This document shows positions 1-64,000 of a stretch of DNA of 64,000 nt, piece after piece. The translations under genes were made by a program, and so were the position numbers. Each line of letters begins with the position of its first letter. Positions within the stretch are counted from its first letter, which is position 1. This DNA is from Salinisphaera sp. T31B1 (GTDB lineage Bacteria > Pseudomonadota > Gammaproteobacteria > Nevskiales > Salinisphaeraceae): NCBI RefSeq assembly GCF_040361275.1, contig NZ_APNH01000002.1, positions 124,001 to 188,000 of the forward strand. The letters run 5' to 3'. The notes under the pieces were generated by a model. It made no database searches and was not told where the DNA came from. It worked only from the letters and a program-made list of their open reading frames with translations.

Positions 1-177
1 GGCGACGACGGCCGCTCGAGCCGAGATCCAATCCCGGGGTTGTGTTCCGACGCCCGGCAGGCCATCGCCGGGCCCGGGGCGCAGGGAAAGTCGCAAGTTG
101 GCCCGGTGCCGTCTGTCTGCGTTTTTTCAGCGCGTGCTGGTAGTCTGGCAGCCCAGACTCTCCAGCCAAGAACCGGC

Positions 178-1011
178 ATGAAACAGCTGATGTTGCCCTG
201 TGGTGAGTGCGTACCGGCGCTGGGCCAGGGCACGTGGTATCTCGGCGACGATCCGGACGTGCGCGAGCAGGAGATCGCCGCGCTCCAGGCCGGCATCGAT
301 CACGGCATGTCGCTGATCGACACCGCAGAGATGTATGGCAACGGCCGTGCCGAACGACTGGTCGGCCGGGCCATCGCCAACCGACGCGACGAGGTATTCC
401 TGGTGAGCAAGGTCCTGCCGTCGAACGCCGGCCGCGAGGCGGCCCGCGCAGCCTGTGAAGCCAGTCTCGCTCGCCTGGGCACCGATCACCTGGATTTGTA
501 TCTGCTGCACTGGCAGGGCGGTGTGCCTTACGCACAGACGATCGAAGCCTTCGAACGACTCCAGGCCGAGGGCAAGATCCGCCACTTCGGGATCAGCAAT
601 CTGGATCTGGCGGCCACGCGCGCGTTCGTCGATACGCCCGGCGGGGAGGCGATCCAGGTCAATCAGCTGCTCTACAACCTGGCGCAGCGCGGTATCGAAT
701 GGGAGCTGCTGCCGTGGCTTGACGAACGGGGGCTGGCGACCATGGCCTACTCGCCGTTCGACGGGGGCGATCTGATACGCGATCCGGCGTTGAACGCGTT
801 TGCGCGTGCCCGCGACATGACTCCCGGCCAGGCGGCACTGGCGTGGTTGTTGTCCCGTGACCGTGTACTGCCGATTCCGAAATCGGCAAGCCGCGAACGC
901 GTGATCGAGAATGCCCGCGCGCTCGAGATCGAACTGTCTGCCGAGGATCTGGCCGAACTGGATCGCCTATACGCACCGCCAGCCGGCCCGACGTCGCTGC
1001 AGATCTACTAG
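178..1011 (+). CDS. Aldo/keto reductase
   Basis: NADPH-dependent oxidoreductase of the aldo/keto reductase superfamily, 277 residues, probably cytoplasmic; the substrate cannot be read from sequence. The catalytic tetrad is visible: Asp48 and Tyr53 in LIDTAEMYGNG, Lys78 in LVSKVLP and His111 in DLYLLHW. The C-terminal cofactor region reads IPKSASRERVIENA, as in family members that bind the adenosine 2'-phosphate of NADPH. The frame is open back to position 40, but alignment with the family starts at the ATG at 178 (MKQLML); the upstream residues look like untranslated sequence. No strong ribosome-binding site is seen. A VOC-family gene follows 29 bases later on the same strand and may be cotranscribed. 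The first 177 bases of the window hold no recognisable gene. Confidence 0.88.
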   Translation: MKQLMLPCGECVPALGQGTWYLGDDPDVREQEIAALQAGIDHGMSLIDTAEMYGNGRAERLVGRAIANRRDEVFLVSKVLPSNAGREAARAACEASLARLGTDHLDLYLLHWQGGVPYAQTIEAFERLQAEGKIRHFGISNLDLAATRAFVDTPGGEAIQVNQLLYNLAQRGIEWELLPWLDERGLATMAYSPFDGGDLIRDPALNAFARARDMTPGQAALAWLLSRDRVLPIPKSASRERVIENARALEIELSAEDLAELDRLYAPPAGPTSLQIY

Positions 1012-1040
1012 ACCCGCTGCGGACCTCGGGCAGACCGTTC

Positions 1041-1457
1041 ATGCCGGAACTCAAGGGCATCGTCGAAACCGTGCTGTACACGTGCGACATGGCCGCGGCG
1101 CGGCGATTTTTCGAACAGGTGCTGGGACTGCGCGCGCATACCGCCGATCATCGTTTCACTGCCTATCCGGTGGGTTCGAGCATGCTGCTGATCTTCGCGC
1201 GGGGCGAAACCGGTGACACGGTCGTGCTGCCCCGGAACATGGGCACGATTCCGCCTCACGATGGCAGCGGCCGACAGCATGTCGCGCTGGCCGTGGCGGA
1301 TGACGATCTGCACGCCTGGCAGGCGCAGCTCAAAGCGCACGGCGTGGCCGTCGAAGGGCATACCCGTTGGCCCAAAGGGGCAACGAGCCTTTATTTCCGG
1401 GATCCGGACGGTCATCTGCTGGAGCTCGTCAGTCCCGGTATCTGGCCGAATTACTAG
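1041..1457 (+). CDS. VOC (glyoxalase/bleomycin-resistance) family protein
   Basis: Small 138-residue protein of the vicinal oxygen chelate superfamily, which includes glyoxalase I, extradiol dioxygenases and antibiotic-binding proteins. Two beta-alpha-beta-beta-beta modules are apparent: an N-terminal one starting GIVETVLYTCDMAAARRFFE, and a C-terminal one with HVALAV (about residue 80) and the typical ending YFRDPDGHLLELVSPGIW. The His near residue 80 and the Glu in LLELVSP are candidate metal ligands. The specific reaction is unknown. It lies just behind the aldo/keto reductase. Its TAG stop shares the four bases CTAG (1454-1457) with the stop of the converging DUF3750 gene, so there is no room for a terminator between them. 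Confidence 0.85.
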   Translation: MPELKGIVETVLYTCDMAAARRFFEQVLGLRAHTADHRFTAYPVGSSMLLIFARGETGDTVVLPRNMGTIPPHDGSGRQHVALAVADDDLHAWQAQLKAHGVAVEGHTRWPKGATSLYFRDPDGHLLELVSPGIWPNY

Positions 1458-2245
1458 GTCCGGCCGGAGGGCGGGCCTGCCGGTGTTTCTGCACTGGGCT
1501 CGAGTCCGCCACGAAAGCTCAGGCGACCGATGCCGGGCAGCTTGATGGCCAGCGCGAATGGGTCGATGCCCCAGACCAGGCCGAACAGGTTGAGCTCGAG
1601 GCCTTCTTCGCGGGCAAGGGTCACGCCGAGTACGCCGTAGAGTGACAACTGATAGCCGCTACCGCTAGGTACGCGGGCTACAAGGGCGCGGCCGATGAAG
1701 TCCTTTCCGATCGCGGTCGATGGCAAAGCCACGTTCAGCGCCGGCACACGCCGGATCAGCCACGCAGTGAACGTGTTGCTGTTGGGCCCGGGCCAGATGC
1801 GATAGTCGCGTGCGAACGGGTAAAGCGGGAGTTCGGTCTCGATATCTTCGATGGCCCGTTCGGCGCGGGCGCCGCGCAGATCGGCCAGCACCACGGGCGT
1901 GGCTTCGAACCAGCGGCGATCCGGAACGGCCGATACGGAGCTCAGTGCCGGCCGTGCCCAGCCGGTGACTTCGTGCACGGTATAGCCCGTTGCATCCCGG
2001 CGCTTAGTCGCCACCCATGTATGTACTGCAAACAGACCGCGCCAGCTGAATGCGCGCGCTGCATAAATCTGAACGACAGCCTCGGGCGTGGTGGCAGCAG
2101 CCGGGGCCAGCCCCGCGCTGCTGCGATCGGCCGCATACCAGGCCGAGCCCAAGCGTACGTCGCTGGTGGTCGCCATGAACGCCGGCCCGGCCAGGGTCAG
2201 CAATAACAGCAGCGCGAATCCCATGAACCATTTCATGGCAGGCAT
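1454..2245 (-). CDS. DUF3750 domain-containing membrane-anchored protein
   Basis: About 263 residues from the ATG at 2245 (MPAMKWFMGF). A GTG at 2290 would add 15 residues that do not look like family sequence, so I prefer the ATG. A single hydrophobic segment at residues 4-25 should act as signal or membrane anchor. The body carries the DUF3750 hallmarks: VQIYAARAFSWRGLFAVHTW, YTVHEVTGWA, PDRRWF and RIWPGPNSNTFTAWLIRRVP. The function of the family is unknown; its conserved His, Cys-free core and periplasmic topology are compatible with an enzyme, but that is only a guess. It starts 66 bases after the dnaE2 stop on the same strand, so it could be read through from the SOS operon. Confidence 0.8.
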   Translation of the reverse strand: MPAMKWFMGFALLLLLTLAGPAFMATTSDVRLGSAWYAADRSSAGLAPAAATTPEAVVQIYAARAFSWRGLFAVHTWVATKRRDATGYTVHEVTGWARPALSSVSAVPDRRWFEATPVVLADLRGARAERAIEDIETELPLYPFARDYRIWPGPNSNTFTAWLIRRVPALNVALPSTAIGKDFIGRALVARVPSGSGYQLSLYGVLGVTLAREEGLELNLFGLVWGIDPFALAIKLPGIGRLSFRGGLEPSAETPAGPPSGRT

Positions 2246-2311
2246 GATAATCGCCGCAGCGCCCGGCGTATCCAACCAGGCGGCACGCACGGTACGGCGC
2301 GGCCACCAAGG

Positions 2312-5300
2312 TCAGTGGAAATCACGCGATCGCGTGTCCAACGCACCCAGCAAGCGGCTGTCATCGACCAGATGACGGGCCACGCAGTGGGTGACCGGTC
2401 CGGCGCGCTGCATGGTGCCCAGCACGCGCAACAGTCGTGCACTCAGTACAGCGATCCGGTAACGATCCAGCAGTCCGCGATGAACGATCACGTTCACATG
2501 CCCGGTTTCATCCTCGAGCGTGATGAACGTTGTGCCCTTGGCGCTGCCGGGCCGCTGGCGCATGGTCACGATACCGGCGACATGTACGGCCTGCCCGTTG
2601 GGACGCTCGCCGAAACGGGCGGCATCGAGCACGCCGGTGGCATCCAGACGGCTACGCAGCAGTGCCATCGGGTGTCGCCGCAGTGTCAGGCCGGTGGCGG
2701 CGTAATCAGCCACGATATCGGCCGCTTCGCGCGGGGCCGGCAGTTTGGTCGGTGTTTCAGGGGCGGGCAGGTCGGCAAACAGGTCGTCGTGTACGTTGGC
2801 CGCGGCAATCTGCCATTGCGCGGCGTGGCGATGGCCGGCCAGCCCTTGCAACGCGTCGGCGCGGGCCAGGGCGTCGCGTGCGCGACGGTCTAGGGCGGCT
2901 CGGGTAACCAGGTCGGCGACGCTGTCGAAGCCGCGCCGTTGGCGTGCAGCTACCAGCCGCTGCCCGGCCGCCGGGGCCAGGCCCTTGACCAGACACAGGC
3001 CCAGGCGTAGCGCTGGCGGCCGGCGGGCGGATGCAGGCTGGCCGGGGCCATCCTCGAGCGTGCATTCCCAGCTTGAATGACGTACGTCCACGCCCCGCAC
3101 GATCACATCGTGACGGCGGACATCGGCCACGATCTGGGCGGGTGCATAGAACCCCATCGGCTGACTGTTGAGCAGCGCCGCGGCAAACGCGGCGGGCTCG
3201 TGGCATTTCAGGTACGACGAGACATAGACCAGCAACGCGAAACTTACCGCGTGCGACTCGGGGAAACCGTAGCTGCCGAAGCCCTTGATCTGTTCGAAGA
3301 TACGATCGGCGAATGCCTCGTCGTAGCCGTTGGCGGCCATGCCGGACTTGAGCCGGTCCCGCCACGGCTCCAGGCCGCCCTTCTTTTTCCATGCAGCCAT
3401 GGAGCGGCGCAGGCCATCGGCCTCGCCGGCGCTGAAATTGGCTGCGACCATTGCGACCTTCATCACCTGTTCCTGGAAGATCGGCACGCCGTGGGTGCGT
3501 TGCAGCACTTCGCGCAGCGCCTCGCTGGGATAGTCGATCTCCTCCGGGGTTTTTTCCCGGTTGAGCAGATAAGGATGGACCATGCCGCCCTGGATCGGCC
3601 CGGGGCGTACGATTGCAACCTCCACCACCAGATCGAAGAAACGGCGGGGCCTGAGCCGCGGCAGCATCGACATCTGTGCTCGCGACTCGATCTGGAATAC
3701 GCCCACCGTATCGGCGGCACAGATCATGTCGTAGGTCGGCTGGTCACCGCCGGGCAGGGTAGCCATGGTCCAGTGACGGCCGCGGTAAGCCTTGATCAGG
3801 TCGAAACAGCGACGGATACAGGAAAGCATGCCGAGCGCGAGCACGTCGATCTTCATCAGGCCCACGGTTTCCAAGTCGTCCTTATCCCACTGAATGATCG
3901 TGCGCTCGGCCATGGCTGCATTCTCGACCGGTACGAGTTCCGACAGAGGTGACTGTGAAAGCACGAAACCGCCGACATGCTGCGACAGATGACGGGGAAA
4001 GCCGATCAACGTATCCATCAGCACTAGAATCCGGTGCAGGGTGTCCTCGCCGATATCGATCCCACGCTCGTCGAGCTGGTCTTCGATCGTGCCGTCATCG
4101 GCGCGTCGAGAAAGCGCGCCGGCCAGAGTGTCGATCTGATCGACGCTCAGGCCCAGGGCACGGGCGACATCGCGCATCGCGCTGCGCGGGCGGTAATGGA
4201 TGACTGTGGCTGCGAGTGCGGCCCGGTTGCGACCGTACTTGGCATAGATATGCTGGATGACCTCCTCGCGACGCTCGTGCTCGAAATCGACATCGATATC
4301 GGGCGGCTCGTTGCGGTCGTCGGAGATGAAGCGCTCGAACAGCAGCTGGTGTCGCGTGGGATCGACTTCGGTGATGCCCAGACAGAAACAGACCACCGAA
4401 TTGGCCGCCGATCCGCGGCCCTGGCAAAGAATCCCGCGGCTGCGGGCATGAACGACGATATCGTGCACGGTCAGAAAATAATGCGGATAGCGCTTGCGCT
4501 CGATCAGCGCCATCTCCCGGTCGATCTGCTCGCGCAGCGGCTGACCGATACCGCCCGGCCAGCGTGTGCGCACGCCTTGTTCGACCAGCGCGCGCAGATG
4601 GCCGGCCGCGCTCAGCCCGGCCGGCACCAGCTCGGCCGGATAGTCGTAGTGGATCTCGCGCAGCGAAAAACCGCAGTCGTCGGCCACGCGCACGGCCGCA
4701 GCCAGCGTGGCGGCCGGGTAGAGCCGGGCCAGAGTGGCACGCGGGCGCAGATAGCGTTCGCCGTTGGCGGCCAGCGTCAGCCCGGCCTCGGCCACGGTGG
4801 TGCCCTGACGCAGCGCAGTGAACACATCCTGTAGCGCACGCCTTGAGCGGCTGTGCATGTGTACATCGCCAACGGCGACGATCGGCAGGCCGTACTGGGC
4901 ACGCAGCCGGTCCAGACGTTGCCGGTGTACCGCGTCCTGTGCCTGGCGATGCAGCGCCAGCGCGATTCGTGCCCTGTGCGGGTAGTGCACGGCCAGCCAC
5001 CCCAGCATGTCGAAAACCGCAGGCGTGGGCGGGGTGTCGAAATCGGGCAGCCAGATGAGCCAGAAGTCATCGAGATCAACGGCTTCCAGATCGGCACGGC
5101 CGAGGCGGTAGTCTCCCTTGCCGGCGCGCCGCCGGGCGGTGGTGATCAGCTGGCACAGGCAGGTATAGCCGGCCCGATTGCGTACCAGTACGACCAGCGT
5201 GACCCCCTCGTCGAGCACGAAGCGGGCCCCCAGTACCAGCTTGATGGTGCAGGCCTCGGCGGTGACCAGGGCCCGCACCGCGCCCGCAAGACTGGCCTCG

Positions 5301-5446
5301 TCGGCGATCGCGATCGCCCGGTAGCCGAGTTCGGCGGCGCGTGCGACCAGTTCTTCCGGCGTGGAAGCACCGCGCTGAAAGGAAAAGGCCGATACACAAC
5401 ACAGCTCGGCATAGGCGATCGGCTCGTTCGCCGGCGTAGCCGTCAT
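2312..5446 (-). CDS. dnaE2: Error-prone DNA polymerase DnaE2 (ImuC)
   Basis: C-family DNA polymerase alpha subunit, 1044 residues, that performs damage-induced mutagenic translesion synthesis with ImuA and ImuB. An N-terminal PHP domain begins at AYAELCCVSAFSFQRGAS. The polymerase core holds GRGSAANSVVCFCLGITEVDP and the acidic active-site motif PPDIDVDFEHERR near residues 378-390. A helix-hairpin-helix segment and a C-terminal OB fold (VHVAGIVTMRQRPGSAKGTT) follow. It is shorter than the replicative DnaE in this window (1166 residues), as expected for DnaE2. The frame stays open upstream to 5659, but that stretch overlaps imuB; the true ATG at 5446 overlaps the imuB stop in an ATGA arrangement, implying translational coupling. 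Regulation should come from the LexA box ahead of imuA. Confidence 0.96.
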   Translation of the reverse strand: MTATPANEPIAYAELCCVSAFSFQRGASTPEELVARAAELGYRAIAIADEASLAGAVRALVTAEACTIKLVLGARFVLDEGVTLVVLVRNRAGYTCLCQLITTARRRAGKGDYRLGRADLEAVDLDDFWLIWLPDFDTPPTPAVFDMLGWLAVHYPHRARIALALHRQAQDAVHRQRLDRLRAQYGLPIVAVGDVHMHSRSRRALQDVFTALRQGTTVAEAGLTLAANGERYLRPRATLARLYPAATLAAAVRVADDCGFSLREIHYDYPAELVPAGLSAAGHLRALVEQGVRTRWPGGIGQPLREQIDREMALIERKRYPHYFLTVHDIVVHARSRGILCQGRGSAANSVVCFCLGITEVDPTRHQLLFERFISDDRNEPPDIDVDFEHERREEVIQHIYAKYGRNRAALAATVIHYRPRSAMRDVARALGLSVDQIDTLAGALSRRADDGTIEDQLDERGIDIGEDTLHRILVLMDTLIGFPRHLSQHVGGFVLSQSPLSELVPVENAAMAERTIIQWDKDDLETVGLMKIDVLALGMLSCIRRCFDLIKAYRGRHWTMATLPGGDQPTYDMICAADTVGVFQIESRAQMSMLPRLRPRRFFDLVVEVAIVRPGPIQGGMVHPYLLNREKTPEEIDYPSEALREVLQRTHGVPIFQEQVMKVAMVAANFSAGEADGLRRSMAAWKKKGGLEPWRDRLKSGMAANGYDEAFADRIFEQIKGFGSYGFPESHAVSFALLVYVSSYLKCHEPAAFAAALLNSQPMGFYAPAQIVADVRRHDVIVRGVDVRHSSWECTLEDGPGQPASARRPPALRLGLCLVKGLAPAAGQRLVAARQRRGFDSVADLVTRAALDRRARDALARADALQGLAGHRHAAQWQIAAANVHDDLFADLPAPETPTKLPAPREAADIVADYAATGLTLRRHPMALLRSRLDATGVLDAARFGERPNGQAVHVAGIVTMRQRPGSAKGTTFITLEDETGHVNVIVHRGLLDRYRIAVLSARLLRVLGTMQRAGPVTHCVARHLVDDSRLLGALDTRSRDFH

Positions 5447-6873
5447 CCGAACAGACCGTGCAGATAATACTGGCCCGGCGCGGTGCGTTCGCGCCGATCG
5501 AGTTCGCGATAGACCCAGAGCAGCCGCCCCTGTGTATCGCGGGCACGGAAGTAGTCCCGGCGAACGCCCTCCTGCCACCAGCCGGTCTCGATACGTTCGG
5601 CATCGGTGACAAACTCCAGCATGTCTCCGGTAACCGGGCGCGGGGTGGCAAACAGCCACAGCGGGCGAGGGGCTGCAATACAGGCGCTTTCAGTCGGTGG
5701 GTGATCGCGCATGACGCTGGCCCGCTCGGGCCGGTGATCGGCCTGGCCATGCAGCCAGCCGACCGCGTCGTGGCCCAGCCGGGCCCGTATGCGATCGAGC
5801 ACGGCCGGCCAATCGTCGTCGCTCGTCGAGGCCGAGGCATCCTGCCAGAGAGCCTCCTGGTGCGCCTCGACGCGCCGCAAGCGGTCGGTGGCCAGCCCCA
5901 CTTCCAGCACCGGCGCCGACAGTTTCACCCGGGCCATCCGTTCGGCCACCACGCGCTCCAGATGGTCGGCCTGGCGAGAGGGGCGGGCCAGCCGCAGACA
6001 CAGACGGGTAGGAGGATGACGATCGTGTACGAGCGTCAAGGCCAGCTGCTGTATGGCCGCATCGGCACCGCGCAGAACCGCGGCGAGTTCATTCAAGGCG
6101 CGCCGCAGGACGAACTTCAGGCCCTGGGTGGTCTCGACCGCGCCGATGAGCTCATGCCGGGTGCGATAGCGCTCGGGCAGACGATACAGCGCCAGCCCGT
6201 GAGGCCGGCGGCCACGAAGACGTTCCAGATAATCGAGCAGGGCCGGGCCATAGCGTCTGGCCAGCGAGGCCGGTGGCAGGGCCAGCAGTTCGCCGGTGAA
6301 TTGCAGCCCGCTGGCAGTCAGCGAAGCAGCGGTGCGGGGCTCCAGATCCAGACAGCTCAACGGCAGCCCCGCCAGATCGGCTCCGCGTTTGGTATGCGAA
6401 GCACGCGCAAAAGCCAGCGCTGCCTGGGGTGAAAGACCGACGCCGGCATGAAAACGATAGGCCCGGGCAGACAAATCCTGACGGACGGCGCCCAGCAGCG
6501 CACGCCGGCCGCCGAACAGGCGCAGGCTGGCGCCGATCTCGAACACCAGATGCGTACAGTCGGAAGCCGTCCGGCCCGTGGCGGCATGTACCTGGCTGCT
6601 GTAGCCCCAGGCCCAGCCCGCCAGACGCTGCAATGCCGCCTGTTCGGCGGCGATACCCCGCTCGTGAACCAGCGCCGAAGGCAGCCGCAGACGGGCATCG
6701 GCCAAAGCCATGCCGCGGGTGATGCCGGCCCGCTCGGCAGTCTCGCCGGCGGCCACCACGATCCGTCGGCCGTCCCGGTGATCGGCGATGAGCGTGGTGT
6801 CTCGATCGTACGCCCGATCGGCCGGGGTCCGGCTATCGAGCGCCCAATGGGGGAAACGCAGCGCGAGCCACAT
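5443..6873 (-). CDS. imuB: ImuB, DNA polymerase Y-family protein of the SOS mutasome
   Basis: 476-residue Y-family polymerase-like protein, known as a catalytically inactive adaptor that links DnaE2 to the sliding clamp. The start chosen is the ATG at 6873 (MWLALRFPHWALDS), which matches the family N-terminus; 13 further codons are open upstream. In active Y-family enzymes the first strand carries DxD and a later motif carries SxDE. Here the first strand reads LALRFPHWALD and the later one LVFEIGASLRLFGG, so the acidic triad is incomplete, as is usual for ImuB. Palm, thumb and little-finger-like regions follow. The gene overlaps the end of imuA by 41 bases and the start of dnaE2 by 4 bases, giving a compact three-gene operon. 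Confidence 0.94.
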   Translation of the reverse strand: MWLALRFPHWALDSRTPADRAYDRDTTLIADHRDGRRIVVAAGETAERAGITRGMALADARLRLPSALVHERGIAAEQAALQRLAGWAWGYSSQVHAATGRTASDCTHLVFEIGASLRLFGGRRALLGAVRQDLSARAYRFHAGVGLSPQAALAFARASHTKRGADLAGLPLSCLDLEPRTAASLTASGLQFTGELLALPPASLARRYGPALLDYLERLRGRRPHGLALYRLPERYRTRHELIGAVETTQGLKFVLRRALNELAAVLRGADAAIQQLALTLVHDRHPPTRLCLRLARPSRQADHLERVVAERMARVKLSAPVLEVGLATDRLRRVEAHQEALWQDASASTSDDDWPAVLDRIRARLGHDAVGWLHGQADHRPERASVMRDHPPTESACIAAPRPLWLFATPRPVTGDMLEFVTDAERIETGWWQEGVRRDYFRARDTQGRLLWVYRELDRRERTAPGQYYLHGLFG

Positions 6874-7663
6874 GACGGGCACCGTTGGTAGCGGGTGGCA
6901 CAGGCCGGCCATGTTCGGCAGCCGGCAGGTCGTTGTGGGCCCGGGGCCGGGTCAGGCTGGCCAGATCGGCTTCGGTATCGGGTCGCTGCCAGCTGGCGTG
7001 GTCGCCAGCGCACAGGCCATTGAGGCGGGCCCCGGCCGGGCCGCGGCATTTGATGATCTCCAACCGCTGGCCGGCACGGCGGCCGCTGATCGCCAGGCGA
7101 AGCGCGGCCGGAGAGCGCTGGGTCGCACAGCGCAACGGGCGATAGACGAACACCGGGCTGGTTGCGTTTTCAGCCGCCAGCTGGAGCCGCCGGATGGCTC
7201 GATAGTCGAGCGTGTCGCTCCAGAGCACGAAAGCACAGAACGCCTGCGTCTGGGCCATCTGTTCGATACACCAGACACGTTCGGCATCGTCCCGACAGTG
7301 GATGACCGGTGCGCGTGCACAGTCGATACCAGATGTGGCCAGGGCCGGCGCATTGAGTGAATGGGTCGGCGAGACGAGCGCGATACGACGACCCGACTGG
7401 CAGGCCAGGCGCTCGGCAAGCGTGCCCAGCAGCAGAGTCAATTCGCCGATGCCGGCATCGCGATAGAGCAATTCGGTGACCGCGCTCAACGGATAGCCGC
7501 CGCCGGGCAGCAGGCGGTCCAGACGTGGCCAGCCGGTGCTCAGTGTGGTCATTTCGGCCTGACGACTGGCTCGGTGAATACCGAAACGCTGCCAGTAGGC
7601 TTCCAGCTCGGCTCGGCCGGGCCTGGATGTATTCGAAGCGGAAGAAAAAGATGCAATGTCCAT
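6833..7663 (-). CDS. imuA: ImuA, RecA/SulA-like SOS mutagenesis protein
   Basis: 276-residue ImuA, first gene of the imuA-imuB-dnaE2 cassette. The conserved block STGWPRLDRLLPGGGYPLSAVTELLY resembles the start of a RecA core, but the following segment lacks a Walker A GKT/S, as is usual for ImuA; the protein regulates or recruits RecA and ImuB rather than acting as an ATPase. The ATG at 7663 directly abuts a LexA box. No Shine-Dalgarno sequence can fit, and a -10 element lies 7 bases upstream of the A of this ATG, so the transcript is probably leaderless. The next Met (residue 38) lies just before the conserved core and would drop the N-terminal region, making it a less likely start. Confidence 0.92.
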   Translation of the reverse strand: MDIASFSSASNTSRPGRAELEAYWQRFGIHRASRQAEMTTLSTGWPRLDRLLPGGGYPLSAVTELLYRDAGIGELTLLLGTLAERLACQSGRRIALVSPTHSLNAPALATSGIDCARAPVIHCRDDAERVWCIEQMAQTQAFCAFVLWSDTLDYRAIRRLQLAAENATSPVFVYRPLRCATQRSPAALRLAISGRRAGQRLEIIKCRGPAGARLNGLCAGDHASWQRPDTEADLASLTRPRAHNDLPAAEHGRPVPPATNGARHVARAAFPPLGAR

Positions 7664-7665
7664 AA

Positions 7666-7681
7666 CTGTATTTATATACAG
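7666..7681. promoter_or_regulatory. LexA (SOS) box of imuA-imuB-dnaE2
   Basis: CTGTATTTATATACAG is a perfect CTGT-N8-ACAG LexA operator of the gammaproteobacterial type, with AT-rich spacer. The dyad extends outwards to TAA/TTA on each side (7663-7684). It lies immediately upstream of the imuA start codon and covers the predicted -10 element, so LexA binding should block transcription until DNA damage. Confidence 0.93.
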
Positions 7682-7699
7682 TTAATCGGCCAGTGCCTA
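7671..7699 (-). promoter_or_regulatory. Predicted imuA promoter (-35/-10)
   Basis: On the minus strand a TAGGCA -35-like element (7694-7699, four of six matches to TTGACA) is followed after 17 bases by TATAAA (7671-7676). The expected start of transcription falls at or next to the A of the imuA ATG (7663). The -10 lies inside the LexA box. This is a sequence-based prediction. Confidence 0.6.
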
Positions 7700-7895
7700 C
7701 CCCTATCGTCGTCTCAAAGCGCCCAGGGCCTGACATGCGGTTGACCGGGGACGAGTTTGTGGCGGTATCGGCCGTGTATGACCGTTGGCCGTGCGCTGTA
7801 TTAACCCGTTATCGGTCGTCGGTTCGCGGTTCAGGTTGGCGCCGGTCGTCCCGTGGTGTTGGGCGAGCGTAGGCCATATGCCGGCGCGTAGGGCC

Positions 7896-8345
7896 CTAGT
7901 GCATCAGACGGGCTTCGAAACGTGCCAGCGGCTGGCCATCGGCATCTTCTAGGGTCAGTCGATCCTGCTGGATATGTGCACGGGCGGTATGTTCGAGCGC
8001 GTCGAGCAGGTCCTGTTCGGTGTCGGCGCTATCGGCACAGAACATGCGCGTGGTGGTGATCGGGCCGAAGGTCAGGCTGTGGCCACGGCTGGTGTAACTG
8101 CCGGCCATGCGGTTGCAGCCGGTATGCCCGCGCAGGCGGTGGCCCTCGGCATCCAGCACGATATTCGGTTCCCGCTGGCCGTCGCGGACCGTGACCGTTT
8201 GATCGTTCACCGACATCAGTTTCCAGTAGGTATTGACCAGCGGCATGTCGCCCGGCCGGTCCGGGGCGGGTGCGCTCTGGCAACCGCCCAGCAGCAGCAT
8301 GGTCATGAGCGTGATCAGCAGATAGCCAGCAGTCGAATGTCGCAT
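7896..8345 (-). CDS. META-domain (HslJ-like) lipoprotein
   Basis: 149-residue lipoprotein. The signal peptide ends in the lipobox LGGC with Cys22 as lipidation site; the following residues (QSAP) give no Asp +2 inner-membrane retention signal, so outer-membrane location is likely. The mature part is one META domain: NTYWKLMSVN at its start, GHTGCNRMAGSY and LTFGPITTTRMFCA in the middle, the pattern of HslJ, a heat-shock protein linked to novobiocin resistance in E. coli. The two Cys residues (in TGCN and MFCA) could pair in the periplasm. It stands alone, with 230 bases to imuA on one side and 354 bases to the MATE gene on the other. Confidence 0.88.
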   Translation of the reverse strand: MRHSTAGYLLITLMTMLLLGGCQSAPAPDRPGDMPLVNTYWKLMSVNDQTVTVRDGQREPNIVLDAEGHRLRGHTGCNRMAGSYTSRGHSLTFGPITTTRMFCADSADTEQDLLDALEHTARAHIQQDRLTLEDADGQPLARFEARLMH

Positions 8346-8699
8346 GAACCGTTACCGATAGAGGAAAAGCAACAGCCTAGAGGCTGGCCATGTTTCGTGC
8401 CAGTCGGTGCCGAAGTCCGACCCGGGGCAGGGGTTGCTGGCGATCGCGCCCGACACGGCGGGCGAATGTCTGCCGGCTGTGCTGCACGCATGGGGTTGCC
8501 CGCTTCGACAGGCCGAGTGCGACGTGCGACTGGCCTGCCGTCAGGCCTGAATCGATAAACGATTTGTCCGACGCACAGCATGAGACGCGTGCGGCACCCC
8601 AGCTTTCGCAGGGCCATGCAGGCCCGCGATCATCGGGCCGGGGTCCGGCCAGGTATCGGAGTGGCGTAGAATCCCGCTCCGCTTTATCGTCGGAAACCG
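8346..8699. other. Intergenic region without a recognisable gene
   Basis: 354 bases between the divergent META lipoprotein and MATE genes. I see no coding sequence with family resemblance on either strand and no RNA gene. It contains short hairpins, CAGCCT/AGGCTG near 8371-8384, GGCCTG-CCGT-CAGGCC at 8532-8547 and AATCG/CGATT near 8551-8565, and a TAGAAT -10-like element close to 8669-8674 that may serve the MATE gene. None is followed by a T-run. Confidence 0.5.
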
Positions 8700-10061
8700 T
8701 TGTTCGTGTCTGCCCGTTCTACCGACCTGAATCCGCTGCGCCGCCAGCTGTTCGCCCAGACCTGGCCGATGGCGCTCGGCGTGATGTCGTTGCTGGGTTT
8801 TCAGCTCGTCGATTCGGCGTTTGTGGCGCGCTTGGGCACCGTGGCCCTGGCCGCGCAGTCGTTCACCTTTCCGATGACGTTTCTGATCATCGGTGTGCAG
8901 GTCGGGCTCGGCATCGCCATTGCCGCGCTCATCTCGCGGGCCATGGGCGCCGGCGAGGCCGAGCGCGCACGGCGTCTGGGCAGCCTCGTGGTTTTCGGCG
9001 GCGCGGCCATCATCGGGGTCATCGCGCTCGGTTTGTGGATATTCCACCGACCGCTGTTTGCGGCGTTGGGCGCCGAGGGGAGAACGCTGTCGCTGATCGA
9101 CAGTTACTGGCCGGTGCAACTGCTGGCCAATTGGCTGTCTGCGCTGCTGTATTTCGGTTACACGCTGTTTCGGGCCCACAACAACACCCGTCTGCCCGGC
9201 ACGCTGATGGTGCTGACCAGTCTTTGCAATCTGGTGCTCGACCCGGTACTGATCTTCGGTATCGGGCCCTGGGCGGGGCTTGGCTTGCCCGGCGCGGCGT
9301 GGGCCACGGTGGCGGCATTCGTGATCGGCCTGGGTGTGCTGGTCTGGCGGTTGTCCTATCACCACTGGCTGAGCATGCACGGTCTGGTAGCTGAGGCACG
9401 ACGCTCGACCGGCGCGTTTGCGCTCATTGCCGGGCCGGCGATGCTCAGCCAGCTCATGCCGCCCTTGTCGGCGATGATTGCCACCGGTCTGATCGCCACG
9501 CTGGGTGAACCGGCGGTGGCGGCCTGGGGATTGGCGAGCCGCCTGGAGACCGTATCGCTGATGATCGTCCTGGGGCTGACCATGTCGCTGCCGCCGTGGC
9601 TGGGCCATTGTTACGGTGCCGGCAACTGGCCGCGAGTACACAACCTCATGTATATCGCCAGCCAAGCGGTCCTCGTCTGGCAGCTGAGCCTCGGCATCGT
9701 CATGGCGCTGGCCGCGCCCTGGATCGCCGGGCTGCTCACCGACAGTGCCGATGTTTCTGGGTCGCTGACCTGGTTGATCCGGTTCATGCTGCCCAGCTAT
9801 GCGCTGCTGGGCCTGTGCATGCTCGCGGTCTCGGCGGCCAACGCGCTGGGTTGGCCGGTTCGGGCCATGCTGTTGTCTTTCGCTCGGCTGTTCCTCTGCT
9901 ATCTGCCTTGTGTGGCGCTGGGCGTCTGGCTGGGCCGGAGCATGCCGTTCGTCGGGGTCGGTGCCGCGGCCGGCAATCTGCTTGCCGGGGGACTGGCCTG
10001 GTGGATATTTTCGCAACGCATGAAGCGTCTGCCCGCAGAGGCGCAGACAAAATCGTCATAG
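8700..10061 (+). CDS. MATE family multidrug/Na+ efflux transporter
   Basis: Inner-membrane antiporter of the multidrug and toxic compound extrusion family, about 453 residues with twelve hydrophobic segments in two six-helix halves. The N-half starts ALGVMSLLGFQLVDSAFVARLG, the typical first helix of the NorM/DinF type, and the second half starts near ALIAGPAMLSQLMPPLSAMI. Exported compounds cannot be predicted. The start is uncertain: a TTG at 8700 and a GTG at 8706 are both possible, and no ATG precedes the first helix. The gene is monocistronic; the next gene downstream has its own promoter. Confidence 0.88.
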   Translation: MFVSARSTDLNPLRRQLFAQTWPMALGVMSLLGFQLVDSAFVARLGTVALAAQSFTFPMTFLIIGVQVGLGIAIAALISRAMGAGEAERARRLGSLVVFGGAAIIGVIALGLWIFHRPLFAALGAEGRTLSLIDSYWPVQLLANWLSALLYFGYTLFRAHNNTRLPGTLMVLTSLCNLVLDPVLIFGIGPWAGLGLPGAAWATVAAFVIGLGVLVWRLSYHHWLSMHGLVAEARRSTGAFALIAGPAMLSQLMPPLSAMIATGLIATLGEPAVAAWGLASRLETVSLMIVLGLTMSLPPWLGHCYGAGNWPRVHNLMYIASQAVLVWQLSLGIVMALAAPWIAGLLTDSADVSGSLTWLIRFMLPSYALLGLCMLAVSAANALGWPVRAMLLSFARLFLCYLPCVALGVWLGRSMPFVGVGAAAGNLLAGGLAWWIFSQRMKRLPAEAQTKSS

Positions 10062-10127
10062 ACAGCTCTGATAACCCGATCGACGATTGCTATGAACGTC
10101 GTCGAAAATGCGACGAAAAGAAGTCTT

Positions 10128-10156
10128 TTGAGACTAAAAACCAATCAATTGAAAAT
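10128..10156 (+). promoter_or_regulatory. Predicted sigma-70 promoter of the small exported protein
   Basis: TTGAGA (10128-10133) and GAAAAT (10151-10156) are separated by exactly 17 bases in a conspicuously AT-rich stretch (about 10060-10240) that stands out from its GC-rich surroundings. Transcription would start near 10163, leaving a leader of about 90 bases that contains the hairpin AGCGCT-TGAA-AGCGCT (10168-10183). Confidence 0.5.
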
Positions 10157-10252
10157 TGCTGCACTGCAGCGCTTGAAAGCGCTCCCGGTGAGCCCATCTC
10201 TGTTGGCAACCGATTTTCGATTCGTTGATTTGTCTTTCAAAGGAGTTTCGTC

Positions 10253-10546
10253 ATGACCCAGATCTTCACCCGTTACGCGATCGCCCCCTTGGCTATTGGC
10301 CTGTTGAGTCTGGGCGGTGTTTGTGCCTCGGCCAGTGCCGCCGATACCGACACCCGCCTCGATAGCGCAACGCCGGTTTCGGCCTCGCAAGCCGCGCTGC
10401 TACGCAATGCGCCGGATCAGTCGGATGCCCTGCGTGCCAGTGATCCGTCCCACGAAGACGTGCCGGCCACCCGCAGCCAGATCGAGTTGCTCGATCGCAG
10501 CCAGGCCCGCGTATCGGCCATGGATGCCACGGCAAGCATTCGCTGA
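10253..10546 (+). CDS. Small exported protein of unknown function
   Basis: 97-residue protein I do not recognise. A classical signal peptide is visible: basic start, hydrophobic core (APLAIGLLSLGGVC) and cleavage site ASASA-AD near residue 30. The mature part, about 67 residues, is hydrophilic, rich in Ala, Ser, Asp, Arg and Gln, and lacks Cys, so it is likely a soluble or weakly structured periplasmic protein. The segments SASQAALLRNAPDQS and TRSQIELLDRSQARVS look like two loosely related amphipathic stretches. Translation signals are strong (AAAGGAG 8 bases before the ATG), and the gene has its own promoter and an excellent terminator, so it is very likely expressed as a single-gene transcript. 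Confidence 0.7.
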   Translation: MTQIFTRYAIAPLAIGLLSLGGVCASASAADTDTRLDSATPVSASQAALLRNAPDQSDALRASDPSHEDVPATRSQIELLDRSQARVSAMDATASIR

Positions 10547-10596
10547 AGCCGCAGGGCTCGGACGCGCATGCGTCTGGCCGTGCGTTCGAGTGCATG

Positions 10597-10622
10597 AAAG
10601 GCCCGGCCATGCCGGGCCTTTT
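10597..10622 (+). terminator. Rho-independent terminator of the small exported protein
   Basis: Perfect 11-base-pair stem AAAGGCCCGGC (10597-10607) / GCCGGGCCTTT (10611-10621) with the loop CAT, ending in TTTT. It lies 50 bases after the stop codon. Confidence 0.85.
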
Positions 10623-10673
10623 AGTGTGTGCCGATCGGCAGGCCGCAGCCCGCGCTACGTTTAGAATACCCCT

Positions 10674-12497
10674 ATGGATATCTACTCGGCCTTGAAGGCC
10701 AGCGCCCTGTTTCGCGATCTGGATCGTCGTGCGTTGCGTTCGGTCGTGGCCAACGCGGAGTGGATCGAACTGGCCGGCGGCCAATACCTGTTCCGGGTCG
10801 GTCAGCCGAGCGATGCGCTGTATCTGGTGGCGAGTGGCCGTGTGCGGGTGGTCGACCCCGGTGCTGCGCGTACGCCGTTGCTGCTCGGTGAAATAGGGGC
10901 CGGCGATACCGTCGGCGAGATCACGGTGATTACGGCCGAGCCGCATTCGGCCGACGCCTTCGCGTTGCGGGATACCACGCTCGTGCGTATCTCGCGTGAA
11001 GTCTTCGAGGATCTGGTGGTGCGCCACCCCAAGGCGATGCTGCGGGTGACGCGGACCATCGTGGATCGGCTGCGCGCGGTCAAGCCGGTGCCTCAGCGCG
11101 AAAGCGTTCGGAGCACGCGTACCTATGCGATCGTGCCCGCCCATCCGGGCGTCGATCTGCAGGCGTTTTCACGGGCATTGTCGGCGGAACTCGGCCAGGC
11201 CGGCGCGACGCTGCGCCTGGATTCGGCACGCGTGGGCCAGGCCATGGGCGAGGGGACGGCCCTGGTCGATGCCGGCGCGGGCGACGCCAACCGCCGTCTG
11301 ACCGGCTGGCTGACCCAGTTGGAAGATCGCTATCGCTACATGGTTTATGAAGGGAGCACCGAACCCGATGCCTGGACTCGACGATGCCTGCGTCAGGCCG
11401 ATCGGATCCTGCTCGTAGCCCATGACGATCAACGGCCCTTCGTGTCGCGCAATCTCGCCTGGATCGCCGAACAGAAGCTGCGTGCCCCACAGGAAATGAT
11501 CGTGCTGAGTGGTTCGAAGCGCGGTCATTCCGCCCGTGCCTGGCGCGATGTCGCCGGCGCGGCATTCCATCATCGCATCAATCGTGACCTGCCGGAGCAG
11601 GACATGGCCCGGCTGGCGCGCATGGTGTCCGGACGCAGCGTCTGTCTGGTGCTGGGCGGTGGCGGGGCACGCGGGTTCGCGCACCTAGGGCTGATCCGTG
11701 CGCTGGCCGAGCATGGCATCCCCGTGGACGCGGTCGGCGGGACCAGTATGGGCGCGATGGTGGCAGCGATGCTCGCGATGGGCCTGGACGCCCAGCAGAT
11801 GCTGGCCCGTCTGCGGGAGACGTTCGTGACCGGCAAGTTCCTGAACGATTATTCGCTGTCACGGATTTCGCTGATCAGCGCCGAGAAATTCCATCGCCAA
11901 CTGGTCAACCTGTTCGGCAGCCGGCGTATCGAGGATCTCGATCTGCCGTTTTATTGCCTGAGCACCAATCTCACCAAGGGCGTGCCCGTAGTTCATGACG
12001 AAGGCGAGCTCGCGACCTGGGTCGGCGCGAGCATGGCGGTGCCCGGCATCGCGCCGCCGATCGCTCATCGCGGGGATCTGCTCGTCGATGGCGGCCTGCT
12101 GAGCGCGATTCCGTTCGATACCATGGCTCGCCTGGGCCGGGGCCAGATCATCGTCTCCGATGTCTCGCGCCAAGCCAATCTGCGTGTGGACATGGCCGAA
12201 GACGCCGAAACGACATCGCTGTTGTCGCTGGGCCCGGGAGCGCGTCACCTGAACATGTTCAAGATCCTGTTTCATACCGCCACGCTGACCAGCGAGCGAG
12301 AAAGCCGCGATATCGACGCCCGTGCGGATCTGGTGCTGCATATGCCGGTCGGCGGTGTCAGCATGTTCGATTGGGATGAACTCGACGAGATCGTGTTCCG
12401 GGCCTACCACCATGCCGACCAGAAACTCGACGAGTGGCTCGCGGCAAGGCCCGATCGCATGACCGAGCGCGTCAGCGCCAATCGCCGTCACCGATGA
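10674..12497 (+). CDS. Cyclic-nucleotide-binding domain / patatin-like phospholipase
   Basis: 607-residue protein of the neuropathy-target-esterase type. Residues 1-130 form a cNMP-binding (Crp-like) domain: FRDLDRRALRSVV, then LFRVGQPSDALYLVASGRVRVV and GDTVGEITVIT. A linker region follows. The catalytic patatin domain starts near residue 325 with the oxyanion motif GGGGARGFAHLGLIRAL, has the nucleophile Ser358 in GGTSMG and the dyad partner Asp472 in VDGGLLS. The protein should hydrolyse phospholipids or lysophospholipids at the membrane, with possible control by cAMP or another nucleotide; whether this CNB domain still binds nucleotide is not certain. It reads towards dapE, and the two stop codons face each other in a hairpin. 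Confidence 0.92.
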   Translation: MDIYSALKASALFRDLDRRALRSVVANAEWIELAGGQYLFRVGQPSDALYLVASGRVRVVDPGAARTPLLLGEIGAGDTVGEITVITAEPHSADAFALRDTTLVRISREVFEDLVVRHPKAMLRVTRTIVDRLRAVKPVPQRESVRSTRTYAIVPAHPGVDLQAFSRALSAELGQAGATLRLDSARVGQAMGEGTALVDAGAGDANRRLTGWLTQLEDRYRYMVYEGSTEPDAWTRRCLRQADRILLVAHDDQRPFVSRNLAWIAEQKLRAPQEMIVLSGSKRGHSARAWRDVAGAAFHHRINRDLPEQDMARLARMVSGRSVCLVLGGGGARGFAHLGLIRALAEHGIPVDAVGGTSMGAMVAAMLAMGLDAQQMLARLRETFVTGKFLNDYSLSRISLISAEKFHRQLVNLFGSRRIEDLDLPFYCLSTNLTKGVPVVHDEGELATWVGASMAVPGIAPPIAHRGDLLVDGGLLSAIPFDTMARLGRGQIIVSDVSRQANLRVDMAEDAETTSLLSLGPGARHLNMFKILFHTATLTSERESRDIDARADLVLHMPVGGVSMFDWDELDEIVFRAYHHADQKLDEWLAARPDRMTERVSANRRHR

Positions 12498-12527
12498 ACG
12501 CGCAATGCGCCGCCGCTGCGCCGTTCA
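12495..12527. terminator. Hairpin formed by the converging stop codons (patatin gene and dapE)
   Basis: TGAACG (12495-12500) and CGTTCA (12522-12527) form the outer stem, extended inwards by CGCA/TGCG. The TGA of each converging gene is part of one arm. No T-run follows on either strand, so if it terminates transcription it does so weakly; it may instead protect both 3' ends. Confidence 0.4.
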
Positions 12528-13676
12528 GGCGCTCAGCAGACGTGTGATGATGCCTTCGTAGATCGTGCTCAGACGCGCCACGTCGCCAGCGGCGATACGT
12601 TCGTCGGCTTGATGAATCGTGTCGTTGAGCGGTCCCAGTTCGACCACCTCGGCTCCGGTCGGGGCAATGAAACGGCCATCGGAGGTGCCACCGGCGGTCG
12701 ACAATACCGGCTCGGCGCCGGTGACCTGATCGATCGCCGCGCGAGTCGCCTCGATCAGCGGGCCGGTTCGGGTAATGAACGGCATACCGGACAGACGCCA
12801 GGTGATCGCCTGCGCTGGAATGCCGTGGGCATGACAACGGGCCTCGACATGAGCCACGATCGATTCCCGGCTCTGTTGTGGGTTGAAGCGCCAGTTCATA
12901 CGCGCCTCGGCCACTCCAGGGATGACGTTCTCGGCGCCGGTTCCGGCCGTGAGATTGGAGACCTGGAATGAAGTAGGCGGAAAGAATTCGTCGCCGTCGT
13001 CCCAGTGATGAGCGGCCAGTTCGGCGAGCAGCGCCAGGCCGCGGTGCAGCGCATTGTCGGCCAACTGTGGATAGGCGACATGGCCTTGGCGGCCCTGAAT
13101 CCGAAGCCAGGCATTGAGGCTTCCGCGTCGTCCGTTCTTGACGGTATCACCGAGTGTACGGCTGCTCGACGGTTCACCGACCAGGCAGTAGTCGAGTGTG
13201 ATGCCGCGTTCGGCCAACGCGGCGACCACTGCCTTCGTGCCGTCGACGGCCGGGCCTTCCTCATCGGCGGTAATCAGAAACGCCAGCCGCCCCGGGTGGT
13301 CGGGGTGAGCCGCCCGGAAACGCTCGGCGGCGCACACCATGGCGGCCAGGCTGGATTTCATGTCGGCCGCGCCGCGACCGTAGAGCCACCCGTCGTCGAT
13401 GTCTGCCTGGAACGGCGGATGCGTCCAGGATTCGAGCGGGCCGGGTGGGACCACATCGGTATGCCCGGCAAGACAAAGCAACGGGCCCTGTGTGCCGGCC
13501 ACGGCCCAGAGATTGTCGACTTCGCCGAAGCGCAGGTGCTCGATCGTGAACCCGGCCGTCGCCAAGCGCTGTGCGATTTCCTGCTGACAGCCGGCGTCCT
13601 CGGGCGTCACCGAGGCCCGGCGGATGAGCGCGCGTGCAAGTGCCAGCGCCGGCGACTCCGTGCTGTCCGTGCTCAT
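12525..13676 (-). CDS. dapE: Succinyl-diaminopimelate desuccinylase DapE
   Basis: Dinuclear zinc hydrolase (M20 family), 383 residues, that releases succinate from N-succinyl-LL-diaminopimelate in lysine and peptidoglycan precursor synthesis. Metal-binding motifs are complete: [25 protein letters not shown] and [12 protein letters not shown], plus the dimerisation domain with [10 protein letters not shown] and the late [12 protein letters not shown]. The start is the ATG at 13676 ([11 protein letters not shown]); the frame extends further upstream but overlaps the arsC-like gene. It is the last gene of the map-glnD-dapC-dapD-arsC-like-dapE run and lies 4 bases after its neighbour, which indicates cotranscription. 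Confidence 0.95.
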
Positions 13677-13680
13677 GGGC

Positions 13681-14031
13681 TCAGTCGGCGCCGGCGAACA
13701 CGGCGGCATAGCGATCGGCCGAAAAACCGGCCAGGGTCGTGGTCGACGTTTCCAGGATGGGTCGTTTGATCAGCGTCGGATACTCGCCGAGTACGGCTAC
13801 CGGTTCGCGCTCGGCGGCCTGGCGCTGCTGGCCATCGAAATCGCGCCAGGTCTTGCTGCGCTTGTTGAGCAGGGCATCAGGCCCCAGCGTTTCGTACCAG
13901 GCGCGCAGACGGGCCCGATCGACGCCATCGGCGCGCACATCGACCCATCGGTAGTCGATACCGGCCCGGTCCAGCCATTGGCGCGCCTTGCGGCAGGTAT
14001 CGCAAGTGTGGATGCCGTACAGCGCAACCAT
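13681..14031 (-). CDS. ArsC/Spx-family (YffB-like) thioredoxin-fold protein
   Basis: 116-residue thioredoxin-fold protein of the ArsC/Spx superfamily. The N-terminus [16 protein letters not shown] carries the CxxC-type site Cys-Asp-Thr-Cys; the middle has WVDVRADG and [14 protein letters not shown], and the later [12 protein letters not shown] occupies the place of the family's RP-loop region, preceded by LIKRPI. The role of YffB-like proteins is poorly defined (proposed GSH-dependent reductase); true arsenate reduction is not implied. It sits between dapD and dapE, a position known in other gammaproteobacteria. Its ATG overlaps the dapD stop by one base (TAATG), so translation is coupled. 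Confidence 0.88.
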
Positions 14032-14855
14032 TATTCGACGTTGCGCAGCAGGTCGTTGACGCTGACCTTGGCACGCGTACCTTCGTCGACCTTCTTGACG
14101 ATGATCGCGGCGTTGATGGCATAGCGGCCGTTGTCGCGCGGCAAGCTGCCCGCGACCACTACCGAGCCGGCCGGTACGTGCCCGTGCACGATCGTGTCGG
14201 CCTCGCGATCATAGATCGGCGTGGATGCGCCGATGAACACCCCCATGGAGATCACCGAACCGCGGCCGATGCGCACCCCTTCCACGATCTCCGAGCGGGC
14301 ACCAATGAAACAGCCGTCCTCGATGATCGTGGGCGCGGCCTGCAGCGGCTCGAGGACGCCGCCCAGCCCGGCGCCGCCGGACAAGTGAACGCCTTCGCCG
14401 ACCTGGGCACAGGAACCCACGGTCGCCCAAGTGTCGATCATGGTACCCGCCCCGACATAGGCGCCGATATTGACGTAGCTGGGCATGATGACGGCGTTGG
14501 GGGCGATATGCGCTCCGCGACGAACCATGGCCGGCGGCACGATACGCGCGCCCTGACGCTTGAAGTCTTCGGCGGTGTAGTCGGCGTACTTGGACGGGAC
14601 CTTATCGAAATAACGGGTATGGCCGCCTTCGATCGGTGCGTTGTCGTGCAGGCGGAACGAAAGCAGTACCGCTTTCTTGAGCCATTCGTTGACGGTCCAG
14701 CCGTCGCCGCTGGGTTCGGCGACACGCGCCTGGCCGGAATCGAGCATGGCCAGAGCACTGTCGACCGCCTCCCGTACGGACGCATCGACTGAGTCGGGCG
14801 AGATCCGGTCGCGGTTTTCAAACGCGTCTTCGATGATCTGCTGGGGGTCGGCCAT
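14031..14855 (-). CDS. dapD: 2,3,4,5-tetrahydropyridine-2,6-dicarboxylate N-succinyltransferase DapD
   Basis: Trimeric left-handed beta-helix acyltransferase, 274 residues, that succinylates tetrahydrodipicolinate using succinyl-CoA, the first committed step of the succinylase branch of diaminopimelate synthesis. Hexapeptide repeats run from about residue 105 to 225 ([58 protein letters not shown]). The N-terminal helical part starts [16 protein letters not shown] and the C-terminal part [24 protein letters not shown]. The length equals that of E. coli DapD. A good ribosome-binding site (AAGGA) precedes the ATG. 114 bases separate it from dapC upstream; no promoter is clear there. Confidence 0.96.
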
Positions 14856-14969
14856 GAGGATATCCTTGTTGTCGACAGCGCAGGGCTGTCTCTGTGCGGT
14901 CTGTGAACCGCGCGGATTCTAACGCAGGGGCAGGCGACATTCACCCGGACGGCCGCGGCGAGACCTGTG

Positions 14970-16172
14970 TCAGCCCATGGTCTGACAGACGCGCGCAAGC
15001 CGCGTCACGGCCTCGACGCAGTCGGCGGTGCTGGCGACCAGCGACAGTCGCAGACGACCCTGGCCGGGGTTTATGCCTCCGGCCTCGCGCGCCAGGTAGC
15101 GCCCGGGTACCACCCGCAGGTTTTCGTCGCGCAGCGCGGCTACGGCGAGTGTTTCGTCGTCCCGGCCAAGTGCCGGCCAGAGATAGAACGAACCCCGCGG
15201 CCGGACCACCTCGGCCAGGGGATCGAGCAGCGGCATCACGGCATCGTACTTGTCCCGATAGCGTGCGCGGTTTTCGCGTACATGCGTCTCGTCGCGCCAG
15301 GCGGCGATGCTTGCGGCCTGCACGTGGCCGCCCAGCGTGGCGCCGTGATAAGTGCGATAGCGCAGGAACTGTCGGATGAGCTCGGCATCACCGGCCACGA
15401 AACCCGATCGCAGGCCGGGCAGATTCGAACGCTTGGACAGGCTGTGGAAGACCACACAGCGCTCGAAGCCGGTTCGGCCATTGGCGTGGGCGACATCCAG
15501 CAGGCCTGGGGGCGGATCGGCCTCGTCGGTATAGATTTCGCTGTAACACTCGTCGGCAGCGATGACGAAATCGTGGCGCTCGGCCAGTTCAAGCACGCGC
15601 AGCAGGTAGTCCCGATCGGCCACGGCCCCGGTGGGATTGCCTGGCGAGCATAAATAGAGCAGCTGGACGCGATCCCATCGTGCGGGCGAAAGCGCGTCCA
15701 GATCGGCAAGGAAGTCGGTCTCGGGCAGGCACGGCAGATAGAGCGGCTGAGCGCCGGCCAGCAACGTCGCCCCCTCGTAGATCTGATAGCCAGGATTGGG
15801 CATCGCGACCGCCGCGTGCTCCGGGCGCGGGTCGACAATCGTCTGAGCAAACGAGAACAGTGCTTCCCGAGTGCCGGCCGCAGGCAGTATATGTCTTTCA
15901 GGATCAACGGCCTGGGAAGGCAAGTTAAAGCGAAACGACAACCACTGTGCGATGGCCTGTCTCAGTTCCGCGCCGCCCTTGGTGGGCGGATAGTGCGACA
16001 TGCCCTGCAGATGATCGGCCAGGGCGGCCACGGCGACCTCGGCCGCCGGATGCTGAGGCTCGCCGATCGCCAGCGATATCGGGCTCTGGCCCGCTGCAGG
16101 TTCGATATCGGCGAGCAGGTTCGCGAGCCGTTCGAACGGATAGGGCTGGAGTGCATGCAGACGAGGGTTCAT
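14970..16172 (-). CDS. dapC: Succinyldiaminopimelate transaminase DapC
   Basis: PLP-dependent class I/II aminotransferase, about 400 residues, that converts N-succinyl-2-amino-6-ketopimelate to N-succinyl-LL-diaminopimelate. Motifs include SLAIGEPQHPA near the N-terminus, LCSPGNPTGAV, AADECYSEIY, the PLP-lysine motif FHSLSKRSNLPGLRSGF and a C-terminal RLSLVAS. The assignment as DapC rather than another aminotransferase rests on the placement between glnD and dapD, as in Pseudomonas and Neisseria. The start is the ATG at 16172 (MNPRLHALQPYPFERL); a TTG two codons upstream is possible. It follows glnD by 11 bases. Confidence 0.93.
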   Translation of the reverse strand: MNPRLHALQPYPFERLANLLADIEPAAGQSPISLAIGEPQHPAAEVAVAALADHLQGMSHYPPTKGGAELRQAIAQWLSFRFNLPSQAVDPERHILPAAGTREALFSFAQTIVDPRPEHAAVAMPNPGYQIYEGATLLAGAQPLYLPCLPETDFLADLDALSPARWDRVQLLYLCSPGNPTGAVADRDYLLRVLELAERHDFVIAADECYSEIYTDEADPPPGLLDVAHANGRTGFERCVVFHSLSKRSNLPGLRSGFVAGDAELIRQFLRYRTYHGATLGGHVQAASIAAWRDETHVRENRARYRDKYDAVMPLLDPLAEVVRPRGSFYLWPALGRDDETLAVAALRDENLRVVPGRYLAREAGGINPGQGRLRLSLVASTADCVEAVTRLARVCQTMG

Positions 16173-16183
16173 TAACAAAGGCC

Positions 16184-18841
16184 TTAATCCAATTCGAGGG
16201 TCAGCGTACGGCGAAGTTCTTTCATGAAGTCACGATCCGACAACGGCTCGCCCTGCTGGTCGGTGATGAAGAACACGTCTTCGGCGCGTTCGCCGATGGT
16301 CGCGATCTTGGCGGTTTCGATGACGATACCGAAACGATGGAATACGTCGCCGATCATCGACAGCAGGCCCGGCCGGTCGGCGGTGACTACCTCCATGACC
16401 GTACAGGCTCGCTCGGTAGCCTGGCTGAAGTAGATTTGCGTCGGCACGTTGAAATACTTGCTCCGCCGCGATGCACGGCGGGTGACGTCGATACTTTCGA
16501 TAGCCGGATCCGCGATCGCTTCCATGAGCGCCGCTTCGACCTCCTGCCGCCGGTATTCGTCGTCGATCGGGCCGCCGTGTTCATCGCAGACGACATAAGT
16601 ATCCAGGGTGTAATCGTCCCGGGTCGAGTTGATGCGGGCATCGAGAATCGACAGGCCCAGCTGGGCGAGTACGCCCGTAGTCACGCCGAACAGGTAATCC
16701 CGATCCCGGGTGTACACGAACAGCGTGGTGCCCTGATCGTGGATATGGGTCAGCGACACCAGTGGTGCATCGTTATCGTGTGTCACGATCGCGCGGGTCT
16801 GGCGGGCAATCTCCTCGGGGCTGTGGCGCAGGAAATAGTCGGGTTCGAATCGTTCCCATACGGCCTTGAACCGCGGCGTATTGACCTTGCTGCGGGTCAG
16901 CAGCGCCGCAGCCGCACTGCGGGTTTCGGCGATCAGTTCCTCTTCGTCGAGCGGATCGTCAAGGCCGCGCTCAAGCGCGCGCCGGGTGCTGGTATACAAG
17001 TCGATCAGCAGACTTTCTTTCCACGAGTTCCACAGATTCGGGTTGGTAGCACGAATATCGCAGACGGTGAGCAGGAACAGCCGGTCCAGGCGTTCGCGGG
17101 TGCCGACCTCGCGCGCGAACTCGTTGACCACGAGCACGTCGTTGATATCGCGTCGCTGGGCGGTCATCGACATCAGCAGATGCTGGCGCACCAGCCAGCA
17201 CACCAGTTCAGTGTCCTCTGAGGAGATACCGTGGTTCTCGCAGAACGCCCGTGCATCGACCGCGCCCAGCTCGGAATGGTCTCCGCCACGGCCCTTGGCG
17301 ATGTCGTGCATCAACCCCGCAATGAGCAGGATCTGGGGCTTGTTGAGCGATTGCATGAGTTCGCTGGCGAACGGCAGCTCATGATCGAACCGCGACAGGG
17401 CGAGTCGGCGCAGATTGCGAATCACGAACAGCGTGTGTTCGTCGACGGTCAGGGTGTGGAACAGGTCGTACTGCATGCGACCGATGATCTTGCCGAAATT
17501 CGGCAGATAACGGCCGAGCACGCCATAACGATTCATACGACGCAGGGCCCGGGTCACACCGCTGCGCTGACGCAGAATTTCGGTGAAAAGGCGGCGGCAA
17601 TGCAGTGAATTTCTGAAGGTTTCATCAATACGATGGCGCTCGGCACGCATGAGCCGCAGGGTGTGGGCACGGATACCGGTCAGCCGCGGCCGGGTCTGCA
17701 TGAGATAGAAGATCTCGAGCAGCGCGCTCGGTGTCTTGGCAAAGACATCGTCGGACGTGACTTCGATGAACCCGTGGCGGGACTGGAACCGGTCGTTGAT
17801 CGGTTTCGCGCGTTCGCTTTCGCCCTGATGCAGGATCGCCTCGGAGAATAGTTGCAGCAAAATATCATTAAGCGCAGTCAATGCCTTGATATTTCGGTAA
17901 TAACGCTGCATGAGCTGCTCGACGGCGAGACTGTTTTCCTTATCCTCGTAACCCAGCATCTGGGCGATCTGGATCTGATGGTCGAACAGCAGGCGATCCT
18001 CGGCTCGATCAGTCAGCGTATGCAGCGCGAACCGCACGCGCCAGAGAAACGCTTGGCCGCGCTTTAGCTCGGTGAACTCGCGAGCGCTGAGAAAACCGTA
18101 ATCGACCAGACCGTCGAGCGTCTGGGTAGAAAACTGGCGTTTGGCGACCCAGGCGATGGTCTGGATATCGCGCAGGCCGCCGGGCGATTCCTTCGCATTC
18201 GGCTCGAGCTTGTAGGCGGTTTCGTCGTAGCGGGCATGACGTGCCGACTGTTCCTCGACCTTGGCCGTGAAGAAATCGGCCGACGACCAGATATGCTCGG
18301 CGGAGGTGGCCGCCCGCATGGCGGCGAACAGCGCCGGATCCCCGGCGAGAGTGCGCGACTCCATCAGATTGGTCATGATCGTGATGTCGCCTGCCGCCTG
18401 CTCGGCGCACTCGCTCGGGGAACGCACGCTGTGGCCGATCTCCAGGCCGATATCCCACAGATAGGTCAGGAACGCTTCGAGGGCCGGTCCGACCGACTCC
18501 AGACAGCCGTCGCGATAGAGGATCAGCAGGTCGATATCGGAATGTGGCAGCAGTTCGCCGCGACCATAGCCGCCGACCGCGACCAGACAGGCGTTGCGTG
18601 TATCGACCAGTGCCTGCCAAGCGTTGCTGAGCACGGCATCGACCAGGTCGCTGCGCGCGCCGACCAGTACATCGACATGCGCGCCGCCCCGGAAGGCATC
18701 GGCAATGCGTTGCTGGCCCTCGCGCAGCTTGTCGCGCGCCGGCGGAATCGCGGTGGCATCGAGCGCGGCCACCCCGTCCAGAAACTCGGCCCAGTCACTC
18801 AGGCCGCGGTATTCGGGCGGGGACGACTCGGCGGGCTGCAC
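16184..18841 (-). CDS. glnD: Bifunctional uridylyltransferase/uridylyl-removing enzyme GlnD
   Basis: Nitrogen sensor of 885 residues that uridylylates PII proteins when glutamine is low and deuridylylates them when it is high. The nucleotidyltransferase motif GGYGRGELLPHSDIDLLIL is at residues 90-108. The HD hydrolase domain has LMHDIAKGRGGDHSELGA near residues 505-522. Two C-terminal ACT domains (from about 700) include TTLFVYTRDRDYLFGVTTGVLAQLGL and MEVVTADRPGLLSMIGDVF. All parts of the family are present at normal length. Translation starts at a GTG (18841) that shares one base with the map stop codon TAG, so it is coupled to map. Confidence 0.97.
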   Translation of the reverse strand: MQPAESSPPEYRGLSDWAEFLDGVAALDATAIPPARDKLREGQQRIADAFRGGAHVDVLVGARSDLVDAVLSNAWQALVDTRNACLVAVGGYGRGELLPHSDIDLLILYRDGCLESVGPALEAFLTYLWDIGLEIGHSVRSPSECAEQAAGDITIMTNLMESRTLAGDPALFAAMRAATSAEHIWSSADFFTAKVEEQSARHARYDETAYKLEPNAKESPGGLRDIQTIAWVAKRQFSTQTLDGLVDYGFLSAREFTELKRGQAFLWRVRFALHTLTDRAEDRLLFDHQIQIAQMLGYEDKENSLAVEQLMQRYYRNIKALTALNDILLQLFSEAILHQGESERAKPINDRFQSRHGFIEVTSDDVFAKTPSALLEIFYLMQTRPRLTGIRAHTLRLMRAERHRIDETFRNSLHCRRLFTEILRQRSGVTRALRRMNRYGVLGRYLPNFGKIIGRMQYDLFHTLTVDEHTLFVIRNLRRLALSRFDHELPFASELMQSLNKPQILLIAGLMHDIAKGRGGDHSELGAVDARAFCENHGISSEDTELVCWLVRQHLLMSMTAQRRDINDVLVVNEFAREVGTRERLDRLFLLTVCDIRATNPNLWNSWKESLLIDLYTSTRRALERGLDDPLDEEELIAETRSAAAALLTRSKVNTPRFKAVWERFEPDYFLRHSPEEIARQTRAIVTHDNDAPLVSLTHIHDQGTTLFVYTRDRDYLFGVTTGVLAQLGLSILDARINSTRDDYTLDTYVVCDEHGGPIDDEYRRQEVEAALMEAIADPAIESIDVTRRASRRSKYFNVPTQIYFSQATERACTVMEVVTADRPGLLSMIGDVFHRFGIVIETAKIATIGERAEDVFFITDQQGEPLSDRDFMKELRRTLTLELD

Positions 18842-19608
18842 TAGCGTTCCGCCAGCTGGCTCGGGGTCAGGATTTCCACGCTGTCATCGGTAACCAGCAC
18901 GGTATGTTCCCACTGCGCGGATAACGAATGGTCCTTGGTGACGACCGTCCACCCGTCGGGCAACACCTTCACATGGCGCTTGCCGGCATTCACCATGGGC
19001 TCGATGGTGAACGTCATTCCGGCTTCCAGCGTCAGGCCTTGTCCGGCCTTGCCGTAATGCAGGACCTGGGGTTCTTCATGAAAACCCAGGCCGATGCCGT
19101 GACCGCAGTATTCACGGACAACGGAGCAGCGCCGCGATTCCACGTATTCCTGTATCACCGCGCCGATGTCGCCCAGCGTGGCGCCGGGCCGTACGACCTC
19201 GATGCCGGCATACATCGCCGCCTGGGCGATATCTGACAGCCGCTGGGCCTTGATCGACGGTTCGCCGGCGAAGTACATGCGCGACGAGTCTCCGTGGTAG
19301 CCGTCCTTGATCAGCGTCACGTCGATATTCAGCGCGTCGCCTTTCTTGAGCTTCTTGTCGCCGGGAATGCCGTGGCACACCACATGGTTGATCGACGTGC
19401 AGACGGATTTCGGAAAGCCGTGGTAATTCAGCGGCGCCGGCGTCGTGCCCAGCTCTTCGACCATGAATTCGTGGCAGCGTGTGTTGAGCTCGTCGGTGGT
19501 CACCCCGGGCTGGACATAGGGGCCGATCATGTCCAGAACCTGCGCGGCCAATCGGCCGGCCTCGCGCATCTTGTCCTGCTGTTCGGGCGTCTTGATGGTC
19601 ACGCTCAT
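18841..19608 (-). CDS. map: Type I methionine aminopeptidase
   Basis: Removes N-terminal Met from nascent proteins; 255 residues, cytoplasmic, dinuclear metal site. Metal ligands are visible in NIDVTLIKDGYHGDSSRM (two Asp), GHGIGLGFHEEP (His), FTIEPM (Glu) and WEHTVLVTD (Glu region), and the substrate-side His lies in NHVVCHGIPG. The ATG at 19608 (MSVTIKTPEQQDKMREAG) matches the family start and has a GGA-containing ribosome-binding region; a longer frame to 19656 is not needed. It diverges from rpsB, the usual arrangement, and heads the glnD-dap operon. Confidence 0.97.
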   Translation of the reverse strand: MSVTIKTPEQQDKMREAGRLAAQVLDMIGPYVQPGVTTDELNTRCHEFMVEELGTTPAPLNYHGFPKSVCTSINHVVCHGIPGDKKLKKGDALNIDVTLIKDGYHGDSSRMYFAGEPSIKAQRLSDIAQAAMYAGIEVVRPGATLGDIGAVIQEYVESRRCSVVREYCGHGIGLGFHEEPQVLHYGKAGQGLTLEAGMTFTIEPMVNAGKRHVKVLPDGWTVVTKDHSLSAQWEHTVLVTDDSVEILTPSQLAER

Positions 19609-19683
19609 GGGGCCACGATCCTTGTATACACGTTGAATGAGGCGTCGCGAAGGCACGCGGCGCTAGCCTGATCAGGGCGGCTA

Positions 19684-19692
19684 TGGTATAAA
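19684..19692 (+). promoter_or_regulatory. Predicted extended -10 promoter upstream of rpsB
   Basis: TGGTATAAA (19684-19692) matches an extended -10 element (TGn followed by TATAAA). No good -35 hexamer lies 17 bases upstream. The transcript would begin near 19699 and carry a leader of about 155 bases including the hairpin at 19779-19819. Confidence 0.45.
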
Positions 19693-19778
19693 CCGCTCGC
19701 GTTCGCGGCAACGCGACGCTTGCAACGGTCGGAATTCGACCGCATTCGTTATCGAAAATCCGCACGTGTGTCGACACA

Positions 19779-19819
19779 TGAAACGGGGTGCCTCCGAGAC
19801 GTTCGAGGAGGTTGTTTCA
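19779..19819 (+). promoter_or_regulatory. Structured rpsB leader hairpin (candidate S2 autoregulatory element)
   Basis: TGAAAC (19779-19784) pairs with GTTTCA (19814-19819), and inside it CCTCC (19791-19795) pairs with GGAGG (19807-19811), giving a long interrupted stem 36 bases ahead of rpsB. In E. coli the rpsB leader mediates feedback control of rpsB-tsf by ribosomal protein S2. Whether this structure is the homologous element is an inference from its position. Confidence 0.45.
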
Positions 19820-19854
19820 TGGGATGCGCGTAAGCCACAACCCGGAGACAATCC

Positions 19855-20766
19855 ATGAGTCAGATCAGCATGCGCCAGTTGCTGGAGGCGGGGGTCCATT
19901 TCGGCCATCGCACGCGTTACTGGAACCCCAAGATGGCCCCTTATATCTTTGGCCATCGCAACAAGATTCATATCATCAACCTCGAAGAGACGCTCCCGCT
20001 CTTCAAGGATGCCTACAACTATATCAGCCGCCTGTCGGCCAACGGCGGCAACGTCATGTTCGTCGGCACCAAGCGCGCCGCGCGTGAAGCTGTGGGCAAG
20101 CAGGCCCAGCGCTGCGGGATGCCGTTCGTCAACCATCGTTGGCTCGGCGGCATGCTCACCAACTTCAAGACGGTCAAGAACTCGATCCAGCGTCTTCACG
20201 ATCTGGAGCAGATGATCGAGGACGGCTCGATCCGCAAGCTCAACAAGCGCGAAGGTCTGGATCTGCACCGTGAACGCGACAAGCTCGAGCGCGGCATCGG
20301 CGGCATCAAGGAAATGACCAGCCTGCCGGATGCGCTGTTCGTGATCGACGTCGGGTTCGAGAAGATCGCCGTCGACGAGGCTCGCAAGCTGGGCATTCCG
20401 GTGATCGCCGTGGTCGACACCAACTGCTCGCCGGACAACATCGACGTGGTCATTCCGGGTAACGACGACGCCATTCGCGCGATCCGTATCTACACCGAAA
20501 TGGTGGCCGACGCCGTGCTGGCCGGTCGTGGCAGCAAGGGCGACTTCTCTGGCGATGCCGATGTCGTCGAGGTCCAGGAAGAGGGCGCCTCCCACGCACC
20601 CGGCAAGCCGGCCGAGGCCCAGGCCGCCAGCGAGGCGACCCAGAACTCCGTCATTCAGGAGTCTCAGGGTGAAGCCGAGCCGGCCGCTACCGCGTCGCTG
20701 GGCGACGTGGCTTCGGTGCCCGCCGAACAGCCGGAAGAGTCGGATCCCAAGCAGGCCGACAAGTAA
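19855..20766 (+). CDS. rpsB: 30S ribosomal protein S2
   Basis: Small-subunit ribosomal protein S2, 303 residues. The conserved body begins [24 protein letters not shown] and includes [36 protein letters not shown] and [21 protein letters not shown], ending near residue 225. A low-complexity acidic tail of about 70 residues, rich in Ala, Glu, Ser, Gln and Pro, follows; E. coli S2 has 241 residues in total, so this tail is an extension. It diverges from map and is followed 71 bases later by tsf, the universal rpsB-tsf pair. Confidence 0.97.
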
Positions 20767-20837
20767 TACCGACCGAACGAGGCGGTCGGCATGATGCTGG
20801 CCGTCTCCGTCCTACCGAATTTTTGGAGTAATCACTC

Positions 20838-21719
20838 ATGGCGATTAGCGCAGCTCTGGTAAAGGAACTCAGAGAACGCACCGGCGCAGGCATGATGGAA
20901 TGCAAGAAGGCGCTCGTGGCCACCGATGGCGATATCGACGCCGCGGCCGACAACATGCGTCGCGAAGGGCTGGCCAAGGCCGACAAGAAGGCCGGCCGCG
21001 TGGCGGCCGAAGGCCGTATCGCAACCGCGGTATCTTCCGATCAGACCGTGGCGGTGCTGCTGGAAGTCAACTGTGAAACCGACTTCGTGGCCCAGAACGA
21101 AGACTTCATCCGCTTTGCCGAGCAGCTGGCCCAGGGCGCGCTCGATGAAAGCCCGGACGATGTCGACGCGCTGGTTGCGCTCGAGATCGACGGCGAATCG
21201 GTCGATGCGCGTCGACGTGCACTGGTGGCCAAACTTGGCGAGAACATCAGTATTCGCCGTTTCCGTCGTATCGAGGCCGGCGAAGGCAAGCTGGACGTGT
21301 ACCTGCACGGCGTGCGGATCGGCAGCGCCGTTGCCCTCAAGGGTGGCGACGAATCGCTGGCTCGCGATCTGGCCATGCATGTGGCCGCTACTGCGCCGGC
21401 CCATCTGTCGGCAGACGATGTGCCGCAGGCGACCCGAGATGCTGAAAAGCAGCTGCTCATCGATCAGGCCCAGGATTCGGGCAAGCCGGCCGATATCATC
21501 GAGAAGATGGTCGAAGGTCGACTGCGCAAGTACCTGGCCGAGATCACACTGATGGGACAGCCTTTCGTCAAGGATCCGGACGTGACCGTCGAGAAACTGT
21601 GCAAGCAGCACGGCGCCACGATCACCGACTACGCTCGTCTGGAAGTCGGCGAGGGGATCGAGAAAAAACAGGAAGACTTCGCCGCAGAGGTAAAGGCGCA
21701 AGCCGAAAAAACGGCCTGA
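20838..21719 (+). CDS. tsf: Elongation factor Ts
   Basis: Nucleotide-exchange factor for EF-Tu, 293 residues. The N-terminal UBA-like domain is [24 protein letters not shown]. The core contains [15 protein letters not shown], which includes the residues that disrupt the Mg2+ site of EF-Tu, followed by the dimerisation region and a C-terminal module ending [16 protein letters not shown] ribosome-binding site (TTGGAG) precedes the ATG. A strong terminator follows, so rpsB-tsf forms a unit apart from pyrH. Confidence 0.97.
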
Positions 21720-21728
21720 CCGGCCACC

Positions 21729-21758
21729 AGCCGACTGCATGGCAGTCGGCTTTTTTTT
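21729..21758 (+). terminator. Rho-independent terminator after tsf
   Basis: Stem AGCCGACTGC (21729-21738) / GCAGTCGGCT (21742-21751), ten base pairs with the loop ATG, followed by an uninterrupted T-run to 21758. Confidence 0.93.
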
Positions 21759-21894
21759 GTCTGCGTCCGTCGAGCTCGTTTTCACACCCCGGCCGGTCAG
21801 GCACCGGCCGGGATTCGAATACGCGCTGTAAAGACGCCGTGTTATCGTTCGCTGGCCAGGAGCCGCCCATGCCGCAGTACGCACCCCTTTGTCG

Positions 21895-22644
21895 ATGACT
21901 CAGAACAGCACGCCCACCTTTCGACGCATTCTGCTCAAGCTCAGTGGCGAAGCGCTCATGGGCAACGCCGATTACGGTATTTCGGCGGACGTGGTCGAAC
22001 GGCTCGCCGCCGAGATCAAGGAACTCATCGACGCCGGTGTGGAAGTCGCCCTGGTCGTTGGCGGGGGCAACATCTTTCGCGGGGTCGGGCTGGCCGGTCG
22101 CGGGATGGATCGCGTCACAGGCGATCAGATGGGTATGCTCGCCACGGTGATCAACGCCCTCGGCCTGCAGGATGCCATCGAGCATGCCGGCATGACGGCC
22201 CGCGTGATGTCGGCGGTACGGATCAACCAGGTCTGCGAGGACTACATCCGCCGCCGGGCGATTCGTCATCTGGAAAAAGGGCGCGTCGTGATATTCGCTG
22301 CCGGCACTGGCAACCCGTTCTTCACGACCGATTCGGCCGCCAGCCTGCGAGCCATTGAGATCAATGCCGATCTCATGCTCAAGGCCACCAAGGTGGATGG
22401 CATCTATACGGCCGATCCCAAGCGGGATGCCAGCGCCAAACGCTATTCACATCTGAGCTATGACGAGGTCATCGACCAGCGCCTTGCAGTCATGGATACA
22501 ACCGCGATCGTGCTCTGCCGGGACAACGGGATGCCGTTGCGGGTGTTCGACATCAATCGTACCGGCGATCTCAAGCGTATCGTCTTCGGCGAGGACAACG
22601 TCGGCACGCTGGTCGACAACAATCTGACAAGAGACAAGGCATGA
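21895..22644 (+). CDS. pyrH: UMP kinase
   Basis: Hexameric bacterial uridylate kinase, 249 residues, phosphorylating UMP to UDP; member of the amino-acid kinase fold. Motifs: [13 protein letters not shown] at the N-terminus, [11 protein letters not shown] for nucleotide and UMP binding, [17 protein letters not shown], and [13 protein letters not shown]. The start chosen is the ATG at 21895; a TTG two codons before is in frame. No good ribosome-binding site is visible. The stop overlaps the frr start (ATGA), so the two are translationally coupled. The preceding terminator implies its own promoter in the 136 bases before it; none is convincing. Confidence 0.96.
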
Positions 22645-23198
22645 TTGACGATATTCTCAAGGACGCCGAGCAACGCATGGAAAAGACCATCGGCGTCATG
22701 CGTGACAACTTCAGCAAGATTCGCACCGGTCGCGCCAGCACCAGCCTGCTGGATCACGTCACCGTGGAATACTATGGCAGCGAAGTCCCGCTGAACCAGG
22801 CTGCCAACGTCTCGACGGAAGATGCGCGTACGATCAGCATCATGCCGTACGAGAAGACGATGGTGAACAAGATCGAGAAAGCGATCCTCAGCGCCGATCT
22901 GGGCCTCAACCCGTCCACGGCCGGACAGGTGATCCGGGTGGTCCTGCCGCCGCTGACCGAAGAACGACGCCGTGATCTGGTCAAAGTCATTCGTGCCGAA
23001 GCCGAAGACGGTCGTGTGGCGGTGCGCAATATCCGCCGCGATGCCAACTCCACGCTCAAGGAACTGGCCAGCGAAAAGGAGATCAGTACCGATGACCAGC
23101 ACGGCGGCGAGAATCTGATCCAGAACCTGACCGACAAGCATATCGGCCGTATCGATAGCCTGCTCGAAGACAAGGAGCAGGAGATCATGACGGTTTGA
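22641..23198 (+). CDS. frr: Ribosome recycling factor
   Basis: 185-residue RRF that, with EF-G, splits the post-termination ribosome. It has the typical sequence: [67 protein letters not shown] and a C-terminal helix ending [12 protein letters not shown]-like ([13 protein letters not shown]). The length equals that of E. coli RRF. Start overlaps the pyrH stop by four bases. In Pseudomonas and E. coli the next genes are uppS/dxr; here uppS follows at once. Confidence 0.97.
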
Positions 23199-23227
23199 GC
23201 GATCTCGGCCCGGCAGACCCACGACCC

Positions 23228-23956
23228 ATGAGTACCGTTCCCGAGCACGTCGCGATCATCATGGACGGCAACGGCCGTTGGGCCGGTGCTCGCGGGTTGC
23301 CGCGGGCCGCGGGTCATCGCGCCGGCGCACAGTCCACTCGCGCAGTAGTCGAAACAGCACGAGAAGTCGGCGTCAAGGCGCTGACTTTGTTCGCGTTTTC
23401 AAGCGAAAACTGGCAGCGGCCTAAAGCCGAGGTGCGCGTATTGCTGGATCTGTTCCGTCGCACCATCCGACGCGAGGTGGCCTCGCTGTACGACAACGGC
23501 GTGCGTCTGAGTTTCATCGGCGAACGCAGCCATTTCTCGACGGCCCTGCAGGACGATATGGCCGACGCCGAGGCGCGGACACGTCACAATCAAGCTCTGG
23601 ATCTGGTGATTGCGGTGGATTACGGCGGGCGTTGGGATATCGTCCAGGCCGCGCGTTCTCTTGCCCGGGACGTACTGGCAGGCGAGTTCGAGCCCGACGA
23701 TATAGACGCCGAGCGGCTGTCCGCCCGTATGAGTCTGAGCCGCTTCGCGACGCCGGATCTGTTCATTCGTACCGGGGGCGAACGCCGTATCAGCAATTTT
23801 CTGCTCTGGGATCTGGCGTACTCGGAACTGTATTTCACCGATCGGTTATGGCCGGATTTCGACGCCGACAGTTTTGTCGAAGCGGTGAACTGGTTCGCAC
23901 ATCGTGAACGCCGGTTTGGCGGTCTGCCTGCGACCCGTCGCAAGAGCCTGGGCTGA
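23228..23956 (+). CDS. uppS: Undecaprenyl diphosphate synthase
   Basis: cis-prenyltransferase, 242 residues, that extends farnesyl diphosphate with eight isopentenyl diphosphates to the lipid carrier for peptidoglycan and O-antigen. Signature motifs: HVAIIMDGNGRWA at the N-terminus (catalytic Asp and phosphate-binding Arg), FAFSSENWQRP, and FIRTGGERRISNFLLWDLAYSELYF. The ATG at 23228 fits the family; a TTG at 23195 overlapping the frr stop would add 11 residues. It depends on isoprenoid precursors, notable because the MEP genes normally found in this block are absent. Its stop lies directly before the cdsA ATG. Confidence 0.96.
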   Translation: MSTVPEHVAIIMDGNGRWAGARGLPRAAGHRAGAQSTRAVVETAREVGVKALTLFAFSSENWQRPKAEVRVLLDLFRRTIRREVASLYDNGVRLSFIGERSHFSTALQDDMADAEARTRHNQALDLVIAVDYGGRWDIVQAARSLARDVLAGEFEPDDIDAERLSARMSLSRFATPDLFIRTGGERRISNFLLWDLAYSELYFTDRLWPDFDADSFVEAVNWFAHRERRFGGLPATRRKSLG

Positions 23957-24787
23957 ATGCTCGTCACCCGGATCGCGACTGCGCTCGTACTCGTGCCCCT
24001 TGCGGTGCTGGGCATTCTCTTTCTGCCCACCTTCGCCATTGCGTTCGTGTTTGCCGTGCTCATGCTCATGGGCGCCTGGGAGTGGGGCGCATTCGTGGGT
24101 TTGACGCGCACGCCACGGCTGTTGTTCGTCCTGGCGACGGCGGTGGCGATGGCCTGTGTGGCCGGTCTTCGCTCACGGGCCACTCCGGTCGGGATAGAGA
24201 CGGTGGCGATCGGCCTGGCGTGCCTTTGGTGGCTTGCAGCCGTGGGCTGGATCGTCCGGTTTCCGGATGGATGGGCGGAAACGATCGGTCGCCCGGCGAT
24301 CACGCTGGTGATCGGTCTGGTAGCGCTGGTGGCACCGGTGGCTGCGGTGACCTACCTGCACGACAGCGATACCGGGGCGGTATTGCTGGTCGTATTCTTC
24401 TTCATCGTCTGGGCAGCCGATACGGGTGCCTATATGGCCGGTCGAACGATCGGCCGGCACAAGCTCGTACCGCGCGTCAGCCCGGGCAAGACGCGCGAGG
24501 GGGCGATTGGCGGCATCGTGGCCGCGATCGTGTTCGCGGGTATCGGTGGCTGGGTTCTGGGGTATACGGGGACGCGCCTGGCGGGATTCATGGTGCTGGG
24601 CGGCTGGGTGGCGGCGATCTCGATCGTGGGCGATCTCGGAATCAGCATGTTCAAGCGCCACGCCGGGCTCAAGGATAGCGGTACGCTCTTCCCGGGGCAC
24701 GGCGGCGTGCTGGATCGTCTCGATAGCGTGTTAGCGGCCGCACCCTGGTTCGTTGCGGGTTTGCACTGTCTGCCCAGCCAGTTCTGA
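23957..24787 (+). CDS. cdsA: Phosphatidate cytidylyltransferase CdsA
   Basis: Integral membrane enzyme, 276 residues with about eight hydrophobic segments, that makes CDP-diacylglycerol from phosphatidic acid and CTP, the branch point of phospholipid synthesis. The family signature near the C-terminus is intact: SMFKRHAGLKDSGTLFPGHGGVLDRLDS, with the Asp residues that bind metal. An upstream conserved cytosolic part, GRTIGRHKLVPRVSPGKTREG, is also present. Its ATG follows the uppS stop with no spacer. In related genomes dxr comes next; here 189 non-coding bases lead to rseP. Confidence 0.96.
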   Translation: MLVTRIATALVLVPLAVLGILFLPTFAIAFVFAVLMLMGAWEWGAFVGLTRTPRLLFVLATAVAMACVAGLRSRATPVGIETVAIGLACLWWLAAVGWIVRFPDGWAETIGRPAITLVIGLVALVAPVAAVTYLHDSDTGAVLLVVFFFIVWAADTGAYMAGRTIGRHKLVPRVSPGKTREGAIGGIVAAIVFAGIGGWVLGYTGTRLAGFMVLGGWVAAISIVGDLGISMFKRHAGLKDSGTLFPGHGGVLDRLDSVLAAAPWFVAGLHCLPSQF

Positions 24788-24866
24788 CCCATCGCACGGG
24801 TTGTTCGAACACCGGGTGAATCATTCCGGTTTCGGGGCGGTCCAAGCGGTTCGATGCGAACCGTGC

Positions 24867-24913
24867 GGATCCGGGGCACGTTGCAGAGACGTATCTGCAA
24901 GGCGACCGGATCC
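24867..24913. repeat. Nested palindrome in the cdsA-rseP gap
   Basis: Two concentric perfect inverted repeats: outer arms GGATCCGG (24867-24874) and CCGGATCC (24906-24913), inner arms TTGCAGA (24881-24887) and TCTGCAA (24894-24900) around GACGTA. A TATACT -10-like element (24915-24920) follows two bases later. There is no T-run, so it is not a standard terminator; it could be a protein-binding operator or an RNA structure ahead of rseP-bamA. It lies exactly where dxr is found in related genomes. Confidence 0.7.
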
Positions 24914-24976
24914 CTATACTCGATACACGACAGCCCGGCTGCGACCGTGGCCGGCCCACGAATCTGAGGACGCTTG

Positions 24977-26338
24977 ATGTCTGACTGGCTCATGTCAGTA
25001 CCCGCATTCATCCTGGCGATCGGCCTGCTGGTCGCCGTGCATGAGTACGGCCATTTCTGGGTCGCACGCCGCATGGGCGTGAAGGTGTTGCGCTACTCGA
25101 TCGGCTTCGGCAGCCGCCTGTGGGGGCGCACCAGCCCGCGTACCGGTATCGAATACTGGTTGTCCGCCATTCCGCTGGGCGGCTATGTAAAGATGCTCGA
25201 TGAGCGCGAGGGCCCCGTGGCCGAGGCCGACAAGCCCTATGCCTTCAATCGCCAGCATCCGGCCCGTCGGATCGCCATCGTGGCCGCCGGCCCGGGCGTG
25301 AATTTCCTGTTCGCCATTCTGGCTTACTGGCTGGTGTTCATGATCGGTGTGGCCGGCATCAAGCCGATGATCGCCGCCGCACCCGACGGTTCGCTGGCGC
25401 GCGACGCCGGTCTGCGCGCCGGTGACGAAATCACGGCCGTGGCCGGCAAGACGACCGGCGACTGGCAGGATCTGCGGTTGACGCTGCTCGAACGCGGCCT
25501 GGACGGGGAGCCGGTCGAACTGACCGTACGCGACGGCGACGGCCGGACGCGTCAGGTGCGGCTAGACCTCACCGGTGTGCCGGCCGATCCGGATGCCTTG
25601 TTCGACCGTCTCGGTCTGGCGCCCTATCAGCCGCCGGCGACGCCCACGATTGCGGCCGTGATCGGCGATTCGGCGGCTGAACGCGCCGGTTTGAAAGCCG
25701 AAGACCAGGTCCTGTCCGCCGATGGTCAGACGCTGGACACGCCGCAAGCGCTGGTCGACTACGTCAAGGCGCGGCCGGACGAGACCATCCGGCTGACCGT
25801 CGAACGCGAGGGCCGTCGTCTGGAGCTGCCCGTGACACTCGCCCGGGCCGAAAACGCATCGGGCGAGCCGGTCGGTCGGCTGGGCGCACAGATCGGCGTC
25901 GATGCCCAAGCCTGGTCTCAGATGCGTACGACCCGTCAGCTCGGGCCGCTGGCCGCGATCCCGGCGGCGATCGGCAAGACCTGGGAGGTGTCGTCGCTTA
26001 CCGTGCGGCTCATGGCACGGATGCTCACCGGCGACGTGTCGTGGCGCAATGTCAGCGGTCCGATCCAGATTGCGAACTATGCCGGCCAGACAGCAAGTAT
26101 TGGCCTCGAGGCCTTCGTCGGGTTTCTCGCGTTGGTCAGCGTCAGCCTCGCGGTGCTCAACCTTTTGCCTATTCCGGTGTTAGACGGGGGGCATCTTCTG
26201 TATTATTCGATCGAATGGATCAGGGGTCGGCCTCTTTCCGAGGCCGTTCAGGCGGCAGGGCAGCAGGCGGGCATGGTGGCCCTGCTGATGTTGATGACGC
26301 TGGCTTTCTACAACGATATCCTGCGCTTGCTCGGGTAA
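24977..26338 (+). CDS. rseP: Site-2 (S2P) zinc metalloprotease RseP
   Basis: Inner-membrane intramembrane protease, 453 residues, that cleaves anti-sigma factor RseA in the sigma-E envelope stress cascade and clears signal peptides. The zinc motif HEYGH is at residues 22-26 within the first membrane segment. Two tandem PDZ domains follow (around 120-210 and 215-295: APDGSLARDAGLRAGDEITA and GDSAAERAGLKAEDQVLSA). The third metal-ligand motif PVLDGGHLLYY lies near residues 400-410, followed by a final membrane segment. The ATG at 24977 has a GAGGA site 7-10 bases upstream. bamA follows after 228 bases. Confidence 0.96.
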   Translation: MSDWLMSVPAFILAIGLLVAVHEYGHFWVARRMGVKVLRYSIGFGSRLWGRTSPRTGIEYWLSAIPLGGYVKMLDEREGPVAEADKPYAFNRQHPARRIAIVAAGPGVNFLFAILAYWLVFMIGVAGIKPMIAAAPDGSLARDAGLRAGDEITAVAGKTTGDWQDLRLTLLERGLDGEPVELTVRDGDGRTRQVRLDLTGVPADPDALFDRLGLAPYQPPATPTIAAVIGDSAAERAGLKAEDQVLSADGQTLDTPQALVDYVKARPDETIRLTVEREGRRLELPVTLARAENASGEPVGRLGAQIGVDAQAWSQMRTTRQLGPLAAIPAAIGKTWEVSSLTVRLMARMLTGDVSWRNVSGPIQIANYAGQTASIGLEAFVGFLALVSVSLAVLNLLPIPVLDGGHLLYYSIEWIRGRPLSEAVQAAGQQAGMVALLMLMTLAFYNDILRLLG

Positions 26339-26566
26339 TGGAATGAAGCATCCTCGCTCTGTCCGAAGACGGTCATGCCGGGATGCATGCCAAATCCGGC
26401 CGCAATGAGGAGGGCTGTGTGCAGCACGCACATGAACGACCAATGACGCCGTTCGACGGCGCAACGGCGTGCTGTGGCCGGCAGGCCACGGCAATCCGCG
26501 GCGTTCGGGCCCAAGCCCCGGTTCGCCCGGGCGATCCCTGTCTGTATAGATCAAAGGTTCTTTAAT

Positions 26567-28915
26567 ATGCCTGGATTTGTGATGCGCGCGTTCGCCGTGC
26601 TGCTGTGTGTTTGCGCCGCGAACGCGTGGGCCCAGGACCAGTACAATTTCCGTATCGACGATGTACAGGTCCAGGGCGTCCAGCGTCTCGAACCGGGTAC
26701 GGTGCTGACCTATCTGCCGTTGTCGGTCGGCGACCGACTCAGCGAAGCACGGGCGCAGCAGTCGATCCGCGCGCTCTACGACACCGGCCTGTTCGAGAAC
26801 GTGGCGCTTCAGCGGCAGGGCAACACCCTCGTCGTGGACGTGACCGAGCGGCCCGAGATTGCACGCTTCACCATCAAGGGCAACAAGAAGATCGGCGGCG
26901 ACCAGCTCAAGGAAGCCCTCAAGGAGCAGGGCCTGGCGCAGGGCGAGCTCTACAAGCGTTCGCTGGTCGATCAGCTGGATCAGGAACTCCGGCGCCAATA
27001 TTACGCCAACGGCTATTACAGTGTCGCGATCGACACCCAGGTGAGCGACCTGGACAACAATCGCGTGGCCATCGATATCACCGTCAAGGAAGGCCCGGTC
27101 GCCTCGATCAAGGACATCAACATCATCGGCAACGAGGACTTCACCGATGAGCAACTCAAGGACGTTTTCGAGCTCAAGGCCAGCGCGCCGCGCTATACCC
27201 ATCCGCTGACATTCTGGCGCAGCCCGGATCGCTATTCGCGCGAAAAGCTGCTGGGCGATCTGGAATCGCTCAACTCGTTCTACCAGAACCGCGGGTATAT
27301 CCGCTTTTCAGTGTCGTCGATCCAGGTCTCGCTGTCGCCCGACAAGCGCAACATTTTCCTTACCGTCAACGTCGATGAGGGCGCCAAGTACACCATCGCC
27401 GACTACCAGTTCGCCGGCGACATGATCGTTCCCGAAACCAGCCTCCAACGTCTGGTCAGCATCAAGAAGGGCGAAACCTTTTCGCGCAGCGAGGTCGACG
27501 CCTCGGCCAACCGCATCAGCTCGGGCCTGGCCGACTTCGGTTACGCCTTCGCCGACGTGGATCCACTGACCCGTGTCGACGACGAAGCAAAGACCGTCGA
27601 TCTGACCTTCTTCCTCGACCCCGGCAAGCGCGCGTATGTGCGCCAGATCACCTTCAACGGCAACGAAAAGACCAACGACGAGACCTTGCGCCGGGAAATG
27701 CGTCAGTTCGAAGGCGCTCCGTTCTCACGGCGCGGCGTCGAGCGCTCGCGTACGCGTCTGGCTCGCCTGCCGTATGTTCAGGATGTCCAGGTCAATACCG
27801 ACAAGGTGGCTGGCTCGGACGACCTGGTGGACGTCAACTACGACGTCACCGAGCGTGCGGCGGGCACACTCCAGTTCGGTGTGGGGTTTTCCGACGCCCA
27901 GGGTTTTCTGATCAACGGCAGCGTCTCGCACAGCAACTTCCGGGGCACCGGTAATACGCTGAGTCTGCGGGCCGAAACCAACGATTACGCCAAGAGCGTG
28001 GGCGCGAGCTGGACCGATCCGTACTTCACCGACGAAGGCGTGTCGCGCACCATCTCGGCGTTTTATCGGAACACCGATCAGCTGATCCGCATCGGTTCCG
28101 GCTTCGACCTGAACTCCCTCGGAGGGGCGGTCACCTTCGGGCTGCCGGTGACCGAATACTCCCGGCTGCGCGCCGGGCTCGGCGTGGAAACCAACGAAAT
28201 TAACTCGGCGGTCAACCGCAACGGACAGCAGGTGTTGTCCGACGAGCTGGCCGAGTTCATCGATAAGAACGGCAAGAAAGCGACGACCTATGAACTCCAG
28301 ACGGGGTGGTCGCGTGATACCCGTAACCGCACGTTCTTCGCTACGCGTGGTTCGAATACGGAGTTCCAGTTCAATATCAAGGGACCGGGGTCGGACCTGG
28401 AATACTACGACACCAGCCTCGAGCACGAACGCTATTTCCTGATCGGCAACTGGATTCCCGGGTTGTCCGACAAGTTCGTGTTGCAGGTCGACGGCCGCGT
28501 GGCTCAGACCGACATCTGGGGTACCGGCGAGGACGTGCCGCCCTATGACAATTTCTTTGCCGGCGGCGCGCGCTCGGTGCGTGGTTTCTCCAACGGCGGG
28601 CTGGGTCCGCGGGACTCGTTCGACAACCCCTACGGTGGCCAATTCCTGACCACGCTGCAGAGCGAGTTGGTGATCCCGACCTTCCTCGAATCCGACAACA
28701 AGTCGACTCGGCTGACCGCGTTCTACGACATGGGCAACGTCTACGCAAAAGCCAGCGACTTCGATACCGGCGAGTTGCGTAGCTCGGCCGGCGTTGCGTT
28801 CTACTGGTTTACGCCGTTCTTCGGTCTGCTTCGGGTCAGCTACGCCGCCTATGTGGACGATCAGCCGGGTGACGACGTCGATCGCTTCCAGTTCTCGTTC
28901 GGCGTAGGACTCTAG
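26567..28915 (+). CDS. bamA: Outer-membrane protein assembly factor BamA
   Basis: Omp85-family core of the BAM complex, 782 residues, inserting beta-barrel proteins into the outer membrane. A signal peptide ends ANAWA-QD near residue 25. Five POTRA domains follow (beginning FRIDDVQVQGVQRLEPGTV), then the C-terminal 16-strand barrel with the conserved loop-6 motif in GGARSVRGFSNGGLGPRDS and a terminal strand ending in FQFSFGVGL. The start at 26567 (MPGFVMRAF) has AAAGG nine bases upstream; MRAF at 26582 is an alternative. An extended frame to 26474 is spurious. In the upstream gap a GC-rich hairpin (26471-26492) is present. Confidence 0.97.
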   Translation: MPGFVMRAFAVLLCVCAANAWAQDQYNFRIDDVQVQGVQRLEPGTVLTYLPLSVGDRLSEARAQQSIRALYDTGLFENVALQRQGNTLVVDVTERPEIARFTIKGNKKIGGDQLKEALKEQGLAQGELYKRSLVDQLDQELRRQYYANGYYSVAIDTQVSDLDNNRVAIDITVKEGPVASIKDINIIGNEDFTDEQLKDVFELKASAPRYTHPLTFWRSPDRYSREKLLGDLESLNSFYQNRGYIRFSVSSIQVSLSPDKRNIFLTVNVDEGAKYTIADYQFAGDMIVPETSLQRLVSIKKGETFSRSEVDASANRISSGLADFGYAFADVDPLTRVDDEAKTVDLTFFLDPGKRAYVRQITFNGNEKTNDETLRREMRQFEGAPFSRRGVERSRTRLARLPYVQDVQVNTDKVAGSDDLVDVNYDVTERAAGTLQFGVGFSDAQGFLINGSVSHSNFRGTGNTLSLRAETNDYAKSVGASWTDPYFTDEGVSRTISAFYRNTDQLIRIGSGFDLNSLGGAVTFGLPVTEYSRLRAGLGVETNEINSAVNRNGQQVLSDELAEFIDKNGKKATTYELQTGWSRDTRNRTFFATRGSNTEFQFNIKGPGSDLEYYDTSLEHERYFLIGNWIPGLSDKFVLQVDGRVAQTDIWGTGEDVPPYDNFFAGGARSVRGFSNGGLGPRDSFDNPYGGQFLTTLQSELVIPTFLESDNKSTRLTAFYDMGNVYAKASDFDTGELRSSAGVAFYWFTPFFGLLRVSYAAYVDDQPGDDVDRFQFSFGVGL

Positions 28916-28943
28916 CTCGCATGACGTACGCAGGGGGTGCGGC

Positions 28944-29453
28944 ATGAAACTTCGTCGACACGTACTGGCGCTGGTGGGGATCTGTCTGCTCGCCTGGGCA
29001 GCCTCGGCGGGTGCACAGGAGCTGAAAATCGGTGTGGTCGATCTGGGGCGCCTGATCAACGATTCGCCGCAAGCCGAGCGGGCCAAGACGAACATGGCCA
29101 GCCAGTTCGCCGAGCGCAAGAACGAGATCGAGTCGCAGGCCAATACGCTGCGCCAGGACGTCGAACGTCTCAAGCGTGACGGCTCGGTGATGAGCGAGGA
29201 CGGCCGCGACAAGCTTCAGGCCAGTATCCGTGATCGCCAGCGCGAACTGCAGATGCAGCAGAGCAAATATAACGACGACGTCGCCGATGCGGAACAGAAA
29301 GAGTTCGACCGCATGCGATCGGATATCCGCAGCGTCATCGACAATTATGCCGAGGAGCAGGGCTACGACCTGATTCTGGGCGATTCGGTGTTGTATGCCG
29401 ACGATGCGATCGACGTTACCGACGAAATCCTCGCGCAGCTCAAACAGCGCTAG
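28944..29453 (+). CDS. skp: Periplasmic chaperone Skp (OmpH)
   Basis: 169-residue OmpH/Skp-family holdase that carries unfolded outer-membrane proteins to BamA. The signal peptide ends AASAGA-QE near residue 25. The mature protein starts [21 protein letters not shown], the typical short beta-strand, then two long helices rich in Glu, Lys, Arg and Gln ([20 protein letters not shown] and so on) forming the coiled-coil tentacles, and closes with a helix-strand segment [19 protein letters not shown]. It is 28 bases after bamA, the usual order. Confidence 0.95.
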
Positions 29454-29502
29454 CGACGATGACCGGATCTGTCACGGCGCGACGGCCCGGGGGGAGTCCC
29501 CC

Positions 29503-30543
29503 ATGAGCGAACATGCCCCGACGCCTCTGCATCGACTAGGCGATCTGGCCCGTCGTGCCGGTCTTGAGGTCGATGCGGCTCATGCCGATATCCTCATCGC
29601 GGGAGCCTGTGCTCTGACCCCGGGTGCGGCCGATCGTATTGCTTATGCGGAAGGCCCGGCGCGCGATCAGGCGGCCGCTGACAGTGCGGCCGCAGCCGTG
29701 ATCGTCACCCCCGCTGTGGCCGCCACCATCGACCGGCCGGTGCTCGTGAGCGATCAGCCGAAGCTGGCCTTTGCTCGCCTGGCCACCGCTTTCGAACCCG
29801 CGCGTGCGCCCGCCGGCATCCATTCCAGCGCCGTGGTCGATGACCAGGCAGTGATCGCGCCGACGGCCACGATCGGCGCGCTGGTGGTGGTCGGCCGTGG
29901 TGCGGTGATCGAGGACGACGTGGAGCTTGCCGCCGGCGTGGTCGTGGGTGAGGGTGTGCATATCGGCCGCGCAAGCCGGATCGGCGCGCATGTCAGTCTG
30001 GCTCGTGGTGTGCGGGTCGGCATGCGGGTGACGATCGAGGCACAGGCTGCGATCGGCGGCCGGGGCTTCGGCCTGGCGCACAACGGTCAGGGGTGGGAGG
30101 CGGTGCCTCAGCTGGCGAGCGTGCGGATCGGCGACGATGTCGAGATTGGCGCTGGCACGACGATCGACCGGGGTGCGCTCGAAGACACCGTGATCGGGCA
30201 GGGCGTGAAGATCGACGACCAAGTACACATCGGACACAACTGCGTGATCGGTGCCCATACCGTCATCGCTGGCTGTACCGGTATCGCCGGTTCATGCACG
30301 ATCGGTGCGCACTGCGTGATCGGTGGCGGCGTGGGTATCGGCGATCACGTACGCGTGGTCGACGGGGTGATGATCACAGGTGCGAGCCAGGTGCCCAAGG
30401 ATATCGACACCCCCGGCGTATACTCGTCGACGTTTCGTGCCATGCCCGCCAGGCTTTGGCGCAAACGGCTGGCGTTGTTCCGCCAGCTCGACCGCATCGA
30501 GACGCGCCTGCGCGGCGTCGAAAAACAATCCCGCGACCAGTAG
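29503..30543 (+). CDS. lpxD: UDP-3-O-(3-hydroxyacyl)glucosamine N-acyltransferase LpxD
   Basis: Third enzyme of lipid A synthesis, 346 residues, adding the N-linked 3-hydroxyacyl chain from acyl-ACP. The N-terminal uridine-binding domain (to about residue 100) is Ala-rich and less conserved. The left-handed beta-helix (residues ~105-300) shows hexapeptide repeats, with the catalytic His in [10 protein letters not shown] and the closing [19 protein letters not shown]-terminal helix completes it. The ATG at 29503 matches the family; the frame extends upstream over the end of skp. GGGGGAG before the ATG serves as ribosome-binding site. Confidence 0.95.
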
Positions 30544-30612
30544 GCATGCCGGTCGGCGAGGACAGACGCACGACCGGGCCCACCCAGACACAGAATCTCA
30601 GGAGCTAAGCGA

Positions 30613-31083
30613 ATGGCCGAACAAGACGATATCCGCGCGATCATGCGCCAGGTACCGCACCGATTTCCGTTTCTGCTCGTTGATCGCGTGGTGGCCTGCG
30701 AGCCGGGCCGGTCGATCACGGCCATCAAGAACGTAACCATCAACGAGCCGTTCTTTCCCGGCCATTTTCCCGGCCATCCGGTGATGCCCGGCGTGCTCAT
30801 CCTGGAAGCGCTGGCTCAGGCCGGGCTGATTCTGGGTATGCGCACCGTCGATGCCAGCGACGGCACGATCGTCTACTTCGCCGGCATAGACAAGGCCCGC
30901 TTCAAGCGCCAGGTCATTCCCGGTGACCAGCTTATCCTGAAGATCGTCATCGGCTCGGCTAAAAAGCGGATCTGGCGTTTCGATGCCGAAGCCTGGGTCG
31001 GCGACGAACTGGCCTGTCGGGCCCAGCTGATGGCGATCCCCTCGCGTCCGGAGGACGAGGCGGGAGGCAGCCATGCCGATTGA
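30613..31083 (+). CDS. fabZ: 3-hydroxyacyl-[acyl-carrier-protein] dehydratase FabZ
   Basis: Hot-dog dehydratase of type II fatty acid synthesis, 156 residues. The active-site block [21 protein letters not shown] holds the catalytic His and Glu; the N-terminal [12 protein letters not shown] and the late [13 protein letters not shown] are also diagnostic. It competes with LpxA for 3-hydroxyacyl-ACP, and its place between lpxD and lpxA is conserved. AGGAG precedes the ATG. The C-terminal end overlaps the lpxA start by 11 bases. Confidence 0.97.
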
Positions 31084-31846
31084 TGCCTCGGCCCAGATAC
31101 ATCCCGAAGCGCGAATTGCCGACGATGTCGATATCGGCCCGTTCACAGTCATCGGACCGCACGTGGAGATCGGCTCGGGCACCCGGATCGGGCCGCATGT
31201 GGTCATTTCCGGACATACGACGATCGGGCGAGACAACCAGATATTCCAGTTCGTCTCCCTCGGCGCCGAGCCGCAGCACCGAGTGTATGCCGGCGAGCCG
31301 ACACGCCTGACCATCGGCGATCGCAATACGTTTCGCGAATACTGCAGCGTGCATCGCGGCACGACCATTGACCAGAGCGAGACCATCATCGGAGACGACA
31401 ATCTGCTGATGGCCTATGTCCATGTCGCACACGACTGTGTACTGGGCAACGGTATCACCATGGCCAACGGCGCCAGTCTGGCCGGTCACGTGCGTATCGG
31501 CGATTTCTGCATCCTGGCGGGCTTCGCGCTGGTATATCAATTCCGGCGTATTGGCACGATGGCGTTTCTGGCGTATTGCAGCGGCGCCCAGCAGGATGTG
31601 CCCGCGTTCGTGCGCACGGCCGGCGCGCCGGCCGTGCCGCACGGGATCAATTCCGTGGGCATGCGCCGTCGCGGCTACTCCAACGATGAAATCAACGCCG
31701 TCAAGCGCGCGTATCGCACCATCTATCGGTCGAAGCTGCGGCTCGAGGAAGCGCGCGAGGCGTTACGGGAACCGGCCGAGAACAGCCCGGCCGTACGCGT
31801 GATGCTGGATTCGCTGGACGCCGCGCAGCGCGGCATCATCCGCTAG
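31073..31846 (+). CDS. lpxA: Acyl-ACP-UDP-N-acetylglucosamine O-acyltransferase LpxA
   Basis: First enzyme of lipid A synthesis, 257 residues, a homotrimeric left-handed beta-helix. Repeats run from ARIADDVDIGPFTVIGPHVEIG onwards, with YAGEPTRLTIGDRNTFREY and the catalytic region YVHVAHDCVLGNG, where His120 corresponds to catalytic His125 of E. coli; His117 and His139 (E. coli 122 and 144) are also kept. The VHQF motif (His160 in E. coli) reads VYQF, with Tyr155, and the following segment GTMAFLAYCSGAQQDVP also diverges. The C-terminal helical part (GINSVGMRRRGYSNDEINAVKRAYRTIYRS) is normal. Identity is secure; acyl-chain preference is not readable. Confidence 0.94.
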   Translation: MPIDASAQIHPEARIADDVDIGPFTVIGPHVEIGSGTRIGPHVVISGHTTIGRDNQIFQFVSLGAEPQHRVYAGEPTRLTIGDRNTFREYCSVHRGTTIDQSETIIGDDNLLMAYVHVAHDCVLGNGITMANGASLAGHVRIGDFCILAGFALVYQFRRIGTMAFLAYCSGAQQDVPAFVRTAGAPAVPHGINSVGMRRRGYSNDEINAVKRAYRTIYRSKLRLEEAREALREPAENSPAVRVMLDSLDAAQRGIIR

Positions 31847-31867
31847 CCTCGACCCCGGAGACCGCGC

Positions 31868-33028
31868 ATGGCCGAGCCTGCGCCGCACATCGTGATCGTC
31901 GCCGGAGAGACCTCCGGCGACATGCTCGCGGCTGGGCTGATGCGTGCGCTGCGCCGATACTATCCGCGGGTGAGTTTCGAGGGGGTCACCGGGCCCTTGA
32001 TGCGCGCCGAAGGCTGTCGGAGCCTGGGCGACGTCGAACAGCTGTCTCTGTTCGGCATCAGCGAGGTGATCGGCCAGATTCCCCGTCTGCTGGCGCTGCG
32101 TCGTCGGCTGGCGAGCCATATCATCGAGGCGCGGCCCACGCTGTTCATCGGCATCGATGCGCCGGCGTTCAACACGGCCCTCGAGCGGCGCGTGCGCGCG
32201 GCCGGCATCGCTACAGTCCACTATGTATGCCCCACCGCCTGGGCCTGGCGGGCCGGGCGTACCCGCAGTATTCGTCGTGCGGTGGATCTCATGCTGGGAA
32301 TCTTTCCGTTCGAACCTGCGTTTTTCGCGGGCTACGATATTCCGGTGACGTTCGTGGGCCATCCACTGGCCGACGAGCTGCCCATGCATGCCGACCCCGG
32401 CGCCGCGCGACGGGCGCTGGGACTGGCAGCGAAGGGGCCCTGGGTCGGCCTGCTGCCGGGCAGCCGGCACTCCGAAGTCAGCCGGCTGGGGCCGCTGTTT
32501 CTCGCCACGGCACGCTGGCTCTCCGAGCGGATGCCCGGCATACGTTTTGTCGTGCCGACCGCCAACCCGGCTGTAAGAGCACTGTTCGAACGCCAGCTTC
32601 AAAGCGACGGCGGCGGCCTGTCGATCACCCTGGTTGAGGGGCGCTCCCGCGAGGTGATGCGCGCGGCCGATGTGCTGCTGCTGGCCTCGGGCACCGCGAC
32701 ACTGGAGGCGCTGCTGGCCAAGACACCGATGGTGGTTGCGTATCGGCTGTCGGCGACCAACTACTGGATCGCTCGCGGGCTGAATCTGATCAAGACCGAG
32801 TACGTAAGCATGCCCAATCTGCTGGCCGGGCGGGCCCTCGTTCCGGAGCTTCTGCAGGACGACGCCGATGCGCGCACGCTGGGTGCGTGGGTATATCGTC
32901 TGCTGTGCTCACCCACGGCCCGCAGACGCCAGGTCGATGTGTTCGAGACCATTCATCGCGAACTGGCCTGCGATGCCGATGCCAGCGCGGCACGTGCCGT
33001 CGCCGGCTTGATCGAGCGCGACCGGTGA
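31868..33028 (+). CDS. lpxB: Lipid-A-disaccharide synthase LpxB
   Basis: GT-B fold glycosyltransferase (family 19), 386 residues, membrane-associated, joining UDP-2,3-diacylglucosamine and lipid X to the lipid A disaccharide. Diagnostic motifs: [20 protein letters not shown] at the N-terminus, [64 protein letters not shown] and [14 protein letters not shown]. It lies 21 bases behind lpxA; its stop overlaps the GTG start of rnhB. Confidence 0.97.
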
Positions 33029-33636
33029 GCCGTCGGCGTTTTGCCTGTCCTTTCGTCGCCGGCGTGGACGAAGTCGGCCGCGGACCGCTGGCCGGACCGG
33101 TGGTCGCTGCCGCGGTGATCCTGCCGGCACGTCCGCTGCTGCGAGGTCTGGGCGACTCCAAGACACTCAGCCCTGCGGCCCGGCAGACGATGGATCAACG
33201 GATCCGCGATCGCGCGCTGGCTCATGCGATCGGCCAGGCATCGGTTGCCGAGATCGATACACTCAACATCCTGCAGGCGAGCCTGCTAGCGATGCGGCGC
33301 GCGGTGGCCGCGCTGCCGTGGCCACCCAGCGTGGTCTGGGTCGATGGCAACCAGCATCCGGGCGTGGCGATGCCTGCGCGCACGATCATCGGCGGCGACG
33401 CCCGTGTGCCGGCGATCAGTGCGGCCTCGATCCTTGCCAAGGTGGCGCGCGATGCGCAGATGGTCGAACTCGATGCCCGGTTCCCGGGCTATGGGCTGGC
33501 CGCCCATAAAGGCTATGGCACGGCCTTGCACCGTGCCGCACTCGTGAACCTCGGGGTGAGCCCGATCCATCGCCGCAGCTTCGCGCCGGTCGCGCGTCTG
33601 CTGAACGCCGCCCAACGGCCCCTGGATTACACGTAA
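33025..33636 (+). CDS. rnhB: Ribonuclease HII
   Basis: 203-residue RNase HII, which removes ribonucleotides from DNA. The first active-site block [23 protein letters not shown] carries the catalytic Asp-Glu; later come [19 protein letters not shown] (Asp), and [16 protein letters not shown] (Asp). The C-terminal [17 protein letters not shown] is typical. Translation starts at a GTG (33025) whose last bases form the lpxB TGA, so no ATG is needed; an upstream frame into lpxB is spurious. dnaE follows 9 bases later. Confidence 0.94.
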
Positions 33637-33645
33637 GCTAGACCC

Positions 33646-37146
<3,501 letters not shown>

Positions 37147-37176
37147 TCCACCGACAGCGGCGAAGATACGACTCAC

Positions 37177-38148
37177 ATGGCGCAAAAGAACCTCGATTAT
37201 CTGGATTTCGAACAACCGATCGCCGAACTGCAGCAGAAGATCGAGGAGCTGCGTTTCGTGGCCGACGGTAGCGAAGTCAATCTCAACGAGGAGATCACGC
37301 GGCTCGAAGCCAAGCGCCGTAACCTGACCGAACAGATCTTTTCCAAACTCTCGACCTGGCAGACCGCTCAGATGGCGCGCCATCCGCAGCGGCCCTATAC
37401 GCAGGATTATATCGACGGCCTGTTCACCGACTTCGTCGAATTGCACGGCGATCGGGCCTATGGCGACGATCCGGCGATCATCGGTGGTACGGCGCGTCTG
37501 GGCGGGCAGTCGGTGATGGTCATCGGTCATCAGAAAGGCCGCGATACCAAGGAAAAGATCTATCGCAATTTCGGTATGCCCAAGCCCGAGGGTTATCGCA
37601 AGGCGCTACGGCTGATGAAGATGGCCGAACGCTTTCGGATGCCGGTGCTCACATTCATCGACACGCCGGGCGCATATCCCGGCATCGGGGCCGAGGAACG
37701 CAATCAGTCGGAGGCGATCGCGCGCAACCTGTTCGAGATGGCCAAGCTGCGCGTGCCGGTGCTGTGCACGGTCATCGGCGAAGGCGGCTCGGGCGGGGCG
37801 CTCGCCGTGGGCGTCGGCGATTTCCTGATGATGCTCCAGTACAGCATCTACTCGGTGATCTCGCCCGAAGGCTGTGCCTCGATTCTCTGGAAGAGTGCCG
37901 ACAAGGCTGAAGAGGCCGCCGAAGCGATGAAGGTCGGCGCTGCCGACCTCAAGCAGCTCAAGCTTGTCGACGAAGTACTGGAGGAGCCGCTGGGCGGCGC
38001 CCACCGCGATCCGGCCCGGCTGATGGAATCCATGCGCGATCGGCTTCTGGCCAACATGTCACGGCTCAAGCACATGAGCGTGGACGAACTGCTGGAATCG
38101 CGTTACCAGCGCTGGATGGGCTTCGGCGACTACAAACAGGTGGGGTGA
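37177..38148 (+). CDS. accA: Acetyl-CoA carboxylase carboxyltransferase subunit alpha
   Basis: Alpha subunit of the acetyl-CoA carboxyltransferase, 323 residues, first committed step of fatty acid synthesis together with AccD. Motifs: [18 protein letters not shown] at the N-terminus, [49 protein letters not shown] and [17 protein letters not shown], where the oxyanion glycine pairs lie, and [19 protein letters not shown]. Length is normal (E. coli 319). Its stop overlaps the GTG start of tilS. Confidence 0.98.
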
Positions 38149-39431
38149 ACCCGCTACTCGATGCGCTGACCCGGCCGCCGGAATCCGCATCCGGCCTGGT
38201 GGTGGCTTACAGCGGGGGCTGCGATTCCACCACGCTCCTGCATGCGCTCGCCCGCCACGGCCCCAGAGGCATGCCTGTTCGTGCCGTGCACGTCTGCCAC
38301 CATCTTCACGCCGAGGCCGAAGCCTGTGCCGAGCACTGTCGTGCCCGTTGTGCCGAACTCGGTGTGGGCTTTACCCGGCTGGATGTTTCGGTCGCGGAGA
38401 GCGGGTACGGTCTGGAGGCTGCGGCCCGTCAGGCACGCTACACGGCGTTGAAACAGGCCATGACCGCGGGCGAAGCGCTCGTGACCGGACACCACGCGCG
38501 CGATCAGGCTGAAACATTCATTCTGCAGGCACTGCGTGGGGCCGGCGTCGAGGGACTCGCGGCGATGCCGGGACTGGCCGGCTTCGGACCCGGCTGGCAT
38601 TGGCGCCCCTGGCTGGCGTTCGACCCGGCGATGATCGCCGCGGCCGCCGCTCAGTGGTCGTTGTCCTGGACAGAGGACCCGACCAATGCCGATCGGCGGA
38701 TGGATCGAAACTACCTGCGCCACGAGGTTTTACCGCGGCTCGCCGTCCGATGGCCGGGCTATGCGGCAACGCTGGCGCGCTCGGCCGGCCACGCGGCGGC
38801 CGCTGCAAGTACCGTGGAGGCCTGCGCGGAACAGGATCTGGCGCACGCCGCCGAGGGGATGGCGATCCGCTGCCGGCGGGTTGTCATGCTCACCGCAGTG
38901 CGCCAGCGAGCGCTGATTCGTCGATGGCTGCGACGTTGCAATCGCGATACACCCGACCATCGGCATATCGAACAGATCCGGGCGCTGCTCGGCGCCGAGT
39001 TGCGAGCCAGCCCCTGCGTGCGATTCGCGGCCAGCGAGGTACGCCGCCACGATGACCGCTTGTATGCCATGCCCGCGCTGGCCGATGTGCCGGGGAACTG
39101 GCGACAGTGCTGGGCCGGTGAGTCGCCGCTGAGTCTGCCCGGCGACGGCGGTCGGCTCGACTGGTGCATCCCCCGACCCGCCGGCGTCGTATTCGAGGTC
39201 CGATTCCGACACGGCGGCGAGCGCCTGGACGACGGCAGCGGCACCAGGCGTCGACTCAAGGAATGTCTGCGCGCGGCGCGTATTGCGCCGTGGGTACGTG
39301 ATCGCATGCCGCTGATCTATCACCGGGGCCGGCTTGTCGCGGTGGCCGGGTTCTGGCGGGACCCATGTCTTGACGCGCGCCTGGGCCAGGCCACCGGTCC
39401 GATCGACTGGGAACACGGCCTGGCAGGCTGA
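38145..39431 (+). CDS. tilS: tRNA(Ile)-lysidine synthase TilS
   Basis: ATP-dependent enzyme, 428 residues, that adds lysine to C34 of the CAU-anticodon isoleucine tRNA so it reads AUA codons. The N-terminal PP-loop motif is SGGCDS at residues 23-28 (family SGGxDS), followed by [21 protein letters not shown] and [33 protein letters not shown] precedes the central and C-terminal tRNA-binding domains, which are less conserved. The GTG start (38145) overlaps the accA stop as GTGA, so the genes are coupled. Confidence 0.93.
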
Positions 39432-39439
39432 TCTGCGCG

Positions 39440-39468
39440 TTGTCCGCGCGTGGCCTTTGGGCTAGCAT
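39440..39468 (+). promoter_or_regulatory. Predicted pyrG promoter
   Basis: TTGTCC (39440-39445) and TAGCAT (39463-39468) are spaced by exactly 17 bases in the short gap between tilS and pyrG; transcription would begin near 39475, about 34 bases before the pyrG ATG. Each hexamer matches the consensus at four positions. Confidence 0.45.
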
Positions 39469-39493
39469 GCGCGCTGTTATTCCCCCGGCATGA

Positions 39494-41982
<2,489 letters not shown>

Positions 41983-42014
41983 TACGGCTGGTCCTCAACT
42001 CTTTCAATCCGTGA

Positions 42015-43316
<1,302 letters not shown>

Positions 43317-43416
43317 CATGGGCTTGCCGGTGGATCTGTCGCGCGCCGTCGGCCGCTTCACCGGCGGTTTGTCCGTGCCTACTGGACAGTCAGCGTGGTC
43401 GCGCTACAATCCGGGC

Positions 43417-43728
43417 ATGTACCGCGCGGTCATCATCGTTCTGGTCGTCGCTCTCGCCGGGCTGCAGTATCGGCTGTGGATTGCCGACGGCGGCTGGTCA
43501 GAGATTCATCGTCTGACCCATATGAAACACGATCTCGCCGCGGCGAACGATCGGCACCGGCTGCGTAACGATGCGCTTCAGGCCGAAGTCGACGATCTCA
43601 AGGGCGGCGAGAGCGCAACCGAGGGGCGCGCTCGATCCGACATGGGCATGATCAAGCGCGACGAAGAGTTCTTTCTGACCGTCGCGCCCCCCGCCACGGC
43701 GTCTGCCCACCAGCAAGCTGCACGCTGA
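43417..43728 (+). CDS. ftsB: Cell division protein FtsB
   Basis: Bitopic inner-membrane septum protein, 103 residues, partner of FtsL and FtsQ. It has a short cytoplasmic start, one membrane segment at residues 3-20 (AVIIVLVVALAGLQYRLWI), and a periplasmic coiled coil (MKHDLAAANDRHRLRNDALQAEVDDL), followed by ARSDMGMIKRDEEFFLTV, a typical FtsB ending, and a short Ala/Gln-rich tail. The ATG at 43417 is chosen because the frame back to 43318 lacks family sequence. Its stop is directly followed by the truD ATG; ispD and ispF, expected in between in related genomes, are absent. Confidence 0.93.
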   Translation: MYRAVIIVLVVALAGLQYRLWIADGGWSEIHRLTHMKHDLAAANDRHRLRNDALQAEVDDLKGGESATEGRARSDMGMIKRDEEFFLTVAPPATASAHQQAAR

Positions 43729-44808
43729 ATGGCGCTGATCGAGGGCGACGTGGTCGACGTCGCCGCGCTGGCGCATGCCGCCGGTCATGTGCCAGCCACC
43801 ACGGCCCGTTTACGCGTCGCGCCCGAGGATTTCCGGGTGGACGAGGATTGTCCGATCGCGTTGTCCGGTCAGGGCGAACATCTCTGGTGCCATATCGAAA
43901 AGACCGGCCTGACGACGCAAGACGCCGTTCAGGCGCTCTCGCGTGCCGCGGGCGTGCACCCTCGATATATCGGTTTCGCCGGCCTGAAGGATCGACGGGC
44001 GGTCACGCGCCAGTGGATCTCGCTGGCCTGGCCCGTCAATACACCGGCGCCGACGTTGTCCGGGCTGTGCGGGATCGATGTACTTGCGGTGGCCCGGCAC
44101 GACCGCAAACTAAAGCGCGGCGCGCATCGAGGCAATCGGTTTGAGATTACGCTGCGCGAGGTAGCCGGCGATACCGATGCCCTCGAACACGCACTGGCCC
44201 GTATCGGACGCACAGGCGTGCCGAACTACTTCGGCGGCCAGCGTTTCGGCCGCGACGGGAGAAATATTGGGCTGTCGCGGGCTTTGTTCGCCGGCCGTCG
44301 CCTGTCGCGCAATCGGCGTGGTTTTGCCCTATCGGCTGCCCGTTCGCTGTTGTTCAACGCCGTGCTCGATGCGCGAGTACGCGATGCCAGCTGGGACCAG
44401 CTCATCGAAGGCGAAGCAGTCATGCTCGACGGTACGCACAGCGTGTTTTCGCTGGCTGGCACCGATCAGGCCGCGAATACACTGGACGAGCGACTGTCGC
44501 GCTTCGATATCCATCCGAGCGGTCCTTTGCCGGGCCGTGGCGGCGATGATGTGGTCTGCGCTCATGCGCTAAAGCTGGAGCACAGCGTGCTCGCCGAGCA
44601 CGACGACCTCGTACAAGGGCTTCGGCAATGCGGGGTAGACGCGGCCCGTCGGGCGCTGAGGCTGCCGGTGCGCGAGCTGGCCTGGCGATGGGCCGATGCC
44701 TCGTCGCTGGTGGTTTCGTTCTGGCTTCCACCGGGGGCGTTTGCCACCAGCGTGCTGCGCGAGATCGTACAGACCGAGGAAACCGGCGATACAGCGACCG
44801 CGGAGTAG
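43729..44808 (+). CDS. truD: tRNA pseudouridine(13) synthase TruD
   Basis: Pseudouridine synthase of 359 residues acting on U13 of tRNA. Motifs: LRVAPEDFRVDEDCP near the N-terminus, HLWCHIEKTGLTTQDAVQAL, YIGFAGLKDRRAVTRQWISL with the catalytic Asp, LKRGAHRGNRFEITLRE, and GVPNYFGGQRFGRDGRNI. The TRUD insertion domain sits in the middle (about residues 160-300). It abuts ftsB with no spacer and converges on an Smr-domain gene with a 4-base gap. Confidence 0.95.
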   Translation: MALIEGDVVDVAALAHAAGHVPATTARLRVAPEDFRVDEDCPIALSGQGEHLWCHIEKTGLTTQDAVQALSRAAGVHPRYIGFAGLKDRRAVTRQWISLAWPVNTPAPTLSGLCGIDVLAVARHDRKLKRGAHRGNRFEITLREVAGDTDALEHALARIGRTGVPNYFGGQRFGRDGRNIGLSRALFAGRRLSRNRRGFALSAARSLLFNAVLDARVRDASWDQLIEGEAVMLDGTHSVFSLAGTDQAANTLDERLSRFDIHPSGPLPGRGGDDVVCAHALKLEHSVLAEHDDLVQGLRQCGVDAARRALRLPVRELAWRWADASSLVVSFWLPPGAFATSVLREIVQTEETGDTATAE

Positions 44809-44812
44809 GGCG

Positions 44813-45403
44813 CTATCCCCGCCGCAACAAGACATAGACCGCACCGGTGCCGCCATCGTTTTCACGCGCTGAACAATAGGCAAGCACCTCGTCACGCTGG
44901 CGCAGCCATCCGGCGACCTTGATCTTCAGGACCGGCCCGCGGTGACCGGATCGCAGCCCCTTGCCATGCACGATGCGCACGCATCGGTAACCGCGGTCCA
45001 AGGCCTCGCGCAGGAACACGGCCAGACAATGGCGGGCTACATCGACCACCATGCCGTGCAAATCCAGCTCCGCCTGACAGCGATACTGACCCCGGCGCAG
45101 TTTACGCATGACCGACCACTGCACGCCCTCTCGCCGATGAAACAGATCGTCGCCGGTCTCGATATCGGGCGGTGGCGGCAAGTCGAGAAGTTCTCCGATG
45201 ACCGCTCGCTCGTCGGCTTCACGCATGGCCGGCCGCGCCGATGGAAGGCGCCGCTCCGGCGCGCGCCGGGCAGGCGTGCGCAGATCCTGGACCTGGCCTA
45301 CCGAGTCCCGAAACAGGGCGCGTTCCGAATCACTGACGCCGGCATCGTCCATGTCGGCGGGTTCGGCAGCACGCCGCGACGGCATTTTCGATGGGTCGGT
45401 CAC
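44813..45403 (-). CDS. Smr-domain DNA/RNA endonuclease family protein
   Basis: 196-residue protein with a disordered, Arg- and Pro-rich N-terminal half and a C-terminal Smr domain. The domain starts QYRCQAELDLHGMVVDVARHCLAVFL, with the LDLHG motif, and continues RCVRIVHGKGLRSGHRGPVLKIKVAGWL with the conserved HGKG, ending VLAYCSARENDGGTGAVYVLLR. This is the layout of SmrA/SmrB (YfcN-type) proteins; SmrB cleaves mRNA at collided ribosomes in E. coli. Which of these roles applies is not certain. It is transcribed against its neighbours, between truD and surE, which are adjacent in Pseudomonas. Confidence 0.88.
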   Translation of the reverse strand: MTDPSKMPSRRAAEPADMDDAGVSDSERALFRDSVGQVQDLRTPARRAPERRLPSARPAMREADERAVIGELLDLPPPPDIETGDDLFHRREGVQWSVMRKLRRGQYRCQAELDLHGMVVDVARHCLAVFLREALDRGYRCVRIVHGKGLRSGHRGPVLKIKVAGWLRQRDEVLAYCSARENDGGTGAVYVLLRRG

Positions 45404-45456
45404 CTCGACACTCCATCCAGCAAGAAACGGTCGACATGAGCTATGCTAGCGGGCTT

Positions 45457-45480
45457 GCCGCCCGCGTGCACACGGGCGGC
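45457..45480 (+). repeat. GC-rich hairpin upstream of surE
   Basis: GCCGCCCG (45457-45464) and CGGGCGGC (45473-45480) form an eight-base-pair stem with an eight-base loop, in the 160-base gap between the divergent Smr gene and surE. A TATGCT -10-like element lies just before it (45442-45447), so the hairpin would fall in the surE leader. Confidence 0.4.
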
Positions 45481-45563
45481 GACATCGCCGAACCGATCCT
45501 TGGAACGCCGCGATTCGTTCGTCCGAGCCGACGAATGGACGTGGTCCGCTACGATATCTGCGC

Positions 45564-46313
45564 ATGCGATTATTGCTGAGTAACGATGACGGCTGTCACG
45601 CGCCCGGTCTGACCGCGCTGCGCCAGGCGCTGGCCGAGGTGGCCGATGAACTGGTTACGGTCGCCCCGGACCGCAATCGCAGTGGTGCCAGCAACTCGCT
45701 CACCCTGGAGCGCCCGTTGCGCGTGCGTCAGGTCGAGGACCGGCTTTATTCGGTCGATGGAACGCCCACCGATTGCGTACACCTGGCGACCACCGGTCTG
45801 TTCGACGACGAGGCCGATATGGTCGTCTCCGGCATCAATCAAGGCGCCAATCTGGGCGATGACGTCTTGTATTCCGGCACGGTTGCAGCCGCCACCGAGG
45901 GCCGGTCGCTGGGCCTGCCGGCCGTGGCGATATCGCTGATCGGCGAGAATCCGCAGCATTACGATACGGCTGCGCGGGTGGCCGTATCCGTTGTCCGGCT
46001 GCTCATCGAGCATCCGCTGCCGGCGGATACCATTCTCAATGTGAACGTGCCCGATATGGCCTATGAAGCGCTGGATGGATTCGCCGCCACGCGTCTGGGC
46101 CATCGCCACCGGGCCGAGCGGCTGGTCGAGGACAGCGATCCGCGCGGTCGGCCGATCTACTGGATCGGCCGGGCCGGCGGGGAAGCGGACGCAGGGCCGG
46201 GCACGGATTTTCATGCCGTGGCCCGGGGTCAGGTATCGATTACCCCGATTCAGATCGATCTGACACGCCACAGCGCGATCGACGCGGTCGCGGACTGGGT
46301 ACGCCGGTTTTGA
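45564..46313 (+). CDS. surE: 5'/3'-nucleotidase SurE
   Basis: Metal-dependent phosphatase, 249 residues, hydrolysing nucleoside monophosphates and short polyphosphates; stationary-phase survival protein. Active-site motifs: [14 protein letters not shown] (Asp-Asp), [55 protein letters not shown]. Complete. It heads a surE-pcm-yqaA-like-nlpD operon, with overlapping or adjacent stop and start codons. Confidence 0.97.
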
Positions 46314-46351
46314 AGACCGAGGAAAAACATCCGCACGTGCGCGGTTTCGGC

Positions 46352-46996
46352 ATGACCTCGGCGCGCAGCCGGGCCCGCCTGATCGAGCGGCTGCGGGGGC
46401 TGGGTATTGCCGACGAGCGCGTGCTCGAAGCCATGGGACGCGTTCAGCGACACCAGTTCGTCGACGAAGCCATGACCAGCCGCGCCTACGACGACACCGC
46501 CTTGCCGATCGGCTACGGCCAGACGATCTCGCAGCCGTACATCGTTGCCCAGATGACCCAGCTCTTGCTGGTCGACGGCGTGCCAGCCAACGTGCTGGAA
46601 ATCGGCACTGGCAGTGGCTATCAGGGAGCGGTCCTTGCCGAGCTGATCGCCAACGTCTATACCGTCGAGCGGGTCGAAGCGCTCTATGAGCGCGTACGGC
46701 GACGTTTCGCCGCGCTGGGCTATCGCAACATCCGGGCGCGGCTGGCACGCGAGGGCGTGCTCGGGTTGCCCGACTATGGTCCGTTCGAGGCGATCCTGGT
46801 GACTGCGGGCGCAGAGAGCCTGCCGACTTCGCTCTATGAGCAGATGGCCGATGGTGCACGCCTGATCGTGCCGGTGGGTGCCAGCGGCGACCAGCGGCTG
46901 ATGGTGGTTCGGCGGGAAGGCTCGCATTTTCACCAGGACACGCTCGACCCGGTCAGCTTCGTGCCGCTGATCGAACAGCGCGGCCGAACCGACTGA
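46352..46996 (+). CDS. pcm: Protein-L-isoaspartate O-methyltransferase
   Basis: SAM-dependent repair enzyme, 214 residues, methylating isoaspartyl residues in damaged proteins. It begins MTSARSRARLIERLRGLGI, very like Pseudomonas Pcm, and contains HQFVDEAMTSRAYDDTALPIGYGQTISQPYIV, the SAM-binding motif VLEIGTGSGYQGAVLAEL and FEAILVTAGAESLP. I chose the ATG at 46352 by family alignment; a TTG at 46310 overlapping the surE stop would add 14 residues. Its TGA overlaps the next ATG by one base. Confidence 0.94.
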   Translation: MTSARSRARLIERLRGLGIADERVLEAMGRVQRHQFVDEAMTSRAYDDTALPIGYGQTISQPYIVAQMTQLLLVDGVPANVLEIGTGSGYQGAVLAELIANVYTVERVEALYERVRRRFAALGYRNIRARLAREGVLGLPDYGPFEAILVTAGAESLPTSLYEQMADGARLIVPVGASGDQRLMVVRREGSHFHQDTLDPVSFVPLIEQRGRTD

Positions 46997-47571
46997 TGTT
47001 CCGCCGGCTCTACGAGGCGGTGGTGCGCGCCTCCGGTCATCCGCGGGCGCCCTGGGCACTGGCCGCGCTTGCGTTCGCCGAATCGTCGTTCTTTCCGATT
47101 CCGCCGGACGTGATGCTTGCGCCGATGGCGCTGGCCGAGCGGGCCAGGGCCTGGCGTTTCGCGGCCATCGCCACATTGGGGTCGGTGGCCGGCGGCATTC
47201 TCGGCTACTGGATCGGCGCGATCTTTCTGGAGTCGTTGCTGCCCTGGCTCAAGGAACTCGGCTATTACCACGGTTATGAAACCGCCCGTGACTGGTTCTC
47301 GCAGTACGGTTTCTGGGCCGTACTGCTTGCAGGCTTCTCGCCGATTCCCTATAAAGTTTTCACGATCGCCGCTGGCGCGGTGGCCATGCCGTTCGTGCCG
47401 TTCGTGCTGGCCTCCGCGGTGGGGCGGGGCGCACGGTTTTTTCTCGTGGCCGGACTGGTACGCTGGTTCGGGCCGGTTTTCGAGCAGCATCTGCTCAAGT
47501 ACATCGATTGGATCGGATGGGCCACGGTTGCCTTAGTTGTTGTCGGAATCGCCGTTTACCGGTTCGTATGA
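46996..47571 (+). CDS. YqaA/DedA-like (SNARE-associated, VTT domain) membrane protein
   Basis: 191-residue polytopic inner-membrane protein of the YqaA branch of the DedA/VTT family. Family features: LAFAESSFFPIPPDVMLAPMAL near the N-terminus, a Gly-rich membrane segment AAIATLGSVAGGILGYWIG, and AVLLAGFSPIPYKVFTIAAGAVAMPF followed by ASAVGRGARFFLVAGLV, the amphipathic re-entrant motif with the conserved Arg. DedA proteins are linked to lipid-carrier or phospholipid translocation; the role of YqaA is not established. It is coupled to both pcm and nlpD by overlapping codons. Confidence 0.87.
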   Translation: MFRRLYEAVVRASGHPRAPWALAALAFAESSFFPIPPDVMLAPMALAERARAWRFAAIATLGSVAGGILGYWIGAIFLESLLPWLKELGYYHGYETARDWFSQYGFWAVLLAGFSPIPYKVFTIAAGAVAMPFVPFVLASAVGRGARFFLVAGLVRWFGPVFEQHLLKYIDWIGWATVALVVVGIAVYRFV

Positions 47572-48464
47572 AGCGGCTCGGGCTGATCCTGATTCTCATG
47601 GCCACGCTGGCGGGCTGCGCGGTCAATCGCACGCTCGCGCCGGACACCTACACCGTTCGACGTGGGGATACGCTCTCGGCGATCGCCGGCCGTTACGGAC
47701 TGGACTGGCGTGATCTGGCGCGCTGGAACCGTATCCGCGCGCCGTACGTGATCGAAGTCGGCCAACGCCTGTCGCTCGAGCCTTACCCACCGCTTGATTA
47801 TCGTCGCGGCGCACCCCAGCCGGTATCGACGCCGCGCGTGGTGCGCGCGCCGCAGGATAGCCGGGCCGAACAGGAGGCCGCGATCCAGGCTTCCACGCCG
47901 CAACTCACACGTACGATCGAACATGCCGGATCAGACGATCGTTCACCGCCTCCGCCGGTGGCGTCCTCGGCGCCGGCACCCGACGCCACGTCCGAAGGCG
48001 CGTCGGGCGACGCCGGAGATGTCGCCGAGGAATCCCAGATCACCGAGGCGAGCGAAAACGCGCCGGTGCCGCCTACCCGTACCGGCGGGCCCAGCAAGGA
48101 TGGCTGGCAATGGCCGGCCAGCGGCTCGGTACTGCGCGAATATGCCGCCGGCCGTACCCGGCAGGGAATCGATATCGGCGGACGAGAGGGGTCACCGGTG
48201 TACGCAGCCTCCAGTGGCCGCGTGGTCTACAACGGAACCGGGCTCAAGGGCTACGGCAAGCTCGTGATCATCCAGCACGACGAACACTATCTGTCGGCGT
48301 ATGGCTTCACACGCCGTACCCTCGTCGAGCAGGGACAGGACGTGGCCATGGGCACGCACATCGCCGACATGGGCCTGGGCCCGCAGAACAAGCCGATGCT
48401 GCATTTTGAAGTACGTCGTGACGGCAAGCCGATCAATCCCGCGAGCATCCTGCCGGATCACTAG
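47568..48464 (+). CDS. nlpD: NlpD-like lipoprotein, LysM plus degenerate LytM domain
   Basis: 298-residue outer-membrane lipoprotein that activates cell-wall amidases at the septum. The lipobox is LAGC with Cys17. A LysM domain follows (TYTVRRGDTLSAIAGRYGLDWRDLARWNRI), then a Pro/Ala/Ser-rich linker, and a C-terminal LytM (M23) domain (GIDIGGREGSPVYAASSGRVVYNG to LHFEVRRDGKPINPASILP). The first zinc His is replaced (RQGIDIG) and the HxH position before the final strand reads AYGFTR, so the domain should be non-catalytic, as in E. coli NlpD. Start ATG overlaps the preceding stop. rpoS, the usual next gene, is not present. Confidence 0.93.
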   Translation: MKRLGLILILMATLAGCAVNRTLAPDTYTVRRGDTLSAIAGRYGLDWRDLARWNRIRAPYVIEVGQRLSLEPYPPLDYRRGAPQPVSTPRVVRAPQDSRAEQEAAIQASTPQLTRTIEHAGSDDRSPPPPVASSAPAPDATSEGASGDAGDVAEESQITEASENAPVPPTRTGGPSKDGWQWPASGSVLREYAAGRTRQGIDIGGREGSPVYAASSGRVVYNGTGLKGYGKLVIIQHDEHYLSAYGFTRRTLVEQGQDVAMGTHIADMGLGPQNKPMLHFEVRRDGKPINPASILPDH

Positions 48465-48741
48465 CCGTCCCCGGCCGACATCGCCGGCCGACGTTATGCT
48501 TTGCACGGTCGACGCATCCGAAACCTGCACCGGCCGCCGACTCGGGCGTCGACCCACAGGCACAGGAATCCACAGCCGGTCGGTGCCGTGTATTCGGACC
48601 CGGGGCAGGTTGCCGCCACCGCGCGTAACACGCCTTTCCGCCGCTATGGCTGGCATGCCCGTATTCTGGCAAACTGCGGCGCTTTACCGTGTTTGTCATT
48701 CCCCAACCATCCGCCAGTGCGGCGCTGCAAGCTGAACGATC

Positions 48742-49950
48742 ATGTCCAACCCGTCCTCCAAATCCGATTTCGTGCGAATCAATCGCTTGCCGCCGTATGT
48801 GTTCGGCATCGTCAACGATCTGAAGCAGGCGGCACGAGCGCGGGGCGAGGACATCATCGATTTCGGCATGGGCAATCCCGATCAGCCGACGCCGGATCAT
48901 ATCGTCGACAAGCTGGTCGAAGCCGCCAAGCGGCCCGATACGCATCGGTATTCGGTCTCCAAGGGCGTACCGAGACTGCGCAAGGCGATCTGTGACTGGT
49001 ACAAGCGTCGTTTTGACGTCGACCTGGATCCGGCCACCGAGGCGATCGTGACCATGGGTTCGAAAGAGGGGCTGGCGCACCTGATGCTGGCCATTCTCGA
49101 ACATGGCGATCAGGTTCTCGTGCCCAACCCGGCGTATCCGATCCATCCCTACGGGGCGGTGATCGCGGGCGCGGACGTACGTCATGTGCGCCTGATGCCC
49201 GATTCGGATTTCTTTGCCGAACTGGAACGGGCCATCAAGGAATCCTGGCCCCGGCCCAAGATGGTGCTGCTCAATTTTCCGGGCAACCCCACGACCGAGT
49301 GTGTCGAACTCGAGTTCTTCGAGCGGATTGTGGAAATGGCGCGGGAGTACGATCTCTGGATCGTTCAGGATCTGGCCTATGCCGATCTGTGTTTCGATGG
49401 CTATGAAGCACCGTCGATCCTGCAGGTCGAGGGGGCCAAGGATGTGGCGGTCGAGTGCTATACGCTGTCCAAGAGTTACAACATGCCGGGTTGGCGTGTC
49501 GGTTTCATGTGTGGCAACGAAACGCTCATTGCTGCCCTCGGCCGCATGAAATCGTATCTGGACTACGGCATGTTCACACCGGTTCAGGTCGCGGCAATCG
49601 CCGCACTCAACGGGCCGCAGGAGTGCGTGTCCGAGATCCGGGATATGTACCAGCGGCGGCGCGACGTGATCTGCGAAGGCCTGTGCGACATCGGCTGGCA
49701 CGTGGACAAGCCCAAGGCGACGATGTTCGTCTGGGCGCCCATTCCGGAGCCCTACCAGCACCTGGGATCGCTGGAGTTCACCAAGCTGCTGCTCAGCGAA
49801 GCACATGTGGCGGTGTCGCCCGGGGTGGGCTTCGGCGAATACGGCGATGGCCATGTGCGTTTCGGCTTGATCGAAAACGAGCAGCGCACGCGCCAGGCCC
49901 TTCGAAACATCAAGCGCATGTTCAAGCGCGACGGCGTACTCGGCGCCTAA
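48742..49950 (+). CDS. alaC: Alanine-type class I aminotransferase (AlaC-like)
   Basis: PLP-dependent transaminase, 402 residues, closest in pattern to AlaC (YfdZ), the glutamate-pyruvate aminotransferase. Motifs: [19 protein letters not shown] at the start, [65 protein letters not shown] and the PLP-lysine motif [19 protein letters not shown]. Exact substrate remains inference. It precedes hom and thrC, with 36 bases to hom, a linkage known for this aminotransferase in other proteobacteria. The 277-base region ahead of it holds no gene; rpoS would be expected there. Confidence 0.88.
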
Positions 49951-49986
49951 TAGCCGAGTACGGCTTCACCAATTAGGAGAGCCACT

Positions 49987-51300
49987 GTGAAACCGGTCAG
50001 GGTAGGCATTCTCGGGCTCGGCACTGTGGGTGCTGGCGCGGTCAATCTGCTGAGCGACAACGGCTCGGAAATCACACGCCGTGCCGGTCGCGGCATTCGT
50101 GTGACCCGAGCCGCCGTACGCGACGTGGCCAAGGCTCGCGAGTGCCGGACCAGCGATATCGATATCGCCACCGATTGTCACGATATCGTCTCTGATCCGG
50201 ATATCGATGTCGTCATCGAGCTGATCGGCGGCGATACCGAAGCCTTCGATCTGGTCATGGCGGCTATCGCCAACGGCAAGCACGTCGTCACGGCCAACAA
50301 ACACCTGATCGCGCTGCGCGGCAACGAGATTTTCGCCGCAGCCGACGAAGCCGGCGTGGTGGTGTCGTTCGAGGCTGCCGTGGCCGGGGGCATCCCGATC
50401 ATCAAGGCGATCCGGGAAAGTCTGGCAGCCAACCATATCGAATGGCTGGCCGGGATCATCAACGGCACCGGCAACTTCATTCTCAGCCAGATGATGTTCG
50501 AGAACGTCAGCTTTGCCGAGGCACTGGCCGATGCGCAGGCGCGTGGGTTTGCCGAAGCGGATCCCACCTTCGACGTCGAAGGCATAGATGCCGCTCACAA
50601 GCTGGCGATCCTCGGCAGCATCGCGTTCGGCATTCCGCTGTCGTTCGACAAGATCTTCACCCAGGGCATTCGCGAGATCGAAGCCGACGATATCGAGTAC
50701 TGCGCGGAGCTCGGCTACCGGATCAAGCATCTGGGCATCGCTCGCCGTCAGGAAACCGGCGTGGAGATGCGGGTCCACCCGACGCTGGTCTCCGAGAAAG
50801 CGTTGCTCGCCAGCGTCGAGGGCGAGAAGAACGCGATTATGGTCCATGGCGATGCCGTCGGCCCGACGGTGTACTACGGCGCCGGCGCCGGCGCCGGGCC
50901 GACGGCCTCGGCGGTGGTGGCCGATCTGATCGACACCGTGCGCATGATGAGCGTCGATCCGAAAGGCCGTGTGCCGCATCTGGCGTTTCAGCCAGACCAG
51001 ATCAGCGATGAGCCCATTCTGTCGAGCGATGATTTCGAGTGCGGACATTACTTCCGGGTACAGGTCGCCGACCAGATCGGCGTGATGGCTGAAATCACCC
51101 GCGCGCTGGCCGATCAGAAGATCGGTATCGAGGCGATTCTGCAGAAGGACCCGCCGACCGAAGATGATGACGCGCGTGTGATGATCGTGACCAAGCCAGC
51201 CCGTGAGCGCGATCTCAACAAGGTGCTCGACCATATCCGGTCGCTGCCCTACACCCGAGAGGGCATCGTGCACATGCGCGTGGCCCAGTTCGAAGACTGA
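49987..51300 (+). CDS. hom: Homoserine dehydrogenase
   Basis: NAD(P)-dependent enzyme, 437 residues, reducing aspartate semialdehyde to homoserine for threonine and methionine. The Rossmann start is VRVGILGLGTVGAGAVNLL; further motifs are VVTANKHLIAL with the catalytic-site Lys, NGTGNFILSQM, AEADPTFDVEGIDAAHKLAIL, and YYGAGAGAGPTASAVVADL. A C-terminal ACT domain (from about 350: YFRVQVADQIGVMAEITRALAD) suggests threonine feedback. It is monofunctional, without aspartokinase. The start is a GTG with AGGAG at good spacing. The stop overlaps the thrC ATG by one base. Confidence 0.97.
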   Translation: MKPVRVGILGLGTVGAGAVNLLSDNGSEITRRAGRGIRVTRAAVRDVAKARECRTSDIDIATDCHDIVSDPDIDVVIELIGGDTEAFDLVMAAIANGKHVVTANKHLIALRGNEIFAAADEAGVVVSFEAAVAGGIPIIKAIRESLAANHIEWLAGIINGTGNFILSQMMFENVSFAEALADAQARGFAEADPTFDVEGIDAAHKLAILGSIAFGIPLSFDKIFTQGIREIEADDIEYCAELGYRIKHLGIARRQETGVEMRVHPTLVSEKALLASVEGEKNAIMVHGDAVGPTVYYGAGAGAGPTASAVVADLIDTVRMMSVDPKGRVPHLAFQPDQISDEPILSSDDFECGHYFRVQVADQIGVMAEITRALADQKIGIEAILQKDPPTEDDDARVMIVTKPARERDLNKVLDHIRSLPYTREGIVHMRVAQFED

Positions 51301-52688
51301 TGCGCTACATCAGCACGCGCGGCGCCTCGCCGGCGCTGAACTTCGAAGACGTGGTGCTGACCGGACTCGCTCCGGACGGCGGCCTCTATGTTCCCGAGAC
51401 ACTGCCGTATTTCGATCACGACGCGCTTGCGGCGATGGCAGGGCTGCCCTATACCGAGATCGCGTTCCGGGTGATGCGACCGTTCGTGGGCGGCGAGATC
51501 GACGACGCCACGTTTCGACGTCTCATCGACGAATCCTATGCGACGTTCAATCATGATGCAGTGACGCCGCTCAAACAGCTCGACAGCAATCACTTCCTGC
51601 TCGAGCTGTTTCATGGGCCCACCCTGGCGTTCAAGGACGTCGCACTGCAATTGCTCGGCCGAATTCTCGATCATCTGCTCAAACGCCGTGACGAAAAGGG
51701 CGTGATCATGGGCGCGACCTCGGGCGATACCGGCTCGGCTGCGATCGAAGGCTGTCGCGCGTGCGACAATCTGGATATCTTCATCCTGCACCCGAACGAG
51801 CGGGTGTCGGCCGTGCAGCGGCGTCAGATGACGACAGTGGTCGCCGACAACGTCCATAACATCGCCATCGAAGGCGACTTCGACGACGCCCAGGCCATGG
51901 TCAAGGCCAGCTTTGCCGACCAGTCGTTTCTAGCGGGCCAGCGTTTGATTGCGGTCAATTCGATCAACTGGGCGCGCATCATGGCCCAGATCGTCTACTA
52001 CGTGGCCTCGGCGGTCGCTCTCGGCGCGCCGCATCGGTCGGTCAGCTTCACCGTACCTTCGGCGAATTTCGGCAACCTGTTCGCCGGGTACATGGCCCAG
52101 CGCATGGGCCTGCCCGTAGAGCAATTCGTGATTGCCACGAATGCGAACGATATTCTCCACCGTACGATCGCCGACAACGACTTCTCGCGCCGGGCTCTGA
52201 AGCCCACGCTCGCACCGTCGATGGATATCGTCGTATCTTCGAACTTCGAACGTTTGCTGTTCGAAGCCTACGATCGCGATGCAGGCGCAATCTCGCGGTT
52301 GCTCGATCAGTTCCGGCAAGGTCCGGCGACGATCGACCCAACCCGATTACAGGTGATGCGCCGACTGTTCGCAAGCTACAGCGTCGACGACGATGCCATT
52401 GTCGAGGTCATCCGCGAGGCGTTCGAACACACGGGCGAACTGCTCGACCCGCATACCGCGACCGGGTATCGGGCCGCTCTCATGGCGCGTGCGAATACGC
52501 TCACCCCGATGATCACGCTGGCTACCGCTCATCCAGCCAAGTTCGAAGACGCGGTGGTCCGCGCCGGTTTCCCGGGGGCGCCGCTGCCCGATGCCATGCA
52601 TGATCTGATGACGCGCGAAGAGCGTTACGATGTGCTGCCCGCCGAACTGCCGGCGGTTCAGGCCTACGTCGCCGCCCATCGGCATTGA
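51300..52688 (+). CDS. thrC: Threonine synthase
   Basis: PLP enzyme, 462 residues, converting O-phosphohomoserine to threonine. It belongs to the longer gammaproteobacterial/fungal type. Motifs: MRYISTRGASPALNFEDVVLTGLAPDGGLYVPE at the start, the PLP-lysine motif FHGPTLAFKDVALQLLGR, GATSGDTGSAAIEGCR, SVSFTVPSANFGNLFAGY and SSNFERLLFEAYDRD. Coupled to hom by a one-base overlap. recJ follows 31 bases after its stop. Confidence 0.97.
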   Translation: MRYISTRGASPALNFEDVVLTGLAPDGGLYVPETLPYFDHDALAAMAGLPYTEIAFRVMRPFVGGEIDDATFRRLIDESYATFNHDAVTPLKQLDSNHFLLELFHGPTLAFKDVALQLLGRILDHLLKRRDEKGVIMGATSGDTGSAAIEGCRACDNLDIFILHPNERVSAVQRRQMTTVVADNVHNIAIEGDFDDAQAMVKASFADQSFLAGQRLIAVNSINWARIMAQIVYYVASAVALGAPHRSVSFTVPSANFGNLFAGYMAQRMGLPVEQFVIATNANDILHRTIADNDFSRRALKPTLAPSMDIVVSSNFERLLFEAYDRDAGAISRLLDQFRQGPATIDPTRLQVMRRLFASYSVDDDAIVEVIREAFEHTGELLDPHTATGYRAALMARANTLTPMITLATAHPAKFEDAVVRAGFPGAPLPDAMHDLMTREERYDVLPAELPAVQAYVAAHRH

Positions 52689-52719
52689 TTCGGGCGGACT
52701 GCCGACGGCCGGGCCGCTG

Positions 52720-54459
52720 ATGACCGAGCTGCCGGTGGGCGCGGGCCCACGACGCATCCTCGAACGAGCGCTGGGCGATACCCCGGAGCTGTTGGCGCTG
52801 GACTGTCCGTTGCTTCGCCGGATCTACGCGGGGCGGGGTGTCCGCCGCGCCGCCGAGCTGGATTACCGGCTCGCGGGCATGCCGCATTACCGCGATCTCA
52901 AAGGAGTCGCCGCCGCCGTCGAGCTGCTGAATACGGCCATGGACGACGGCCACCGGATTCTTGTGGTCGGCGATTTCGATGCCGACGGGGCAACGAGCAC
53001 GGCACTCGTTTGCGACGCGCTGGCGGCCATGGGCGCGACGCACGTGGATTACCTCGTGCCCCATCGTGCCCGACACGGCTATGGTCTGTCGCGACGTCTG
53101 ATGGCCGCTGTAGGCGTTGCCTCGCCGGGTGATCTGATCGTAACGGTAGACAACGGCATCGCCAGCGTCGACGGCGTGGCCGCGGCGCACGAAGCTGGAT
53201 GGCGCGTGCTGGTCAGCGACCATCACCTGCCGGGCGAGCGGTTGCCCGATGCCGAAGCGATCGTCAATCCCAATCAGCCGGGCTGTCGGTTCGAGGGCAA
53301 GGCGCTCGCCGGTGTGGGCGTTGCGTTCTATCTGATGGCGGCGTTGCGTGCGCATCGGGCCGAACGACAGCCCCAGGCGAGTCTGGTGCGGCTCGACCGG
53401 TATCTGGACCTGGTCGCCGTCGGCACGGTCGCCGATGTGGTGCCACTGGATCACCTCAACCGCACGTTGGTCAGCCAGGGCTTGAGGCGTATCCGCGAAG
53501 GGCGCGCACGGCCGGGAATCGCTGCACTGATCGAAGTCGCGGGACGTGACGCGCGCCACCTCGATGCGGCGGATATCGGCTTCGCGATCGGCCCGCGGCT
53601 CAATGCGGCCGGGCGGCTCGAGGATATGGGCATCGGTATCGCCTGTTTGCGGACTCGCGATGCAGCGCAGGCTAGCGCGCTCGCCCAGGAGCTGGCTGCG
53701 CTGAACCGACAACGCCAGAGTGTGCAGCAAAGAATGCAAGCCGAAGCCGAGGCGGCGCTCGACCGCTTGGATGAACCGCCCTCGGCACGCGCCGGGCTGG
53801 TCGTCTGGCACGACGATTGGCATGAAGGCGTAGTGGGCCTGATTGCCTCCCGACTGCGGGAGCGCCACCACCGACCGGTCGTGGCCTTTGCGCCGGGAGA
53901 GCACGGCTACCTGAAGGGATCGGCCCGTTCGATCCCGGGCTTGCATATACGCGATGTGCTAGCGGCGGTGGACGCCGAGGCGCCCGGACTGATCGCGCAG
54001 TTCGGCGGCCACGCCCAGGCAGCGGGCCTGGTACTCGCGCCCGGGCACGTCGAGGCATTCGCGACGGCATTCGTGGCTGCGGCCGAACGCCGTCTCGACG
54101 CCGCGCTGCTCAGCCCCGATCTGATCACCGACGGTTCGCTGTCCGATGCCGATCTGACGCTGGAGACGGCCGAACGTCTGCGTTCAGCCGGGCCCTGGGG
54201 CGCCGGCTTCGACGAGCCGCTGTTCCACGGCGTGTTCCGGATCCTGGCGCAACGCGTGGTCGGTGGCCGGCATCTGAAACTCACGGTGGCCCACGCCGAG
54301 GGAGCCTGCCCGATCGAGGCGATGCGCTTCGGCAGCGACGATTGTCTCGACGCCACCGTTGCGCATCGGCTGGTCTACCGGTTGGCGGTCAACCGTTTTC
54401 GCGGCCAGGCCAGTGCGAACCTGATCGTTGTGGATCACCGTCCGGCCGCACCCGACTGA
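52720..54459 (+). CDS. recJ: Single-stranded-DNA-specific exonuclease RecJ
   Basis: 5'-3' ssDNA exonuclease of the DHH family, 579 residues (E. coli 577), used in recombination and mismatch repair. Motifs: ILVVGDFDADGATSTALVCDAL (DxD), YLVPHRARHGYGLS, LIVTVDNGIASVDGVAAA, VLVSDHHLPGERLPDAEAIVNP (DHH), and the DHHA1 part with GVVGLIASRLRERHHRPVVAF and GSARSIPGLHIRDVLAAV and AQFGGHAQAAGLVL. The C-terminal OB-like domain is present. The ATG at 52720 fits; the longer frame overlaps thrC. It converges on the Rieske gene with a 12-base gap. Confidence 0.96.
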   Translation: MTELPVGAGPRRILERALGDTPELLALDCPLLRRIYAGRGVRRAAELDYRLAGMPHYRDLKGVAAAVELLNTAMDDGHRILVVGDFDADGATSTALVCDALAAMGATHVDYLVPHRARHGYGLSRRLMAAVGVASPGDLIVTVDNGIASVDGVAAAHEAGWRVLVSDHHLPGERLPDAEAIVNPNQPGCRFEGKALAGVGVAFYLMAALRAHRAERQPQASLVRLDRYLDLVAVGTVADVVPLDHLNRTLVSQGLRRIREGRARPGIAALIEVAGRDARHLDAADIGFAIGPRLNAAGRLEDMGIGIACLRTRDAAQASALAQELAALNRQRQSVQQRMQAEAEAALDRLDEPPSARAGLVVWHDDWHEGVVGLIASRLRERHHRPVVAFAPGEHGYLKGSARSIPGLHIRDVLAAVDAEAPGLIAQFGGHAQAAGLVLAPGHVEAFATAFVAAAERRLDAALLSPDLITDGSLSDADLTLETAERLRSAGPWGAGFDEPLFHGVFRILAQRVVGGRHLKLTVAHAEGACPIEAMRFGSDDCLDATVAHRLVYRLAVNRFRGQASANLIVVDHRPAAPD

Positions 54460-54471
54460 CGGCCTGGCGGT

Positions 54472-54792
54472 TCAGTCGAACCGATCGTCGGTGACCTGGA
54501 CCATGCCGTTGTCGACACGTGTGGGGAAGGTCGGCAGGTCCTCATAGGCCGGCGCGCACAGCGCCTTGCCATTACGGATACAGAACCGCGCGCCGTGCCG
54601 TGGACAGATGATCTCATCGCCCTCGACCTCACCGCTGGCCAGCTCGCCGCCGTCGTGCGTGCACATATCTTCGATCGCGTAGTATTCGCCTTTGCGAAAG
54701 AACACCGCGACCATGACGTCGTCGACATCCACGACGCGGCATTGTCCGTCCTTGAGTTCGCCATCCCTGACGACATCGACCCATTCGCTCAT
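54472..54792 (-). CDS. Rieske [2Fe-2S] ferredoxin-like protein of the suf operon
   Basis: 106-residue soluble Rieske protein of the type annotated as non-heme oxygenase ferredoxin subunit. Cluster ligands: Cys44 and His46 in MCTHDGGELASG, Cys63 and His66 in ICPRHGARFCI. No signal peptide. It lies 61 bases behind sufS on the same strand and closes the suf run. Similar proteins accompany suf genes in Actinobacteria and some proteobacteria, where an electron-transfer or cluster-carrier role is assumed but not proven. No sufA, sufE or sufU is seen. Confidence 0.9.
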   Translation of the reverse strand: MSEWVDVVRDGELKDGQCRVVDVDDVMVAVFFRKGEYYAIEDMCTHDGGELASGEVEGDEIICPRHGARFCIRNGKALCAPAYEDLPTFPTRVDNGMVQVTDDRFD

Positions 54793-54853
54793 CGTTCGTT
54801 CTTGCTCGTGATGGATGAAACAGATTGCCCCGGGGACACCGCGCGGTAACCGA

Positions 54854-56104
54854 TCAGCCGAAGATCCGGGCGACGCTCTCCAGCCCCTTGATCAGCGCGT
54901 CGACATCCTCGTCGTTGTTGTACATCGCAAACGAGGCCCGTGCGGTGGCCGGCACCCCGAATCGCGTCATCAACGGCATGGCGCAGTGGTGTCCGGTACG
55001 GATCGCGACCCCGGACTCATCGAGCAGGGTGCCGATATCGTGAGCATGCACACCGTCCATGACGAAGGAGATGGTTGCGGCCTTTCCGGGTGCTGTGCCG
55101 ATGATCCTGAGGCCGTCGATGCCCGCCATCGCCGCGGTCGCTTTCTCGAGCAGGCGATGCTCGTGAGCGGCGACCGCGGCGAGATCGATGCCGTCCAGAT
55201 ACTCCAGCGCTGCGCCGAAGGCGGCCGCACCTGCGATGTTGGGGGTGCCGGCCTCGAATCGATAGGGCAGCTCGTTCCAGGTCGTGCCTTCGAACGAAAC
55301 CGTCTCGATCATATCGCCGCCCCCCTGATAGACCGGCATGTCCTCGAGCAGTTCGCGCTTGCCATACAGCGCACCGATACCGGTCGGACCGAACAGCTTG
55401 TGTGCCGACATGACATAGAAATCGGCATCCAGCGCACGGACATCCACCGACATGTGGGCGACAGCCTGCGCGCCGTCGACCAGCACCGGCACGCCGCGGG
55501 CGTGGGCTGCGGCGATCATCTCGGCGACCGGCAGCACCGTGCCGAGCGCGTTGGAGATATGGGCAATACAGGCGATCACGGTGCGATCGCTGAGACGTGA
55601 CTCGAAGGCCGCCTGTGTCACCGAGCCATCGTCTTCGACCGGAACCACGACCAACCGTGCGCCGGTCGCTTCGGCCGCGATCTGCCAGGGCACGATGTTC
55701 GAGTGGTGCTCGAGCTCGGTGACCAGAATCTCGTCGCCGGGCTTCAGCCGCGGACGGGCGTAGCACTGTGCAACGAGGTTGATTCCGTCAGTCGTGCCCC
55801 GGGTATAGATGATTTCGGCTCGCGACCCGGCGCCGAGAAAATCCACCAGGCGGTCGCGCGCGCCTTCATAAGCACGCGTGGCACGCTGCGACAATGCATG
55901 AATCGCGCGATGCACGTTGGCGTTCGCGTGACGGTAATAGTCGTCGCTGGCACAAATCACGTGAAGCGGCTTCTGGGTGGTCGCCGCATTGTCGAGATAC
56001 GACAGCCGCATACCCTGATCCAGCGGTTCGGACAGGATCGGAAAATCCTCGCGTATGCGTTTTGCGTCGAACAGGGGCTTGTTGGCAGCGGTCGCGGTAT
56101 TCAT
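54854..56104 (-). CDS. sufS: Cysteine desulfurase SufS
   Basis: Class V PLP enzyme, 416 residues, delivering sulfur from cysteine for iron-sulfur assembly; group II desulfurase. Motifs: YLDNAATTQKP at the N-terminus, TRGTTDGINLVAQ, LEHHSNIVPWQ, the PLP-lysine Lys236 in VMSAHKLFGPTGIGALYG, and the persulfide Cys374 in IRTGHHCAMPLM on the active-site loop. Group II enzymes usually need SufE or SufU as acceptor; neither is encoded nearby. It follows sufD by 7 bases. Confidence 0.96.
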   Translation of the reverse strand: MNTATAANKPLFDAKRIREDFPILSEPLDQGMRLSYLDNAATTQKPLHVICASDDYYRHANANVHRAIHALSQRATRAYEGARDRLVDFLGAGSRAEIIYTRGTTDGINLVAQCYARPRLKPGDEILVTELEHHSNIVPWQIAAEATGARLVVVPVEDDGSVTQAAFESRLSDRTVIACIAHISNALGTVLPVAEMIAAAHARGVPVLVDGAQAVAHMSVDVRALDADFYVMSAHKLFGPTGIGALYGKRELLEDMPVYQGGGDMIETVSFEGTTWNELPYRFEAGTPNIAGAAAFGAALEYLDGIDLAAVAAHEHRLLEKATAAMAGIDGLRIIGTAPGKAATISFVMDGVHAHDIGTLLDESGVAIRTGHHCAMPLMTRFGVPATARASFAMYNNDEDVDALIKGLESVARIFG

Positions 56105-56111
56105 GGGGCTC

Positions 56112-57440
56112 TCAGACCAGGTCCGTGTAGTTTTCGCCTCCGGGCAGCTTGGACATCAGTGCCGCTTCGACGAAGCGCTCGATCGGCTCGATTCCGATTT
56201 TCTGAACCAGCGCGTTGGCAAAGCTGTAGGTCAGAATCGCGCGTGCACCGACATCGTCCACGCCGCGGCTCGTGAGGTAGAACACTGCGTCCTCGTCGAG
56301 CTGGCCAACCGTCGAACCGTGTGCCGCCGTCACGTCGTCGGCATAGATTTCCAGCTCGGGTTTGGCATCGACCTCGGCCTTGTCCGATAGCAGCAGCGCA
56401 TCGCAGGCCTGTTCGGAGTCGGTCTTCTGGGCATGCTTGTGGATGATGATCTTGCCGTTGAACACGCCTCGGCCATGGTCGGCAAGCACGCCCTTGTAGA
56501 TTTCGCGGCTGATACTGTGCTCCGTGTCGTGGTCGACCCGGGTATGGTTATCGATATGCTGTCGGCCGGTCGGCGCATACACGCCGTACAGATGAATCTC
56601 GGCGTTGTGGTCGACCAGCGTGGTGTTGGTATCGATACGCGCCAGTCGGCCGCCCAGATCAAAACCGTGATTGATCACCCGGCTGTCCCGGGTCTGTCGC
56701 GCGAAGAAGCTGGCGATATGGTAGCCGCGGCTGGATTCCTGCTGAACACGACAGCGGGTCAGCTGCGCATTGGTGCCCATATCGGCTTCGGTCACCACGT
56801 TGGTGAAGTAGGGCTTGTCGCCCAGGCCGACGTAATGTTCGATCGCGGTCGCCTGGCTGCCGGTTTGCAAGACGAACCGGTGCCGAACCTGAGCCATGCG
56901 ATCCTCGCGCGTACCGCTGGACAGTGTCACCAAGTGAATCGGCTTGTCGACAACCACGTTGGCCGCGACTTCCACGTAGGCGCCGTCGGTGGCGAATGCG
57001 GCATTCATTGCAGAAAGACTGCCCGGTTGTTCTGTCACCGCGGCGCATTTGACCCGTGCCTCGGCGTCTTCGTCGAGATGGGCGGCGAACGAGCGTACGG
57101 TCACGCCCTCGGGCAGCGCGTCCAGTGACGATAGGCGCGCGCTGAAGTGGCCGTCGACGATGACGATACGATGCGTATCCAGCCCGTCCGGCAAAAAGGG
57201 AGCAAGAGCGGACTCGTCCAGATCGCCGGCGTCGTCGCTGGCTTCGAACCGACGCTTTTCCAACGCCCGCAGACTGGTGTATTTCCAGTCTTCCAGACGC
57301 GTATCGGGGAACCCGGCTTCGGCGAACGCCTTGAGCTCGGCCTGACGGTCGCGCTTGCTGGCGTCGCTGCCCGGCAGGTCGCGCTCGAGACGGGCGTACT
57401 CGGCCAGATAATGATCGATGAGCGGCGCGATATCGTTCAT
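56112..57440 (-). CDS. sufD: Fe-S cluster assembly protein SufD
   Basis: Scaffold partner of SufB in the SufBCD complex, 442 residues. It has the SufBD right-handed beta-helix core: TNVVTEADMGTNAQLTRCRVQ, HIASFFARQTRDSRVINHGFDLGGRLARIDTN, and the characteristic C-terminal stretch FNGKIIIHKHAQKTDSEQACDALLLSDKAEVDAKPELEIYADDVTAAHGSTVG, which includes the conserved His. The N-terminus is helical and variable, as is usual. Its ATG overlaps the sufC stop by four bases. Confidence 0.95.
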   Translation of the reverse strand: MNDIAPLIDHYLAEYARLERDLPGSDASKRDRQAELKAFAEAGFPDTRLEDWKYTSLRALEKRRFEASDDAGDLDESALAPFLPDGLDTHRIVIVDGHFSARLSSLDALPEGVTVRSFAAHLDEDAEARVKCAAVTEQPGSLSAMNAAFATDGAYVEVAANVVVDKPIHLVTLSSGTREDRMAQVRHRFVLQTGSQATAIEHYVGLGDKPYFTNVVTEADMGTNAQLTRCRVQQESSRGYHIASFFARQTRDSRVINHGFDLGGRLARIDTNTTLVDHNAEIHLYGVYAPTGRQHIDNHTRVDHDTEHSISREIYKGVLADHGRGVFNGKIIIHKHAQKTDSEQACDALLLSDKAEVDAKPELEIYADDVTAAHGSTVGQLDEDAVFYLTSRGVDDVGARAILTYSFANALVQKIGIEPIERFVEAALMSKLPGGENYTDLV

Positions 57441-58195
57441 GAGGAAGCGGCGTTCTCGGTTTCCAGGTTCACGTAGCCTTCGGCTTCCAGCGTATCGGCC
57501 AGTTCCGGCCCGCCAGAGCGCACGATACGACCGGCCGCCAGCACGTGCACGCGATCCGGCACCACATGTTCGAGCAGTCGCTTGTAATGGGTGACGAGCA
57601 CGGTCGAGCGTTCGGGCGAACGCAGGCGGTTGATGCCATCCGACACCACCTTCAGGGCGTCGATATCCAACCCCGAATCGGTTTCGTCGAGAATCGCCAG
57701 GGCCGGCTCCAGCACCAGCATCTGGAAGATCTCGTTACGCTTTTTCTCGCCGCCGGAAAAATCCTCGTTCACACCGCGCTTGACCATGTCCATGCTCATG
57801 CCGACATGACCAATCTTCTCCTGAATGATCTGCATGAACTCGACGGCGTCGATCTCGGGCTCGCCGTGGTACTTGCGCCGCGCATTTACTGCCGCGCGCA
57901 GCAGGTACAGGTTCGAAACACCCGGAATCTCGACCGGATACTGAAAGCCGAGGAAAACCCCTTCGCAGGCACGTTCGTCGGCGTCCAGATCGAGCAGGTC
58001 CTTGCCCTGGTAGGTCACGGTTCCGGCGGTTATCTCGTAATCCTCGCGGCCGGCCAGCAAGCTCGCGAGCGTGGACTTGCCGGACCCGTTCGGACCCATG
58101 ATGGCGTGGACTTCACCAGCGGGGATCTCGAGATCAATGCCGCGCAGGATCGGCTTGCCTTCGACCTCGGCGTGTAGATTCTTGATGGAAAGCAT
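57437..58195 (-). CDS. sufC: Fe-S assembly ATPase SufC
   Basis: ABC-type ATPase of the SufBCD complex, 252 residues. Walker A GPNGSGKST is at residues 34-42; the Q-loop lies in VFLGFQYPVEIPGVS; the ABC signature is FSGGEKKRNEI and Walker B LAILDETDSGLDID. All as in the family, including the SufC-specific signature. It is separated from sufB by 85 bases with a strong hairpin, and overlaps sufD. Confidence 0.97.
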   Translation of the reverse strand: MLSIKNLHAEVEGKPILRGIDLEIPAGEVHAIMGPNGSGKSTLASLLAGREDYEITAGTVTYQGKDLLDLDADERACEGVFLGFQYPVEIPGVSNLYLLRAAVNARRKYHGEPEIDAVEFMQIIQEKIGHVGMSMDMVKRGVNEDFSGGEKKRNEIFQMLVLEPALAILDETDSGLDIDALKVVSDGINRLRSPERSTVLVTHYKRLLEHVVPDRVHVLAAGRIVRSGGPELADTLEAEGYVNLETENAASS

Positions 58196-58226
58196 AAAGT
58201 GTATTCAACGGATTAATAACAGGACA

Positions 58227-58250
58227 GGCCCGTGCACACTGGCACGGGCC
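58227..58250 (-). repeat. Intercistronic hairpin between sufB and sufC
   Basis: Nine-base-pair perfect stem GGCCCGTGC (58227-58235) / GCACGGGCC (58242-58250) with the loop ACACTG. On the transcribed strand it is not followed by a T-run, so it is more likely an mRNA processing or 3'-end protecting element that lets sufB and the downstream suf genes be expressed at different levels. Confidence 0.55.
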
Positions 58251-58280
58251 CGGTATTATCGACAGTGTGGTGCCCGGGAC

Positions 58281-59750
58281 TCAGCCGACGGCATTCTCGA
58301 GCGTGACGTTCAGCAGCTTCTGTGCCTCGACGGCGAACTCCATCGGCAGCTCCTTGAAGACATCCTTGCAGAAGCCGTTGACGATCAGATTGACCGCATC
58401 CTCTTCGGACAGTCCGCGCTGCTGACAATAGAACATCTGGTCTTCGCCGATCTTGGAGGTCGTTGCCTCGTGTTCAAGCTTGGCCGACGAGTTCTTGGTC
58501 TCGACATAAGGGAAGGTGTGTGCACCGCACTCGTCGCCGATAAGGAGCGAGTCGCACTGGGTGAAGTTTCGAGCGTTGGTCGCGCTGGGCAGAATCTTCA
58601 CCAGCCCCCGATAGGACTGCTCTCCGCGTGCTGCCGAAATACCCTTGGCGATGATGGTGGACTTGGTATTGCGGCCCACGTGAATCATCTTGGTGCCGGT
58701 GTCGGCCTGCTGCATACCGCGCGTCACGGCGACCGAATAGAACTCACCGACCGAGTCGTTGCCGTTGAGCACGCAGCTCGGATACTTCCACGTGATCGCG
58801 GAACCGGTTTCTACCTGGGTCCAGGAGATCTTCGAGCGGTCCCCGCGACAGTCGCCACGCTTGGTTACGAAATTATAGATTCCGCCCTTGCCATTTTCGT
58901 CGCCGGGATACCAATTCTGGACGGTGGAGTACTTGATTTCGGCGTCTGCCTCGGCGATGAGCTCCACCACGGCCGCGTGCAGCTGATTTTCATCGCGCTG
59001 CGGCGCAGTACAACCTTCCAGATAACTGACATGGCTGCCTTCCTCGGCAACGATCAACGTACGCTCGAACTGGCCGGTGTTTTCCGCATTGATACGGAAA
59101 TAGGTCGACAACTCCATCGGGCACTTCACGCCCTTGGGGATGTAGACGAAGGATCCATCGGTGAATACTGCAGCGTTGAGTGCTGCGAAAAAGTTGTCGC
59201 CACGCGGAACTACCGTGCCCAGATGCTTCTTGATCAGCTCGGGATGTTTCTGGATGGCTTCGGAGATCGAACAGAAGATCACGCCGGCTTCAGACAGCTT
59301 CTTCTTGAACGTCGTCGCGACCGATACGCTGTCGAACACGGCATCGACCGCTACGTTGGCCGAACCCTTGACGCCAGCGAGCACTTCCTGTTCGCGCAGG
59401 GGAATCCCGAGCTTGTCGTATGTCTCGAGCAGCTTGGGATCGACGTCGTCCAGGCTGTCCGGACGATCCGCATCGCTCTTCGGCGCGGAGAAATAGGATA
59501 TCTTCTGGTAATCGATCGGCGGGTAGTGCAGGTGCGGCCACTTGGGCGCACGCATGCGCAGCCATTGCTGATAGGCTTCCAGGCGCCACTGCAGCATCCA
59601 TTCCGGTTCGTTCTTTTTGCCGGAAATGAAGCGAATGACGTCTTCGTCCAGGCCAGGTGCGATCGTATCGGATTCGAGATCGGTAACGAACCCGGCCTCG
59701 TATTCGCGCGCGGCGACCAGTGTTTCAACGTCTTCCTGATGTGCGGCCAT
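58281..59750 (-). CDS. sufB: Fe-S cluster assembly scaffold SufB
   Basis: Core scaffold subunit of SufBCD, 489 residues, first gene of the operon. Motifs: [27 protein letters not shown] near the start, [57 protein letters not shown] with the conserved Cys, [34 protein letters not shown], and the C-terminal [29 protein letters not shown]. Length and content match E. coli SufB (495). No iscR- or sufR-like regulator gene is adjacent. Confidence 0.97.
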
Positions 59751-59790
59751 AGCGTCTCGGGTGATTCGGATATGTGCAGTTATCCGGGCA

Positions 59791-59796
59791 AGTATA
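59791..59796 (-). promoter_or_regulatory. Predicted -10 element of the suf operon
   Basis: On the minus strand TATACT (59791-59796) lies 41 bases upstream of the sufB ATG. No -35 hexamer with proper spacing is seen, which would fit a promoter that needs an activator such as IscR, but I find no convincing IscR box. Confidence 0.4.
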
Positions 59797-59892
59797 ACGC
59801 GATTCGGAAGGCGCCCGGCGGCAAGATTGCCGATACCCCTGATAGTGGAGTTCTATTGTCACTCTTCAAGGCATTGGCGCGCTCGAATGTGC

Positions 59893-59921
59893 TTGATTGC
59901 AGCGAGAAATCGGGCTTTAAT
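59893..59921 (+). promoter_or_regulatory. Predicted sigma-70 promoter of the DUF3015-like lipoprotein
   Basis: TTGATT (59893-59898) and TTTAAT (59916-59921) are separated by exactly 17 bases. The -10 lies in the loop of a small hairpin CGGGC/GCCCG (59911-59926). Transcription would start near 59928, 26 bases before the ATG, which has AGGGAG as ribosome-binding site. Confidence 0.55.
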
Positions 59922-59953
59922 GCCCGCTTATCCAACGATTATAGGGAGTTCCC

Positions 59954-60412
59954 ATGCGTGGCATGATTCGTCTGGGTGCGCTGGCACTCGCCGGCACAGC
60001 GGTCGCCGGTTGTTCACAGATCACCATCACATCCGACACCATCGTCGACGGCACCGCGCGTATCGCCGATGCCACGACCAATGCCGTACAGGGCACCAGC
60101 AACATCACTACGGATACCGCCAACGACGTGGATGCGCGCACGCACGCGGCACGTCGTGAATTCGTGGATTCCCAGTACGCCATGCTCAAGCGCGAAGCCG
60201 CGCAGGGATCCGGCGAACATCTGGATGCACTGGCCTACATGATGCATGCTCAGGACACCGCCGCCTTCGATGCACAGATCCAGGCGCATTATCAGACGCT
60301 GTTCGGCAATGCCGACGAGGCCGGCGACGCCGATCAGTGGCTGAGCCAGCTGTATCAGGTGGTTGGAACCCCGCCTGACATGGCCATGGCCTCAGCGGCC
60401 ACGGCGGGCTGA
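59954..60412 (+). CDS. DUF3015-like lipoprotein
   Basis: 152-residue lipoprotein with the lipobox VAGC and Cys20. After it comes a Thr/Ala/Asp-rich stretch (TSDTIVDGTARIADATTNAVQGTSN) and a C-terminal domain, REFVDSQYAMLKREAAQGSGEHLDALAYMM ending LFGNADEAGDADQWLSQLYQ. The pattern of a small helical segment with a GSGEHLDAL motif resembles DUF3015 proteins, whose function is unknown. The assignment is by eye and moderate. The gene diverges from sufB, has its own promoter and a strong terminator, and so forms a single-gene transcript. Confidence 0.7.
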   Translation: MRGMIRLGALALAGTAVAGCSQITITSDTIVDGTARIADATTNAVQGTSNITTDTANDVDARTHAARREFVDSQYAMLKREAAQGSGEHLDALAYMMHAQDTAAFDAQIQAHYQTLFGNADEAGDADQWLSQLYQVVGTPPDMAMASAATAG

Positions 60413-60432
60413 TCGCACGCCGCGTGCAGACG

Positions 60433-60462
60433 AGCCGGTATGGCGACATACCGGCTTTTTTT
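60433..60462 (+). terminator. Rho-independent terminator after the DUF3015-like lipoprotein
   Basis: Perfect ten-base-pair stem AGCCGGTATG (60433-60442) / CATACCGGCT (60447-60456) with the tetraloop GCGA, followed by a T-run to 60462. Confidence 0.93.
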
Positions 60463-60510
60463 ATGGTCGCCTGCAGCGCGGCCCGGCATCACCATCGACG
60501 AGGTCGCGCC

Positions 60511-60960
60511 ATGGCGCGCAATAAGCACTGGGATATCGACGTCCCGTTCTATATCGACATCGAGGTGGTCGAAGACCATATCGACCGGCTCGAGCATGTC
60601 AACAACGGCGTATACCTGAGTTTCATGGAGCAGGCGGCCTGGCAGCATACCGAGGCGCTCGGTCTGAGCTGGGCAGACTACCGTGAGCTCGATGCTGCCT
60701 GCGTGGTTCACCGCCACGAACTGGATTATCTGGCGCCGGCCGTGCTGGGCGAGCGGCTGCAGGTCGCGACATGGATCACCGAAAACGACCATCGCCTGGC
60801 GATGTGGCGTGCGTTCCAGATCCGGCGTACCAACGACGGCCACACGATCTTTCGTGGTCGCACCCAGTATGTGTGTATCCGGTTGTCGAACGGACGTCCG
60901 CGACGCATGCCGCAGCTTTTTGTCGATGCCTACCGACCCGCGGTGGCCGCGGGTGGCTGA
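60511..60960 (+). CDS. Acyl-CoA thioesterase, 4-hydroxybenzoyl-CoA thioesterase (hot-dog) family
   Basis: 149-residue single hot-dog domain protein, cytoplasmic. The first block VPFYIDIEVVEDHIDRLEHVNNGVYLSFMEQAAWQH has the Asp/His-Val-Asn-Asn-x-x-Tyr motif typical of the 4HBT/YbgC branch, followed by LDYLAPAVLGERLQVATWI and FRGRTQYVCIRLSNGRPRRMP. It presumably hydrolyses a fatty acyl-CoA; the natural substrate is unknown. The ATG at 60511 matches the family; earlier Met codons lie in the preceding terminator region. The end overlaps the following SelW-like gene by eight bases. Confidence 0.88.
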   Translation: MARNKHWDIDVPFYIDIEVVEDHIDRLEHVNNGVYLSFMEQAAWQHTEALGLSWADYRELDAACVVHRHELDYLAPAVLGERLQVATWITENDHRLAMWRAFQIRRTNDGHTIFRGRTQYVCIRLSNGRPRRMPQLFVDAYRPAVAAGG

Positions 60961-61243
60961 TCCGGGTTCAAGCGGGCCTCGTGTGGCGATTCTGTTCTGC
61001 CCGGGCTGTCGTTGGCAGACTCGTGCGAGCTGGATGGCGCTGGAACTATTCAACACGTTCGGAGACGCGCTGGGCGAGATTGCGCTCGTGCCCGCCGGCA
61101 GCGGCGTGTTCGAGATTCGGCTGAACAACGAGTGTTTGCATTCGCGAGCGCGCGACGGCAGCTTTCCCGAGCTAAAACCTATCAAGCAGCGGATTCGCGA
61201 CCGTATTCAACCGGATCGCGATCTCGGCCATTCCGAACCCTAG
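60953..61243 (+). CDS. SelT/SelW/SelH (Rdx) family protein, Cys form
   Basis: 96-residue thioredoxin-like protein of the selenoprotein W family in its cysteine form. Starting at the GTG at 60953, the CxxC motif CPGC is at residues 16-19 (VAILFCPGCRWQTRASWMALELFNTF), followed by EIALVPAGSGVFEIRLNNECLHSR and DGSFPELKPIKQRIRDRIQPDRDLGH, all typical. No TGA codon stands in for the second Cys. A GTG at 60980 is a shorter alternative start but leaves only a few residues before the motif. The GTG overlaps the thioesterase end. Function in bacteria is unproven; a redox role is assumed. Confidence 0.85.
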   Translation: MADPGSSGPRVAILFCPGCRWQTRASWMALELFNTFGDALGEIALVPAGSGVFEIRLNNECLHSRARDGSFPELKPIKQRIRDRIQPDRDLGHSEP

Positions 61244-61665
61244 CCGGCAGCATCCACCCAAACCAGCGCCACGAGCGCGTGCCGGGGAACCGCCACCACC
61301 GCCAGCTGGCCCAGACGCCGGCCCAGGGCGCACGCCATGCCCTGGTCCATGCCGCCAATCAGAAGGCCGGGTTCGTCTGGCCATTGGCCGTCGGCGTCGC
61401 GGTTCACGCTTCGACAGGATCGGTATCCGGCCATGCTGGACCATCGATCCAGCCAGGCAAGCCGGGCCTGGTTACGCTCTGTCGCCAAGGGATGTGCCTG
61501 CGGGTTGCAGGGTGTGACCAGCCATGCACATTCGCTTGCGCTGGCGCGCGTCCAGGCGCCGATCGGCGCGGGGCAGGGCCGACCTATCCCGAGTACATGC
61601 CAGCGGCCGTGAAGTTCGACACGGTAATGGGTCTTTTCGAATGCCTCGCGAAGGGGTACCGACAT
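61240..61665 (-). CDS. DUF3293 domain-containing protein
   Basis: 141-residue protein matching DUF3293 by its order of motifs: FEKTHYRVELHGRWHVLGIGRP at the start, CAWLVTPCNPQAHPLATERNQARLAWL in the middle (position of the family's WxxITAxNP), and DADGQWPDEPGLLIGGMDQGMACALGRRLGQLAVVAV towards the end. The function of the family is unknown; no signal peptide or membrane segment is seen. It converges on the SelW-like gene, and their stop codons share CTAG (61240-61243). Confidence 0.8.
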   Translation of the reverse strand: MSVPLREAFEKTHYRVELHGRWHVLGIGRPCPAPIGAWTRASASECAWLVTPCNPQAHPLATERNQARLAWLDRWSSMAGYRSCRSVNRDADGQWPDEPGLLIGGMDQGMACALGRRLGQLAVVAVPRHALVALVWVDAAG

Positions 61666-61698
61666 GGCCGTGAGTATGCCGGCTTGAGCCAGAGCATG

Positions 61699-61723
61699 AA
61701 AAAACCCGGGCCGAAGCCCGGGT
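61699..61723 (-). terminator. Rho-independent terminator after fadE
   Basis: Stem ACCCGGGC (61704-61711) / GCCCGGGT (61716-61723) with the tetraloop CGAA (read TTCG on the minus strand), followed on the minus strand by six T (61699-61704). It lies 20 bases past the fadE stop and separates it from the DUF3293 gene. Confidence 0.9.
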
Positions 61724-61742
61724 CGTTGCCGATACGCGAGCG

Positions 61743-64000
61743 CTAGGCCACCCGCGTTTCCAGGCGCTGATCCTCATGCGTGTTTTCCAGCGGATTGAGC
61801 AGATACTCTTTGGAAAACGCGTCCGTGAGAATGGCGTCGTAGCGCATATCGTCATATTCCTTGACCTGACGCGCCTGATCTTCCGTAAGGATTCCCTGGT
61901 CGACACAACTGGCCAGCCGCTCGTCGACCGTGAATCCATCGGCTTGCCCCTTGGCAACCGCCTTGAAGAAAATGTCGTAGACAGGTTCGACTTCGATGAG
62001 GCGGTTGAAGGTCTGTTCCATGCGCCCGGTCGCGCTCTTGTAGTCCTTGCCGATATGGATATTGGCTGACAGACGGTCGCGGAACGCCGACGGCTCCATG
62101 ATCTCCTCGCCCAAGCGGTTGATCAGCGCGTCACTCGGCCCCTTGTGAGCCAGACCGGTCGGGAACACCAGAAAACGAAGTGCGCCGCCGACGAACGCAT
62201 TGGGGAAATTACGGAAAAATCCGTCGAACGCCTGCTCGATCTTGGCCAGGCTATCCTGCATCACATAGTGCAGATGCGGGATATCTGCCTCGAGCTCGCC
62301 TTCATCGTAGAAATATTTGAGCGTGGCCGTGCCGAAATACAGCTCCGACAGTACGTCACCCAGCCGCGCCGACAGCAACTCCTTGCGTTTGAGCTCGCCG
62401 CCAAGCATGCCCATGGTCACATCCGAGCAAATAGCCAGCGCCGAGGAGAAACGCTCCATCTGACGATAGTAGGGGGCGGCGACCCCGGTCACCGGTGCCT
62501 TGGCAGTTATCGCGCCCGACAGGCCGAAGGTCAGCGTCCGTGCGGCACGGTTGACCGAGTGCCCGACATGCGACCAGAGCAGAGTGTCGAATTCGTTCAG
62601 ATCGTCGGCACGTGCGGCCTCCATTTCGGGAAAGACGTAGGGATGACAGCGAATGGCGCCCTGCCCGAAGATCATCAGGCTGCGCGTGAGAATATTCGCC
62701 CCCTCGACCGTGATCGCTACGGGGATCTGCTGATAGGACGCCGCCAGGTAGTTCCTCGGGCCCTGCTGAATGCCGCGCCCGCCGTGGACGTCCATGGCGT
62801 CGTTGAGAATGATCCGCATCCATTCGGTCATGTGATATTTCGCCATGGCCGTGACCACCGACGGGGTGCACTGGTCGACGCCGCTGGCGGTGAGGATGCG
62901 TGCTGCCTCCATCTTGTAGTTCAGCCCGGAGATACGGGCGGTTGCCTCCTGTACGCCTTCGAACTTGCCCACGGGCAGTTTGAATTGCCGGCGGATACGC
63001 CCGAACGCGCCAGTCATGCGATAGGACACCTTGGAAGCGGCCGACGACAACGCCGGCAAGGAGATGCCACGGCCGGCCGACAGACATTCGACGAGCATGC
63101 GCCAGCCGCCGCCGGCCTTGTCCTGACCACCGATGATGGCGTCGAGAGGCACAAATACGTCCTTGCCGTAAATGGGGCCGTTCATGAATGCACCCGGGCA
63201 GTGTCGGCGGCCAATCTCAACGCCCGGCTCGTCGGCGCGGATCAGTGCACAGGTGATGCCGTAATCGGTCTTGTCCGCGTCGCCAAGCAGGCCTTCGGGA
63301 TCGTAGAGCTTGAAGGCCAGCCCGATGACTGTCGCCACCGGTGCGAGCGTGATCCAGCGTTTGGAGAAGGTCAGCTTCATGCCCAGCACGTCTTCGCCGT
63401 TGTAGGTACCGCGACAGACAACCCCAGTATCTGGCAGCGCGCCCGCGTCGGAACCGACCTCCGGCCCGGTCAGGCCGAAACACGGAATTTCAGTGCCCTG
63501 GGCCAGCCCCGGCAGCCACTGCTCCTGCTGGGCCTTGGTACCGTAGTGGGTGAGCAGTTCGCCCGGTCCGAGCGAGTTCGGCACCATGACGGTAACGGCA
63601 GCGGTCAGCGAACGTGAGGCGATTTTGGCCACGACCGTGGACTGTGCCACCGCAGAGAAACCGAGCCCGCCGTGCTCCTTGGGGATCAGCATGGCGAAAA
63701 AACGATGCTCGCGGATATGGTCCCATGCGGCCTGCGGCAGGTCCTTGAGTTCGTGAGTGATCTCCCACTCGTCAAGCAGATCGCACAGCTGCTCGGTTTC
63801 GTTATCCAGAAAGGACTGCTCTTCGTCGGTGAGCCGCGTACGCTTGAAATCGAGCAGATACTGCCAGTCCGGCTTGCCGCGGAACATTTCGGTTTCCCAC
63901 CAGGTGCTGCCTGCCTCAAGCGCTTCGCGTTCGGTTTCCGACATCGGCGGCAGCACGGCCTTGAAACCCGCGAAGATCGGCTTGCTCACCCACCGTCGCC
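61743..64000 (-). CDS. fadE: Acyl-CoA dehydrogenase FadE, N-terminus beyond the window
   Basis: FAD-dependent acyl-CoA dehydrogenase of the long FadE type, first step of fatty acid beta-oxidation. About 750 residues are inside the window and the frame stays open to the edge. The segment KPIFAGFKAVLPPMSETEREALEAGSTWWETEMFRGKPDW aligns with the part of E. coli FadE that follows two membrane helices, so the true start and the membrane anchor lie outside; the GTG at 63989 is unlikely to be the start. Core motifs: ITHELKDLPQAAWDHIREHRFFAML, VPNSLGPGELLTHYGT, CFGLTGPEVGSDAGALPDTG, LTFSKRWITLAPVATVIGLAF, and AITVEGANILTRSLMIFGQGAIRCHPYV. A strong terminator follows. Confidence 0.95.
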   Translation of the reverse strand, partial: RRWVSKPIFAGFKAVLPPMSETEREALEAGSTWWETEMFRGKPDWQYLLDFKRTRLTDEEQSFLDNETEQLCDLLDEWEITHELKDLPQAAWDHIREHRFFAMLIPKEHGGLGFSAVAQSTVVAKIASRSLTAAVTVMVPNSLGPGELLTHYGTKAQQEQWLPGLAQGTEIPCFGLTGPEVGSDAGALPDTGVVCRGTYNGEDVLGMKLTFSKRWITLAPVATVIGLAFKLYDPEGLLGDADKTDYGITCALIRADEPGVEIGRRHCPGAFMNGPIYGKDVFVPLDAIIGGQDKAGGGWRMLVECLSAGRGISLPALSSAASKVSYRMTGAFGRIRRQFKLPVGKFEGVQEATARISGLNYKMEAARILTASGVDQCTPSVVTAMAKYHMTEWMRIILNDAMDVHGGRGIQQGPRNYLAASYQQIPVAITVEGANILTRSLMIFGQGAIRCHPYVFPEMEAARADDLNEFDTLLWSHVGHSVNRAARTLTFGLSGAITAKAPVTGVAAPYYRQMERFSSALAICSDVTMGMLGGELKRKELLSARLGDVLSELYFGTATLKYFYDEGELEADIPHLHYVMQDSLAKIEQAFDGFFRNFPNAFVGGALRFLVFPTGLAHKGPSDALINRLGEEIMEPSAFRDRLSANIHIGKDYKSATGRMEQTFNRLIEVEPVYDIFFKAVAKGQADGFTVDERLASCVDQGILTEDQARQVKEYDDMRYDAILTDAFSKEYLLNPLENTHEDQRLETRVA

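Follow-up and report, generated by a model that had tools for sequence, protein, structure and literature searches.

The ftsB-truD junction of Salinisphaera as a probable scar of the replacement of the MEP pathway by a mevalonate cluster in the family Salinisphaeraceae

The ftsB-truD junction in the window (the whole stretch of 64,000 nucleotides that was analysed, lying in contig 2 of a Salinisphaera genome) lacks ispD and ispF, and its sequence context suggests that it is very probably one scar of an exchange of the MEP pathway for the mevalonate pathway of isoprenoid synthesis in the family Salinisphaeraceae. The MEP families were not found in this genome, a mevalonate cluster is present in it, two sites empty of MEP genes were mapped, and the same pattern extends over the family. 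An apparent gap between two genes is thus read as part of a family-wide pathway replacement.

Empty MEP gene sites in Salinisphaeraceae

As read directly from the sequence, ftsB (43420..43728, + strand; Pfam DivIC, 54.8 bits, above the cut-off; a further in-frame ATG lies upstream, at 43318) ends with a TGA at 43726-43728, and truD (43729..44808, + strand; Pfam TruD, 214.2 bits, above the cut-off) begins with an ATG at 43729, leaving no spacer. The empty ispD-ispF site is therefore the abutment of these two codons (43726..43731, + strand), and the statement of an earlier note that both genes are missing here was confirmed, the flanking genes being identified by Pfam as DivIC/FtsB and TruD. The junction lies in a conserved row of genes, the left anchor of which is pyrG (39509..41152, + strand; CTP_synth_N, 412.5 bits), found at the same position in relatives, followed by a kdsA-type gene (41149..41982, + strand; DAHP_synth_1, 223.9 bits), which was named from its position between pyrG and eno, and by eno itself (42033..43316, + strand; Enolase_C, 413.1 bits). 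Downstream of truD are a gene with an Smr domain (44813..45403, - strand; 92.9 bits) and the right anchor surE (45564..46313, + strand; SurE, 207 bits).

We laid out this row for eight MEP-bearing genomes of the order, and in all of them ispD-ispF occupy the site, within the arrangement pyrG-kdsA-eno-ftsB-ispD-ispF-smr-surE-pcm (L134, L135, L137, L138, L139, L140, L142 and L144). The order ftsB-ispD-ispF-truD, which had been called a hallmark, holds less well among these bacteria than claimed: ispD-ispF follow ftsB in 8/8, but truD follows ispF only in L139 (family f4) and the remaining seven run ispF-smr-surE. The window and the genome G007 show the row of the relatives minus ispD-ispF and plus truD; G015 has the row of the window with about 1.9 kb extra between truD and smr.

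TruD was matched in 14 of the 17 Salinisphaeraceae genomes, and the junction was compared in the 13 of these 14 for which the DNA examined includes ftsB (all but G013). No ispD or ispF match was found on the ftsB-truD piece in any of the 13. Extrapolated to the first residue, the truD alignment begins at an offset of between -4 and 12 bases relative to the ftsB stop in 11 of them, and 133 and 297 bases away in the remaining two. This comparison, which the earlier note had proposed as a means of dating the loss, places the disappearance of ispD-ispF, most simply, at a time before the three genera sampled diverged. The pair eno-ftsB is present in G014 and G016, with no truD match. As an aside, TruD was matched in only 66 of all 146 genomes searched.

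The second empty site lies in a block 19 kb upstream of the ftsB-truD junction, which consists of frr (22641..23198, + strand; 56% to E. coli Frr), uppS (23195..23956, + strand; Prenyltransf, 268.9 bits), cdsA (23957..24787, + strand; CTP_transf_1, 188.8 bits) and rseP (24974..26338, + strand; Peptidase_M50, 228.3 bits). In the relatives L274, L275 and L276 the order is frr-uppS-cdsA-dxr-rseP, and the interval between cdsA and rseP (24788..24973) is the place of the missing dxr; the window, L273 and L279 share the order frr-uppS-cdsA-rseP. No dxr match was found at the cdsA-rseP site of the window, L273, L279 or the Nevskiaceae loci L277 and L278. The proposal that MEP genes were lost in a coordinated way at two loci was thus upheld against the relatives for both of them, and the other MEP families were not found either.

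We searched 146 genomes for the MEP families, among them the window's own genome (4.36 Mb, rated 100% complete) and, including it, 17 from Salinisphaeraceae. In these 17 there was no match to IspF (PF02542; 91/146 overall), IspH (92/146), IspG (93/146), Dxr (94/146, 93 of them above the cut-off) or IspE (107/146 at E 0.001, 93 above the cut-off). For Dxs, 11 of the 17 had no match and six had weak ones only (1.5e-5 to 3.7e-4). IspD matched in 144/146 genomes at E 0.001, a level at which GlmU also matches; the best E values in Salinisphaeraceae ranged from 3.2e-12 to 6.5e-8 in 16 genomes, with none in G016, whereas the full-length IspDs listed outside the family reached 2.2e-36 or better. In the window's own genome the PF01128 search gave two weak IspD matches (33.7 and 21.9 bits), and Pfam assigned the two proteins as GlmU-like (hexapeptide repeats with an NTP transferase domain) and as a MobA-like NTP transferase. 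Single misses do happen in such searches, as in G021, which has IspF, IspH and Dxr with no IspG match, and in G026, which has IspF with no Dxs match; the lack of five families in 17/17 genomes is not explicable in this way. All seven MEP genes thus appear to be absent from Salinisphaeraceae, where none was found by profile search beyond GlmU-level matches for IspD and weak ones for Dxs.

The genome also encodes a ThiS-ThiG protein (L071 18342-19514, contig 1), which makes thiazole from deoxyxylulose phosphate, ordinarily a product of Dxs. It stands in a family in which the profile search gave no convincing Dxs. A passage of PMC13001223 describes deoxyxylulose phosphate as being shunted to thiamin and pyridoxal.

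The mevalonate cluster and its origin

A mevalonate cluster was identified with Pfam and NCBIfam in contig 1 of the same genome (about 1,063,436-1,070,086; L071 3437-10087), in the order mvaS / mvaD-pmk-HMGR::mevalonate kinase fusion-idi, with mvaS divergent, on the strand opposite to the rest. It answers the puzzle raised in the earlier note, which did not foresee such a replacement, that uppS is kept without the MEP pathway. The HMGR::MVK fusion (L071 4041-6326; 761 amino acids from the ATG at L071 6326) joins HMGR (419.4 bits) to MVK (240.5 bits) within a single frame, and these, as well as mvaD (diphosphomevalonate decarboxylase, 279.4 bits) and the type 1 isomerase Idi-1 (145.6 bits), score above their NCBIfam cut-offs. 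The best HMGR model of the fusion is TIGR00532 'degradative', a type named for mevalonate breakdown.

The product of mvaS, described as a long, divergent HMG-CoA synthase, reached 157.7 bits against an NCBIfam cut-off of 360.35, and both its N- and C-terminal Pfam domains were above their cut-offs. Its structural model (pLDDT 78.1, pTM 0.83) found MvaS structures as the best PDB matches, 5hwr first (E 1.2e-25), and E92, C133 and H275, which we take to be the places of the catalytic triad, are invariant in the HMG-CoA synthase alignment. The best NCBIfam model of the GHMP kinase proposed as phosphomevalonate kinase was TIGR01220 (130.8 bits, cut-off 165.7), and its nearest solved chain was Lin0012 (3k17). 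These two proteins are therefore candidates for the HMG-CoA synthase and phosphomevalonate kinase steps on the grounds of Pfam domains, fold and context. HMGR was found in all 17 Salinisphaeraceae genomes, in frames of 756-1024 amino acids, and HMG-CoA synthase at E 0.001 in 16 of them, some below the Pfam cut-off; G015 gave no match to the latter at this threshold, nor in about 60 kb of its contig 43.

Genes for HpnH, a glycosyltransferase and HpnM adjoin the cluster (L071 351-3396). We note that in many gammaproteobacteria the mevalonate cluster has the same hopanoid genes next to it (for example, L146, L148, L150, L151 and L153), hpnH being present in 29/54 loci from Pseudomonadota, some of which are cut by contig ends, versus 0/12 from Actinomycetota. 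Stand-alone HMGRs of about 400 amino acids were also seen in several genomes of the order from families f2, f4 and f5 that keep the MEP pathway (for example, L074, L077 and L081). Some g13 genomes carry such an enzyme alongside the fusion.

In the sequence of events that we propose, an ancestor of Salinisphaeraceae would have gained, probably from outside, a compact cluster of divergent mvaS, mvaD, a GHMP-type phosphomevalonate kinase, HMGR::mevalonate kinase and idi, which would convert acetyl-CoA into isopentenyl and dimethylallyl diphosphate. With this supply from mevalonate, the scattered MEP genes would have become dispensable and then been deleted. Among them, ispD-ispF would have gone from the ftsB-truD interval and dxr from the cdsA-rseP interval, with their neighbours left standing, and UppS and the hopanoid genes would now be fed by mevalonate-derived precursors. 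We infer that the cluster functions as a pathway, was acquired by transfer and was in place before the MEP genes were lost.

Other explanations of the empty junction were weighed against this exchange of pathways. The genes might simply have moved, with the MEP pathway intact and ispD and ispF elsewhere in the genome, and the region does rearrange, seven of the eight MEP-bearing genomes having no truD in the ftsB row; we nevertheless consider a relocation extremely improbable, because IspF, IspG, IspH, Dxr and IspE are unmatched in this genome and the sole IspD-like matches are the GlmU-like and MobA-like proteins. A discovery of ispD and ispF together elsewhere, which the earlier note had named as the sign of a relocation, was not made in the genome-wide profile search. 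Isoprenoid auxotrophy, with loss of the pathway and uptake of precursors from outside as some host-bound bacteria practise it, would also leave the MEP genes unfound. It is very unlikely, given that the mevalonate cluster offers candidate genes from HMG-CoA synthase through to Idi, and given the size and rated completeness of the genome. That the junction is a product of chance or an assembly artefact is a negligible possibility; we found no point in favour of an artefact, and ftsB is followed by truD, with no ispD or ispF match, in 13/13 Salinisphaeraceae genomes.

To place the cluster among its relatives, we scanned the alignment of the fusion against the genomes of 84,980 species, which gave at least 586 relatives. 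We examined 91 loci, namely the best 80 of these and 11 from the searched genomes; the 80 are those most similar to the query, which biases the sampling of the tree. HMGR and MVK are in one frame in 91/91 loci examined, which come from several phyla, and the fusion loci listed include Cryobacterium, Frigoribacterium, Nevskia, Dyella, Wenzhouxiangella, Marinobacter, Calditrichota and Balneolaceae. The tree was a quick reconstruction (LG+G4, with SH-aLRT support only). We defined the groups compared in the AU tests with the finished tree in view, and one locus of Lysobacterales (L160), lying inside Salinisphaeraceae, was counted with them.

A branch with an SH-aLRT of 100 separated Salinisphaeraceae and Microbacteriaceae from Nevskiaceae and other gammaproteobacteria. 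Salinisphaeraceae alone as a clade was not rejected (P = 0.605). The sequences from Nevskiaceae were interspersed with Dyella and others and did not form a single clade (AU; P = 0.00145), so that the cost of forcing Salinisphaeraceae together with the Nevskiaceae sequences alone (404 log units, P = 5e-8) is overstated. The arrangement mvaS(-)/mvaD-pmk-HMGR::MVK is common to Salinisphaeraceae and 11 of the 12 Microbacteriaceae loci; no hpnH was found in the DNA examined from the latter, and idi was there in one of the 12. The simplest reading of the tree and the arrangement would be a transfer of the cluster between Salinisphaeraceae and Microbacteriaceae, in either direction.

The grouping bears on whether the cluster was instead inherited vertically, from an ancestor of the order that had both pathways, with Salinisphaeraceae and the mevalonate-using Nevskiaceae each losing the MEP pathway afterwards. 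The HMGR::MVK fusion is of the same type in both lineages and lies next to hpnH, and a genome of another order (G123, Natronospirales; contig 4, L153, L212) does contain all seven MEP families together with a lower mevalonate cluster. Against this, the fusion tree parts the two lineages with Microbacteriaceae on the Salinisphaeraceae side, forcing Salinisphaeraceae into the clade of 24 sequences that contains Nevskiaceae cost 257 log units and was rejected (AU; P = 2.3e-7), and mvaS occupies a different position in each lineage, making vertical inheritance unlikely in our judgement. Given where the tree places Salinisphaeraceae, the cluster was likely gained separately in Nevskiaceae, which would amount to two replacements of the MEP pathway within one order. 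The Natronospirales genome gave no HMG-CoA synthase in a profile search, nor over the whole of contig 4, and possibly models an intermediate state of such an exchange; since it keeps the MEP families beside the lower cluster, possession of the lower cluster by itself need not imply loss of the MEP pathway.

An orphan ispD in Nevskiaceae

The second lineage was considered in 20 Nevskiaceae genomes of 2.7-5.6 Mb (g13, n = 18; g20, n = 2). IspF, IspH, IspG and Dxr were found in none of the 20. Weak IspE matches in eight of them all lay inside the HMGR::MVK frame, and the other 12 had none. A fused-size HMGR frame was listed in 18 genomes (in G081 with one internal TAG), the frame being cut by a contig end in G075 and only a short HMGR frame being present in G068. 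HMG-CoA synthase was matched at E 0.001 in 16/20, and Dxs was clear in 17/20, the exceptions being G041, G051 and G062.

A full IspD (187-220 bits) was found in 14 of the 20 and is missing in six. In all 14 this orphan ispD lies directly after ftsB (L241-L246 and L254-L261; for example, L242 3113-3829), and none of the frames has an internal stop. The ten of the 14 that were scored with the ispD model TIGR00453 all exceeded its cut-off of 181.3 (197-223 bits). The median dN/dS of the orphan gene was 0.254 (91 pairs), versus 0.199 for eno and 0.371 for ftsB from the same genomes, by the simple NG86 method, under which the eno value is above expectation, so that these figures are rough. The orphan ispD is under purifying selection.

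We compared the orphans with 35 distinct MEP-linked IspDs, including that of E. coli, in which 40 columns are at least 95% conserved; 32 of the 40 retain their residue in at least 80% of the orphans and eight do not. At A14 the residue is S in 14/14. At the other seven positions the reference residue is kept in 9 (V104), 11 (D139), 7 (T140), 5 (R157), 10 (A163), 10 (T165) and 2 (T189) of the 14. T140, R157, T165 and T189, which are presumably acceptor-binding in E. coli IspD, are present in 35, 35, 35 and 34, respectively, of the 35 MEP-linked enzymes. Of D106, R109 and K213, assumed here to be further acceptor contacts, the first two are kept in all 14 orphans and the third in 13, and this retention argues against a complete change of substrate. 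G16, R20, K27, G82, R85 and S88 are kept in 14/14; we regard these as the nucleotide-side residues, with A14 in the same loop.

These features suggest that the orphan IspD may have outlived the MEP pathway by taking on another cytidylyltransfer reaction, a tentative reading to which we assign slightly less than an even chance. It draws on the old place of the gene, the intact frame, purifying selection and a nucleotide site that is kept while positions of the methylerythritol-phosphate pocket vary, and such a reuse with a changed acceptor is favoured over slow decay or retention of the old activity. The loss of the gene in six of the 20 genomes indicates some dispensability.

In the four of the 14 genomes that were scanned downstream (L265, L266, L267 and L272), no fixed partner gene of the orphan ispD emerged: the frames scanned after it encode a TIR-WD40 protein in two, P450 and SDR proteins in one, and a 729-amino-acid frame without an assigned family in one. 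The TIR-domain protein, with many WD40 repeats, lies between the orphan ispD and smr (L265 10046-13045; L272 8823-11795) and looks like a defence gene.

Comparison with known mevalonate-using bacteria

Replacement of the MEP pathway by the mevalonate pathway is a known kind of event, of which the Salinisphaeraceae case is a further example, well resolved by its empty sites. More surprising among our findings is the orphan IspD. The two lineages make the order and the fate of MEP gene loss comparable, as the loss is apparently complete in Salinisphaeraceae and incomplete in Nevskiaceae. The replacement predicts that Salinisphaera should be insensitive to inhibitors of the MEP pathway. An IspD annotation is no proof of an MEP pathway, and the Nevskiaceae gene points to an IspD-like enzyme that may now act on another substrate.

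In the literature searched, no paper dealt with mevalonate in either of the genera Salinisphaera and Nevskia; the match that combined Salinisphaera with mevalonate was, in the part concerned, an appearance of Salinisphaera in a table on NadA. Neither genus is mentioned in the main texts of PMC10663253 and PMC13001223, and Table S1 of the latter may list Salinisphaera. No description of an HMGR-MVK fusion was found in the search, which included these two main texts.

Legionella is the gammaproteobacterial genus usually called mevalonate-using. Passages of PMC13001223 recount its assignment to the mevalonate route in earlier work and report that all Legionella analysed lack phosphomevalonate kinase and most lack HMG-CoA synthase, whereas Salinisphaeraceae have candidates for both steps and an HMGR fused to MVK. 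In the surveys as represented by their main texts, 541 of 4,400 species (PMC10663253) have the mevalonate pathway in place of the MEP pathway, and mevalonate-using bacteria make up 12.03% of 4,249 species (PMC13001223). The latter text suggests transfer of mevalonate operons for some lineages and discusses partial MEP pathways. The genes of the surveyed bacteria are, according to these texts, often clustered, with the MEP pathway absent or incomplete, as in Salinisphaeraceae; here, in contrast, two replacements that are likely separate fall within one order, and both empty sites are mapped.

For the orphan IspD, the closest parallels in PMC13001223, as far as its text covers them, are Listeria, with a mevalonate pathway and a partial MEP pathway ending at MEcDP, and several Rickettsia species, in which IspD is reported. 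As in Listeria, a remnant of the MEP pathway (ispD) stands beside the mevalonate pathway in 14 Nevskiaceae genomes; however, Listeria keeps a functioning run of steps, whereas these genomes keep IspD without detectable Dxr, IspE, IspF, IspG or IspH. The Nevskiaceae enzyme resembles that of Rickettsia in having no isoprenoid pathway of its own around it, but Rickettsia are obligate intracellular bacteria, while the Nevskiaceae have genomes of 2.7-5.6 Mb, a mevalonate cluster and changed residues at conserved IspD positions. Solved relatives of the ribitol-5-phosphate cytidylyltransferase type are 4jis and 6xhp. Enzymes of this type (TarI/Bcs1) share the IspD fold and use another polyol phosphate as the acceptor. 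The ten orphans tested scored at most 86 bits against the ribitol model, the cut-off of which is 166, yet kept their high scores with the ispD model TIGR00453.
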